DNA of 41,688 nt. Origin: an uncultured Spirochaetaceae bacterium. Its GTDB lineage: Bacteria; Spirochaetota; Spirochaetia; Sphaerochaetales; Sphaerochaetaceae. Positions within the stretch are counted from its first letter, which is position 1. Each line of letters begins with the position of its first letter. The translations under genes were made by a program, and so were the position numbers. The stretch lies in assembly GCA_944389025.1 (NCBI GenBank), contig CALXKU010000021.1:1-41688 (forward strand), in the 5' to 3' direction. Below, one piece after another: positions 1-41,688 of this stretch. The notes below the pieces were generated by a model that worked only from the letters and a program-made list of their open reading frames with translations, ran no database searches and had not been told where the DNA came from.

Positions 1-1
1 C

Positions 2-106
2 TTTGTCCTACTTGAGGGGAGCGTATCAGAGCTGACGTCGGACTTCCGGTCCTTCTATGAGGGCTGGAAGCAGTCGGCGGGGAAACCGGAAGCTATCACC
101 CTTTAG
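2..106 (+). CDS. C-terminal end of a transposon protein, probably TnpB/OrfB of IS200/IS605 (cut by window edge)
   Basis: An open frame enters from the left edge and stops with TAG at 104-106. The 34 visible residues end in SAGKPEAITL. No catalytic residue or zinc-ribbon cysteine lies in this part, so the protein cannot be named from its own sequence. The call rests on context: the stop codon sits inside a hairpin that looks like the right end of an IS200/IS605 element, and tnpB genes of such elements usually stop in that hairpin. TnpB is the RNA-guided nuclease relative of Cas12. An unrelated cargo gene cannot be excluded. Confidence 0.5.
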   Translation, partial: FVLLEGSVSELTSDFRSFYEGWKQSAGKPEAITL

Positions 107-122
107 GGTGGTGGTAGTTCAC
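83..122 (+). mobile_element. Right end of an IS200/IS605-family element with subterminal hairpin
   Basis: Bases 97-101 (CACCC) and 106-110 (GGGTG) form a perfect 5-bp stem around a TTTA loop, followed by GTGGTAGTTCAC ending at about 122. Hairpin plus a GTAGTTCAC-like tail is the usual look of IS605/IS1341 right ends. These elements make no target duplication, so no direct repeat is expected. The left end lies outside the window. The reverse complement of TCA at 119-121 is the stop codon of lrgB, so the element lies flush against that gene. Confidence 0.6.
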
Positions 123-805
123 ATGAAGAATATAAGAGAGAGGATTACCGTGATTATCCCGGATGTTACAAGTGCAATTGATGAGAGTGCTCCCTGAACA
201 TCTCCCAGCTCGATGGCTTTACTTGTTCCGACCGCATGGCTTGCTGCTCCCATTGCCATGCCTTGGGCAATCTCATTCTTTATCCTAAATGTTTTTATCA
301 GCACAGGTCCGAGTATGTTCCCGCATATACCTGTTATGATCACGGCAAGCACGGTTACAGCCTCGATACCACCAAGGCTTTCAGAGACAGCTATCGCCAT
401 AGGGGTGGTTATACTCTTTGGAAGCATTGAGACTGTTATCTCATCAGGCATTAGAAAAAGATGGCAGAGCCCGTAGACTACGATAAGGGAAGTAAGCGAG
501 CCTGCAAGGCTTCCTGCTATGACGGAAAGCATATGATCTTTTAAAAGCTCTCTCTGCCTGTATACCGTTATTGCAAGCACCGCGGTAGCAGGGGAGAGGA
601 ACATGTTTATGATATCCCCTCCGTTATCATACCACTCGAGTGGGATATCAAGAAGGATGAGAAGGGGGATTATTATCAGATAGGAAATCAGCAAGGGATT
701 GAGTATCGCTTTCTTCGTTTTCCTATTAATCCATACCCCGATGCTGTATGCGACTATTGAGAGTGTTATTCCGAAAAACGGGGATGAGAAAACGGTCTCT
801 TTCAT
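119..805 (-). CDS. lrgB: LrgB/PftB-family membrane protein (pyruvate-type transport or murein hydrolase export)
   Basis: A 228-residue, strongly hydrophobic protein of the LrgB/CidB family with the family-typical glycine-rich segments MPKSITTPMAIAVSESLGG and GMAMGAASHAVGTSKA. The start is ATG at 805 (MKETVF), because an AGGAGG ribosome site lies 6-7 bases upstream; the frame stays open further upstream but only over lrgA. The stop of lrgA overlaps this start (ATGA), so the two are translationally coupled. LrgA/LrgB pairs were first described as antiholin-like; in Bacillus subtilis and Streptococcus mutans the pair takes up pyruvate. The cstA gene just upstream favours the transport role. The TGA stop lies in the end of the adjacent IS element, so the last residues may not be ancestral. 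Confidence 0.9.
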   Translation of the reverse strand: MKETVFSSPFFGITLSIVAYSIGVWINRKTKKAILNPLLISYLIIIPLLILLDIPLEWYDNGGDIINMFLSPATAVLAITVYRQRELLKDHMLSVIAGSLAGSLTSLIVVYGLCHLFLMPDEITVSMLPKSITTPMAIAVSESLGGIEAVTVLAVIITGICGNILGPVLIKTFRIKNEIAQGMAMGAASHAVGTSKAIELGDVQGALSSIALVTSGIITVILSLIFFM

Positions 806-1161
806 TTTTTCCTCCTCTCTTCCAGTCTGAGGGTGAGCGACACGGCTGCCGCTGTCACGAGAAACACGATGACCGTCGATGCTATCGCAATAAGGAAGAA
901 CTGCCACCAGACTTGCTTAATCAGATCGAAATGCTCAATCACCTTCACCCCTGCCGGGATGAAGAAGAATGCCATGTTTGAAAGCAGGAAATCGCTCTTT
1001 TCTCTTATATGATCGATTTTAAGGATTCCCGTAAAAAGCGCCAGAGCGAGAAGCAGCATAGCGATTATCGCGGAAGGGAATGGGAAGGGGAGTGCAGCCC
1101 CTATTATTTCACCCATAAGACACAGGAAGAATATTATTGCAATCTGATAAAGAATCTTCAT
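802..1161 (-). CDS. lrgA: LrgA/CidA-family membrane protein
   Basis: A 119-residue protein with about four membrane segments and the CidA/LrgA pattern (MGEIIGAALPFPFPSAIIAMLLL near the start, FFFIPAGVKVIEHF in the middle). It is the partner of LrgB and probably forms a membrane complex with it. The start at 1161 has only a weak ribosome site. Upstream are a possible -10 box (TATGAT, 1183-1188) and a perfect 10-bp palindrome, GGAAATTTCC at 1197-1206, that could bind a regulator. The terminator of cstA (1228-1265) separates it from that gene, so it probably has its own promoter. No LytS/LytR-type regulator is in the window. Confidence 0.88.
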   Translation of the reverse strand: MKILYQIAIIFFLCLMGEIIGAALPFPFPSAIIAMLLLALALFTGILKIDHIREKSDFLLSNMAFFFIPAGVKVIEHFDLIKQVWWQFFLIAIASTVIVFLVTAAAVSLTLRLEERRKK

Positions 1162-1227
1162 AGGACGCTCATGTCCGAATGTATCATATCGGGGAGGGAA
1201 ATTTCCATAATGAAGATAATGAATGCG

Positions 1228-1265
1228 AAAAAAAAAGCACCGGCGTGATGATGAGCCGATGCTTT
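1228..1265 (-). terminator. Rho-independent terminator of cstA
   Basis: On the minus strand, about 20 bases after the cstA stop, an 11-bp stem with one mismatch (core GCATCGGC / GCCGGTGC) closes a 10-base loop and is followed by nine T residues (A run at 1228-1236 on the plus strand). Confidence 0.8.
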
Positions 1266-1286
1266 CATCTGTTGTTTTTCCCAGGA

Positions 1287-2975
1287 TTATTTCTCAGCTT
1301 TCTTCCTTATAAGCTCTTTTCCTGATGTTACGACTATCGTAACTCCGAGAATCATGAGAAGAACTGCGACTATGAGCTGGAGTCCTTCAACCATGAATAC
1401 TCCGCTTCCTGCTGAGAATGCCTTTACCAGTGCGATGAATTTCTGCACGAGGGCTGAGAATGTGACAATCAGCATGATTACGAAAGGAGGAATGAGCGTC
1501 CTCATCTCCCTGCCTGTGACCTTGAGGAACACGCAGAGGGTTATGAGAACAAGTGCGCTCAGAAGCTGGTTCGCACTTCCAAATAGCGGCCATATGTTCG
1601 AGTATCCCACCTGTGTAAGGATGTAGCCGAAGAAGAGCGTGATAAGTGTTGAGACGTACTTGTTACAGAGAACCTTTCTCCAGAGTGCGGCATTATTCAT
1701 GTCGTCCTCGCTGAATAGTTCCTGGAATGACATCCTTCCGATTCTCGCTACTGAATCCAGTGTCGTGAATGCAAGAGCCGAAACACACATCGTCATGAAG
1801 CTTTCCGCCACATATACTGGAATTCCGAACATCTCTAAAAATCCTGCGACTCCTGATGAGAAGATCTGGAACGGGGTGCCTACTGCCGGTGTTCCATCGA
1901 TTCCTGCAGCCGCTCCCGCAACACAGAGTGCGATTATGGCAAGCAGACTCTCAAGCACCATCGCGCCGTATCCTACCTTGAGCATATCCTTTTCGTTTGA
2001 AATCGTCTTTGAGGATGTTCCCGATGAGACCAGGCTATGGAAGCCGGAGACCGCACCGCAGGCAACAGTTACGAAGAGAATCGGGAACATGGTCCCAAGC
2101 TGCGGGTTATTGAAGCCAGTGAATGCAGGAAGATTCATGTCAGGGTGAGCGAAAACAAGGCCGAAGACGGCACCGATTATCATGCCGATGAACATGAATG
2201 TCGACATGTAGTCACGTGGCTGCATCACGAACCACATCGGAAGGACTGCGGCAAGGAAGATATAGATGAATGCGATATATACCCATCCATCAGCGCCCAC
2301 ATAGAGCGGAAGATTGAGTCCGCATACGAAAGAGAGAACTGTGAAGAGAAGACCTAAGACGACCTCTTTCCATCCCTTGAGTGCGAGCTTCTTCTGTATA
2401 CAGCCGAATATCGCGGCAAAAAGAATGAAGAAGAGCGATGTACTACCGGCAGCTCCGTTCACTGTCGCATTGGCAACAAGCTCCCTTCCGCTTTCAGTAA
2501 CTGTGAAAGCATTGAACGTTCCTGCGACCATGTCTGCGAACGCGGCGATGACTATCAGAGAAAAGAGCCAGCAGAAACCGAGGAAGAGTTTTCTTCCTGT
2601 TTTTCCTATGTATCTTTCAATGAGAAGTCCCATCGATTTTCCGTCGTTTTTGACACTTGCGTACAGTGCTCCGAAATCCGTTACCGCTCCGAAGAAAATT
2701 CCTCCGATTACAACCCAGAGAAATACCGGGACCCAGCCGAATACTGCGGCCTGTATGGCTCCCGTTACAGGGCCAGCTCCCGCAATCGATGAGAACTGGT
2801 GAGCAAAGACCGTCCAGCCATCGGTTGGAACATAATCCTGCCCGTCGTTATGAATGGTGGCAGGTGTTTTTGCCTTGGGATCTATTCCCCATTTCTTTGC
2901 AAGCCGTCTTCCGTAAAGCACATAGGCTGCTACGAGACAGACGGCTGCTATTAAAACAATAACAAGAGTGTTCAT
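1287..2975 (-). CDS. cstA: CstA-family carbon-starvation / pyruvate transporter
   Basis: A 562-residue polytopic membrane protein of the CstA family. Typical blocks are DYVPTDGWTVFAHQFSSIAG near the N-terminus, the family's most conserved region, then GPVTGAIQAAVFGWVP and later GFHSLVSSGTSSK. It is shorter than the E. coli members CstA and BtsT (about 700 residues), as is common for CstA of anaerobes. In E. coli these proteins import pyruvate and were linked to peptide use. The ATG at 2975 has a GAGGGG ribosome site. A good promoter lies at 3064-3092, giving a leader of about 80 bases. A terminator follows, so the gene is probably transcribed alone, with lrgAB next downstream. Confidence 0.92.
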   Translation of the reverse strand: MNTLVIVLIAAVCLVAAYVLYGRRLAKKWGIDPKAKTPATIHNDGQDYVPTDGWTVFAHQFSSIAGAGPVTGAIQAAVFGWVPVFLWVVIGGIFFGAVTDFGALYASVKNDGKSMGLLIERYIGKTGRKLFLGFCWLFSLIVIAAFADMVAGTFNAFTVTESGRELVANATVNGAAGSTSLFFILFAAIFGCIQKKLALKGWKEVVLGLLFTVLSFVCGLNLPLYVGADGWVYIAFIYIFLAAVLPMWFVMQPRDYMSTFMFIGMIIGAVFGLVFAHPDMNLPAFTGFNNPQLGTMFPILFVTVACGAVSGFHSLVSSGTSSKTISNEKDMLKVGYGAMVLESLLAIIALCVAGAAAGIDGTPAVGTPFQIFSSGVAGFLEMFGIPVYVAESFMTMCVSALAFTTLDSVARIGRMSFQELFSEDDMNNAALWRKVLCNKYVSTLITLFFGYILTQVGYSNIWPLFGSANQLLSALVLITLCVFLKVTGREMRTLIPPFVIMLIVTFSALVQKFIALVKAFSAGSGVFMVEGLQLIVAVLLMILGVTIVVTSGKELIRKKAEK

Positions 2976-3063
2976 ATGTTATCCCCTCTACTCAAGACTT
3001 TTCTTTCATGTCGTACGCCTTTTTTAAGGATTTTATCGAAACGGCATGGAAAAAATCTCTTTA

Positions 3064-3092
3064 GTTATATAGCAGAATGAAATTGTTGTTAA
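3064..3092 (-). promoter_or_regulatory. Promoter of cstA
   Basis: Minus strand: -35 TTAACA (3087-3092), 17-base spacer, -10 TATAAC (3064-3069). Each hexamer matches the sigma-70 consensus at five of six positions. Transcription would start near 3057. Confidence 0.65.
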
Positions 3093-3221
3093 TCGGTTTA
3101 GTGCCTGTTTTTTTACAATTATTTCCGTTTCTCTCAATTAATTGGAGCAATCATATGAAAAATATCTTCTCCTTTGAGTACATTTTTCCTTGAAATTGTG
3201 ATATCCGCATTCCATTGGGGA

Positions 3222-3230
3222 TGGTATACT
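3222..3230 (+). promoter_or_regulatory. Extended -10 promoter of the sulfur-reductase fusion gene
   Basis: TGG followed by TATACT (3225-3230), an extended -10 element 18 bases upstream of the ATG at 3249. No good -35 box is found at 16-18 bases. The start site would fall near 3237, leaving a short leader that carries the GAGGCG ribosome site. Confidence 0.45.
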
Positions 3231-3248
3231 GAGCCTCAGAGGCGAAAT

Positions 3249-5813
3249 ATGAAAGTTCTAGTTATCGGAGCCGTAGCTGCGGGAACGAAGGCGGCGGCAA
3301 AACTAAAAAGGGAGGACAGGGCGGCAGATGTCAAGGTCATAACAAAGGGACGCGATATCTCATACGCCGGATGCGGTCTTCCATATTATATCGGAGAGAT
3401 CATAGAAAACCGTGATGAGCTTATTGTAAACACTCCTGCAAAATTTTCAGCCCTTACCGGTGTTGAGGTTTTAACTGGAGCAGAGGCTACACATGTCGAT
3501 TTCAAAACCAGGACAGTGACATATTCAAAGGATGGAAATGAAGGTACGGAGAGCTATGACAGGCTTATAATCGCAACAGGGGCTGAAAATCTGATTCCTC
3601 CTTTAAGCGGGGTATCCCTTGATGGTGTCTTCTCTCTTAGAACCCCGGACGATGCTGAGGCTATCAGGGCGTATGCGAGAAAGGAGGGGACAAGGTCCTG
3701 TGTAATCGCAGGAGCGGGTTTCATCGGGCTTGAAGTTGCTGAAAACCTTAGAAAAGAAGGGCTTGGTGTCACTGTAATGGATATGGCGCCAAGCATCATG
3801 CCGAATGCATTCGACACTGAGATGGCCTCATGGGCGAGAAAGAGAATGGAGGAGGCGGGCATACGTACCCTTACAGGAACAAGGCTTGAAGGAATATCTG
3901 GGAATGGCAAGGTTGAGTCAGTTGCAACAGATAAGGGTGAAATCAAAGCTGATATGCTGATTCTCGCACTCGGCGTACGACCTGCGACGGCATTTTTAAA
4001 GGATTCTCCTCTTGAGATGGAGAAGGGTGCGATAGTGGTGGACTCGCACATGAGAACCAACATCGATGGCGTATATGCCGCAGGAGACTGTGCTCTTGTT
4101 AGAAACAGGATCACCGGCCGTCACATGTACTCGGCAATGGGATCGACTGCGAACATCACGGCAAGGATTCTCGCACGCAATGTCGCAGGAAAGGATACGG
4201 AGTATCCAGGAGCTCTTGGATCAGGGGTTGTTAAGATTCTCGACAACCTTAACGCAGGGCGGACCGGTCTTACTGAGGAGGCGGCTTCAAGGGAGGGCTT
4301 TGATGTGATAAGCGTCGTAGCCGTAGCTGATGACAAGGCCCATTATTATGAGGGCTCCTCATTCTTCATCATTAAACTCATAGCAGAGAGGAAGACACAC
4401 CGCCTGCTCGGTTTCCAAGTCCTTGGAAGCGGTGCTGTTGATAAGATGACGGACATAGCGGTTCTTGCAATCTCAAAGGGAATGAGAGTGGAAGAGCTTG
4501 ATGCGATGGATTTCTCCTATGCTCCCCCGTTCTCAACAGCGATTTCTCCGTTCGTCCAGGCATGCAATGTTCTTGAGAACAAGATAGCCGGTGAGTTTGA
4601 GACCATGAGTCCGCTAGAGTATATGAGAGACAGAGCTAAGGGGTACAAGGTGATTGATGTGATGCCCGAAAAGAGCATCCCCGGTGCTCTCTGGATAGAC
4701 CTGGGAAAGGTGAATGGTCCCATCGATGGCCTTGATAAGGATGAAAAGCTTCTCTTGGTCTGCGCTAGGGGAAAGAGAGGATATTTCCTTCAGAACAGGC
4801 TCAAGGCATATGGCTACACCAATACGAAAGTCCTTGAAGGAGGACTCACATTCAATGATGTCAGGGTCGATTTCGGCTCTGTGATACCGTCTGAGGAAGT
4901 GAGACGGGTAAAGGGACTCGGATGCCTTCAGGATAAGAGGCAGCCGGATCATTTCAATGTCAGGGTCATAACAAGGAATGGAAAGATAACGGCAGAGGAG
5001 CAGAAGAGCATCGCGGAAGCCTCTGAGAAATTCGGCTCTGGAGAGGTCACGATGACTACCCGTCTCACTCTGGAAATACAGGGGGTTGCTTATCAGAATA
5101 TCGAACCGCTGATTGAATTCCTCAAAGAACGGGGACTCGATACCGGTGGAACGGGGAGCAAGGTCCGTCCTGTCGTCTCATGCAAGGGTACGACATGCCA
5201 GTATGGCCTCATCGACACGTTCGCTCTTTCGGAGAAGCTTCATCATATCTTCTATGAGGGATGGCACTCCGTTTCGCTTCCTCATAAGTTCAAGATTGCT
5301 GTTGGCGGGTGCCCGAACAACTGCGTGAAGCCGAGTCTGAATGATATCGGGATAATAGGGCAGCGTATCATCGATTTCGATTATGATAAGTGCAAAGGCT
5401 GCAAGATCTGTCAGGTCGAGAAGAGTTGCCCGATAAAGATTGCGCACCTTGAAGGAGGGCAACTCGTGGTGAAGGACAGCGAGTGCAATCACTGCGGACG
5501 CTGCCTCGATAAATGCCCGTTCGGTGTCACACCTTCATACCGCACAGGTTACGCCATTTATGTCGGAGGCCGCTGGGGTAAGAAGATCGAGATGGGAAAG
5601 AGACTGTCACGCATCCTCTCGAGCGAGGAGGAGGTCATAGAGACCGTTGAGAAAGCGATTCTCCTTTTCCGCGATGAGGGAATAAGCGGGGAACGCTTTG
5701 CGGACACTGTGAACCGTCTCGGCCTTGAGTACGTTGAGAATAAGCTTTTCAATTCGAAGATTGACAAAGAGGCGGTCTTGAAGAAGAATGTAATTGGCGG
5801 GGCTACCTGCTGA
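3249..5813 (+). CDS. Four-module sulfur reductase: CoA-disulfide reductase + rhodanese + siroheme sulfite reductase-like + 2[4Fe-4S] ferredoxin
   Basis: An 854-residue cytoplasmic fusion. Residues 1-440 are a CoA-disulfide/persulfide reductase: FAD motif GAVAAG at 7-12, active-site Cys42 in AGCGLPYY, NAD(P)H motif GAGFIG near 155, FAD motif AAGD near 277. Residues 455-545 are a rhodanese domain with Cys505 in the loop CARGKRG. Residues 570-710 resemble the siroheme/[4Fe-4S] domain of AsrC-type sulfite reductase: Cys645-x5-Cys650 and Cys688-x3-Cys692 (GGCPNNC). Residues 715-760 hold two ferredoxin clusters (Cys715/718/721/727 and 746/749/752/756). CoA-disulfide reductase-rhodanese proteins reduce CoA persulfide and polysulfide to sulfide. 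The added sulfite-reductase half suggests NADH-driven reduction of sulfite or of a sulfur intermediate in a single chain. The ATG at 3249 is chosen because the FAD motif follows directly and a GAGGCG ribosome site precedes it. Confidence 0.88.
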   Translation: MKVLVIGAVAAGTKAAAKLKREDRAADVKVITKGRDISYAGCGLPYYIGEIIENRDELIVNTPAKFSALTGVEVLTGAEATHVDFKTRTVTYSKDGNEGTESYDRLIIATGAENLIPPLSGVSLDGVFSLRTPDDAEAIRAYARKEGTRSCVIAGAGFIGLEVAENLRKEGLGVTVMDMAPSIMPNAFDTEMASWARKRMEEAGIRTLTGTRLEGISGNGKVESVATDKGEIKADMLILALGVRPATAFLKDSPLEMEKGAIVVDSHMRTNIDGVYAAGDCALVRNRITGRHMYSAMGSTANITARILARNVAGKDTEYPGALGSGVVKILDNLNAGRTGLTEEAASREGFDVISVVAVADDKAHYYEGSSFFIIKLIAERKTHRLLGFQVLGSGAVDKMTDIAVLAISKGMRVEELDAMDFSYAPPFSTAISPFVQACNVLENKIAGEFETMSPLEYMRDRAKGYKVIDVMPEKSIPGALWIDLGKVNGPIDGLDKDEKLLLVCARGKRGYFLQNRLKAYGYTNTKVLEGGLTFNDVRVDFGSVIPSEEVRRVKGLGCLQDKRQPDHFNVRVITRNGKITAEEQKSIAEASEKFGSGEVTMTTRLTLEIQGVAYQNIEPLIEFLKERGLDTGGTGSKVRPVVSCKGTTCQYGLIDTFALSEKLHHIFYEGWHSVSLPHKFKIAVGGCPNNCVKPSLNDIGIIGQRIIDFDYDKCKGCKICQVEKSCPIKIAHLEGGQLVVKDSECNHCGRCLDKCPFGVTPSYRTGYAIYVGGRWGKKIEMGKRLSRILSSEEEVIETVEKAILLFRDEGISGERFADTVNRLGLEYVENKLFNSKIDKEAVLKKNVIGGATC

Positions 5814-5893
5814 TTAAGATTTTGGATTTGCCATACTTTAAATAGAAGGAAAGGGCCTTAAAACAATCTGAGTCTTTCACAAGGATCAGGAAA

Positions 5894-6745
5894 ATGTTTA
5901 AAAGGCTCTTTCTTTGTCTTATCATCATTCTTTGTGCTCTTTTTCCTGTTTTTTCCATGCGTACAGCATGTCTTAATTCTTCGATTGCCGATTTATGGAA
6001 GCTTGCTGGAGGGAGTGTGGACATAACTGTTGCGGAGGCTCAAGAGCGAGGTTTTGCTGATGATAGCGCCATCCTTGTCGACTCCTCATCTGGGCGGAAC
6101 ATAAATCTTGAAGTCCTGATTTCCGCAGAGCCGGATCTTGTTCTGGGATCAGTCGACACCGAAAGCCATGTTCGCCTTAAAGCATTCCTTTGTGACATAT
6201 CGGTTGATATGCTCCTCATAAAGCAGGACAGCTTTGATGATTTTTTATCGATTTTCAAGACCTTAACAGGCATTACCGGGAGAAATGATCTCTATCAGGA
6301 ATACGGGGAAGGGCAGAGAGAGGGCATAGAGGAACTGATTGAGGAGGCAAAGGAAGCCGAGAAAAAGCCACGTGTGCTTTTCATCCGTGCGGGCAGTGCG
6401 TTCTCCTATGTGAAAGCAAAAAGGGCGGAGGACCATTTTGCCGCCAGGATAATAGAGGAGCTAGGAGGAATCAACGTCGCCGATGAGGTGGAAGCCTTAA
6501 CCGATTCCATCTCCCTTGAGGCCATACTGAGCACCGACATCGATAAGATAATCATAGTAAGCCAGGGGGATGAGGGTGCGAGCCGCTCTTATGTTGAGAA
6601 TCTTTTTTCTCAGCCAGGATGGCGTGATGTCAAGGCAATAAGAGAGGATGCTGTCGTCTTTCTTTCCAAGGAGCTTTTTCACTTCAAGCCCAATGGGAGA
6701 TGGCTGGAGGCATATGGTGTTATGAAAGAGGTACTATATGGATAA
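5894..6745 (+). CDS. ABC importer substrate-binding protein, FecB/BtuF-like (iron complex, heme or corrinoid)
   Basis: A 283-residue exported protein. Residues 1-21 form a signal peptide (KR, a long hydrophobic stretch, then PVFSM) without a lipobox cysteine, so it may be periplasmic or anchored by its signal. The rest fits the class III helical-backbone binding fold: a first lobe with ISAEPDLVLGS near residue 75, a long helix around residues 128-155 and a second lobe with IEELGGINVADE. It overlaps the permease gene by 8 bases and shares its operon. Binding proteins of this kind carry ferric siderophores, heme or cobalamin; the ligand cannot be read from sequence. The chelatase gene downstream favours a tetrapyrrole or its metal. 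Confidence 0.8.
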   Translation: MFKRLFLCLIIILCALFPVFSMRTACLNSSIADLWKLAGGSVDITVAEAQERGFADDSAILVDSSSGRNINLEVLISAEPDLVLGSVDTESHVRLKAFLCDISVDMLLIKQDSFDDFLSIFKTLTGITGRNDLYQEYGEGQREGIEELIEEAKEAEKKPRVLFIRAGSAFSYVKAKRAEDHFAARIIEELGGINVADEVEALTDSISLEAILSTDIDKIIIVSQGDEGASRSYVENLFSQPGWRDVKAIREDAVVFLSKELFHFKPNGRWLEAYGVMKEVLYG

Positions 6746-7706
6746 GAAATTCACAATCACATCGATACTATCCATTGCGGCCCTTCTCATCATATTTTCC
6801 GTATCTCTATTGGTTGGAAGCATCCCCCTTAATATCCCGGATCTCCTTACTGCGGGCAGTGTTTCTAATATCGTATTCTTCTCCATCCGTCTTCCCCGGG
6901 TGTTCGCGGCTCTCCTTTCCGGCCTCGCGTTCTCCGTTTCAGGACTGTTGATTCAGAGGGCAACTGGAAATGGGCTTTCAAGTCCGAACATAATAGGGGT
7001 GAACTCTGGTGCGGGGGCATCGGTTCTCCTTTTTCTCTCCCTTGCTCCTGATATGTTTGCCATTTTACCCTTGGCCGCGTTTCTTGGTGCCATCATCTCT
7101 GTCTCCATCGTATTTTTAATCTCATCTTTGACAAAAAGGGTATCATCATCTATTTCCCTGATTCTTTCAGGGGTTGCTGTGAATGCGCTTTTCAATGCCG
7201 TAATAAGTACGATAAGTTCCTTGGATCCTGAGACAATGGCATCATATTCTGCGTTCTCAATCGGAGGTTTTTCCGGGATATATTCATCAATGCTCAGAGT
7301 ACCTGCACTTTTGATAATTATCTCCATAGCGCTCTCTTTCCTGCTTTCGGATAGGATGGATGTCATCTCACTTGGAGATGAGATAGCCTCTTCCATGGGT
7401 TACAGACCCTTGGGTATAAGAATTCTTCTCATCGCCATCGCATCTCTTCTTGCCGCCTCAGCGGTGACTTTCTCAGGTCTTTTAGGCTTTGTCGGCCTTG
7501 TAACACCTCATGCAGCATCATTCCTCACATCTGATAACAGCAGGAGAACCCTTATTCTTTCCTCACTGATCGGTCCATCTCTCGTAATGCTTTCAGATCT
7601 TGCAGGGCGCACAATTATAAGCCCCTCAGAGCTTCCTGCAGGGGTGTTTATGGCAATTATCGGGGTACCGTTCTTCATATTCCTGCTTCTAAGGAGGAGT
7701 GACTGA
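6738..7706 (+). CDS. ABC importer permease, FecCD/BtuC family
   Basis: A 322-residue membrane protein with about ten helices. It carries the FecCD-family signatures IRLPRVFAALLSGLAFSVSG near the N-terminus, NPNIIG-like SSPNIIGVNSGAGASV and, near the C-terminus, LLGFVGLVTPHAASFL, the coupling-helix region that contacts the ATPase. It forms a homodimer in this transporter class. The start overlaps the stop of the binding protein, and the stop overlaps the start of the ATPase (TGATG), so all three are translationally coupled. Confidence 0.9.
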   Translation: MDKKFTITSILSIAALLIIFSVSLLVGSIPLNIPDLLTAGSVSNIVFFSIRLPRVFAALLSGLAFSVSGLLIQRATGNGLSSPNIIGVNSGAGASVLLFLSLAPDMFAILPLAAFLGAIISVSIVFLISSLTKRVSSSISLILSGVAVNALFNAVISTISSLDPETMASYSAFSIGGFSGIYSSMLRVPALLIIISIALSFLLSDRMDVISLGDEIASSMGYRPLGIRILLIAIASLLAASAVTFSGLLGFVGLVTPHAASFLTSDNSRRTLILSSLIGPSLVMLSDLAGRTIISPSELPAGVFMAIIGVPFFIFLLLRRSD

Positions 7707-8416
7707 TGGTAAGAGTTGAACATTTGACCATCAAAATAAGGGGGCAGGAGATTCTTTCCGATATCTCCCTCTGTTTGGAAGATGGTAAGATTTATGCGCT
7801 CCTTGGAGAGAATGGCAGTGGTAAGACCACGCTTTTAAGAGCTCTGACTTCGTATTACCCTGATTATAGCGGTTCGATAGATTTTGATGGCAGGGAATTA
7901 AGAAGCCTTAAAAGAAAAGAGAAGGAGATGGTCCATGCGATTCTCCCGCAGAGCATCCCAATTCTTGATTCATCCGTTTCGGCTCTCCTTTCCATGTATC
8001 CCGAAGCTTTGAAGCATCTTGAAAAATATGGGCTACTCTCTCTTCTTGAACGCAGAATAAACACCCTCTCAGGTGGAGAGAGGGAGATGGTGTTCCTCTC
8101 TTTTCTTCTTTCTCGCCGTGTTAAGCTTTACGCTCTCGATGAGGTGGAGGCGAATCTTGGAATGCGTTATAAGAGGAGATGTGAGGAGGCGATGCTCTCT
8201 TTAAAGGGGGATGGCAGGATAGTCTTCTCATCCTTCCATGATCTTAGCAGGGCTTTTCTCATTGCAGATGAGGCCATCGTACTTGAAAAAGGAAGACTCG
8301 TCTTCGCAGGCTCAAAAGGGGAGTTCATCTCCCGGAATATCGCACAAAGGTATTTCGATTCGAGCGTCGGAGTACTTAATGAACTGTCAGGAAAAGAGAG
8401 AATCGTTTTCTTTTAA
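7706..8416 (+). CDS. ABC importer ATPase, FecE/BtuD-like
   Basis: A 236-residue ATPase with Walker A GENGSGKTT near residue 35, signature LSGGEREMVFLS near 120, Walker B LYALDEVEANL with the catalytic Glu, and the switch His in SSFHDLSRAF. Walker B reads LDEV where LDEP is usual. It powers the FecCD-like permease just upstream. The last 30 bases overlap the convergent chelatase gene, so the two 3' ends share sequence and their transcripts can pair. Confidence 0.9.
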   Translation: MVRVEHLTIKIRGQEILSDISLCLEDGKIYALLGENGSGKTTLLRALTSYYPDYSGSIDFDGRELRSLKRKEKEMVHAILPQSIPILDSSVSALLSMYPEALKHLEKYGLLSLLERRINTLSGGEREMVFLSFLLSRRVKLYALDEVEANLGMRYKRRCEEAMLSLKGDGRIVFSSFHDLSRAFLIADEAIVLEKGRLVFAGSKGEFISRNIAQRYFDSSVGVLNELSGKERIVFF

Positions 8417-9085
8417 GAGGGCAGTGAAATTGCTTTCAAATATTTCTGAGAGCTCTGGAAACTCCTGAAGAATGCCATGTTCTATCATGCTTACGATTTT
8501 ACCTTGCTTTTTAAAATACGGGACGAGAACCTCTTTTATATCATGTTTGGCATGGTGTCCGAAGAAAAGAAGGAACGGGATTACATGAATCACTTCTTCC
8601 TCTATTTCAAATGACTTATAGCATTCTGAGCCTTTTAGTGTCCTTAGCCTTATGTCGGATCTTAAGAGGGAGTTCAGAATCTCGAATTCTTCATTCTTTT
8701 TTCCTTCCTCCCCATGAGCGATGAGAAGATATTTGACGCCAGATAGCTTTTCAAGCTTACCATTTATGATGCCTGCAACTCTCCTGATATTCTCCTCCCT
8801 CCCAAGGAGTGGGGCTGCGGTCTTAAAGCCGTATGACAGGATTTTCTCATACTCCCTTCCTTTCTGGATCAGAAGTGGCATTATGATAATCTCATTATCA
8901 GCGTTATCTCTTATTACCTCTTCAATATTTCTCTTGTCACCTGCTTCTGTCATTACATGGGATGAGTAGGCGAATATGCACGGGTACGGGGAGAGAGATG
9001 AGAGCCTTTTTTCCATGTTTTCGATATCCTTTGCCGCCTTCTCATCCTTTGTTCCGAAACTTGCTATGATGACTTTTTTCTGCAT
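8387..9085 (-). CDS. cbiK: CbiK-like sirohydrochlorin chelatase (iron or cobalt)
   Basis: A 232-residue protein of the CbiK class II chelatase family: VIIASFGT at the N-terminus, PLLIQKGREYEKI near residue 70, the metal-binding His124 in LIAHGEE and FFGHHAKHDIKE near 175. CbiK inserts cobalt into sirohydrochlorin on the anaerobic cobalamin route, but members can also insert iron and make siroheme. There is no signal peptide, unlike the periplasmic Desulfovibrio form. It points towards the FecBCD-like operon and overlaps its last gene by 30 bases. The siroheme-type sulfite-reductase domain 5 kb away makes siroheme assembly an attractive role. No other cobalamin or siroheme gene is present here. 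Confidence 0.8.
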   Translation of the reverse strand: MQKKVIIASFGTKDEKAAKDIENMEKRLSSLSPYPCIFAYSSHVMTEAGDKRNIEEVIRDNADNEIIIMPLLIQKGREYEKILSYGFKTAAPLLGREENIRRVAGIINGKLEKLSGVKYLLIAHGEEGKKNEEFEILNSLLRSDIRLRTLKGSECYKSFEIEEEVIHVIPFLLFFGHHAKHDIKEVLVPYFKKQGKIVSMIEHGILQEFPELSEIFESNFTALLKENDSLFS

Positions 9086-9127
9086 AAGAAAACGTTAGGG
9101 CAGAAAATATGGTTGAGACAATAGGAG

Positions 9128-9517
9128 ATGAAGACATTTTTCTCAAATCTTTCTAAACTGATTGCCATGAAAGGTTTCTCTTATTATGTATGCCCTCATT
9201 GTGGCAATGTCCTGGTCTCATCTTCTCCTCTTTCTCCATCCTGCTGCGGTAATGAGATCGCTGCCCTGATGCTCTCTGAAGCTCCCTCTTCTCTGTCCCT
9301 TCCTGTAAGAAAAGACGGAGATGAGATCATCGTGAGCCTTACACATCCGATGAGAAAGGATGAGTATGTCACATTCATTGCAATTGAGTCATATGATGCC
9401 CTTGTGCTCAAGAAACTGTATGCCGAGTGGAATGAGGATGTGATATTCCCTTACATGAAGGGTCGTCTTGTGTGGGCCACTTCCACCGGTAAGGGATACT
9501 TCCAGAGGCTTATCTGA
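9128..9517 (+). CDS. Desulforedoxin/desulfoferrodoxin-like protein lacking most superoxide-reductase ligands
   Basis: A 129-residue protein. Residues 19-44 resemble the desulforedoxin iron site: YVCPHCGN then SPSCCGNE, two cysteine pairs that would hold an Fe(Cys)4 centre. The second half keeps a piece of the superoxide-reductase fold (THPMRKDEYVTFI, compare the family's EHPM...HYI). The further histidines and the C-terminal Cys-x2-His of the catalytic iron centre are absent, so superoxide reduction looks doubtful and electron transfer or sensing is possible. The ATG at 9128 has AGGAG directly against it; ATG at 9167 is an alternative and would leave the metal site intact. Confidence 0.55.
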   Translation: MKTFFSNLSKLIAMKGFSYYVCPHCGNVLVSSSPLSPSCCGNEIAALMLSEAPSSLSLPVRKDGDEIIVSLTHPMRKDEYVTFIAIESYDALVLKKLYAEWNEDVIFPYMKGRLVWATSTGKGYFQRLI

Positions 9518-9555
9518 TACTTCTACTCCTGCATGTGTTGTAGTATCATAAGAGT

Positions 9556-10314
9556 ATGAGTCTTGCATTGCTTTTCCTGGGCCCCTTCCTGGGTACCATT
9601 CTCGGTTCTGCAGCCGTTTATTTCTTTCGTGATGGGATAGGGGTGAAGACAGGTAAGATTGTCACCGGTTTTGCCGCCGGAGTCATGATTGCCGCTTCCG
9701 TATGGTCACTCCTTCTTCCCGCAATTGAAGAGTCATCGTATCCCCTTGCCGCAGCTGGATTCTTATCCGGTATCGCATTCCTTCTCATTCTTGACAGCGT
9801 AGTGCCCCATATACATGCCACTGCTTCAAAGGCTGAGGGGCGCTCATCCGGGCTATCGAAATCGGCACTTCTGATGCTTGCTGTGACATTGCACAACATC
9901 CCTGAGGGGATGGCAGTAGGGGCCGCTGCCGCCGCTTCTTTTGCCACTGACGGCAACATCCCATACACCTCCGCATTAGCCCTTTCTCTCGGTATAGCAC
10001 TTCAGAATTTCCCTGAAGGTCTTGTGGTTTCGATGCCATTATATAAGGAGGGTAAGAGAAAAGGGAGGGCTTTTCTTGAAGGCACGATATCCGGTGCCGT
10101 GGAGCCTCTAGGGGCCGTCCTTGCATTTCTTTTCGTCTCCCTTCTTTCTTCCGCGCTTCCCTTCCTCCTTTCATTCGCAGCGGGTGCAATGTTCTATGTT
10201 GTCGTGGAGGAGCTCATACCTGAGGCTTCAGAAGGGGATCATTCGAATCTGGGGACGATAGGAGCTGCAATAGGTTTTGCCATTATGATGCTTCTTGACG
10301 GACTTTTCGGCTAG
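9556..10314 (+). CDS. ZIP-family divalent metal transporter (ZupT-like)
   Basis: A 252-residue membrane protein with eight predicted helices. Helix IV carries HNIPEG near residue 113 and helix V carries QNFPEG near 151, the paired metal-site motifs of ZIP proteins (helix V has Gln where His is common). A histidine appears in the loop at VVPHIHA. ZIP proteins let zinc, iron or manganese into the cytoplasm without ATP. A loose inverted repeat lies just before it at about 9515-9549 (GATAC...GTATC), which may be an operator. Its stop overlaps the convergent small gene by 4 bases. Confidence 0.9.
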   Translation: MSLALLFLGPFLGTILGSAAVYFFRDGIGVKTGKIVTGFAAGVMIAASVWSLLLPAIEESSYPLAAAGFLSGIAFLLILDSVVPHIHATASKAEGRSSGLSKSALLMLAVTLHNIPEGMAVGAAAAASFATDGNIPYTSALALSLGIALQNFPEGLVVSMPLYKEGKRKGRAFLEGTISGAVEPLGAVLAFLFVSLLSSALPFLLSFAAGAMFYVVVEELIPEASEGDHSNLGTIGAAIGFAIMMLLDGLFG

Positions 10315-10634
10315 AGTGTGTCCGGGATTTCTATCTTGATTTGCAGATAGAGATTGCTTTCTCTCTCTCGTATATCCGCCTTACCTTGGAAAAGATCCAT
10401 GCGGAATCTCATGTCCTTCATGAGAATTTTTCTCTTGTAGCCATCCATTCTTGGATAAGAGATTGTTGTATCATACCAGGAAAGCGTTGAATCATGGTAG
10501 GAAAGCGGGCTCCATGGTTTGACCGTTCTCTGCCTGTCAGGTGTTGTTACAATCTCCCTAATAAGCATTTTCATTCTTGTTTTCTCCGCGTATTCGAGAT
10601 ATCTGCAGAACTGGTTGAGCGGTAATTGTTCCAT
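10311..10634 (-). CDS. Small hypothetical protein
   Basis: A 107-residue frame with no recognisable domain, signal peptide or membrane helix. It is rich in Arg, Lys, Tyr and Asp and has no cysteine motif. It is the only plausible frame in the 435-base gap between the ZIP and MATE genes, and its stop abuts the ZIP stop (4-base overlap), a common layout for convergent real genes. The ribosome site is weak (AAGA). It may be a lineage-specific gene or a decayed fragment. Confidence 0.35.
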   Translation of the reverse strand: MEQLPLNQFCRYLEYAEKTRMKMLIREIVTTPDRQRTVKPWSPLSYHDSTLSWYDTTISYPRMDGYKRKILMKDMRFRMDLFQGKADIRERESNLYLQIKIEIPDTL

Positions 10635-10749
10635 GTTGTCTTAATAGCATGATTTTTTCTTTTTCATTCTTAAAAGTGGAGAAGAAATATTGCATAGTCT
10701 TCCATTTGATTCTAGAATCGCTTTTGTTTTTTAGGAGCTTTGGCATAAT

Positions 10750-12084
10750 ATGGCGGAAGATCTTACGAAGGGAAGACCCTTTCCTGTGATTTTGAAGTTC
10801 TCTTTACCGATAATAGGCGGTAATCTGTTTCAGCTCTTCTATACCCTCGCAGATACTATAATAGTTGGACAGACGATAGGGGAGAGTGCTCTTGCCGCCG
10901 TAGGTGCGACAACCGTCTTCGTGTATTTCATACTCTGCTTCATACAGGGGCTTACAAACGGCTTTTCCATCATTCTCGCTCAAAGCATAGGTGCTCACGA
11001 TTATGATGCATCCCGGAAAAACATCGCAGCTTCAATATACATATCGGTAGCATGTACGGTGGTTATAACAGTGGTAACCTGTGCTCTAACTCCTGCGATA
11101 ATAAGACTCATGGATGTTCCAGAGGATATAAGAGGGGATGCTTCCACGTATCTTTTTGTCGTTCTTGCCGGAACCGGAGCTACGATACTATACAATCTGA
11201 TATCCAACATTCTCAGGGCCCTCGGAGACAGCAGACTGCCGCTTATTTACCTGGTATTCTCATCTCTTCTGAATGTTGTTTTGGATATAGTGTTCATAGT
11301 TCCTTGCAAAATGGGAGTCGGTGGTGCGGCATTCGCCACGGTTCTTTCCCAGCTTATTGCAGGCATCCTGTCTTTCATTTCGGGTATCAAAAGGTATGAT
11401 GTCCTACGTTTAAGGAAGGAAGACTGGACAGGGGCTGTCGGATGCATAGGCTCAAACACTCGCCTCGGTTTTCTCATGGGATTCCAGATGTCCGTGATGT
11501 GCATAGGACAGCTTGTAATGCAGACCTCTGTAAACAGCCTAGGAACGGAGGCTATTGCGGGCTATACGGCAGCCACAAAGGTGGATCAGCTATCTGTCCT
11601 GGTGAACAACGCCTTCATTACTGCGATTGCCGCATATGTGGCTCAGAACTATGGGGCTATGGAGTATGAGAGGATAAGAAAAGGGGTATGGACAGCCCTT
11701 CTAATTACCGAGGTCACGGATTTCACGATGATTGCCATAATACTCCTGATTCAGCCATATATAGTTCCAATGTTTGTAACCGATGCATCTTCTGCCATCT
11801 ATGATTACGCTTGGGATTTCTTTAAAATCACGCTTCCTTTCTATCCAATGCTGGGACTGCTCTCGGTATATAGGACCAGTGTCCAGGCGATGGGCAATTC
11901 CCTTGCTCCCCTTATTGCGTGCATCGTTGAACTCTTCGCACGTTGCTCATCTTCCATACTGCTTGGCTGTGCGATAGGGTATGTGGGTATTGTTCTCTCA
12001 TCTCCTTTTGCCTGGATTGGAGCTGATCTGATTGTTATACCATCTTACATTCATATGATAAGAAGATTGAAAACACACATGTGA
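10750..12084 (+). CDS. MATE-family multidrug/metabolite exporter
   Basis: A 444-residue protein with twelve predicted helices in two repeats, starting with KFSLPIIGGNLFQLFYTLADTIIVG, the usual MATE first helix, with a matching second half (GFQMSVMCIGQLVMQTSVNSLG). It resembles the DinF/NorM-like MATE proteins common in anaerobes, which export cationic or other small compounds using sodium or proton gradients. The start has AGGAG 13 bases upstream, a long spacing. It is not closely related to the second MATE gene at 35132, which has a different N-terminus and loops. Confidence 0.9.
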   Translation: MAEDLTKGRPFPVILKFSLPIIGGNLFQLFYTLADTIIVGQTIGESALAAVGATTVFVYFILCFIQGLTNGFSIILAQSIGAHDYDASRKNIAASIYISVACTVVITVVTCALTPAIIRLMDVPEDIRGDASTYLFVVLAGTGATILYNLISNILRALGDSRLPLIYLVFSSLLNVVLDIVFIVPCKMGVGGAAFATVLSQLIAGILSFISGIKRYDVLRLRKEDWTGAVGCIGSNTRLGFLMGFQMSVMCIGQLVMQTSVNSLGTEAIAGYTAATKVDQLSVLVNNAFITAIAAYVAQNYGAMEYERIRKGVWTALLITEVTDFTMIAIILLIQPYIVPMFVTDASSAIYDYAWDFFKITLPFYPMLGLLSVYRTSVQAMGNSLAPLIACIVELFARCSSSILLGCAIGYVGIVLSSPFAWIGADLIVIPSYIHMIRRLKTHM

Positions 12085-12212
12085 TTCGATTTGTATGAAG
12101 CTTCAGAAATATGGGAACTCAAAATCAACAAATAAACGTTACAGTATTTCCTTTTTGTCTTAATTCAAACCACAATATTGAGAGGTAAATCAGAGTGCAA
12201 GGAGGCAGGAAT

Positions 12213-12656
12213 ATGAAAAAAATGATTCTTCTTGCACTTGTTTTACTCGTTTCTGCAGCCATGGTTTTCGCATCAGTCACAGTCAACGCGGATGAGTTGG
12301 CTCTTGGAGATGTGTCCTCAGCATCACCTTTGAAAGGTCTCACTCTTAATGGAGAGGCAACTGTTGAGCCATCTCCAGAGGGTACGGGGTATGCCCAGAT
12401 GCTTACTCTTCCTTCCACTTCATCGATTTCCTTTGATGCTAAAGCGGGAGAGAGCCTGGATCTGTTCGCTCTTGTTCCGGAGGATGGCTCATCGCTTGAT
12501 CTGGAACTGACAGGACCTGATGGAAAGGAGGTGATTGCATCCAGTTCTTCTGAAGAGAGCACTGTAAAGATTCTTACGAAACTTCCAACAGATGGAACTT
12601 ACACGTTAGCTCCTCTTGGAGGCAGTGCATCGCTCTTCTCCATTACTGTTGAGTAA
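12213..12656 (+). CDS. Small secreted protein, predicted beta-sandwich
   Basis: A 147-residue protein. The start is ATG at 12213, with a strong AGGAGGCAGG ribosome site. Residues 1-21 form a clear signal peptide (MKKMILLALVLLV ... VFAS) with a type I cleavage site after VFA. The mature part is Ser/Thr/Gly/Asp-rich, acidic and lacks cysteine. Its segment FDAKAGESLDLFALVPEDGS followed by alternating short strands resembles the PPC-type domain found at the ends of secreted peptidases, but the match is by eye and weak. It is followed by a strong bidirectional terminator. Function is unknown. Confidence 0.7.
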   Translation: MKKMILLALVLLVSAAMVFASVTVNADELALGDVSSASPLKGLTLNGEATVEPSPEGTGYAQMLTLPSTSSISFDAKAGESLDLFALVPEDGSSLDLELTGPDGKEVIASSSSEESTVKILTKLPTDGTYTLAPLGGSASLFSITVE

Positions 12657-12660
12657 GACA

Positions 12661-12699
12661 AAAAACGGGCAGAAATCACTCTCTGCCCGCTTTCTTTTT
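12661..12699. terminator. Bidirectional rho-independent terminator
   Basis: A perfect 8-bp stem, CGGGCAGA (12666-12673) with TCTGCCCG (12682-12689), closes an 8-base loop. A T-rich tail follows on the plus strand (CTTTCTTTTT) and an A run precedes it, giving T residues on the minus strand. It ends both the secreted-protein gene and the kdu operon. Confidence 0.8.
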
Positions 12700-12709
12700 C
12701 AGTGTGATG

Positions 12710-13495
12710 TTACTGAGGCTGCTTGCCGATGTAGGCAAGGATACCGCCATCAACGTAGAGAACGTGTCCGTTCACGAAGTTGGAAGCATCTGATGCGAGG
12801 AATACTGCCGGTCCCTGAAGATCGGAAGGCTTTCCCCAGCGGTTCGCAGGAGTCTTTGCGAGAATGAACTCGTTGAAAGGATGTCCAGGAACTCTCAGTG
12901 GTGCTGTCTGCGGTGTCTCGATATATCCAGGTCCAATGCCGTTGCACTGGATGTTGTACTGGCCATATTCGCTTGCGATGTTCCTTGTGAGCATCTTGAG
13001 TCCGCCCTTTGCAGCTGCATAAGCGCTTACGGTCTCTCTTCCGAGTTCGCTCATCATCGAGCAGATGTTGATGATCTTTCCATGTCCGTTCTTGATCATT
13101 GAAGGAATAACAGCCTTTGAAACGATGAATGGAGCATTGAGGTCAACATCGATTACCTGCCTGAACTCTGATGCCTTCATTTCGAGCATAGGAATTCTCT
13201 TGATGATTCCAGCATTGTTTACGAGGATATCGATCTTGCCGAACTTGTCGAGGATAGCCTGTGTTGTAGCCTCAACCTGCTCTTCATTTGTTACGTCGCA
13301 GACATAACCTGTCGCTTCGATTCCCTCTTCCTTGTAAGCAGCGATTCCCTTGTCAACAAGTTCCTGCTTGATATCGTTGAAAACGATCTTAGCACCTGCT
13401 GTTGCGAATGCGGATGCGATAGCGAATCCGATTCCATAGCTTGCGCCTGTTACCCACGCGACTTTTCCTTCGAGTGAGAAATCTTTCATGTCCAT
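12710..13495 (-). CDS. kduD: 2-dehydro-3-deoxy-D-gluconate 5-dehydrogenase
   Basis: A 261-residue short-chain dehydrogenase: cofactor motif TGASYGIG (16-23), NNAG (93-96), catalytic Ser146 and Tyr159-x3-Lys163. The C-terminal pattern GPGYIETPQTAPLR ... ANRWGKPSDLQGPAVFLAS is typical of KduD. KduD reduces 3-deoxy-D-glycero-2,5-hexodiulosonate to 2-keto-3-deoxygluconate with NADH, the step after KduI in breakdown of pectin- or glycosaminoglycan-derived unsaturated uronates. It lies 19 bases after kduI with a good GGAGG ribosome site. The next steps (kdgK, kdgA) are not in the window. Confidence 0.92.
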   Translation of the reverse strand: MDMKDFSLEGKVAWVTGASYGIGFAIASAFATAGAKIVFNDIKQELVDKGIAAYKEEGIEATGYVCDVTNEEQVEATTQAILDKFGKIDILVNNAGIIKRIPMLEMKASEFRQVIDVDLNAPFIVSKAVIPSMIKNGHGKIINICSMMSELGRETVSAYAAAKGGLKMLTRNIASEYGQYNIQCNGIGPGYIETPQTAPLRVPGHPFNEFILAKTPANRWGKPSDLQGPAVFLASDASNFVNGHVLYVDGGILAYIGKQPQ

Positions 13496-13514
13496 AACTT
13501 TTCCTCCCTGTTAT

Positions 13515-14357
13515 TTATCTGATATCGTTTGTGTCGATCCAGTCCTGATCGTCATAAGCCCTGTTCTCACCACACATAGCCCAGATGAACGTGTAGTTTG
13601 AAGTACCGCATCCTGCATGGATTGACCAGCTTGGGTTGATTACTGCCTCATCGTTGTGCATTACGATGTGCCTTGTCTCATTCGGCTCTCCCATGAAGTG
13701 GAATACCACGTTGTCATTAGGAATGTCGAAGTAGAAGTAGACTTCCATCCTTCTCTCATGTGTGTGTACAGGCATCGTGTTCCATACAGATCCCTCTTCA
13801 AGGTGTGTAAGTCCCATTGAGAGCTGGCATGTCTCGAGTACGTCCGGATGGATGTACTGGTTGATAGTTCTCTCGTTGCTTGTAGCCTGAGCGCCAAGGT
13901 GTTTGTGAATTGCATTCTCGAATGGAATGTGCTTGAGCGGGCATGGCTTGTGAGCAGGGGTTGTGATGATATAGAACTTGGCTGGCTTTGCCCCATCCTT
14001 GCTCTTGAATGTCACTTCCTTTGATCCCATTGGGATGTAAAGGCAGTCGAAATGACCCATCTTGTACTCACTTCCGTCAACCTTGACAGATCCCTCTTCT
14101 CCGATGTTGATAACACCCATCTCTCTTCTCTCGAGAAGGAAGTGTGCTCCGAAATTCTTCCAGGTGTCGATTCCTTTATCAGCACTTACCTCTTCCTTTA
14201 CAGGCATGCATCCCATGACTACGATTCTGTCGATGTGTGAATAGACGCAGGAGACGTCATCAGCCTTGAAAATTCCTGTAACGAGGAACTCATCCCTGAG
14301 CTCATCCGTCGTCATCCTCTTGAACGGCTCCTTGCCGGTTGAATAGCGAATGTCCAT
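13515..14357 (-). CDS. kduI: 5-dehydro-4-deoxy-D-glucuronate isomerase
   Basis: A 280-residue cupin-fold enzyme of full length. The zinc site is visible: His198-x-His200-x4-Glu205 (PVHTHERRME) and a later His in SWSIHAGCG. The N-terminal MDIRYSTGKEPFKRM and SHIDRIVVMGCMPV match KduI. It converts 5-keto-4-deoxyuronate to 3-deoxy-D-glycero-2,5-hexodiulosonate, the substrate of KduD. The start is only 2 bases after the stop of the GntR-type regulator and has an AAGGAG ribosome site, so regulator and enzymes form one operon. Confidence 0.95.
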   Translation of the reverse strand: MDIRYSTGKEPFKRMTTDELRDEFLVTGIFKADDVSCVYSHIDRIVVMGCMPVKEEVSADKGIDTWKNFGAHFLLERREMGVINIGEEGSVKVDGSEYKMGHFDCLYIPMGSKEVTFKSKDGAKPAKFYIITTPAHKPCPLKHIPFENAIHKHLGAQATSNERTINQYIHPDVLETCQLSMGLTHLEEGSVWNTMPVHTHERRMEVYFYFDIPNDNVVFHFMGEPNETRHIVMHNDEAVINPSWSIHAGCGTSNYTFIWAMCGENRAYDDQDWIDTNDIR

Positions 14358-14359
14358 AA

Positions 14360-15046
14360 CTATATTTCTCCTTGTTTATAGTTTCTAAAATATTTCCCGT
14401 ACTTTCCGCCACTTCTCTCACGGATTCTTACAAGTCCGCCGTGAAGATGCCTGTCAAGCAGAGCCCCGATATCCTTCTTATCTTTCGCCTTGACCATTGA
14501 AAGAATCTCTCTGTGTTCTTCGACGATTGATAGGAAATCACGGACCTCAACGATATCTAGCATCCTGAGTCTCGTGTAGTGGACGCTTTCCTGTAGCAGA
14601 CGCCAGATTTCCAGACAGTCCATCTCTTTGAAGAAGAGAGAGTGGAATTCAGCATCCAGCTTATAGAAATCCTCAGCGATGAAACGTCCTTTAAGAAGTA
14701 TGTCCTGCTTCCTGATTATGTGCTCAAGATCCTCAATGAGGAAGTCATTAGCCTTTGAGATGAAATCGGAGAGTATCCTGCTTTCAAGGACTATGCGCAT
14801 GAATATCATCTGGCGTGCAGCGGAGAAGTCTATCAGGCTGACCCTGGTGTACTGGTATGGAGCGATTTCAATGAGGTCTATATCTGAAAGCCTTTGAATT
14901 GCGGTGCGTACCGGTGTGCGTGAGGCATCAAAACGGTTGCAGAGGTCGGCCTCGGTAATCTCTTCTCCCGGTTTCAGCTCCAGGGAAAGAATCTCCTCTT
15001 TGAGCGTATCGAAAATATACTGTGCCGTATCTCTCTGACCTGCCAT
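14360..15046 (-). CDS. GntR-family (FadR/FCD subfamily) regulator of the kdu operon
   Basis: A 228-residue regulator. Residues 8-70 are the winged helix-turn-helix (EEITEADLCNRFDASRTPVR, recognition helix RTPVRTAIQRLS). Residues 80-215 are an all-helical FCD effector domain with the scattered Asp and His residues that bind a metal (DAEFHSLFF, then two histidines in the last third). ATG at 15046 is preferred, since GntR proteins normally begin just before the first helix; an upstream ATG at 15097 would add 17 odd residues and lie next to the operators. Neither has a clear ribosome site. Being first in the operon and next to a palindromic array, it most likely represses itself and kduID until a uronate derivative binds. 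Confidence 0.85.
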   Translation of the reverse strand: MAGQRDTAQYIFDTLKEEILSLELKPGEEITEADLCNRFDASRTPVRTAIQRLSDIDLIEIAPYQYTRVSLIDFSAARQMIFMRIVLESRILSDFISKANDFLIEDLEHIIRKQDILLKGRFIAEDFYKLDAEFHSLFFKEMDCLEIWRLLQESVHYTRLRMLDIVEVRDFLSIVEEHREILSMVKAKDKKDIGALLDRHLHGGLVRIRERSGGKYGKYFRNYKQGEI

Positions 15047-15090
15047 GAGTATAGAATAAACCCAAAAAGAGGAGTTGTAAAGGAAAATTT

Positions 15091-15136
15091 TATACAAAAT
15101 TAAAGTTTGTATACAAAATAATGTTTTACATACAAA
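15091..15136. promoter_or_regulatory. Operator array: three ATACAAA boxes at exact 19-bp steps
   Basis: ATACAAA occurs at 15092-15098, 15111-15117 and 15130-15136, each 19 bp from the next. The middle copy is a perfect 12-bp palindrome, TTTGTATACAAA (15106-15117); the outer two are imperfect. The boxes lie 45-90 bases upstream of the gntR start, in the promoter region of the gntR-kduI-kduD operon. FadR-type regulators bind short palindromes of this kind, so these are probably sites for the adjacent regulator. Confidence 0.6.
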
Positions 15137-15197
15137 CTTTCGTGTTTCGAACTATTTTAATTATTCTATTTAAAGGAATTACAGGAATAATCTTATT

Positions 15198-16124
15198 TTA
15201 AAGTAATGTGCCAACCTCATATTCAGTATACCAGCTTTCTATCTGTTTCTTTATTCTGATAATGATTTCGGTTTCCGCATGTGTTTTCTTGCAGATAAGA
15301 TATGTTGCTCTTTCCAAAGATGTGTTTTTCAATATGCACGGTATAAGATTGTCTAGTGATAGTGGATTTTCAACATAATTCTTTCTACATGGGAGAAACA
15401 CTATTCCTATTCCTTCTTTTGCCAAGTTGTAGCTTGTCTCATTATTGTCGATATGGAGAATGTTTTTTGGTGTTACTTTATGATTTTCAAGAATTGGATA
15501 AATCATTCTTGCTATGCCGAAAGAACGGTTTGGTAGAATCAATGTTTTATCATTCAAGTCATTGATGTCCATTTTATACGGATTTGCAATTGTAAAATCG
15601 TTTTTTGCATTTATATATGATGATGGTGAGAGTGCGATTATTTTTTCTTTTCCAAGATGAGAGATGTAAAAATCTTCTTCATTCGTGGACGATCCTACTA
15701 TTGCTATATCGATTTCACTTTTCTGTATTCCTGTTTCAAGCTGCTGGTCGGAGGCTTCGGCAATCTGTAAGTCAATATCCTCATTTTCCTTCATTAGCAG
15801 CGGCAATAGTGATGGTAGCCATGAACATCCTCTGTTGAAGCCTATTCCCAAAACAAATTTTGTTTGTTTTGCATGTGCCAGTTCGTAAATTTTATTTTTA
15901 AGGATTTCCTCGCTATCTTTTATTTTTCTCATTTCACGTATATACAATTCACCTTCTCTTGTTAATGTGATCGGTGTCGTTCTGTTGAATATCCTGAATC
16001 CAAGCTCTTTTTCAAACCTGCTTATCCTTAACGATAAAGCAGGTTGTGTCATATATACTTGCTCTGCCGCTTCTGTCATGTTCCTGAATTTTTCAATAGC
16101 AAGTATGCACTCAAAAGTATCCAT
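15198..16124 (-). CDS. LysR-family regulator of the divergent enolase-superfamily operon
   Basis: A 308-residue LysR protein with the N-terminal helix-turn-helix (residues 3-60, MTEAAEQVYMTQPALSLRISRFEKELG) and a C-terminal two-lobe effector domain. The ATG at 16124 has an AAGGAG ribosome site. It is transcribed away from the enolase-superfamily gene, and the 120-base gap holds an ATAAC-N6-GTTAT site, the arrangement expected for a LysR activator that senses the substrate of the divergent operon. Its base composition is AT-rich like its target operon and unlike the kdu genes. Confidence 0.92.
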   Translation of the reverse strand: MDTFECILAIEKFRNMTEAAEQVYMTQPALSLRISRFEKELGFRIFNRTTPITLTREGELYIREMRKIKDSEEILKNKIYELAHAKQTKFVLGIGFNRGCSWLPSLLPLLMKENEDIDLQIAEASDQQLETGIQKSEIDIAIVGSSTNEEDFYISHLGKEKIIALSPSSYINAKNDFTIANPYKMDINDLNDKTLILPNRSFGIARMIYPILENHKVTPKNILHIDNNETSYNLAKEGIGIVFLPCRKNYVENPLSLDNLIPCILKNTSLERATYLICKKTHAETEIIIRIKKQIESWYTEYEVGTLL

Positions 16125-16147
16125 ATTCTGCTCCTTCTTTGTTAATT

Positions 16148-16163
16148 ATAACAAAAATGTTAT
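16148..16163. promoter_or_regulatory. Probable LysR-type operator
   Basis: Inverted repeat ATAAC (16148-16152), six-base spacer AAAAAT, GTTAT (16159-16163), between the divergent LysR and enolase-superfamily genes. A further half site, ATAACAAA, occurs at 16221-16228, between the promoter and the gene. Size and position fit the T-N11-A class of LysR sites. Confidence 0.55.
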
Positions 16164-16185
16164 TAATATAAATCAAAAATCAAAT

Positions 16186-16215
16186 TAGACAAACTGAAAA
16201 AGGTAAAAATATAAT
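16186..16215 (+). promoter_or_regulatory. Promoter of the enolase-superfamily operon
   Basis: -35 TAGACA (16186-16191, five of six), 18-base spacer, perfect -10 TATAAT (16210-16215). The operator palindrome at 16148-16163 sits upstream of the -35, as expected for activation. Confidence 0.6.
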
Positions 16216-16244
16216 CAACCATAACAAATTTGAAAGGAGAGAAT

Positions 16245-17324
16245 ATGAAAATTACAGATATCTCCACTCGTGTATATCGATGGAAGAAAAGTGCTCCGAT
16301 AAAAAATGGGAAACATGTTTTCACTCATAACGAGTTGAATCTTGTAATAGTGGAAACTGATGAGAATTTGACAGGGTATGGAACCGGTTATGATGTAAGT
16401 CTTGTTGATCTGTTTAAAGAGAAGCTGGTTGGTAAAGATCCTCTTTCTACAGAAGCTCTTTGGGCAGACATGTGGGATACAAAATTCGTTGGAAGAAGAG
16501 GACTTACAACAAGAAACATATCAGCAATCGATATTGCGCTTTGGGATATAAAAAGTAAAGCCGCAAACCTTCCATTATATCAAATCCTTGGTGGCTATAG
16601 AACTGAAATACCTTGTTATATAGCTGGTGGGTATTATGCGGAAGGGAAGGGTATAAAAGAACTTCAAACAGAGATGGAGACATATCTTAGTTGGGGAATA
16701 AAGAATGTAAAGATGAAAATAGGAGCACTTTCATTAAAGGAGGATTACGAGCGTGTAAAAGCAGTTCGTTCTGCTATTGGTGATGATGTGCGTCTTATGC
16801 TCGATGCCAATTGTGCTTACAGAACATTTGAGGCGTTGGAATTCAGCAGAATGGTTGAGGAATTTCACCCATATTGGTTTGAAGAACCAGTTATGTCTGA
16901 TGATTATGAAGGAATGGCTGAATTTGCCCTTAAAAGCAGAATCCCTCTTTCTACCGGAGAAAATGAATATACGATTTATGGATTCAGAGATCTTATAACT
17001 AAGGTGCATCCTGCTATTTTGAATCCAGATGCATGTTCTATGGGAGGCATATCAGAGTATTTGAAGGTTGCTCATTATGCGAATGCGCATAATATAACAC
17101 TTAGTCCACATGGACAGCAGCAGGTGCATTCCATTCTTGATTGTGCTGTTCCGAATGTCATCTTTGCAGAGTTCTATCCGAAACAATATGACGAAAACAT
17201 TTATGAGGCATATCAGAATCCAGTCCATTTCAACAAATCTAATGGTTGTATAGAGGTAAGTAATGTCCCAGGGGTTGGTTTGGATTTGAATTATGAATTT
17301 TTAGATAAATATAGAGTTAAATAA
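16245..17324 (+). CDS. Mandelate-racemase-type enolase-superfamily enzyme (acid-sugar dehydratase or racemase)
   Basis: A 359-residue enzyme with an N-terminal capping domain and a C-terminal barrel. Metal and catalytic residues can be placed: Lys156-x-Lys158 (KMK), Asp187 (LMLDAN), Glu214 (WFEEPV), Glu239 (STGENE), Asp262 (NPDAC) and His289 (LSPHG). The Lys-x-Lys plus Asp-His pair marks the mandelate racemase subgroup, which abstracts a proton next to a carboxylate; most relatives dehydrate acid sugars, some racemise. The substrate cannot be read. ATG at 16245 follows an AAGGAG site. It is first in an operon with a MatC-like carboxylate transporter and an amidohydrolase, so the natural substrate is probably a carboxylate released by, or fed to, the amidohydrolase. 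Confidence 0.85.
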   Translation: MKITDISTRVYRWKKSAPIKNGKHVFTHNELNLVIVETDENLTGYGTGYDVSLVDLFKEKLVGKDPLSTEALWADMWDTKFVGRRGLTTRNISAIDIALWDIKSKAANLPLYQILGGYRTEIPCYIAGGYYAEGKGIKELQTEMETYLSWGIKNVKMKIGALSLKEDYERVKAVRSAIGDDVRLMLDANCAYRTFEALEFSRMVEEFHPYWFEEPVMSDDYEGMAEFALKSRIPLSTGENEYTIYGFRDLITKVHPAILNPDACSMGGISEYLKVAHYANAHNITLSPHGQQQVHSILDCAVPNVIFAEFYPKQYDENIYEAYQNPVHFNKSNGCIEVSNVPGVGLDLNYEFLDKYRVK

Positions 17325-17338
17325 AAGGAGGAAAGAAT

Positions 17339-18565
17339 ATGGCGATTTTAGCTCTTCTGGTTTTAGTTGTGTCCATTGTTATCGGTACTAAATTTAAGAT
17401 TAATATCGGTATAATGGGAATTGTTGGAGCTTGTATTCTTGCACTCATAGCAGGAATATCTGTCCGTGATTTAGTTGGTGGATTTAACAGTACATTATTC
17501 CTGAGGTTGCTTGGCATTCAGCTTCTTGTATGTGCGGCCCAGAATAATGGTACGATGGAGACGCTTGCCAAAAAGTTAGTCTCTATCGTGAGCAAGCGTA
17601 GCGTTAGGTTCATTCCAATTGTCATCTTTGTTGTTTTTTCCGTTGCTGGTCTTGCTGGTGTAGATGTTGTTTTCTTAGCAACTCCTTTTGTACTAGCACT
17701 TGCTTATCAGATGAACATGAATCCTATAAAAATGCTTCTTGCTCTGATTCTTGCTTTCCAAGGGAGTGCAATAAGTCCTCTTGCTTTATCTGGAATAAAT
17801 CTCTATTCAGTTGCAGAGCAGAGTGGGATTGCTGTTAATGGATGGAATAATGTAACAGCTACAATGATTTCTTCAAGTATAATTTTCATAGTCTATTTCT
17901 TTGTGTCAGGCTGGTATAAGGAAGAGGCTGTAGTATTGGAAGGGGTAGGAGACGTAAAATTTAATTGGAAGCATGTGGTTACTCTATTGGGCTTTGCTGC
18001 CTATGTGATAATGACAATGGGATTTGGTATAGATACTCTTATTGCTCCAACTTTGATTGCTTTCGTTCTTCTTATGATTGGTGCCTCAGATTCAAGAAAG
18101 ACAATAGCATCAATACCATGGAATATCCTTATCATGATTGGTGGTATGTCTTTGCTTACAGGTGTTGTAAGCCTTCTAGGAGGAGTAGAACTTCTGTCAA
18201 ATGTCATAGCAAAAGTAACAAATCCTTTCATTTTAACTCCGATCATGCTACTCGTGGCTGGTTGTATGAGCTTCTTTGCATCTGGCAATGGCGTTGTAAT
18301 TCCAACTCTTGTCCCTGTCGTTGCAAATCTAAGTGGTAATGCATCCTCTTTGGTAACTGCTGTTGGACTAGGTGCAGGATGTACTGGAGTCAGTCCTTTT
18401 TCTACAATTGGCGGGCATATGATGAGTTGCTACGACTCGCTTTACCACCCTACGGATGAAGAGAGAACGAAGACTCTCAACCAGTTGCTTATTACATCTC
18501 TTATTTGTATAGGATCAAATGCGATAATCAGCCTTACAGGAATATTGGGGGTAAATTTATTCTAA
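17339..18565 (+). CDS. MatC-like/ion-transporter-superfamily carboxylate transporter
   Basis: A 408-residue protein with about eleven membrane helices. Its N-terminal third matches the MatC pattern: helix, INIGIMGIVGACILALIAG, then GGFNSTLFLRLLGIQLLVCAAQNNGT. The second half repeats the fold (PWNILIMIGGMSLLTGVV, later VGLGAGCTGVSPFSTIGGHM). MatC-type carriers take up malonate or other di- and hydroxycarboxylates with cations. It starts 14 bases after the enolase-family gene with a strong GGAGG site, and its stop overlaps the start of the amidohydrolase (TAATG). It is the likely importer of the operon's substrate. Confidence 0.78.
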   Translation: MAILALLVLVVSIVIGTKFKINIGIMGIVGACILALIAGISVRDLVGGFNSTLFLRLLGIQLLVCAAQNNGTMETLAKKLVSIVSKRSVRFIPIVIFVVFSVAGLAGVDVVFLATPFVLALAYQMNMNPIKMLLALILAFQGSAISPLALSGINLYSVAEQSGIAVNGWNNVTATMISSSIIFIVYFFVSGWYKEEAVVLEGVGDVKFNWKHVVTLLGFAAYVIMTMGFGIDTLIAPTLIAFVLLMIGASDSRKTIASIPWNILIMIGGMSLLTGVVSLLGGVELLSNVIAKVTNPFILTPIMLLVAGCMSFFASGNGVVIPTLVPVVANLSGNASSLVTAVGLGAGCTGVSPFSTIGGHMMSCYDSLYHPTDEERTKTLNQLLITSLICIGSNAIISLTGILGVNLF

Positions 18566-19701
18566 TGAAAAGTATTTTGTTAAAAAACTCGAGAATCATG
18601 GATGCTTTTACAGGTTTTGTTACAGATTCGGATATTTTGGTTGAAAATGGGATTGTTTCTAAAGTCGCTCAAGATATAAAGGTGGGGAGAGATGTTGAAA
18701 TCATTGATGTTGAGAATGCATACATTTCCACAGGATGGGTTGAAGCTCATACTCACATTACATGGTTTGGCAATGAAGGCGGGCTTATACCAGAGCTGAC
18801 ATATCCTGCTGATGGCATTACTTATGTCAATGATGCAGGGACGGAGGGGCCATTAAATTATTCGTACGTTCATGAAATGATGCAGTCCTTATCGATTAGA
18901 AGTAGTTCCTATTTATATGTTGCTATGGATGGAACAAGTCCGGCAGGTGGAGAACTTAAATCACTCGATTATTTGAACGAAGAGAAATTCAAAGAGGTTT
19001 ATGAAGCATATAAAGATGAAATCATAGGGGTTAAAATCCGTATAGATGCAAGGGTGAATTATGACATACTGGAATCCCTGAAACGTGCTAAGAGATTAGC
19101 AAGAGAACTTTCTCTTCCTCTTATCGTCCATCCTACAAGATGTACGGAGCCGTTGGAAAAAGTTTTGAAATATCTTGATAGAGGAGATGTGTATGCTCAT
19201 ACCTATTCTGCGTTAGCTCCCTGCATATTGGATGACAATGGTATTGTAAAAGATTGCGTGAGAGAAGCCAGGAAGAGGGGAGTTTGGTTTGACCTTTCAC
19301 ATGGCAGTTCGAATTTCTCTTTCGATATTGCAAGAAAATCTATTGAGCAGGATTTTGTTGTAGATACTATCTCCACAGATCTTCATACTGCAAATATTCA
19401 TTCCCCAGTAAGGTCTATTGCAGATACTATGAGTAAGATGCTTTATCTTGGACTTCCTATTGAGATGATAATAAACAAAGTTACTGTTGCCCCTGTTAAC
19501 ATGCTTGGACTGCAAGATAAATCTCTTTCAATCAAGGAAGGGGATATCGCAGATATTACAGTATTCCGTATTGAAGATGGCGATTTCACTTTTTCAGATA
19601 GTTATGGGAACATAGTTCATTCTAAACAGAGAGTAAGCAATGTTGTTACTATCTATGGAGAGAATGTATACTTACCAAGGAAGGCAATATTCTTGAAATG
19701 A
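18565..19701 (+). CDS. Amidohydrolase of the cog3964 type (deacylase-like)
   Basis: A 378-residue metal hydrolase. Metal ligands can be placed: His62-x-His64 (EAHTHI), Lys157 (GVKIRID, probably carboxylated), His189 (IVHPT), His212 (AHTYS) and Asp272 (STDLH). The pattern matches the EF0837/Atu3266 group (cog3964). One studied member of that group, Atu3266, hydrolyses acetyl-(R)-mandelate esters; others are uncharacterised. ATG at 18565 overlaps the transporter stop. The operon pairs it with a mandelate-racemase-type enzyme, so removal of an acyl group from a hydroxy or amino acid before or after racemisation or dehydration is a reasonable guess. It ends at a strong terminator. Confidence 0.75.
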   Translation: MKSILLKNSRIMDAFTGFVTDSDILVENGIVSKVAQDIKVGRDVEIIDVENAYISTGWVEAHTHITWFGNEGGLIPELTYPADGITYVNDAGTEGPLNYSYVHEMMQSLSIRSSSYLYVAMDGTSPAGGELKSLDYLNEEKFKEVYEAYKDEIIGVKIRIDARVNYDILESLKRAKRLARELSLPLIVHPTRCTEPLEKVLKYLDRGDVYAHTYSALAPCILDDNGIVKDCVREARKRGVWFDLSHGSSNFSFDIARKSIEQDFVVDTISTDLHTANIHSPVRSIADTMSKMLYLGLPIEMIINKVTVAPVNMLGLQDKSLSIKEGDIADITVFRIEDGDFTFSDSYGNIVHSKQRVSNVVTIYGENVYLPRKAIFLK

Positions 19702-19713
19702 TAGGTTTTAGTG

Positions 19714-19744
19714 TGCCAGGCCTTTAAATCCGGCCTGGCATTTT
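19714..19744 (+). terminator. Rho-independent terminator of the enolase-amidohydrolase operon
   Basis: Perfect 9-bp stem, TGCCAGGCC (19714-19722) with GGCCTGGCA (19732-19740), 9-base loop, then TTTT. It lies 12 bases after the amidohydrolase stop and marks the right limit of the AT-rich block. Confidence 0.8.
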
Positions 19745-19747
19745 ACA

Positions 19748-20302
19748 TCATGCAAGTCCTATCTCTGGAGCGATTTTAGTCATCGCATCGATGGTGGTCT
19801 GTATCAGCTCTGAAATCTCTATTCCGGACATTTCAGCACCCATCTCAATAACCTCGCGGTTCACCCCAGCTGCGAATCTCTTGTCCTTCCATTTCTTCTT
19901 AACGCTTTTCACTTCAATGCCTTCAATCTTTGTCGGGCGCATTAAAGCTGTTGCGTTCACAAGTCCCGTAAGTTCGTCAACCGCGAAGAGAATCTTCTCC
20001 ATCTCCCTCTCTGGCTTCACATCGGTCACAAGGCCATAGCCGTGCGAGCAGATTGCGTGAATCATATCATCCGGTGTGTCGATCTCTTTTAAAAGCTCAG
20101 GAGCTTTCTTGCAGTGCTCCTCGGGGAACATCTCCCAGTCTATGTCATGGAGAAAGCCTACTATGCCCCAGTAGTCCTCATCCTCTCCCTTTTTCTTTGC
20201 AAACTCCCTCATTACAGCCTCAACCGAGAGTGCATGATGGTATAGGCTTTCGCTCTTGTTATATTTCTTAAAAAGTTCTTCTGCCTGATCTCTTGTTATC
20301 AT
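19748..20302 (-). CDS. HD-domain phosphohydrolase-like protein
   Basis: A 184-residue HD-fold protein: His22/His23 (LYHHALSVEAVM), His52-Asp53 (FLHDIDW), His87 (CSHGYG) and a downstream Asp (AVDELTGL), giving the metal ligands of a phosphohydrolase. The pattern resembles stand-alone HD proteins of unknown substrate that often sit among nucleotide or lipid genes. ATG at 20302 is chosen for its AAGGAGG site seven bases upstream. The gene follows the DUF2804 gene on the same strand by about 60 bases. Confidence 0.85.
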   Translation of the reverse strand: MITRDQAEELFKKYNKSESLYHHALSVEAVMREFAKKKGEDEDYWGIVGFLHDIDWEMFPEEHCKKAPELLKEIDTPDDMIHAICSHGYGLVTDVKPEREMEKILFAVDELTGLVNATALMRPTKIEGIEVKSVKKKWKDKRFAAGVNREVIEMGAEMSGIEISELIQTTIDAMTKIAPEIGLA

Positions 20303-20361
20303 TGTAGCCTCCTTGATATGGAATTTAGGACTAAAGTCAGGATTTATCAATAGGGGAGAGG

Positions 20362-21393
20362 CTACCATTTGTTCTCTACACGTTCTGCAAAGCCTGCAAC
20401 GTGGTCAATGTTCACTTTTTTCCCGTCGGAGAGTATGAAATAGCCAGAGAAGAGACCGAATACCTGATCCTGGCGGCTTGCTATTATCTTGTAGTCCTGA
20501 TGATCCTTGCGGTTTACGAGAGCTTCCATCTCAAGATGCAGTCTCCCGTTCTTCTCATCAATAACCCACTTGCCACTGTCGATGGGATCGGGGTACTTGA
20601 TTTCTGTCTCTTCTATCTTGTTAACGATACCGCCGTAGATGATGGCATTCTCACTTGCCGGACTCCTGTCTGTAAAGCCTCCTCCAAGGTTTATCATATA
20701 TGGGATGGCGCCATCGCTTCCCATGACGGCACTCCATAGCCATGTGGAATTTCTGAGCCAGATGCCTCTTCCCCAGTCCAGAAGGGCATAGGAAGAGTTG
20801 ATTTCCTCAGCCTCAAGGCCCCTGATTATCCTTCCTTCCGTTCTCATCGGGCCTCTCTTCTCATTGTAATAGAACTTTCTCCTGTCCTCTTTCCAGCTGG
20901 TCGCGATATTAAGGCTCTCGCATCCAGTGTCAATGATGGTAAGGTCAGCGATCAGGCCATGCTTTCCATCTGGGAGTACCATCTTCGGAGCATTGGCTAT
21001 TATCTGTCTTTTCTCACCTTTCTTTATGATGGAAAGGGTTATGTTCTCATTCGCATATGTGACAAAGTAGTCGCTATCAGGGCTTTCTGCGAGCCCGGAG
21101 CGGTTTCTAGTGAGCATTCTTATCGCACTCTCCTGGCTGAAAGAACGCCTTTCAAGGTCGACGTACGATATTGATACAAGTGAAAAAAGCCCCAAATCCG
21201 AGAATGTGAAATTAATCGCATATCCCTTTTGGCTATTCATCACTTGATAGTAATCCCATTCTTTTATTCTGAGGGAGCTCGTATGAAGGGCTTTTCTCGA
21301 ATACTGCCAGTATGCTCTTCTTGCCCATCCTTCCGCTTTCAGATGCCTGTCATTACCAAGAAGGGCGATATTTTCAACAATCTCTTTTTCCAT
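20362..21393 (-). CDS. DUF2804-family protein
   Basis: A 343-residue cytoplasmic protein of the DUF2804 type. Recognisable blocks are GWARRAYWQYSR near the start, IKEWDYYQVMN, FTFSDLGLFSLVSISYVDL and LDWGRGIWLRNSTWLWS with the many aromatic residues typical of the family. The fold is probably a lipocalin-like or carotenoid-synthase-like beta barrel, which hints at a hydrophobic ligand, but no activity is known. A -10 box (TATAAT, 21400-21405) ends six bases before the ATG, so the mRNA may have almost no leader. Confidence 0.75.
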   Translation of the reverse strand: MEKEIVENIALLGNDRHLKAEGWARRAYWQYSRKALHTSSLRIKEWDYYQVMNSQKGYAINFTFSDLGLFSLVSISYVDLERRSFSQESAIRMLTRNRSGLAESPDSDYFVTYANENITLSIIKKGEKRQIIANAPKMVLPDGKHGLIADLTIIDTGCESLNIATSWKEDRRKFYYNEKRGPMRTEGRIIRGLEAEEINSSYALLDWGRGIWLRNSTWLWSAVMGSDGAIPYMINLGGGFTDRSPASENAIIYGGIVNKIEETEIKYPDPIDSGKWVIDEKNGRLHLEMEALVNRKDHQDYKIIASRQDQVFGLFSGYFILSDGKKVNIDHVAGFAERVENKW

Positions 21394-21399
21394 ATCCCT

Positions 21400-21428
21400 A
21401 TTATAATGGAATGAAGCTCTCTGGAAAA
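21400..21428 (-). promoter_or_regulatory. Possible promoter giving a leaderless DUF2804 transcript
   Basis: Minus strand: perfect -10 TATAAT (21400-21405), poor -35 TTTTCC (21423-21428), 17-base spacer. The -10 is separated from the ATG at 21393 by only six bases, so transcription would start at or next to the A of the start codon. Confidence 0.4.
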
Positions 21429-21456
21429 GAAAAGAGGGGAGGTTAATCGCCTCCCC
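21424..21456 (-). terminator. Rho-independent terminator of the PpiD-like gene
   Basis: A 7-bp stem, GGGGAGG (21436-21442) with CCTCCCC (21450-21456), 7-base loop, followed on the minus strand by the pyrimidine-rich TCTTTTCTTTTCC. It lies 27 bases after the stop of the chaperone gene. Confidence 0.7.
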
Positions 21457-21482
21457 GGATGTATTGCTTAAGACATTGAATT

Positions 21483-22970
21483 TCAGTTAGTGCTTCCCAT
21501 CAGCTGTGTGAAGAAGACTGATGCGAAGTTATCCTCGAAACTTGGATCACGGAAGATCGCTTCCTGAAGATCCGTGAGAGCCATCTGAGGTTTGATATAT
21601 GAGTACATCGTTGAGATGTATGTTGAGTCGGTATTCGCACTCTCTTCGGCCCCGACCCTCGTTATGAGGCGAGCCCCCGATGTGAGAGTCTCTGCTGGAA
21701 GTACCGTACCCTCATCACTCTGGTAGAGCGTGTTTATGTACTCGGTGTTGAAATATGTTGCGTTAGTGAGACCTGAGTTAGGATCAGTCATCTGGAATGA
21801 TGAGAAGAGTGGGAATCCAGATGGGTTTGGAGTTGTGGAAGCAACCGTCGTTACGCTGAGTCCTGTCTCTTCTGCAACGGTGAAGAAATCCTCCCCTGCG
21901 TCAATTCTTGCGGAGAACTCTGCTGCTCTCTCATCAAGATAGGCGTTCATCATCTCACTCTCAGCAGTGGCAATATAGCTCCTTGCTTCATCAAATTCCT
22001 CATCGCTTGGCGCTGTCGGCATATGTGCCGCACTTACCAGCTGATATACGGTATAACCTTCATAGGTCTGAATAGGAGAGCTCATCTCACCCTCTGCGAG
22101 GGAGAAAACAGTTGCTGCATCATCAGCATTCACGAGATTGTTCTCAAGGGTAAAGCGGAAAACGTTTCCAAGATCTCCATCCGTTGTCACCTGGCTTTCA
22201 TCCGCTGCTTCGAGAAGGGTCTTCTCTCCGTTTTCTATTGAGCTGATAATAGCATTCGCTTCCTCTTCAGTAGCTGCTGTTACCGAGTAAAGCCCCGCCT
22301 GCATGAACGGCTCAGGATTTGAAAGTGCGTATGAAATCACATCTTCCTCTGGATAGAGGGATGAATCAATCACCACGTAGTCAAAGCTCCTTCCTTTTGT
22401 GTTGAGTTCCTGAACAAGGGAAATCTCACCGTTTGAGGAATGCGTCCTTGTAATATCGGTTGCGACAAGCGTTGCAGGTACGCTGTTTTCCATGTATGAG
22501 CGGAATGTGTCCTTCTCATAGTTTGATGCGTTGTTATAAAGCTCCGCATCGAAAACTCCGTCCCCATTGCTGTAGAATCCTGAAGAGACGATTGCCCTGT
22601 CAACATAGTTGTCAGTAGTAACAGCACCTGCGTCCTTTGCCATCTCTCCAAGCGCTATGTTCGCGATTGTGGAAAGGAACGCATTATTCCATATTGAATA
22701 AGAGCCCTGCAGTGAATTGGCATTTGCCCCATACTGGGAAGCGTTCATTGAAGCCTGTGTCTGCAGATACTGATTCGTGAATGTGACATCCTGCCCCTTG
22801 ATTGAACCGAAGATTATCTCGTGGTTGCTAGCAAGGAATGTGGTAGGGAGGATGAATGTGATGGATATAAGGATTAGCACCACAACTCCGATAATCCAGC
22901 CGATTGATTTCTTATTGCCCGGCTTCTTGGGCTTATCGAATGTTATTGTCTTATTGTCCTCTGAACTCAT
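21483..22970 (-). CDS. PpiD/SurA-like membrane-anchored chaperone (peptidyl-prolyl isomerase family)
   Basis: A 495-residue protein with a short, charged cytoplasmic start, one membrane helix (about residues 24-46, IGWIIGVVVLILISITFILP) and a large extracytoplasmic part. The region after the helix fits a SurA/PpiD N-terminal chaperone domain, and the middle (SVTAATEEEANAIISSIENG ... GEMSSPIQTYEGYTVYQL) has the outline of a parvulin-type rotamase domain. Such proteins help newly exported proteins to fold in the periplasm. ATG at 22970 is given; GTG at 22976 is equally possible, since one AAAGGA site serves both. It has its own promoter and terminator. Confidence 0.75.
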   Translation of the reverse strand: MSSEDNKTITFDKPKKPGNKKSIGWIIGVVVLILISITFILPTTFLASNHEIIFGSIKGQDVTFTNQYLQTQASMNASQYGANANSLQGSYSIWNNAFLSTIANIALGEMAKDAGAVTTDNYVDRAIVSSGFYSNGDGVFDAELYNNASNYEKDTFRSYMENSVPATLVATDITRTHSSNGEISLVQELNTKGRSFDYVVIDSSLYPEEDVISYALSNPEPFMQAGLYSVTAATEEEANAIISSIENGEKTLLEAADESQVTTDGDLGNVFRFTLENNLVNADDAATVFSLAEGEMSSPIQTYEGYTVYQLVSAAHMPTAPSDEEFDEARSYIATAESEMMNAYLDERAAEFSARIDAGEDFFTVAEETGLSVTTVASTTPNPSGFPLFSSFQMTDPNSGLTNATYFNTEYINTLYQSDEGTVLPAETLTSGARLITRVGAEESANTDSTYISTMYSYIKPQMALTDLQEAIFRDPSFEDNFASVFFTQLMGSTN

Positions 22971-23019
22971 TTTCACTTTGTCCTTTATAAGTAGTTATAG
23001 CTGAGAAACAGCTTCATTA

Positions 23020-23049
23020 AGACTAGCATTTAAGAATTATCCCTGTCAA
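23020..23049 (-). promoter_or_regulatory. Promoter of the PpiD-like gene
   Basis: Minus strand: perfect -35 TTGACA (23044-23049), just after the stop of the radical-SAM gene, 18-base spacer, -10 TAGTCT (23020-23025), which keeps the key T, A and final T. Confidence 0.5.
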
Positions 23050-23052
23050 TTT

Positions 23053-23736
23053 CTAGCCGACACCTAAATCGGTATTTTCGATGAGAACTTCCGCCTTCTC
23101 ACTTTTCAGGAGAGCTGGAGCTATTTCTTTTTTCACAAAGAGGGCGAGTGCCTCATCCAGCTCTTCGGCTGTGGAGTTTGGACAGAAGAGGTTTACCGAG
23201 TAGTATTCGAAATATTTCTCAGCAAGCTCGATATCCCTCTTGATATCCCCCCTCGTCTCTCCCTTGAGCCCAACAAGGAGACAACATCCGTTGAAATAAG
23301 ATGCGATCTCTTCTGCACTCACGCTCTCGCCAATTCCCTTGTTCCACTTATTTCTCAGAGCGCCATTGAATGACTCGACTCCGACACGGAACTTTACGCA
23401 TGCCTGGGGAAAAAGTGATGCGAATTCTTTTAGCCTGCTCCTATACATCCAGTGAGCCTCAAACCACAGGGTATGGATATCCTTCTTTCTTACGACATCC
23501 TGAATAAGGGAAATTGTTTTCTCATCCAGCTCGAAGCATGAGCCCGAATTTATGATATCCAAGACCCCGTATTTACCGCTTACCATGGAGAGGATTTCCC
23601 TGTTTATCGCATACGGGTCCTCAGATGTGTCTGCATGGTAATCGCAGAATGTGCACTTCTTCCATTTGCATCCTTTCCCCTGGAGAAGCAGGAATTCACG
23701 GCTTAGGCCTTTTTCGATTATTGAGTATCTATGCAT
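23053..23736 (-). CDS. Radical-SAM-like protein coupled to yhhQ (candidate queuine lyase QueL)
   Basis: A 227-residue protein with cysteines 23, 28 and 31 (GCKWKKCTFCDYH). The spacing is C-x4-C-x2-C, one residue longer than the classical C-x3-C-x2-C. Further on are DIINSGSCFELDEKT, the usual second strand of a radical-SAM barrel, and VKFRVGVESFN. ATG at 23736 is chosen because GAGGA lies just upstream and the gene overlaps the end of yhhQ by eight bases. A radical-SAM queuine lyase (QueL) that recovers preQ1 from queuine is known from Clostridioides difficile, and coupling to a queuosine-precursor transporter fits that role. The assignment rests on context. Confidence 0.55.
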   Translation of the reverse strand: MHRYSIIEKGLSREFLLLQGKGCKWKKCTFCDYHADTSEDPYAINREILSMVSGKYGVLDIINSGSCFELDEKTISLIQDVVRKKDIHTLWFEAHWMYRSRLKEFASLFPQACVKFRVGVESFNGALRNKWNKGIGESVSAEEIASYFNGCCLLVGLKGETRGDIKRDIELAEKYFEYYSVNLFCPNSTAEELDEALALFVKKEIAPALLKSEKAEVLIENTDLGVG

Positions 23737-24397
23737 AGTTCCTCTTGATGTATGAGCATGCAAGGTAGGCAAGAGGTGTGCCAATGCATGCTTCAATGAC
23801 TGCTTTTGCGAAATACTGGACCACGATCATCGATATCAGATCTTTAAGCGTTACAGTACCTGCAAAAGCCAGGATTACGAAAAGAACGGTATCGAAAAGA
23901 TAGCCGACGAGGGATGAGCCGATTGTCCTGATGAATAGCTTTTTCTCGGTTTTCTGCTTTTCTTTAATCTTGACGAGTACCTTGGCATTCACCAGCTCCC
24001 CAGAGAGGAATGCGACTAGGGATGAGAATACTATGCGCGGTACATATGTGAAGACAAGAGAGAACGCTTCCTGCGTCTCTTGCATGTAAGCCGGGTATGG
24101 CAGGAATATGCCGATAGTGGTGAATGCGATGAAGGCGACATTCGTGAGAAATGTGAGATATATGACTTTCTTTGCAGTCTTATACCCCCAGATTTCTGCA
24201 AGAACATCTCCAAGCATGTATGCAAACGGGAATGTGATTGTTCCCGCATCAAAGAGCGAGAGGGATCCGATGCTTATGATCTTTACAGCAAGTACGTTCG
24301 ACGTTATGTAAAGCATCACAAGAAGGGCTGATACAACCAAAAGGGGGGTGAACTCTCCCCTCCGGTTTTTTAAAGGGTTTTCCGGTACCTTGTTCAC
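23729..24397 (-). CDS. yhhQ: Queuosine precursor transporter
   Basis: A 222-residue membrane protein of the YhhQ/VUT (COG1738) family with about six helices: LYITSNVLAVKII, then GTITFPFAYMLGDVLAEIWGYK, the family hallmark, and later SSLVGYLFDTVLFVILAF. YhhQ takes up preQ0, preQ1 or queuine for making the queuosine tRNA base. The start is GTG at 24397, supported by an AAGGAG site seven bases upstream. A small hairpin (TAGCTGC with GCGGCTA, about 24408-24428) lies directly before the ribosome site and could modulate translation; the leader does not match preQ1-I. Confidence 0.88.
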   Translation of the reverse strand: MNKVPENPLKNRRGEFTPLLVVSALLVMLYITSNVLAVKIISIGSLSLFDAGTITFPFAYMLGDVLAEIWGYKTAKKVIYLTFLTNVAFIAFTTIGIFLPYPAYMQETQEAFSLVFTYVPRIVFSSLVAFLSGELVNAKVLVKIKEKQKTEKKLFIRTIGSSLVGYLFDTVLFVILAFAGTVTLKDLISMIVVQYFAKAVIEACIGTPLAYLACSYIKRNYA

Positions 24398-24465
24398 AAT
24401 TTTCTCCTTAGCCGCGATGACGGCAGCTATCTATCTAACATGAAAAAGGGGATTTGTTCCAGAGC

Positions 24466-25599
24466 TTACGTGTTTTTCTTATATTCCTCGATGTCTTTGA
24501 CGAGCTGTTTTGCAAATAAGCCGGCATCATATGTTATTGGAATCTTTCCAAAGTTGTCATCCATTTTTGCAAGCTTCTCTGCATCTTTTGCGTAAGTGTC
24601 TATTACCTTTACCTGGGATGGAACATCCTGGTTGCAGTTCCAGCCGACACCGTACTTCTCTATATACTGCGCTGCCGGCTTTACCGAGTATACGAGCTCT
24701 GTTACGAGGAATGGCCGCTTGAGATAGAAAGCCTCGAGAATCGTATTTATTCCAAGTCTGCCTGCAACTATATCGGAGGCGAAGAGGTACTCGTTCACAT
24801 TCTTCACAAAGCCTGTCGGTATGATTCTGACATTCTTTCCTGCCGTTCTCTTTATGCTTTCAACCTTCTTTTGCATCTTCTTGTCGATGCTGCCGATTAC
24901 GAGAATCTGTATCTCGTAATCCTTCTTTGCAAGCGCATCCAGGAGTGCAAGGGATCCAAGCCCCTCTCCACCCATGTTGAGCTGGACGGTGAACACGTCA
25001 TCAAGCCCTAGCTTCGTCCTTGCCTCATTCTTGCTCATCCTTGGACTGTCCTTGACATTCTGCTGGAGAGGGAAGGGGCATATTTCACTCTTATCCCTAT
25101 CCTGTCCTATTGATATCACCCACTCCTTCCCTTCCTCTGTCGGGATGTAGAGCTTTCTCAGATTATTCGAGATTGCGGATGAGGGGGAGAAGAATACATC
25201 CGTGGCGTAATAGTATACGGGAATGCTAAGCCCCATGACCTTGATCATCTCCGAAAGGATTGTCGATCCGTATGGATGGGTAGCGAATATGGCATCACAT
25301 GGGAAATCATCCAGATAAGCCTTCAGCGTCTTCATTCTATGTCTGAGACAGAAATTCGTAAGAAAGGAGATTGCGTTCGAGTGGTCCGCGCCTCCTACGA
25401 TCATCTCCTCCGTTTTCGAGTGGCGAAGCATCTCGCGCCATATTATTCTGTTGAGTTTTCCAATCAACTGCATCTTGAGAACATCGAATACCTGTTCAAG
25501 GCGAACCTCATGTCCGAGTTTCTCGAGCTCTATTTTCATCGTCCTGGCAGGGACCAGATGTCCGTTGCCGCTAAGTACGTACAGGCAAAGTATTTTCAT
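24466..25599 (-). CDS. MGDG-synthase-like glycolipid glycosyltransferase (GT28)
   Basis: A 377-residue GT-B enzyme. The N-terminal half matches the MGDG synthase domain (YVLSGNGHLVPARTM, later FATHPYGSTILSEM and VYYYATDVFF). The C-terminal half matches the GT28 nucleotide-sugar domain (VQLNMGGEGLGSLALLDAL, VRIIPTGFVKNVNEYLFASDIVAGRLGINTILEA). Such enzymes put galactose or glucose on diacylglycerol; spirochaete membranes are known for monogalactosyl-diglyceride. There is no transmembrane helix, so it probably acts at the inner membrane face. The ATG at 25599 has a weak ribosome site, with AAAGG almost touching the start. It is followed by yhhQ after 68 bases. Confidence 0.82.
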   Translation of the reverse strand: MKILCLYVLSGNGHLVPARTMKIELEKLGHEVRLEQVFDVLKMQLIGKLNRIIWREMLRHSKTEEMIVGGADHSNAISFLTNFCLRHRMKTLKAYLDDFPCDAIFATHPYGSTILSEMIKVMGLSIPVYYYATDVFFSPSSAISNNLRKLYIPTEEGKEWVISIGQDRDKSEICPFPLQQNVKDSPRMSKNEARTKLGLDDVFTVQLNMGGEGLGSLALLDALAKKDYEIQILVIGSIDKKMQKKVESIKRTAGKNVRIIPTGFVKNVNEYLFASDIVAGRLGINTILEAFYLKRPFLVTELVYSVKPAAQYIEKYGVGWNCNQDVPSQVKVIDTYAKDAEKLAKMDDNFGKIPITYDAGLFAKQLVKDIEEYKKNT

Positions 25600-25730
25600 G
25601 CCTTTATTGTATTGGGCTCATAAGTTTTCTGTCAAACCGGATTTTGCCGAATTGGAATGATGTTTTTTCCCCATATTGCCAGATTTACGGGCATAGTGAA
25701 TTCTATCTACATGGTGTTTTCATCTGATTC

Positions 25731-25759
25731 TTGCAAGTGCTTTACCCTTTGTATTATAT
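25731..25759 (+). promoter_or_regulatory. Promoter of the class IV aminotransferase
   Basis: -35 TTGCAA (25731-25736), 17-base spacer, -10 TTATAT (25754-25759). The start site would be close to 25765-25766, at an in-frame ATG, so the transcript is leaderless or nearly so. Confidence 0.5.
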
Positions 25760-25776
25760 TTGCCATGGAGACTTTG

Positions 25777-26568
25777 ATGAGACACGCTATACGAAATGGT
25801 TTGATCATAAAAGAGGAGGAGGCATCTCTCCCTGTGACGCTGCGCAGCATGCAGTACGCATACTCTGTTTATGAGGCTTTGAAGCTGAAAAACGGGGAGT
25901 TCGTACATTTGAAGGAACATCTGTTCAGACTCAGGGAATCCGCGAGGGGGATAGGAATCACCCTTAAATACAGCGATGATGAGATTTCCTCCTGGCTTGA
26001 GGCTCTCAGAGGAGAGGATAACCTTTTCAATGAGACATTCCGTATTCTCCTTGTTGGAAAGGAGAACATCCTTTTCATCACACATGACGCAACGAGGAGC
26101 TATCCCGACTCTTATTACATGGAAGGTGTTGACTGTACTCTCTATGAGGGGGAGCGTTTTCTTCCCAATTATAAGACGAGCAATCTTCTTCTCTCCTACC
26201 TAGCTCTGGATGATGCTGAGAGCAAGGGTGCTTTCGAGGCCCTCTTTGTAAACAGGTATGGCTATGTCACAGAAGGGACCAGAAGTAATTTTTATGCCCT
26301 GCGTGGAAACAGGCTCTATACGGCTCCGGATAAGGATGTCCTTTTAGGTGTTACCCGTATAGGGGTTACGGAGGCAGCAAAGGATATGGGGGTCGAAATC
26401 GTATATGAGCCCATCTATGTAAAGGACATATTTGACTATGATTCCCTGTTCATCTCGTCGACGAGCATGAAAGCGATGCCTATCCGGAGCATCAACGGAA
26501 AGAGCGTTAAACGCAGCATGAATACCATGGTTCTCCGCTTCTCAGATTACGTTGGTGCGTGGGAATAG
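25777..26568 (+). CDS. Class IV PLP aminotransferase (BCAT / D-amino-acid aminotransferase / ADC-lyase type)
   Basis: A 263-residue enzyme of the fold type IV family. It has the PLP lysine in NYKTSNLLLSYLAL and the cofactor-binding block YGYVTEGTRSNFYAL, where the Glu contacts the pyridine nitrogen, then LLGVTRIGVTEAAKDMG. The family covers branched-chain and D-amino-acid aminotransferases and aminodeoxychorismate lyase, which cannot be told apart here. ATG at 25777 has GGAG seven bases upstream. ATG at 25765 lies almost exactly at the predicted transcript start and would add METL. It lies 64 bases before the helicase operon. Confidence 0.8.
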   Translation: MRHAIRNGLIIKEEEASLPVTLRSMQYAYSVYEALKLKNGEFVHLKEHLFRLRESARGIGITLKYSDDEISSWLEALRGEDNLFNETFRILLVGKENILFITHDATRSYPDSYYMEGVDCTLYEGERFLPNYKTSNLLLSYLALDDAESKGAFEALFVNRYGYVTEGTRSNFYALRGNRLYTAPDKDVLLGVTRIGVTEAAKDMGVEIVYEPIYVKDIFDYDSLFISSTSMKAMPIRSINGKSVKRSMNTMVLRFSDYVGAWE

Positions 26569-26632
26569 ACAAAACGCTGGTAAATCTATTACCTTAAATT
26601 GGCAATTTTGAATTTTGTTTTGAGGGAAATAT

Positions 26633-28090
26633 ATGGATTTTAAAGAATTGAATCTTTCCAGTGAGACAATGGCCGGCATTGAGAAGCACGGTTTTGCATC
26701 TGCCACCGAAGTGCAGGAGAAGGTGCTTCCAATCTCTCTGGGGGGAAAGGACGTCATGGTCCAGTCTAAGACGGGAAGCGGAAAGACTCTCGTATTCCTG
26801 CTTACAATATTCGAGCGCTATCTGAAAGATAAGAACAGCAAGGCGCTTGTGGTTGCTCCGACGAGGGAGCTTGCAGTTCAGATAGAGGAGGATGCGATCT
26901 CTTTCTCATCGGCGATCGAAGGTTACCAGATCGGATGCTTTTACGGTGGTGTGGGATATTCGAAACAGCTGGAAGAGATGAGGGAAGGGATAAACCTTGC
27001 AGTCGGAACCCCTGGAAGACTTCTTGATTTCCTTAAGAGCGGAAAGATGGATTTCAAATCTTTCGATATCGTGGTTCTGGATGAGGCTGACAGGATGTTC
27101 GATATGGGATTCTATCCGGATATCGAGAAGATGTTCTCAAGAATGAGGAGGAGGGAGGAGAGGCAGACCATGCTTTTCTCCGCAACACTCTCCATGAAGG
27201 TGAGAAATCTTGCGTGGGCTTTCATGAATGAGCCTGAGGAGATTGAGGTGCGTCCGGAGGAGGTCACTGTCAAAGAGATAACCCAGGAGCTCTTCCATGT
27301 TACCAGGGAGGAGAAATTTCCACTTCTTCTTTCACTTCTCAAGAAGATAAACCCTCAGAGTGCGATCATCTTCACCAACACGAAGGATGCGGCCGTGCAG
27401 GTTGCGATGCGTCTCAAGGTCAATGGATACAGGGCAGCGTACCTTATGGGCGACATGGTCCAGAGCAAGAGACTTAAGACCCTTGATGATTTCAAGGAAG
27501 GTAAGCTTACGATTCTCGTTGCCACGGATGTCGCGGCAAGGGGGCTTCAGATAGATGATCTTGAACTCGTCGTCAACTATGACATCCCTGAGGATTATGA
27601 GAACTATGTTCATCGTATCGGACGTACCGCGAGGGCTGGAAAAAGCGGTAAGGCCGTAACTCTGGCGGATGAGATGTACATCTATGGTCTTGAGCCGATA
27701 GAGGAATTCATTCATATGAAGATACCTGTACTCTGGCCTGATGAATGCGGACTTGAGGAGGTCGAGGACCTTAGCAAGGGTATGAAGATCAGAAAGGATC
27801 AGAGGATCAGGAAGCCGGGCGAGAGAAAGGACAGAAAGGGCCCATCCCAGAGAAGCGAGCGCAGAAAGAGCGATACTGGTAAGGCTGTTCAAAGCCGTAA
27901 GAGCGAGAAAAGGAAGATTCAGAGAAGCGAGAGCAAGGCTGAGAAGAAAGAGGTCAGGAAGATCGATGCTGAGCAGATTCTCAAAAAGGAAGTTGAGGGA
28001 AAGAACGTTCGCAGAATCAATCTCTCCGAGGTCAAGACTGAGGAGAAGAAAGGTTTCTTCTCGTTCATCAGGAGGATATTCGGAAAGTGA
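26633..28090 (+). CDS. DEAD-box RNA helicase with basic C-terminal tail
   Basis: A 485-residue ATP-dependent RNA helicase with a full motif set: Q motif near residue 7, SKTGSGKT (45-52), PTREL (76-80), TPGR (126-129), DEAD (150-153), SAT (183-185), VATDVAARGLQ and HRIGRTAR near 330. Residues 375-470 are a disordered Lys/Arg/Ser/Glu tail that probably binds RNA. Such helicases aid ribosome assembly and RNA decay, often in the cold. A GAGGG site precedes the ATG. The stop overlaps the GTG of the ABC exporter (GTGA), and it heads a run of coupled genes. Confidence 0.93.
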   Translation: MDFKELNLSSETMAGIEKHGFASATEVQEKVLPISLGGKDVMVQSKTGSGKTLVFLLTIFERYLKDKNSKALVVAPTRELAVQIEEDAISFSSAIEGYQIGCFYGGVGYSKQLEEMREGINLAVGTPGRLLDFLKSGKMDFKSFDIVVLDEADRMFDMGFYPDIEKMFSRMRRREERQTMLFSATLSMKVRNLAWAFMNEPEEIEVRPEEVTVKEITQELFHVTREEKFPLLLSLLKKINPQSAIIFTNTKDAAVQVAMRLKVNGYRAAYLMGDMVQSKRLKTLDDFKEGKLTILVATDVAARGLQIDDLELVVNYDIPEDYENYVHRIGRTARAGKSGKAVTLADEMYIYGLEPIEEFIHMKIPVLWPDECGLEEVEDLSKGMKIRKDQRIRKPGERKDRKGPSQRSERRKSDTGKAVQSRKSEKRKIQRSESKAEKKEVRKIDAEQILKKEVEGKNVRRINLSEVKTEEKKGFFSFIRRIFGK

Positions 28091-29814
28091 AACTTCTGAG
28101 GCTTTTCGCATCATATTACAAGCCCTATAAGAGGCTTTTCGCACTCGATATGTCAGCAGCGGCCATTGCGTCGCTGCTTTCTGTCGTCTTTCCCTCCCTC
28201 ACCCGATACCTTCTTAACAGTGTCATCCCATCATCGGATTACAGGATGATGCTTATAATTTTCCTCGTAATGTTGCTTGTCTATCTTGTGCAGATGGCAT
28301 GCACTTGGATAAGGATAAAGTGGGGGCATATCCTTGGCGTCTGGATAGAGAATGACATGAGAAGGGACATCTTCTCCCATCTCCAGATCCTCTCTTTCTC
28401 ATACTATGACAGGACGAAGACAGGAAGTCTTATGAGCCGCATAACGAACGACCTCTTCAATATCGCGGAGGTCGCACATCATTGTCCTGAGGACTTTCTA
28501 ATCTCGGTTCTTACAATCGTGGCGGCATATGTCGCGATGTTCTCTTTCTCCGTTCCTCTTGCCCTGGTTACTTTGATACCTCTTCCTGTGATGCTCCTTT
28601 ATGGAATTGTTTATAATGGCAGGCTCAAGAAAAAGAACAGGGATGTGAGGAAGACCGTTGCAGATATCGCGGTCGATGTCGAGAATTCAATACAGGGTAT
28701 AAGGGAAGTAAAGGGGTATAGCCAAGAGAAGTTCCAGGAGAAGAAATTCGACAAGTCCAACAGCAGACTAAAGCATACCAGGGAAAAATATTACGCGGTG
28801 ATGGCCGCATACCAGAGCGGAATCAGTTTCATGCGCGAGATGTATTATTTCATCACCGTTGTCGGCGGTGTCGTCCTAATAAGCCTCGGCACAGTTTCCG
28901 TCTCCGATCTCGTCTCGTTCATCCTTTTCGTCTCTGTCGTTCTCCCTCCGATTGACCGCCTCATAAATTTCACGGAGCAGTTTTCACAAGGTGTTGCCTC
29001 TTTTGAGCGTTTTGTAGAGGTGATGGAGACCGAACCTGAGATAAAGGATTCCAAGGATGCAGGGACGCTTCATGTAAAAGATGGAGCAATCAGCTTTAAG
29101 GATGTGACATTCTCCTATACGAAGGATGGTCAGCAGAAGACAATAAAGGATCTCTCTCTTGAAATTCCAGGTGGAAAGCATGTCGCGTTCGTCGGAGAAT
29201 CAGGGGCTGGAAAGAGCACTATCGTGAATCTTCTTGCACGCTTTTATGAGCTTGATGGTGGAAAGATCACAATAGATGGTACGGACATAACAGAGGTCAG
29301 CCAGAAGAGCTTGCATGACGCCATTGGTTTCGTGCGCCAGGATGTCTTTCTTTTTGATGCTTCCATAAGGGAGAATCTGAGATACGGCAAAAGCGATGCG
29401 AGTGATGAGGAGCTTTACATGGCTCTGGAGAAGGCCAATCTTCTCGATTTCGTAAAGAGCCTTCCCCAGGGACTCGACACTGAGGTAGGTGAACGGGGTA
29501 CGAGGCTCTCCGGGGGACAGAAGCAGAGGCTTTCAATCGCAAGGTGTTTCCTTAAGAATCCTCCGATTATCGTTTTTGATGAGGCTACAAGCAGCCTCGA
29601 TACCGAGAGCGAGGCTCTCATCGAGGAGTCATTCCTCAAGCTCAGGGATGGCAGGACCAGCATAGTGATTGCTCATCGCTTATCAACCGTGATAGATAGT
29701 GATATAATATTCGTCATCGATGATGGAAAACTCAGTGAGGTGGGAGATCACAGGAGCCTGATGGAAAAAGGCGGCATATACTCCCGTCTCTACAGTAAGG
29801 GAGGCATGGCGTGA
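28087..29814 (+). CDS. ABC exporter, fused permease and ATPase (MsbA/LmrA-like)
   Basis: A 575-residue half-transporter with six membrane helices in residues 1-310 and an ATPase after 330: Walker A GESGAGKST near 370, signature LSGGQKQR near 473, Walker B IIVFDEAT near 493, switch His in AHRLSTV. It works as a homodimer and exports lipids, drugs or peptides. GTG at 28087 overlaps the helicase stop; AGGAGG lies 11 bases upstream. It is followed by an overlapping PlsC gene, which favours a lipid cargo, though this is only context. Confidence 0.9.
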   Translation: MKLLRLFASYYKPYKRLFALDMSAAAIASLLSVVFPSLTRYLLNSVIPSSDYRMMLIIFLVMLLVYLVQMACTWIRIKWGHILGVWIENDMRRDIFSHLQILSFSYYDRTKTGSLMSRITNDLFNIAEVAHHCPEDFLISVLTIVAAYVAMFSFSVPLALVTLIPLPVMLLYGIVYNGRLKKKNRDVRKTVADIAVDVENSIQGIREVKGYSQEKFQEKKFDKSNSRLKHTREKYYAVMAAYQSGISFMREMYYFITVVGGVVLISLGTVSVSDLVSFILFVSVVLPPIDRLINFTEQFSQGVASFERFVEVMETEPEIKDSKDAGTLHVKDGAISFKDVTFSYTKDGQQKTIKDLSLEIPGGKHVAFVGESGAGKSTIVNLLARFYELDGGKITIDGTDITEVSQKSLHDAIGFVRQDVFLFDASIRENLRYGKSDASDEELYMALEKANLLDFVKSLPQGLDTEVGERGTRLSGGQKQRLSIARCFLKNPPIIVFDEATSSLDTESEALIEESFLKLRDGRTSIVIAHRLSTVIDSDIIFVIDDGKLSEVGDHRSLMEKGGIYSRLYSKGGMA

Positions 29815-30554
29815 AGAAGTTGAAAATCATTGTTTCTCTGGTAATCTGTATTCCCATTTTCGTTCCGACTGTCCTGCTGGCGATGCTTTCGGAAGTATTC
29901 TTCCTCCTGCACCTCAAGAAGGCGGGAAGAGCCTGGCTTTATTTCTGGCTTTCAATCACCATATGGTGGATCTGGATTTCCTTCAATGCGAAGTTCATCG
30001 TCAAGGGAAGGGAGAAGCTTCCTCCTCGATCGGCGAAGATATGCTATGTGGCCAACCATCAGTCGATGATGGATATTCCGGCTCTCTTCGGTGCCGGGCT
30101 ATGGGGTGGAATAATAGCGAAGATAGAGCTTAAGAAGGTAATCGGACTCAATGTCATAATGAAGGAACTGGGATGCGTATACATCGATAGAAAGGACATG
30201 AGACAGTCCCTCAAGGCCATTTTAAAGGGTGTAGAGAACCTCAATGCAGGACTTTCGATGGCAATATACCCGGAAGGAACGAGGAGCAAGAGTGGTGAGA
30301 TAGCCCCCTTCAAAGCTGGAGCTCTCAAGATGGCTACGAAGGCAAAGGCGGTCATTGTCCCGGTTGCGATACAGAACACGCGCTCATTGTTTGAGAATGC
30401 ATACACGTTTAGAAGAATTCCGGTCTATGTGAGCATACTCGATCCGATAGATACCTCTCGCTTGAGCGAGGAGGAGCTAAAAGAACTTCCAGAGCGTGTT
30501 GAAGCGCTCATAAGGGATGAATATTCCAAGCTTCCTGCCATCGGGAAGAAGTGA
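29811..30554 (+). CDS. plsC: 1-acyl-sn-glycerol-3-phosphate acyltransferase
   Basis: A 247-residue membrane-bound acyltransferase. It has the N-terminal hydrophobic segments, the catalytic His-x4-Asp (NHQSMMD, His83 and Asp88) and the substrate motif YPEGTRSKSG near residue 153. It makes phosphatidic acid from lysophosphatidic acid in glycerolipid synthesis. GTG at 29811 overlaps the exporter stop (GTGA) and has a GGGAGG site. The stop overlaps the next gene in turn. A long-chain acyl-CoA synthetase three genes downstream would supply activated acyl groups. Confidence 0.9.
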   Translation: MKKLKIIVSLVICIPIFVPTVLLAMLSEVFFLLHLKKAGRAWLYFWLSITIWWIWISFNAKFIVKGREKLPPRSAKICYVANHQSMMDIPALFGAGLWGGIIAKIELKKVIGLNVIMKELGCVYIDRKDMRQSLKAILKGVENLNAGLSMAIYPEGTRSKSGEIAPFKAGALKMATKAKAVIVPVAIQNTRSLFENAYTFRRIPVYVSILDPIDTSRLSEEELKELPERVEALIRDEYSKLPAIGKK

Positions 30555-31879
30555 TGATTGAGATTTGTAATCTGGAATTGTCATATGAAGGGGAGGAAAA
30601 GATATTTTCTTCCCTTTCTCTCAAAATTGAGAAAAATAAACCGGTTCTGATCATTTCCGAACCAGGATGTGGAAAGACAAGCCTTGCAAAAGCCCTTACT
30701 GGAACGGCCAGCAAATTCCACTCTGCAAAGGTCTCCGGTTCTTTTTTCTTGGATTCGCTGGATCTTTTCTCTCTCGATGTTCCAGAGCGCAAAAACTATG
30801 TCGCACGCAGCATACAGAACCCTGATGAGGCGATTCTTTTCCCAACCGTTGAGAATGAGATTGCTTTTCCTCTTGAGCAGCGGTGCCTTAAGCGTGAGGA
30901 GATGAGAAAAGAGATTTCTCTTCTTCTTGACCGCTATGATCTCTTAAAGTACAGGGATGCCGACACGGCTGAGCTTTCAGGAGGGGAGAAAAGGAGGCTG
31001 AATCTTGCAACCCTTGATGCGATCTCTCCAAAACTATTCATCTATGATGAGGCCTTCGATGAGCTCTCTGCCTCTTGGAGAAAGCGTCTTCTTGAACTGA
31101 TGAGGGAAAAGGAGTATGTCCTTGTTCTCGGCTCCCATTATCTTTTTGAATATGAGAATTTCTTCGAGAGTACATATGAGCTTTGCGATGGGAGTCTTTT
31201 CCCATATGAGAAGAAGAGCGTTCCTTTTGTCTTTCCCGAGTCCAAGGTGGGATTATGTGAGCACACTCTTGAAATCAGCAATCTGACATTTTCTCAGAGC
31301 CACAGGGCAATGAGGGAGAAGAAGACTTTTGACCTCACTGTTCCTACGATGAGGATTGAGTCGGGTAGGGCATATCTGCTCGAAGGAGAGAACGGGGCAG
31401 GAAAGAGCACACTGGCTAGGCTGATTACTGGAATTTTGGAAAAACGAGGTGGAAGCATAACATATGATGGCAAAGCAGTTGATGAAAAGAGGAGGAAGAC
31501 TCTCGTGTCCTACCTTTTCCAGAACCCTTTCAATCAGCTTTACCTTCCGAGAGTGCAGGATGAGCTTATGAGTGTCTCATCATCGCCAGAGGAGGCGGAG
31601 AGGGTTGCGGATCTTTTCTCCCTTTCTCTAACCGATTATACGGAGGAGCTCTCTTACGGGAAAGCAAAAATGCTCCAGGCCGCCATATATTACATTCTCA
31701 ACCGGCCGTTCGCAATCTTTGATGAGGTCGATAGTGCGATAAGCTACCGCGATACGATGTCCCTCCTTACTCTTTATCTTGAGAGAGGCTCCGGTGTTCT
31801 GATGATAAGCCATGACGAGAGGATAATATCGTCATTTGGAGGCAGGATTTACCATATGAGGGAAGGAAGGCTCGAATGA
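30554..31879 (+). CDS. ECF transporter ATPase, two ATPase domains fused (EcfA-EcfA')
   Basis: A 441-residue protein with two ABC domains. The first has Walker A EPGCGKTS near residue 35, LSGGEKRRLNLAT near 142 and LFIYDEAFDELS. The second has Walker A GENGAGKST near 277, a degenerate signature LSYGKAKML, and FAIFDEVDSAI. EcfA and EcfA' are normally separate genes; here they are one chain. The second signature lacks the first Gly of LSGG, so the two ATP sites are unlikely to be equal. ATG at 30554 overlaps the plsC stop; GTG at 30551 is an alternative. It drives the EcfT and S-component genes that follow. Confidence 0.88.
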   Translation: MIEICNLELSYEGEEKIFSSLSLKIEKNKPVLIISEPGCGKTSLAKALTGTASKFHSAKVSGSFFLDSLDLFSLDVPERKNYVARSIQNPDEAILFPTVENEIAFPLEQRCLKREEMRKEISLLLDRYDLLKYRDADTAELSGGEKRRLNLATLDAISPKLFIYDEAFDELSASWRKRLLELMREKEYVLVLGSHYLFEYENFFESTYELCDGSLFPYEKKSVPFVFPESKVGLCEHTLEISNLTFSQSHRAMREKKTFDLTVPTMRIESGRAYLLEGENGAGKSTLARLITGILEKRGGSITYDGKAVDEKRRKTLVSYLFQNPFNQLYLPRVQDELMSVSSSPEEAERVADLFSLSLTDYTEELSYGKAKMLQAAIYYILNRPFAIFDEVDSAISYRDTMSLLTLYLERGSGVLMISHDERIISSFGGRIYHMREGRLE

Positions 31880-32610
31880 GGAGTGGAACCTACATTTATA
31901 AGGACAGTTTCTATCATAGATTTGATGACAGGGCTAAGCTCATATTCACCCTTCTATTCTCAATTGCCCTGATAGCATCCCCATCATTTTACCCTGCTCT
32001 TTCTATGATGCTTCTATCCATTCTGCTCTCACTCTTTTCCGTAGGATTCAAGGAGAGTCTTCTCAATTTCAAAAGGATTCTGCTCCTTGTGATATTCATA
32101 ATAATATTCTCCCCGTTTCAGAAGAGGGACGCTGAGAGCATTATCAGCATCGGCTCTTTCATGCTCATCAGTCGCGATTCCCTCTTCTCCTCGGTCATGA
32201 TCCTCTTCAAGTTCGTAGGAATCTCTTTCATATTCTCCCTTCTGCTTGAGACGGAAAGGATAGAGGATATTGTACGAGCTCTGCGCTATTTCCACATATC
32301 ATATTCTGCAAGCCTGACAATTTCGATGACTCTATCCCTCATTCCCGCTCTCTCTTACAGGTATTCAGAGATAAGGGAGGCAATAGAACTGAGAAAAGGA
32401 AAGACGGAACTCAGTACTCTTTTCCCGTCCCTCGTATCTCTCATAGTGTCAGCTGTAAAGCTGATTCCCGAGAACGCCTCACTTCTCGAGGAGAGGGGGT
32501 TTACGGGAGAGGAGAGACCTTCGTACAGGAGTTACGGTATGAATGGTTTTATATTTACACAAATGCTCTTAAGTGTCATAATCCCGTTAGCTTTCTTTTT
32601 GTGGAGATGA
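31876..32610 (+). CDS. ecfT: ECF transporter transmembrane component
   Basis: A 244-residue membrane protein of the EcfT/CbiQ family with the opening HRFDDRAKLIFTLLFSIALI typical of the family. The cytoplasmic coupling helices end in REAIELRKG and LEERGF, which stand for the paired Ala/Glu-Arg-Gly motifs that dock on the ATPases. The ATG at 31876 overlaps the ATPase stop (ATGA). Together with the fused ATPase and the S component after it, it makes a complete, self-contained importer. Confidence 0.88.
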   Translation: MRSGTYIYKDSFYHRFDDRAKLIFTLLFSIALIASPSFYPALSMMLLSILLSLFSVGFKESLLNFKRILLLVIFIIIFSPFQKRDAESIISIGSFMLISRDSLFSSVMILFKFVGISFIFSLLLETERIEDIVRALRYFHISYSASLTISMTLSLIPALSYRYSEIREAIELRKGKTELSTLFPSLVSLIVSAVKLIPENASLLEERGFTGEERPSYRSYGMNGFIFTQMLLSVIIPLAFFLWR

Positions 32611-32614
32611 GAAA

Positions 32615-33139
32615 ATGAGTGAGGAAAGGAAGAAAAGCAGTGCTTTAAGGATTTCTCTTATCGCTATAACGACTGCCATAGTCGCGGTATTCACAATCGC
32701 AATAAGGGTCCCGACACCGGTGGGTGGGTATGTAAGCCTATGTGATGTCGCTGTCGTATTCGTTAGTGCCACATTCGGACCCGTTACCGGGTTTATTGCA
32801 GGTGGTGTAGGGACTGCTATCGCAGACCTTGCAGGTGGGTTCGGGCAGTGGGCTCCGGTCTCTTTTGTCGTTCATGGACTTGAAGCGCTTCTTATCGCCT
32901 TGATTGTGCGTTCAAAGCCTGATAGTCTTGTTTATAAACTGCTTGCAGCAGCCGTTGCCATTCTGACAGTCGCCGGGGGATATTTCCTTCTTACAGGTGC
33001 ATTTCTGATCGGATTTGCAGCCGCACTTCCGGAGGTGCCTGCCAACGTCGTGCAGTCAGCTTGTGGCGTGATAGTAGGTCTTCCGCTCTCAATTGCGGTA
33101 AGAAAGGCGTACAGAAGAATAGACGAGCTTAAATGGTAA
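32615..33139 (+). CDS. ECF transporter substrate-specificity (S) component, substrate unknown
   Basis: A 174-residue protein with about five or six helices. The stretch RVPTPVGGYVSLCDVAVVF then FGPVTGFIAGGVGTAIADLAGG and WAPVSFVVHGLEALLIAL matches the S-component family in which GxG...GD and AGGxG...AD are conserved. Residues 1-12 form a charged cytoplasmic start, and helix I carries the Ala-rich face (TTAIVAVFTIA) used to contact EcfT. The vitamin or metal bound cannot be judged by eye. No riboswitch is seen before the operon. GGAG lies eight bases upstream of the ATG. Confidence 0.82.
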   Translation: MSEERKKSSALRISLIAITTAIVAVFTIAIRVPTPVGGYVSLCDVAVVFVSATFGPVTGFIAGGVGTAIADLAGGFGQWAPVSFVVHGLEALLIALIVRSKPDSLVYKLLAAAVAILTVAGGYFLLTGAFLIGFAAALPEVPANVVQSACGVIVGLPLSIAVRKAYRRIDELKW

Positions 33140-33154
33140 GAATCGGGAGGAAAC

Positions 33155-35074
33155 ATGTATAGCACACTGGTCCAGATGTTTGAAGAGAGGGCTGAGGCGA
33201 ATCCATCGTATGTCGCCCAGCTTAGCAGGGATGGTGCATCCCGTTTCCGTCCTGTGACCTATCTGGAACTCAGGCGCCGCATAAGGGCTATGGCAGCCTC
33301 CCTTATGAGAATGGGTGTCAAGCGTGGTGATATCATCGCGATAATCAGTGATAACAGGGCTGAATGGCTGGTTGCGGATATGGCAATCCTCTCCCTTGGT
33401 GCGATAGACACCCCCCGTGGCCGTGATGCGATGGATTATGAGATAGAATACATCCTGAAAGAGACTGAATGCCGCATAGCCTTCGTTGAGAACATCGATA
33501 TGGCAAAAAGGGTCTCAGCCCTTAAAGAGAATCTTCCATTTCTTGAGACGATCATAATAATCGATGAGAGGAATCTCCCTGAAGACATCGCCTCCTTCTC
33601 TTCTACGATAGGCCTACGTGTAGAGCTATATGGAAAACTCCTTGAAGAGGGGTTTGCTCTCATAAGCGATGAGTCGGTTGATAATGCGGTAAGATGCGAG
33701 ATCTCCCTTGGAAAAGGTGATGATACGGCTACAATAATTTTCACATCCGGTACCACAGGGAAACCCAAGGGGGTTATGATCAGCCATAGTGCGATGCTCT
33801 TTCAGCTTGACGGGATGATACAGTATTTCCCTGACATCAAGGCTCAGATGATCTGGCTTGCGGTCCTTCCCGTATGGCATGCGTTCGAGCGCATGATTAA
33901 CTATCTGATACTCCGATATGACAATATAATCGCATACTCAAAGCCCATAGGAAAGATCATGCTTGTGGATATGGCGACAGTAAAGCCCCATTTCATGTGC
34001 TCTGTTCCCCGTATCTGGGAGACTGTCAAAGCGGGAGTTTATCAGACTCTTAAGACGAAAAAGCCGATAGAAAGAAAAATGTTCAATTTCTTCCTTGCCG
34101 TAGGCAGGTGCTATTCTAATGCATCGGCTCTTGTTGGAAATCGTGTTGCAGATTTCAAAAAGAGAAACAGGGTTCTTGATTTCTGCCGTGGCATAATCCC
34201 GTATATCGCGCTGAAACCATTATATGCGCTTGGCAGGAAAGTCGCATTCTCTCAGGTTCTTTCAAAGCTCGGTCCCAATTTCATCCTCGGGATATCTGGA
34301 GGGGGTACGATAAGCAAGGATGTGGAGTCTTTCTTTGATGCGATGGGCCTTACAATCATGGACGGTTATGGTCTTACGGAGACCTCTCCGATGATAGCCG
34401 CTCAGGATTTCACTCATCGCGTAAGAGGCTGTCTTGAGCTTCTCAAGGGGTCTGAGATAAAGATAGTAGGGGAAGATGGCAAGAGCCTTCCTCCCGGGAA
34501 GAAGGGTGTTCTCTATTTCAAAGGACCGCAGGTGATGAAAGGCTATTACAAGAACAGCGAGCTCACCGCCAAGGTCATAGATAAGGATGGTTTCATAAAC
34601 ACGGGAGACCTTGCGGTCATGACTAGAAGCGGTCTCTTTTCTATCAGAGGGCGGGAGAAGGATACGATAGTGCTCTCAGGAGGGGAGAACATCGAACCTG
34701 TTCCAATCGAGAAGGCAATAGAAGAAAGCGAGTATGTCGAAACGGCAGTTGTTGTCGGACAGGACAGGAAGTATCTTGCATCTCTTATTGTCATCAATGT
34801 TAAGAGTGTCGAGAATTATCTCAAGGATATGAACATACCGTACATGGATAGGGGAAGTCTTTCTGACTCCGATGCGGTGAAAGCCCTGATTGGACGTGAA
34901 ATACAGACATACGTGTCGGTAAAGAGGGGCTTTAAGCTCTTTGAGCAGGTGAACCGGTTTTACATACTTACCAAGAGTTTTGAAGTCGGACGGGAGCTTT
35001 CTCTCAAACAGGAGATAAAGAGGAATGTCATCTCAGAACTCTATAGAAAAGAGATAGATTCCCTCTTTGCTTGA
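33155..35074 (+). CDS. Long-chain acyl-CoA synthetase (AMP-forming, FAA1-like)
   Basis: A 639-residue adenylate-forming enzyme with the P-loop-like motif FTSGTTGKPKGVMISH near residue 198, the MDGYGLTETSP motif near 405, TGDLA near 483 and the hinge RGREKDTIVLSGGENIEP. This is the pattern of AMP-dependent long-chain fatty acid:CoA ligases. It starts 15 bases after the S component with a GGAGG site, so it is probably in the same operon. With plsC it points to recycling of exogenous fatty acids into phospholipid. The promoter of the next gene begins in its stop codon. Confidence 0.9.
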   Translation: MYSTLVQMFEERAEANPSYVAQLSRDGASRFRPVTYLELRRRIRAMAASLMRMGVKRGDIIAIISDNRAEWLVADMAILSLGAIDTPRGRDAMDYEIEYILKETECRIAFVENIDMAKRVSALKENLPFLETIIIIDERNLPEDIASFSSTIGLRVELYGKLLEEGFALISDESVDNAVRCEISLGKGDDTATIIFTSGTTGKPKGVMISHSAMLFQLDGMIQYFPDIKAQMIWLAVLPVWHAFERMINYLILRYDNIIAYSKPIGKIMLVDMATVKPHFMCSVPRIWETVKAGVYQTLKTKKPIERKMFNFFLAVGRCYSNASALVGNRVADFKKRNRVLDFCRGIIPYIALKPLYALGRKVAFSQVLSKLGPNFILGISGGGTISKDVESFFDAMGLTIMDGYGLTETSPMIAAQDFTHRVRGCLELLKGSEIKIVGEDGKSLPPGKKGVLYFKGPQVMKGYYKNSELTAKVIDKDGFINTGDLAVMTRSGLFSIRGREKDTIVLSGGENIEPVPIEKAIEESEYVETAVVVGQDRKYLASLIVINVKSVENYLKDMNIPYMDRGSLSDSDAVKALIGREIQTYVSVKRGFKLFEQVNRFYILTKSFEVGRELSLKQEIKRNVISELYRKEIDSLFA

Positions 35075-35099
35075 TAAGCATCCTCAAGCGGGGTATAAT
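35071..35099 (+). promoter_or_regulatory. Promoter of the second MATE gene
   Basis: -35 TTGATA (35071-35076), exactly 17 bases, perfect -10 TATAAT (35094-35099). The -35 overlaps the stop codon of the acyl-CoA synthetase gene. This is the best sigma-70-like promoter in the window. Confidence 0.75.
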
Positions 35100-35131
35100 T
35101 TTTAAAATCTTTAAAATTCGGAGGTCCTGCG

Positions 35132-36523
35132 ATGGAGGAGACGGCGAGAGCAGAGCATTTTAAGAAGATGACGGAGACTCCGGTTCGGCGTCTAGTGATA
35201 AGGCTTGCTGTTCCTACCATCATCTCGATGCTCGTCTCCAGCATCTATAACATGGCTGATACCTTCTTCGTATCCCAGCTCGGAACGAGTGCCGCAGGGG
35301 CCGTGGGAATCGTATTCTCGGTCATGGCGATAATCCAGGCGATAGGGTTTACGATTGGCATGGGTGCCGGTAACATAGCCTCCAGAAAGCTCGGTGCGAA
35401 GGATGTGGAGGAGGCCAACAGATACGCCTCCACCGGTTTTTTCTTCGGTCTTGTCCTCTCTCTGCTCCTTCTCGTTTTCGGTTCTGTATTCATTGATGAT
35501 CTGATGAGGCTCTTAGGAGCTACTGAGACGATTCTTCCCTATGCGAGGGACTACGCGAGATACATACTCATCGGCTCTCCAGTCATGTGTCTTTCGTTCA
35601 TAATGAATAATTACCTTAGAGCTGAGGGAAAAGCGTTCTACGGTATGATAGGAATAACAGTGGGAGGGGTGCTGAACATAATTCTCGACCCTCTCTTCAT
35701 ATTCGCTTTCGGTCTTGGAACGGCTGGAGCCGCGATAGCCACCGCACTCTCACAGTTTATATCATTCATCATTCTTCTTCTCATGTTCCTCTCCGGTAAG
35801 AGCAATCTGAAGCTATCAGTGCGTTTTATCTCTTTCAAGCCTGTATACTACAGGAACATGGTTTTCACTGGGCTTCCGACACTTGCAAGACAGGGGCTTG
35901 CTAGCGTGGCAACCATAGCGCTTAACGTCATGGCTGCAGGCTACGGGGATGCTGCTGTCGCCGCTATGAGCATTGCCAACAGGATTACTTTCTTCCTTTT
36001 TTCTTTCATGCTCGGCCTCGGACAGGGTTTTCAGCCCGTTGCTGCGTTCAATTACGGTGCCAAACGTTATGACAGGGTGCATGATGCCACGAAGTTCACA
36101 AGTGTCATAAGCACATTCCTGATGATCTTTGTAGCTTTCTTATGCTTCGTTTTCGCCCGTCCTCTTATAATGATGTTCCGCCGTGATGACCTTGAGGTTA
36201 TAGCAATTGGTGTCGTAACACTTCGTGCACAGTGCGTCGCACTTACCCTTACTGGGATAACGACCGTTACCAATATGGCACTTCAGTCGACCGGGCAGGC
36301 GGGAAGGGCTACTGTTCTTGCAATGTGCCGCCAGGGATTCTTCTTCATCCCGATGGTCCTCGTCCTTCCACGTATCATGGGACTTCTTGGAGTCGAGCTT
36401 GCCCAGAGCTTTGCAGATATCCTTACATTCCTTGTAAGCCTCTATTTCTATATCACATACTTGAAAGAGCTTAAAGCCAAGAGAAATGCACAGGTTGCGG
36501 AAGATCTTACGGCGAAAATATGA
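35132..36523 (+). CDS. MATE-family exporter (MepA-like)
   Basis: A 463-residue protein with twelve predicted helices. It starts with FKKMTETPVRRLVIRLAVPTIISMLVSSIYNMADTFFVSQLG, in the style of the MepA-type MATE proteins, and has FSFMLGLGQGFQPVAAFNYGAKRYDRV at the start of the second half, the most conserved region of this branch. It should export small cationic compounds with a sodium or proton gradient. GGAGG precedes the ATG by seven bases and a strong promoter lies at 35071-35099, so it is transcribed by itself. Confidence 0.92.
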   Translation: MEETARAEHFKKMTETPVRRLVIRLAVPTIISMLVSSIYNMADTFFVSQLGTSAAGAVGIVFSVMAIIQAIGFTIGMGAGNIASRKLGAKDVEEANRYASTGFFFGLVLSLLLLVFGSVFIDDLMRLLGATETILPYARDYARYILIGSPVMCLSFIMNNYLRAEGKAFYGMIGITVGGVLNIILDPLFIFAFGLGTAGAAIATALSQFISFIILLLMFLSGKSNLKLSVRFISFKPVYYRNMVFTGLPTLARQGLASVATIALNVMAAGYGDAAVAAMSIANRITFFLFSFMLGLGQGFQPVAAFNYGAKRYDRVHDATKFTSVISTFLMIFVAFLCFVFARPLIMMFRRDDLEVIAIGVVTLRAQCVALTLTGITTVTNMALQSTGQAGRATVLAMCRQGFFFIPMVLVLPRIMGLLGVELAQSFADILTFLVSLYFYITYLKELKAKRNAQVAEDLTAKI

Positions 36524-36567
36524 ATCCATTATTTCAAGATGTCTGAATCATACAAATTCTGTAATGA

Positions 36568-36596
36568 TTAAGCCATTAACATGGTTATATTATAAT
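36568..36596 (+). promoter_or_regulatory. Promoter of the second enolase-superfamily gene
   Basis: Perfect -10 TATAAT (36591-36596) with a weak -35 TTAAGC (36568-36573) at 17 bases. The leader is about 34 bases and contains the AAAGGAG ribosome site. Confidence 0.55.
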
Positions 36597-36636
36597 GGCG
36601 TTGAATACCTTTCATCATGAATAAAGGAGAGCCGGT

Positions 36637-37776
36637 ATGAGAATCGTCAATGCAGAGGCAAGGAAAATCCGCTATACGTCTGTGATGGTGCGAGACGGAG
36701 AGGGACATAGCCATCCTGGAAAGGCTCATGAGGACAGTGTCGGCTTCTTTGTTGTCACATGCGATGACGGCACAAAGGGATACGCAGTCGGTGGAAACAT
36801 GAATGTCGATATCCTTAACAAGGTTGTCGCCCCTGCGATAATAGGTGAGGACCCGTTCATGCATGAGAGGATATGGCAGAGGATGAGGACGTGGCAGCGT
36901 CTGCACTCCCTCTTCTCAGACAGGACCCTGTGTGCCCTTGATCTTGCGCTCTGGGATATCTGCGGAAAGAAATGCGGCCTTCCTGTCTACAAGCTGCTCG
37001 GAGGATACAGGGAGAAGGTGCCAGCATATGGATCAATCATGGTCGGTGATGATATAAAAGGTGGCTTGGATACTCCTGAGGCGTATGCGGCATTCGCAAA
37101 GGAGCTTGTGAAAAAAGGTTACAAGGCCATAAAGCTTCATACGTGGATGCCTCCTATCATCCCATATCCGGATCCGAAGCTCGATGTGAGAGCATGTGCG
37201 GCAGTGCGAGATGCGGTAGGGCCGGATATCGATCTGATGCTTGATCCCTATCATGATTACTCAAGAGAGGATGCTCTTTACATAGCGGATGCACTTAAAG
37301 AGCTCGATTTCCTTTGGATGGAGGAGCCGATGGATGAACATTCCATGTCCTCCTACGTATGGTTGAGAGAGAAAACGAAGCTACCTATCTGCGGACCTGA
37401 GACTATGGAAGGCAAGAACAGGATGAGAGCAGAGTGGATTCTTAGCGGTGCCTCTGATATAGGTAGGGCAGGAACTGAGGTCACGGGAGGAATTACGAGC
37501 GTGATGAAATCCGTGCATTTATATGAATCTTTCGGAATGAGCATCGAACTGCACGGGAATACGATTGGAAATCTTCATGTTCTCGGTGCAATGGGCATTG
37601 ATGGCAAGTATTTCGAAAGGGGACTGCTGCATCCGCTCATTGATTATGAAAAGCCGAAGCCGTGGTTCAAAAAGATTTATGATCCGATGGATGAAAACGG
37701 GTTTGTCAGCATTCCTGACGGTCCTGGTCTCGGATTGGATTTTGATTTCGATTACATAAGAGACAACCTGATTTAG
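36637..37776 (+). CDS. Enolase-superfamily dehydratase, mandelate-racemase type with Lys-x-His motif
   Basis: A 379-residue enzyme. Residues that can be placed are Lys166-x-His168 (IKLHTW), Asp203 (LMLDPYHDY), Glu230 (WMEEPMD), Glu255 (CGPETME), Asp274 (SDIGR) and His306 (IELHGN). The Asp-His pair is that of the mandelate racemase subgroup, but the second Lys of Lys-x-Lys is His, so its stereochemistry should differ from the enzyme at 16245, with which it shares only the general fold. Acid-sugar dehydration is the likeliest role. It is followed after 43 bases by a sugar-type solute-binding protein with its own promoter, which suggests a carbohydrate locus. Confidence 0.85.
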   Translation: MRIVNAEARKIRYTSVMVRDGEGHSHPGKAHEDSVGFFVVTCDDGTKGYAVGGNMNVDILNKVVAPAIIGEDPFMHERIWQRMRTWQRLHSLFSDRTLCALDLALWDICGKKCGLPVYKLLGGYREKVPAYGSIMVGDDIKGGLDTPEAYAAFAKELVKKGYKAIKLHTWMPPIIPYPDPKLDVRACAAVRDAVGPDIDLMLDPYHDYSREDALYIADALKELDFLWMEEPMDEHSMSSYVWLREKTKLPICGPETMEGKNRMRAEWILSGASDIGRAGTEVTGGITSVMKSVHLYESFGMSIELHGNTIGNLHVLGAMGIDGKYFERGLLHPLIDYEKPKPWFKKIYDPMDENGFVSIPDGPGLGLDFDFDYIRDNLI

Positions 37777-37784
37777 CGTGTGTC

Positions 37785-37793
37785 TGTTATAAT
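37785..37793 (+). promoter_or_regulatory. Extended -10 promoter of the solute-binding protein
   Basis: TGT followed by perfect TATAAT (37788-37793), an extended -10 element, without a clear -35. It lies just after the stop of the dehydratase gene, so the highly expressed binding protein can be transcribed separately. Confidence 0.55.
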
Positions 37794-37819
37794 GTATAAA
37801 TTATAGGGAGGATGACTAG

Positions 37820-39397
37820 ATGAAAAAGTTTCTGTTTACCTTGATGGTGATGCTTTCAATCTGCTCCATCGTCTTCGCAGGCGGCTCAAAGGAGAGTAAG
37901 GAAGTACTTACAGAAGATGGATTGGTCCCAATTGAGATGTGGTACGGTGCTGCCGTTACCGAAGCTGGTCCTATTCCTGATGACTGGGTAGGATATGATA
38001 TCATTCGTGATGAGCTTGGAATCGAGCTTACTATTACGGCTCTTCCTTCAAACGAGAGCGACCAGGATGTAAGAATCCAGGCAGCTGGAGCTGCGAACGA
38101 TCTTCCGGACGTGTTCTTCGTAAGCCGCCCAGTTCTCGAGAACCTTGTAAAGCAGGGACTGGTTGCCGCAATCGATGAGATTTATGACATGATGCCTAAC
38201 AGGACTGCAAAGTATCATGATGCGGCTTCCATCAACCACACCATGTTCGACGGAGAGAATTTCGGTATGGCAGTTCCTAGCAGCACGACACCGATTGAGG
38301 GTCTTGCAATCAGGAAGGACTGGCTGGACAATCTCGGCCTTGAGATTCCAACGACACTCGACGAGTTCTATGATGTCATGTATGCATTCACATATGACGA
38401 CCCTGATGGGAACGGAAGGGACGACACATGGGGATATGGAGCATTCGTAGAGAGCAACACCACGCTCAAGGGATATCCAGGATCAAGGCTCTGGCCAATC
38501 ATGGGAGCATTCGATGTGGTAGGACTGTGGACGTTCGATGAAGATAATCTCGGCCTCACAGTATACAAGGATGGTTTCTATGATTTCATCGCTTTCTTCA
38601 GAAAGATGGTTAAAGATGGCGTAATAGATCCTAACTGGCTTTCCTACAGAAAGGATGACTTCCGTGCTGCATGGAAGCAGGGAAGATTCGGATGTATGTA
38701 TGAGCAGTGGGCAGCTCTCGGAGCAGAGTCCAACTACGCACCGTTCGATGCCAACTTCCCAGATGGAGAGTGGATCATAATCGATCCTCCAATCGGACCG
38801 GACGGATATCAGTCAACAGGTGCTCTTGATAAGACATACAGAATCTATGCGGTATCCCAGGATGCAGCTGATGAGGGAAAGCTTGACGACATCGCTCGTC
38901 TCTTTGAATGGATGGCTTCCGATGAGGGTTACTATCTGCTTGGATATGGTGTTGAGGGCGTGAACTATGTTCTTAACGAGAACGGAGACCCATCAACAGA
39001 AGGTCTTGGCGACATGTCTTATACAGGACAGAAGGGACAGGTATACACTCAGCTGAGAAACCTCGTCTACACCAACACAGCCGAAGAGACCAGAGTTAGA
39101 TTCCCTGACTATGTTGCAAAGACTTCTGGAAAGACTATCTCTCCGACAGGATTCCTTGCTGCAATGGAGAAGACTGCATGGACGGATGCTGTAGGATCAG
39201 GAATGATGCCGACCCCGAATGCGGATGTCTCAAGATTCTATGAGCAGTCTATTGCAGAGTTCCTCAGCGGAACCAGGGAGCTTACCCCTGAGAACTGGCA
39301 GAACTTCCTTGATCAGTTTGCAAGGGTCGGAGGAGAAGCCTGGAACGAAGAGGGTATCGAATTCGCAAGAGCGAACAATCTCGTTGTCAGCGACTGA
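37820..39397 (+). CDS. Family-1 extracellular solute-binding protein (oligosaccharide ABC importer, YtcQ/LplA type)
   Basis: A 525-residue exported protein. Residues 1-20 form a signal peptide ending VFA, and the mature protein starts GGSKESKE, a style common in spirochaetes. Cys14 lies inside the hydrophobic part and is a poor lipobox, so a type I cleavage is more likely. The body has the long (about 500 residues) layout of YtcQ/LplA-like binding proteins (AAGAANDLPDVFFVS, later GLAIRKDWLDNLGLEIPTTLDEFY and FGCMYEQWAALG). The G/C-ending codon usage suggests strong expression. No permease or ATPase is near, so it must use a transporter encoded elsewhere. A terminator follows. Confidence 0.85.
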   Translation: MKKFLFTLMVMLSICSIVFAGGSKESKEVLTEDGLVPIEMWYGAAVTEAGPIPDDWVGYDIIRDELGIELTITALPSNESDQDVRIQAAGAANDLPDVFFVSRPVLENLVKQGLVAAIDEIYDMMPNRTAKYHDAASINHTMFDGENFGMAVPSSTTPIEGLAIRKDWLDNLGLEIPTTLDEFYDVMYAFTYDDPDGNGRDDTWGYGAFVESNTTLKGYPGSRLWPIMGAFDVVGLWTFDEDNLGLTVYKDGFYDFIAFFRKMVKDGVIDPNWLSYRKDDFRAAWKQGRFGCMYEQWAALGAESNYAPFDANFPDGEWIIIDPPIGPDGYQSTGALDKTYRIYAVSQDAADEGKLDDIARLFEWMASDEGYYLLGYGVEGVNYVLNENGDPSTEGLGDMSYTGQKGQVYTQLRNLVYTNTAEETRVRFPDYVAKTSGKTISPTGFLAAMEKTAWTDAVGSGMMPTPNADVSRFYEQSIAEFLSGTRELTPENWQNFLDQFARVGGEAWNEEGIEFARANNLVVSD

Positions 39398-39415
39398 TTG
39401 TCTCTCTTTTCTTAT

Positions 39416-39445
39416 GGGCCAGCTGTCGGGCTGGCCCTTATTTTG
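39416..39445 (+). terminator. Rho-independent terminator after the solute-binding protein
   Basis: Perfect 8-bp stem, GGGCCAGC (39416-39423) with GCTGGCCC (39430-39437), 6-base loop, then TTATTTTG. It ends only 13 bases before the start codon of the serine hydrolase and so occupies that gene's leader. Confidence 0.75.
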
Positions 39446-39450
39446 TTGCC

Positions 39451-40848
39451 ATGAAAGATATTTTTAAATTCAGGAAATTATCAAACAGACAGGTTGAGGA
39501 TGCTCTCGACAGACTTGATGAGGAAGGAATAGCAATGCACAGCCTTCTTGTCGCATATAAAGATGAGGTGATTGCCGAGCGCTATTATGCACCTTTTAAG
39601 AGGGATGAGCTTCATAGGATGTATTCCGTTACAAAAAGCATAAACGCGATCGGTATCGGCATACTTCTCAAGAAAGGACTCATATCACTTGATGACAGGC
39701 TTCCCTCGATTTTCCCATCTCTTATCACCGAGGAGACCGATGAAAGGGTGACGCGGACGAGCATAAGGGATCTTCTTATGATGAAGAGCCCTTACAGCAA
39801 GACATGTTATAAGACCGGAGCTAAGAACGGGAACAACGTGAGCACATACCAGAAGGACTGGGTTGCCTCTTTCTTTTATTCAAAATGTGACCACGAGCCG
39901 GGTATGTTCTTCTCCTACGATACTGGAGCTGCAACCGTTCTTGCAAAGATAATAGAGGTCGTTAGCGGAAAAAGCTATATCGAATTCTTAAAAGAAGAGC
40001 TCTTCTCAAAGCTTTCAATCAGTGAGAGTACATATGTGCTTTCAGATCCTGTTGGAAACCCACAGGGGGGCTCTGGAATCATGATGAGACCCATTGACCT
40101 TCTCAAGGTCATCTATCTTCTCAAAGAGGGTGGGCTGGGGATAATCGACAAGACTTATATCGATGAGGCAGTCGCGCCTCTTTCGGATACCACTATCGCA
40201 TCCCTTTCCAACATGAGAGAGCGACGTATGGGTTATGGCTATCAGATATGGTGCACAGGAGATGGCTCTTACGCATTTGTAGGTCTTGGCGGACAGTTCG
40301 CACTTGCCGTGCCTGATCGTGACATGGTTTTTGTCACTACTGCCGACACACAGGTTTATGACCCGTATTCATCCCTGATATTGAAAACCCTCATCTCACT
40401 TTCTCACACAATTGATCCTTCCGATGAGGTCGTTCCAAAGGAAAGACGCGTCACATCACTGAAGAATGGGAGAACAGCGGAGAGCGGAGATCTTTCATTC
40501 ATCATGGATGATAACAGCCTCGACATAAGCCGAGTCAGACTCCATACGGAAAGAAGCGGTGGTCTAATCGCAATCATAAAAGGTGGGGTGGAGGAGAGTT
40601 ATCCGTTCCTCTTCGGAGAAAATGAAGAGATAGCAATAAGGGAGAAAACGTCCTCTCCTGCACTTTCAAGTGCCGCATTAAACTCTGATGGGACGCTCTC
40701 TGTCTGGATTCAGTTCATAGGAGAATGCCAAGGAGGACTCACGTTCGAAATCGCAATGAAAGAGGATCTTCTTTCAATGAGGATGCGCCTCTATGGTGAG
40801 CTGATGTTCGATGGCTACAGTGGAGTGCTGAACGGAAGGAGAGCTTAA
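39451..40848 (+). CDS. Serine hydrolase of the beta-lactamase/penicillin-binding (class C-like) family
   Basis: A 465-residue protein without signal peptide. Ser59-x-x-Lys62 (MYSVTKS) is the catalytic pair. PGMFFSYDTGAATVLAKII carries the Tyr of the second motif, although the usual Tyr-x-Asn reads Tyr-Asp-Thr, and GLGGQFAL is the third motif. About 110 extra C-terminal residues form a beta-rich domain. Relatives are esterases, amidases and peptidases as often as beta-lactamases. The start lacks a ribosome site and follows the terminator hairpin directly; ATG at 39535 has GGAAGGAA before it but would remove the first helix. Its stop meets the convergent broken gene with a 4-base overlap. Confidence 0.8.
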   Translation: MKDIFKFRKLSNRQVEDALDRLDEEGIAMHSLLVAYKDEVIAERYYAPFKRDELHRMYSVTKSINAIGIGILLKKGLISLDDRLPSIFPSLITEETDERVTRTSIRDLLMMKSPYSKTCYKTGAKNGNNVSTYQKDWVASFFYSKCDHEPGMFFSYDTGAATVLAKIIEVVSGKSYIEFLKEELFSKLSISESTYVLSDPVGNPQGGSGIMMRPIDLLKVIYLLKEGGLGIIDKTYIDEAVAPLSDTTIASLSNMRERRMGYGYQIWCTGDGSYAFVGLGGQFALAVPDRDMVFVTTADTQVYDPYSSLILKTLISLSHTIDPSDEVVPKERRVTSLKNGRTAESGDLSFIMDDNSLDISRVRLHTERSGGLIAIIKGGVEESYPFLFGENEEIAIREKTSSPALSSAALNSDGTLSVWIQFIGECQGGLTFEIAMKEDLLSMRMRLYGELMFDGYSGVLNGRRA

Positions 40849-41487
40849 AGGTATTTCTCTTTCAGTGGCAGTGCGCCTTTGTTTAGTTTTTTTGCTATCG
40901 TACCGACAAGAACCGCCGCTGCCACAGTCCCTTCCCTTACACCGCCAAAACTCTCAAGGAAGGAGAATGAGAGGATAAGGGAAATTGTTACAAGGGATAC
41001 GCCGACCGTTATCTTCGCATTCCCAAATCTTATTCCCAGCCTCTTTGAAAGGGCTAAGGCAAGACCTTCACCAGCAAGAGGAATTGTATCCGAATTGACT
41101 TCTGCACTCACCCCTGTTGCAACAAAAACTATGCCCAATAGGGAGAAAATCCAAGATTCGAGATATCCTGATGGATGAAGAGAGGAGAGAATGGAGACCG
41201 CAAGATCTGTCATTAGTCCGAATATGAGTGCTATTAAGAGCTGAAGCAGCTGCTCCGTCCTGTATTCTTTTTTTTAGCAGGATTATCTGGAGAAGTATGA
41301 AGGTGCAGTGCATTGCTATGGTTACCTCTCCGACACTAAGAGGTACTAATAAACTCACCGTATATGGAACGCTTGAAATAGGGGAGGTCCCTAGATTAGC
41401 AGCAATGGAGAATGCTACCCCCAAAGCCATTATTCAAAGCCCTGCGATCAAAACAATTATGCGTCTTATGATATGTTCCTTTCTCAT
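40845..41487 (-). pseudogene. YczE/YitT-like membrane protein gene with two lesions
   Basis: Read from ATG at 41487 the frame gives 17 residues (MRKEHIIRRIIVLIAGL) and hits TGA at 41434-41436. Past it the same frame continues with IMALGVAFSIAANLGTSPISS, the standard opening of the YczE/YitT-like family. At 41268-41275 a run of eight A (minus strand) shifts the frame; with seven A it reads KKEYRTEQLLQLLIALIFGL and joins the rest of the protein to the stop at 40845. Repair of one base at each site gives about 213 residues with five or six helices. The promoter is intact. The sequence is otherwise well preserved, so the damage is recent, a sequencing error at the homopolymer, or phase variation. 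Confidence 0.75.
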
Positions 41488-41499
41488 TTTCTCGAAAGG

Positions 41500-41528
41500 T
41501 GTATACCACGAAGGAGAAAGATTGGCAA
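41500..41528 (-). promoter_or_regulatory. Promoter of the broken membrane-protein gene
   Basis: Minus strand: -35 TTGCCA (41523-41528), 17-base spacer, -10 TATACA (41500-41505) with an extended TGG before it. The start site would be near 41493, leaving only about six bases before the ATG at 41487. Confidence 0.55.
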
Positions 41529-41565
41529 GAAAAGAAATGGATCTGAGTAATCCATCTTAAATTCT

Positions 41566-41646
41566 TTAGCGAATGTTTTTTGCTATCCTATTGATGTCCT
41601 TATCAGATAAGTGGTTATTCGCTATTTCTGGTGGGTAAATAGTCAT
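41566..41646 (-). CDS. Very small open frame (26 residues), possibly coupled to a frame entering from the right edge
   Basis: ATG at 41646 to TAA at 41566 encodes MTIYPPEIANNHLSDKDINR and six more residues. Its ATG overlaps (TGATG) the TGA of another frame that enters from the window edge and ends with GFDFPFIPIMD. The overlap imitates a translational pair, but the peptide is very short and nothing in it is recognisable. It may be a decayed gene end or chance. Confidence 0.2.
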   Translation of the reverse strand: MTIYPPEIANNHLSDKDINRIAKNIR

Positions 41647-41688
41647 CAATCCATAATGGGGATGAATGGGAAATCAAATCCGCCCATG

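Follow-up and report, generated by a model that had tools for sequence, protein, structure and literature searches.

How a bacterium without an evident source of siroheme comes to carry a siroheme enzyme, and what that enzyme does, are the questions raised by the window analyzed here, a 41,688-nucleotide stretch of DNA from an uncultured gut Spirochaetaceae bacterium. We propose, with a probability of roughly 0.74, that this locus forms an operon for siroheme salvage and sulfur reduction which would feed a single-chain sulfite/sulfane reductase (Table 1).

Table 1 Features of the reductase locus, with positions in the window
Feature	Position	Strand	Details
Four-module reductase	3249..5813	+	854 aa; Pfam, solved-structure matches 6pfz, 8a56, 7np8
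NAD(P)H/FAD persulfide (CoA-disulfide) reductase module	3249..4544	+	aa 1-432, active Cys42; Pyr_redox_2, Pyr_redox_dim
Rhodanese module	4638..4847	+	aa 464-533, loop Cys505; PF00581, E 4e-07
Siroheme-[4Fe-4S] sulfite reductase module	4932..5747	+	aa 562-833; PF03460, PF01077
Inserted ferredoxin domain	5388..5528	+	aa 714-760; eight Cys, two [4Fe-4S]; Fer4_10/Fer4_6
C-terminal tail with Cys854 (GGATC-COOH)	5784..5810	+	GGA(T/S/K)C in 76/76 complete fusions
Substrate-binding protein, candidate siroheme/sirohydrochlorin importer	5894..6745	+	PF01497
FecCD/BtuC-type permease of importer	6738..7706	+	PF01032, E 2e-76
Importer ATPase	7706..8416	+	PF00005
CbiK-family sirohydrochlorin chelatase	8387..9085	-	convergent with ATPase gene; PF06180, 48 bits vs cut-off 26.2

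The reductase frame runs unbroken from the ATG at 3249 to the stop codon at 5811-5813 and encodes 854 residues, and the start codon is supported by an M1 that is invariant in 45 aligned full-length relatives. From the N- to the C-terminus, the chain comprises a CoA/NADH persulfide reductase, a rhodanese, a siroheme sulfite reductase into which two [4Fe-4S] clusters are inserted, and a GGATC tail. Above the curated Pfam cut-offs, we found Pyr_redox_2 (residues 1-288, E 7e-66), Pyr_redox_dim (333-432, 6e-17), Rhodanese (464-533, 4e-07), NIR_SIR_ferr (562-627, 5e-15), NIR_SIR (636-833, 2e-28) and a 4Fe-4S dicluster domain (710-757). Cys42 is the active residue of the CoA-disulfide reductase and Cys505 lies in the rhodanese loop, whereas C645/C650 and C688/C692 form the siroheme-[4Fe-4S] motif CX4C-X37-CX3C, and C715/718/721/727 and C746/749/752/756 form the ferredoxin clusters; all of these are invariant in the same 45 relatives. 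The single-frame domain order and Cys motifs described in an earlier, sequence-only reading were thus confirmed by the Pfam domains and the alignment. With Pyr_redox_2, a dimerisation domain, Cys42 and the rhodanese Cys, the first part of the chain classifies as a CoA-disulfide/NADH persulfide reductase with rhodanese, and with NIR_SIR_ferr, NIR_SIR and four cluster Cys, the second part classifies in the siroheme sulfite reductase superfamily. The AlphaFold model has a mean pLDDT of 87.1, and its residues 1-537 fit 6pfz_A with a Z of 43.8 and an rmsd of 1.8 over 530 residues, the matches of this comparison being confined to residues 1-541. In this region, promoter-consensus matches occurred no more often than in shuffled sequence.

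The four-module architecture is not unique to the host. The same frame is present in 35 genomes of the host's family, and a scan of species genomes returned at least 585 relatives, of which the best 80 were inspected and all found to be fused (80/80), mostly in gut Firmicutes. Because the frame recurs in the 35 family genomes and in all 80 best public relatives, the fusion is far beyond chance. The last five residues of all 76 complete fusions are GGA(T/S/K)C, and the terminal Cys is missing from the standalone spirochaete reductases; residues 852-854 are disordered in the AlphaFold model. Neither the prevalence of this architecture in gut Firmicutes nor the invariant C-terminal Cys had appeared in the sequence-only reading.

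In the sulfite-reductase half, whose nearest solved relative is the F420-dependent sulfite reductase, alignment to 7np8 pairs R572, R605, R640, K680 and K682 with Arg355, Arg388, Arg423, Lys460 and Lys462, the sulfite-site residues of MtFsr (PMC10229431). Since these five residues are invariant among the aligned relatives, the siroheme pocket is not degenerate. Judged from these intact sites, sulfite/sulfane chemistry is likely, in agreement with the sulfite-reducing capacity proposed earlier. Alternatively, the chain might be a CoA/thiol persulfide reductase only, with its sulfite-reductase half kept as an electron-transfer or structural relic. Both the persulfide reductase and the rhodanese module are indeed complete, and they match CoA persulfide reductases that have been characterised, but the invariance of the four siroheme-cluster Cys and the five anion-site Arg/Lys extends across distant relatives, and hosts unable to make siroheme retain importer genes beside the reductase, so that we consider this explanation very unlikely. 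Curated models did not assign the chain to AsrC (TIGR02912, 101 bits vs cut-off 324), DsrA (far under its cut-off), DsrB (under its cut-off), NirB (TIGR02374, 228 vs 578 bits, and no BFD domain among the Pfam matches) or the CoA-disulfide reductase equivalogs (TIGR03385, 388 vs 578.8 bits; NF007123, 398 vs 458 bits), and it is not an F420-dependent sulfite reductase proper, since its N-terminus is Pyr_redox with no F420H2 oxidase module. Profile surveys for AsrC and DsrA/B would miss this reductase because its scores fall under their cut-offs. The siroheme domain had been called "AsrC-type", which is loose as a label. The literature searched contained no paper on the fusion enzyme or on a Sphaerochaeta sulfite reductase, and no counterexample to the previous statement that no characterised enzyme has such an order, although NirB, which also combines NADH, FAD, FeS and siroheme in one chain, is a known analogue.

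Based on these modules, we propose that rhodanese Cys505 would accept the sulfane sulfur of thiosulfate or a similar donor, freeing sulfite, that the FAD-Cys42 site would turn the persulfide into sulfide using NADH, and that the siroheme site would reduce sulfite to sulfide with six electrons arriving via the two ferredoxin clusters. The flexible Cys854 may ferry sulfur or electrons between sites, and a single chain could thereby convert both sulfurs of thiosulfate to sulfide. The sequence-only reading had the electrons pass from NADH through FAD and the ferredoxin clusters to siroheme, a route that may hold, but ferredoxin could feed the clusters just as well. A quite plausible alternative, to which we give somewhat less than an even chance, is that reduced ferredoxin, rather than NADH via FAD, feeds the siroheme half and that the fusion serves substrate channelling only; it competes with this electron route and not with the salvage reading. 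Inserted ferredoxin clusters of this kind are the usual electron entry point in AsrC/Dsr-like proteins, and in CoA persulfide reductases, FAD normally hands its electrons to the active Cys, here Cys42. On the other hand, NirB and Fsr provide a precedent for flavin-to-siroheme transfer within one chain.

The host apparently cannot synthesise any tetrapyrrole. Profile searches found neither hemC nor cobA in its genome; across the 139 genomes of its family, hemC was found in none (0/139, no match at E 0.001) and cobA exceeded its cut-off in one, many of the genomes analyzed being metagenome bins in which some gene absences may reflect assembly gaps. With both genes missing, the host cannot make uroporphyrinogen III or siroheme via known pathways. 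Import would be needless if an unknown or strongly diverged HemC supplied these hosts with uroporphyrinogen III, and the absence was indeed called with profiles of known enzymes only. However, the hemC profile was positive in 11 of 14 control genomes and in 21 fusion-bearing relatives (211-334 bits), cobA is likewise missing from most of these hosts, and no hemC match was found in the 139 genomes, which makes a hidden HemC highly improbable.

Downstream of the reductase, Peripla_BP_2, FecCD and ABC ATPase genes in one operon classify as a class III tetrapyrrole/siderophore ABC importer. We infer from genomic context that its cargo is siroheme or sirohydrochlorin. The model of the binding protein (pLDDT 92.1) fits best to heme-binding IsdE (Z 25.4), its top annotated fits being heme and B12/cobinamide binders (Z 21-25), and the best NCBIfam match of the ATPase is a heme ABC transporter ATPase, with a score under its cut-off. 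Scores fell under the NCBIfam cut-offs both for the IsdE heme system (40 vs cut-off 299 bits) and for vitamin B12 BtuFCD (BtuF 25 vs 234 bits, BtuC 149 vs 334). Six positions of the binding protein (R165, K174, K176, K259, K265 and R269) hold a basic residue in 90% or more of the homologues, a set that suits the proposed cargo because a ligand with eight carboxylates would need basic residues; no conserved His was found among the aligned homologues. The host's apparent siroheme inability and the linked candidate importer were likewise absent from the sequence-only reading.

The distribution of the importer follows that of hemC inversely. It lies immediately downstream of the reductase in all 20 family loci inspected, including those with the standalone reductases of a third genus, where the binding proteins are only 28-35% identical. 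Among 50 fusion-bearing genomes, the binding protein was found in 29/29 without hemC and 0/21 with hemC (best match only 60 bits), and hemC was found in 0/25 with an adjacent importer vs 21/25 without (Fisher p 4e-10, kinship ignored). Four hemC-less genomes lacking the adjacent importer (L099, L117, L126 and L138) encode the binding protein elsewhere (345-378 bits); assembly gaps were rejected as the explanation, the importer having been found unlinked at another place. In 54 family genomes that have neither hemC nor the reductase, the binding protein is likewise missing (best match 80 bits). On the protein tree, importer states switch at least five times, and hemC changes in the opposite direction in 5/5 supported independent contrasts, for which the sign test alone gives p 0.06. 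The proposed siroheme/sirohydrochlorin importer is thus found in siroheme-enzyme hosts without hemC and not in those with hemC.

The same genes could instead serve heme-iron or ferric-siderophore uptake, with CbiK as an iron-harvesting heme de-chelatase (cf. HmuS, Bacteroidota) and the adjacency reflecting the iron demand of a many-cluster enzyme. This importer family handles heme, siderophores and B12, gut bacteria are known to de-chelate heme with a chelatase-like protein (PMC12583661), and a weak solved-structure match of CbiK is heme-binding FetB (E 0.31). However, iron need would leave unexplained the absence of the binding protein both from the 21 hemC-positive fusion genomes and from the 54 reductase-less relatives without hemC; moreover, Met8 and CysG, which substitute for CbiK beside the importer, are siroheme-branch enzymes, and the binding protein conserves basic residues and no His. 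We therefore regard iron uptake as unlikely.

The chelatase genes bear on which form of the cargo is imported. His124 and His177/178 are invariant in 12 operon CbiKs, and the score against the sirohydrochlorin cobaltochelatase model (NF047852, 20 bits vs cut-off 400) marks this CbiK as a divergent member whose metal is not predictable. The reductase is present in all 18 family genomes with CbiK. The importer's neighbours alternate among CbiK, Met8 and CysG, and metal insertion into sirohydrochlorin is the reaction common to the three. Sirohydrochlorin was not adopted as the sole cargo, because profiles detected no CbiK and no Met8-type chelatase in 25 of the 43 family genomes with the reductase; there, the cargo would be siroheme itself, or another chelatase would be used. 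It seems improbable that the importer carries a tetrapyrrole from an earlier step, for example uroporphyrin(ogen) III or precorrin-2, to be completed to siroheme in the cell. A full CysG (Met8-CobA), including the CobA half, lies beside the importer in three Gemmiger/Faecalibacterium-like genomes, which could import an earlier precursor, CysG occurs elsewhere in three further hemC-less genomes, and uroporphyrin III is present in human stool (PMC6461909). However, most importer genomes, the host included, are without CobA, so uroporphyrinogen III would be useless there, and the host lineage has the chelatase only. In the favored salvage pathway, the binding protein would capture siroheme or metal-free sirohydrochlorin shed by gut bacteria nearby, uptake into the cell would proceed through FecCD and the ATPase, CbiK (Met8 or CysG in other lineages) would insert iron where needed, and the siroheme would be loaded into the reductase.

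Siroheme is regarded as a cofactor of which each cell makes its own supply. A conserved importer mirroring hemC loss would turn it into a nutrient that gut microbes trade, and would tie the sulfide that common anaerobes produce to their neighbours, the reductase being, with its at least 585 relatives, an uncharacterised potential source of sulfide. Apart from an Aspergillus siroheme auxotroph, the open-access literature searched yielded no report on the import of siroheme or sirohydrochlorin. Taken jointly, it is a tentative proposal, appreciably short of even odds, that siroheme/sirohydrochlorin is a public good of animal guts through which many anaerobes of two phyla that lost tetrapyrrole synthesis keep a siroheme enzyme via a dedicated importer, and that this enzyme is a self-contained thiosulfate-to-sulfide reductase whose terminal Cys arm moves sulfur among the rhodanese, flavin and siroheme sites.

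Residues 1-540 share module order, Cys42 and the rhodanese Cys with CoA/NADH persulfide reductases bearing a C-terminal rhodanese, namely Enterococcus faecalis CoAPR (8a56), the Archaeoglobus enzyme (6pfz), Shewanella Npsr (3nta) and Bacillus anthracis CoADR-RHD (3icr), at 31-34% identity and Z 40-44, but these enzymes are without the siroheme reductase, the ferredoxin clusters and the terminal Cys tail. The siroheme-[4Fe-4S] fold, together with the two [4Fe-4S] clusters inserted into it, is that of the C-terminal half of Fsr, group III Dsr-like proteins and AsrC, and all five sulfite-site Arg/Lys of MtFsr are retained; in contrast, the cluster motif is CX4C-Xn-CX3C rather than CX5C, and electron input would come via the persulfide reductase rather than via the F420H2 oxidase of Fsr or AsrAB. 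NirB, a single-chain NADH-FAD-FeS-siroheme nitrite reductase, likewise joins Pyr_redox NADH/FAD and siroheme modules in one chain (TIGR02374 matched in three stretches), whereas the reductase has a rhodanese and ferredoxin clusters in place of the BFD-type [2Fe-2S] domain. DsrC/TusE, partners of siroheme sulfite reductase, carry a conserved Cys at a flexible C-terminus, to which the terminal Cys here may be analogous, although this arm belongs to the reductase chain itself. The importer resembles IsdE, ShuT/HmuT, RhuT and BtuCDF in binding-protein fold and in consisting of a binding protein, a FecCD permease and an ATPase, but the binding protein is only 14-19% identical to theirs with a basic set of its own, and, unlike heme/B12 importers, the system is genomically tied to a siroheme enzyme and sirohydrochlorin chelatases. 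Verified tetrapyrrole-precursor salvagers, which use 5-aminolevulinate for cobamides (PMC6461909), similarly lack early tetrapyrrole steps and need an outside supply, whereas here the gap extends past hemC, usually including cobA, and a specific importer co-occurs.

One frame, running from the ATG at 3249 to the stop at 5813, encodes a single protein of 854 residues. The sequence-only reading that it joins persulfide reductase, rhodanese, siroheme and ferredoxin modules was borne out by a Pfam domain search, in which all modules scored over the cut-off. In sequence comparison, residues 1-535 matched CoA/NADH persulfide reductases with rhodanese, and residues 564-826 matched the F420-dependent sulfite reductase. 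Structure prediction, which that reading had named as a check, gave a confident AlphaFold model of the whole chain (mean pLDDT 87.1, pTM 0.69), whose residues 1-537 superposed on the A. fulgidus persulfide reductase with 530 residues matched at an rmsd of 1.8 (Z 43.8).

Features of the reductase chain (aa) and of the genes that follow it (window positions)
Feature	Position	Remark
FAD/NAD(P)H reductase, complete	aa 1-288	Pfam, over cut-off
Dimerisation domain of FAD/NAD(P)H reductase	aa 333-432	Pfam, over cut-off
Rhodanese	aa 464-533	Pfam, over cut-off
Sulfite-reductase domains, both	aa 562-627, 636-833	Pfam, over cut-off
Dicluster ferredoxin insert		Pfam, over cut-off
Importer: class III binding protein, FecCD permease, ATPase	5894-8416	directly downstream of reductase
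CbiK-family chelatase	8387-9085	convergent with importer genes

At E<=1e-30, the reductase occurs in 43 of the 139 genomes of the window's GTDB family; 35 of these, in two genera, hold the fusion or its contig-cut remains, and 8, in a third genus, have no fusion. Scanning 85,000 species genomes yielded at least 585 relatives, among which the same reductase and rhodanese were fused in 80/80 retained loci. Named hosts of the fusion include Bullifex porci, Candidatus Ornithospirochaeta, Holdemania, Schaedlerella, Dorea sp. 5-2, Pseudoflavonifractor, Gemmiger formicilis and Ructibacterium, and the nearest named relative of the window protein belongs to a spirochaete, a chicken-gut Ornithospirochaeta bin (84% across the entire chain). 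The fusion is therefore no local oddity but a gut enzyme that is widespread and uncharacterised. Many Firmicutes and the standalone spirochaete loci carry a divergent LysR-family regulator upstream of the reductase (L088:5368-6234 (-), L136:5361-6221 (-), L045:10242-11120 (+) and many others), possibly a sulfur-responsive one; none was found adjoining the window reductase gene. There, LrgA/LrgB-like and CstA-like genes (119-3000 (-)) precede the operon on the opposite strand; in L050 and L062, too, LrgAB is close to the reductase.

In the Fsr structure of M. thermolithotrophicus, Arg423, Lys460 and Lys462 hold the ligand, Arg355 holds water and Arg388 marks the assimilatory type (PMC10229431). 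Counted along the alignment, these residues correspond to R640, K680, K682, R572 and R605 of the window reductase, all invariant among 45 full-length relatives aligned. Together with the siroheme cluster motif (CX4C-X37-CX3C), their retention argues that the siroheme domain is probably not dead, and established family chemistry argues that it could carry out six-electron sulfite reduction. That rhodanese, persulfide reductase and sulfite reductase occur in one chain suggests complete thiosulfate reduction, since the rhodanese would provide one site with sulfite and the other with persulfide; sulfite alone or persulfides alone are possible substrates too, and electrons may reach the siroheme from NADH or from ferredoxin. 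Beyond what the sequence-only reading had noted, the terminal sequence GGA(T/S/K)C is shared by all 76 complete relatives, and this tail is absent from the standalone reductases of the third genus (46-51% identical). The extreme end of the GGATC tail is disordered in the AlphaFold model, and the tail may swing between sites as an arm, in principle like that of DsrC.

All known tetrapyrroles pass through uroporphyrinogen III in their synthesis. The window genome, 2.3 Mb at 97.6% completeness, gave no match to hemC or cobA/cysG, genes of the route to siroheme, and hemC was found in 0/139 family genomes. cobA exceeded the cut-off in one of the 139, G397 (272 bits), which may be a contaminated bin. 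Lacking hemC and thus the shared precursor, the family bacteria should be unable to make siroheme, yet the siroheme enzyme is conserved. Inspection of 20 family loci showed the importer after the reductase in every one; five of them have a standalone reductase, and there the binding proteins are just 28-35% identical.

Were the importer a source of siroheme, hosts of the fusion that make their own would have no need of it. We searched the genomes of 25 public fusion loci with an adjacent importer and of 25 without, and hemC was present in 0/25 versus 21/25 (Fisher p 4e-10, kinship ignored). A profile from 26 importer binding proteins was run against the 25 genomes lacking an adjacent importer and against 54 family genomes that lack the reductase. 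It found the binding protein at another genome site in all four hemC-less exceptions (345-378 bits), in none of the 21 hemC-containing fusion genomes (best match 60 bits) and in none of the 54 (best match 80 bits), so that overall it occurs in 29/29 hemC-less versus 0/21 hemC-containing fusion genomes. On the protein tree, the importer state switches at least 5 times, and hemC was opposite to it in 5/5 supported independent contrasts (sign test p 0.06). The association of importer with hemC loss is therefore strong, but few independent switches stand behind it.

The binding-protein model (pLDDT 92.1) fitted best to heme-binding IsdE (Z 25.4), followed by the uncharacterised Listeria protein 5joq, the putative iron-binding protein 4m7o, BtuF and several heme binders (Z 21-22), with siderophore binders lower (Z 19-20). 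The modelled fits support a tetrapyrrole as the probable ligand, although their order is no proof. Because R165, K174, K176, K259, K265 and R269 are basic in at least 90% of 30 homologues, across which no conserved histidine was found, the predicted binding protein would suit a ligand that carries eight carboxylates and can do without an axial histidine.

The importer-side chelatase varies by lineage. CbiK, found by profile in 18 family genomes, all within the 43 with the reductase, is the one present in spirochaetes, Holdemania and others; in L088, L133 and L136 its gene separates the fusion from the binding protein, and in L156 it adjoins an importer unlinked from the fusion. A Met8-type protein lies beside the importer in L092 and L119, and a Met8-CobA (CysG) protein in Gemmiger-like importer operons. 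By established function, CbiK, Met8 and CysG share metal insertion into sirohydrochlorin. A role of Salmonella CbiK in siroheme synthesis is reported (Raux 1997, as cited in PMC7242693). Of the 25 hemC-less public genomes searched, 10 had Met8/CysG over the cut-off; of 43 family genomes, none did. Since the CbiK and Met8/CysG profiles recognise no chelatase in some lineages, these would need siroheme itself or another chelatase, such as CbiX.

The bifunctional CysG gene directly follows the importer in hemC-less Gemmiger/Faecalibacterium-like genomes (L130:11870-13186 (+), L129:11875-13179 (+), L145 (G434:C150)), which might import an earlier precursor. Below the cut-off of the cobA profile, corrin-methyltransferase matches of about 135-146 bits occur in the hemC-less importer genomes G432, G433, G439 and G440 (of L100, L106, L129 and L130), as though an early tetrapyrrole, once imported, could serve to make B12. 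In three hemC-less genomes of Lachnospiraceae, a CysG-like gene lies close to metF and the importer stands elsewhere (L148:6744-8138 (+), L149:7924-9324 (-), L150:6762-8141 (-)). In the window, 9128-9517 (+) encodes a protein of 129 aa that opens with a CxxC zinc-ribbon-like stretch and matches desulfoferrodoxin weakly (E 0.007); in the nearest relative (L065, 59%) this protein is likewise conserved next to CbiK.

Alongside the observed parts, conservation and co-occurrence, we propose that siroheme or sirohydrochlorin would be imported, iron inserted where needed and sulfite reduced at the siroheme. In the open-access papers searched, we found no description of the fusion chain or of the importer's assignment. 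Every module of the fusion is already known, and tetrapyrrole salvage in general has a precedent in 5-aminolevulinate (PMC6461909); the surprising part of the finding is the proposed salvage of siroheme.
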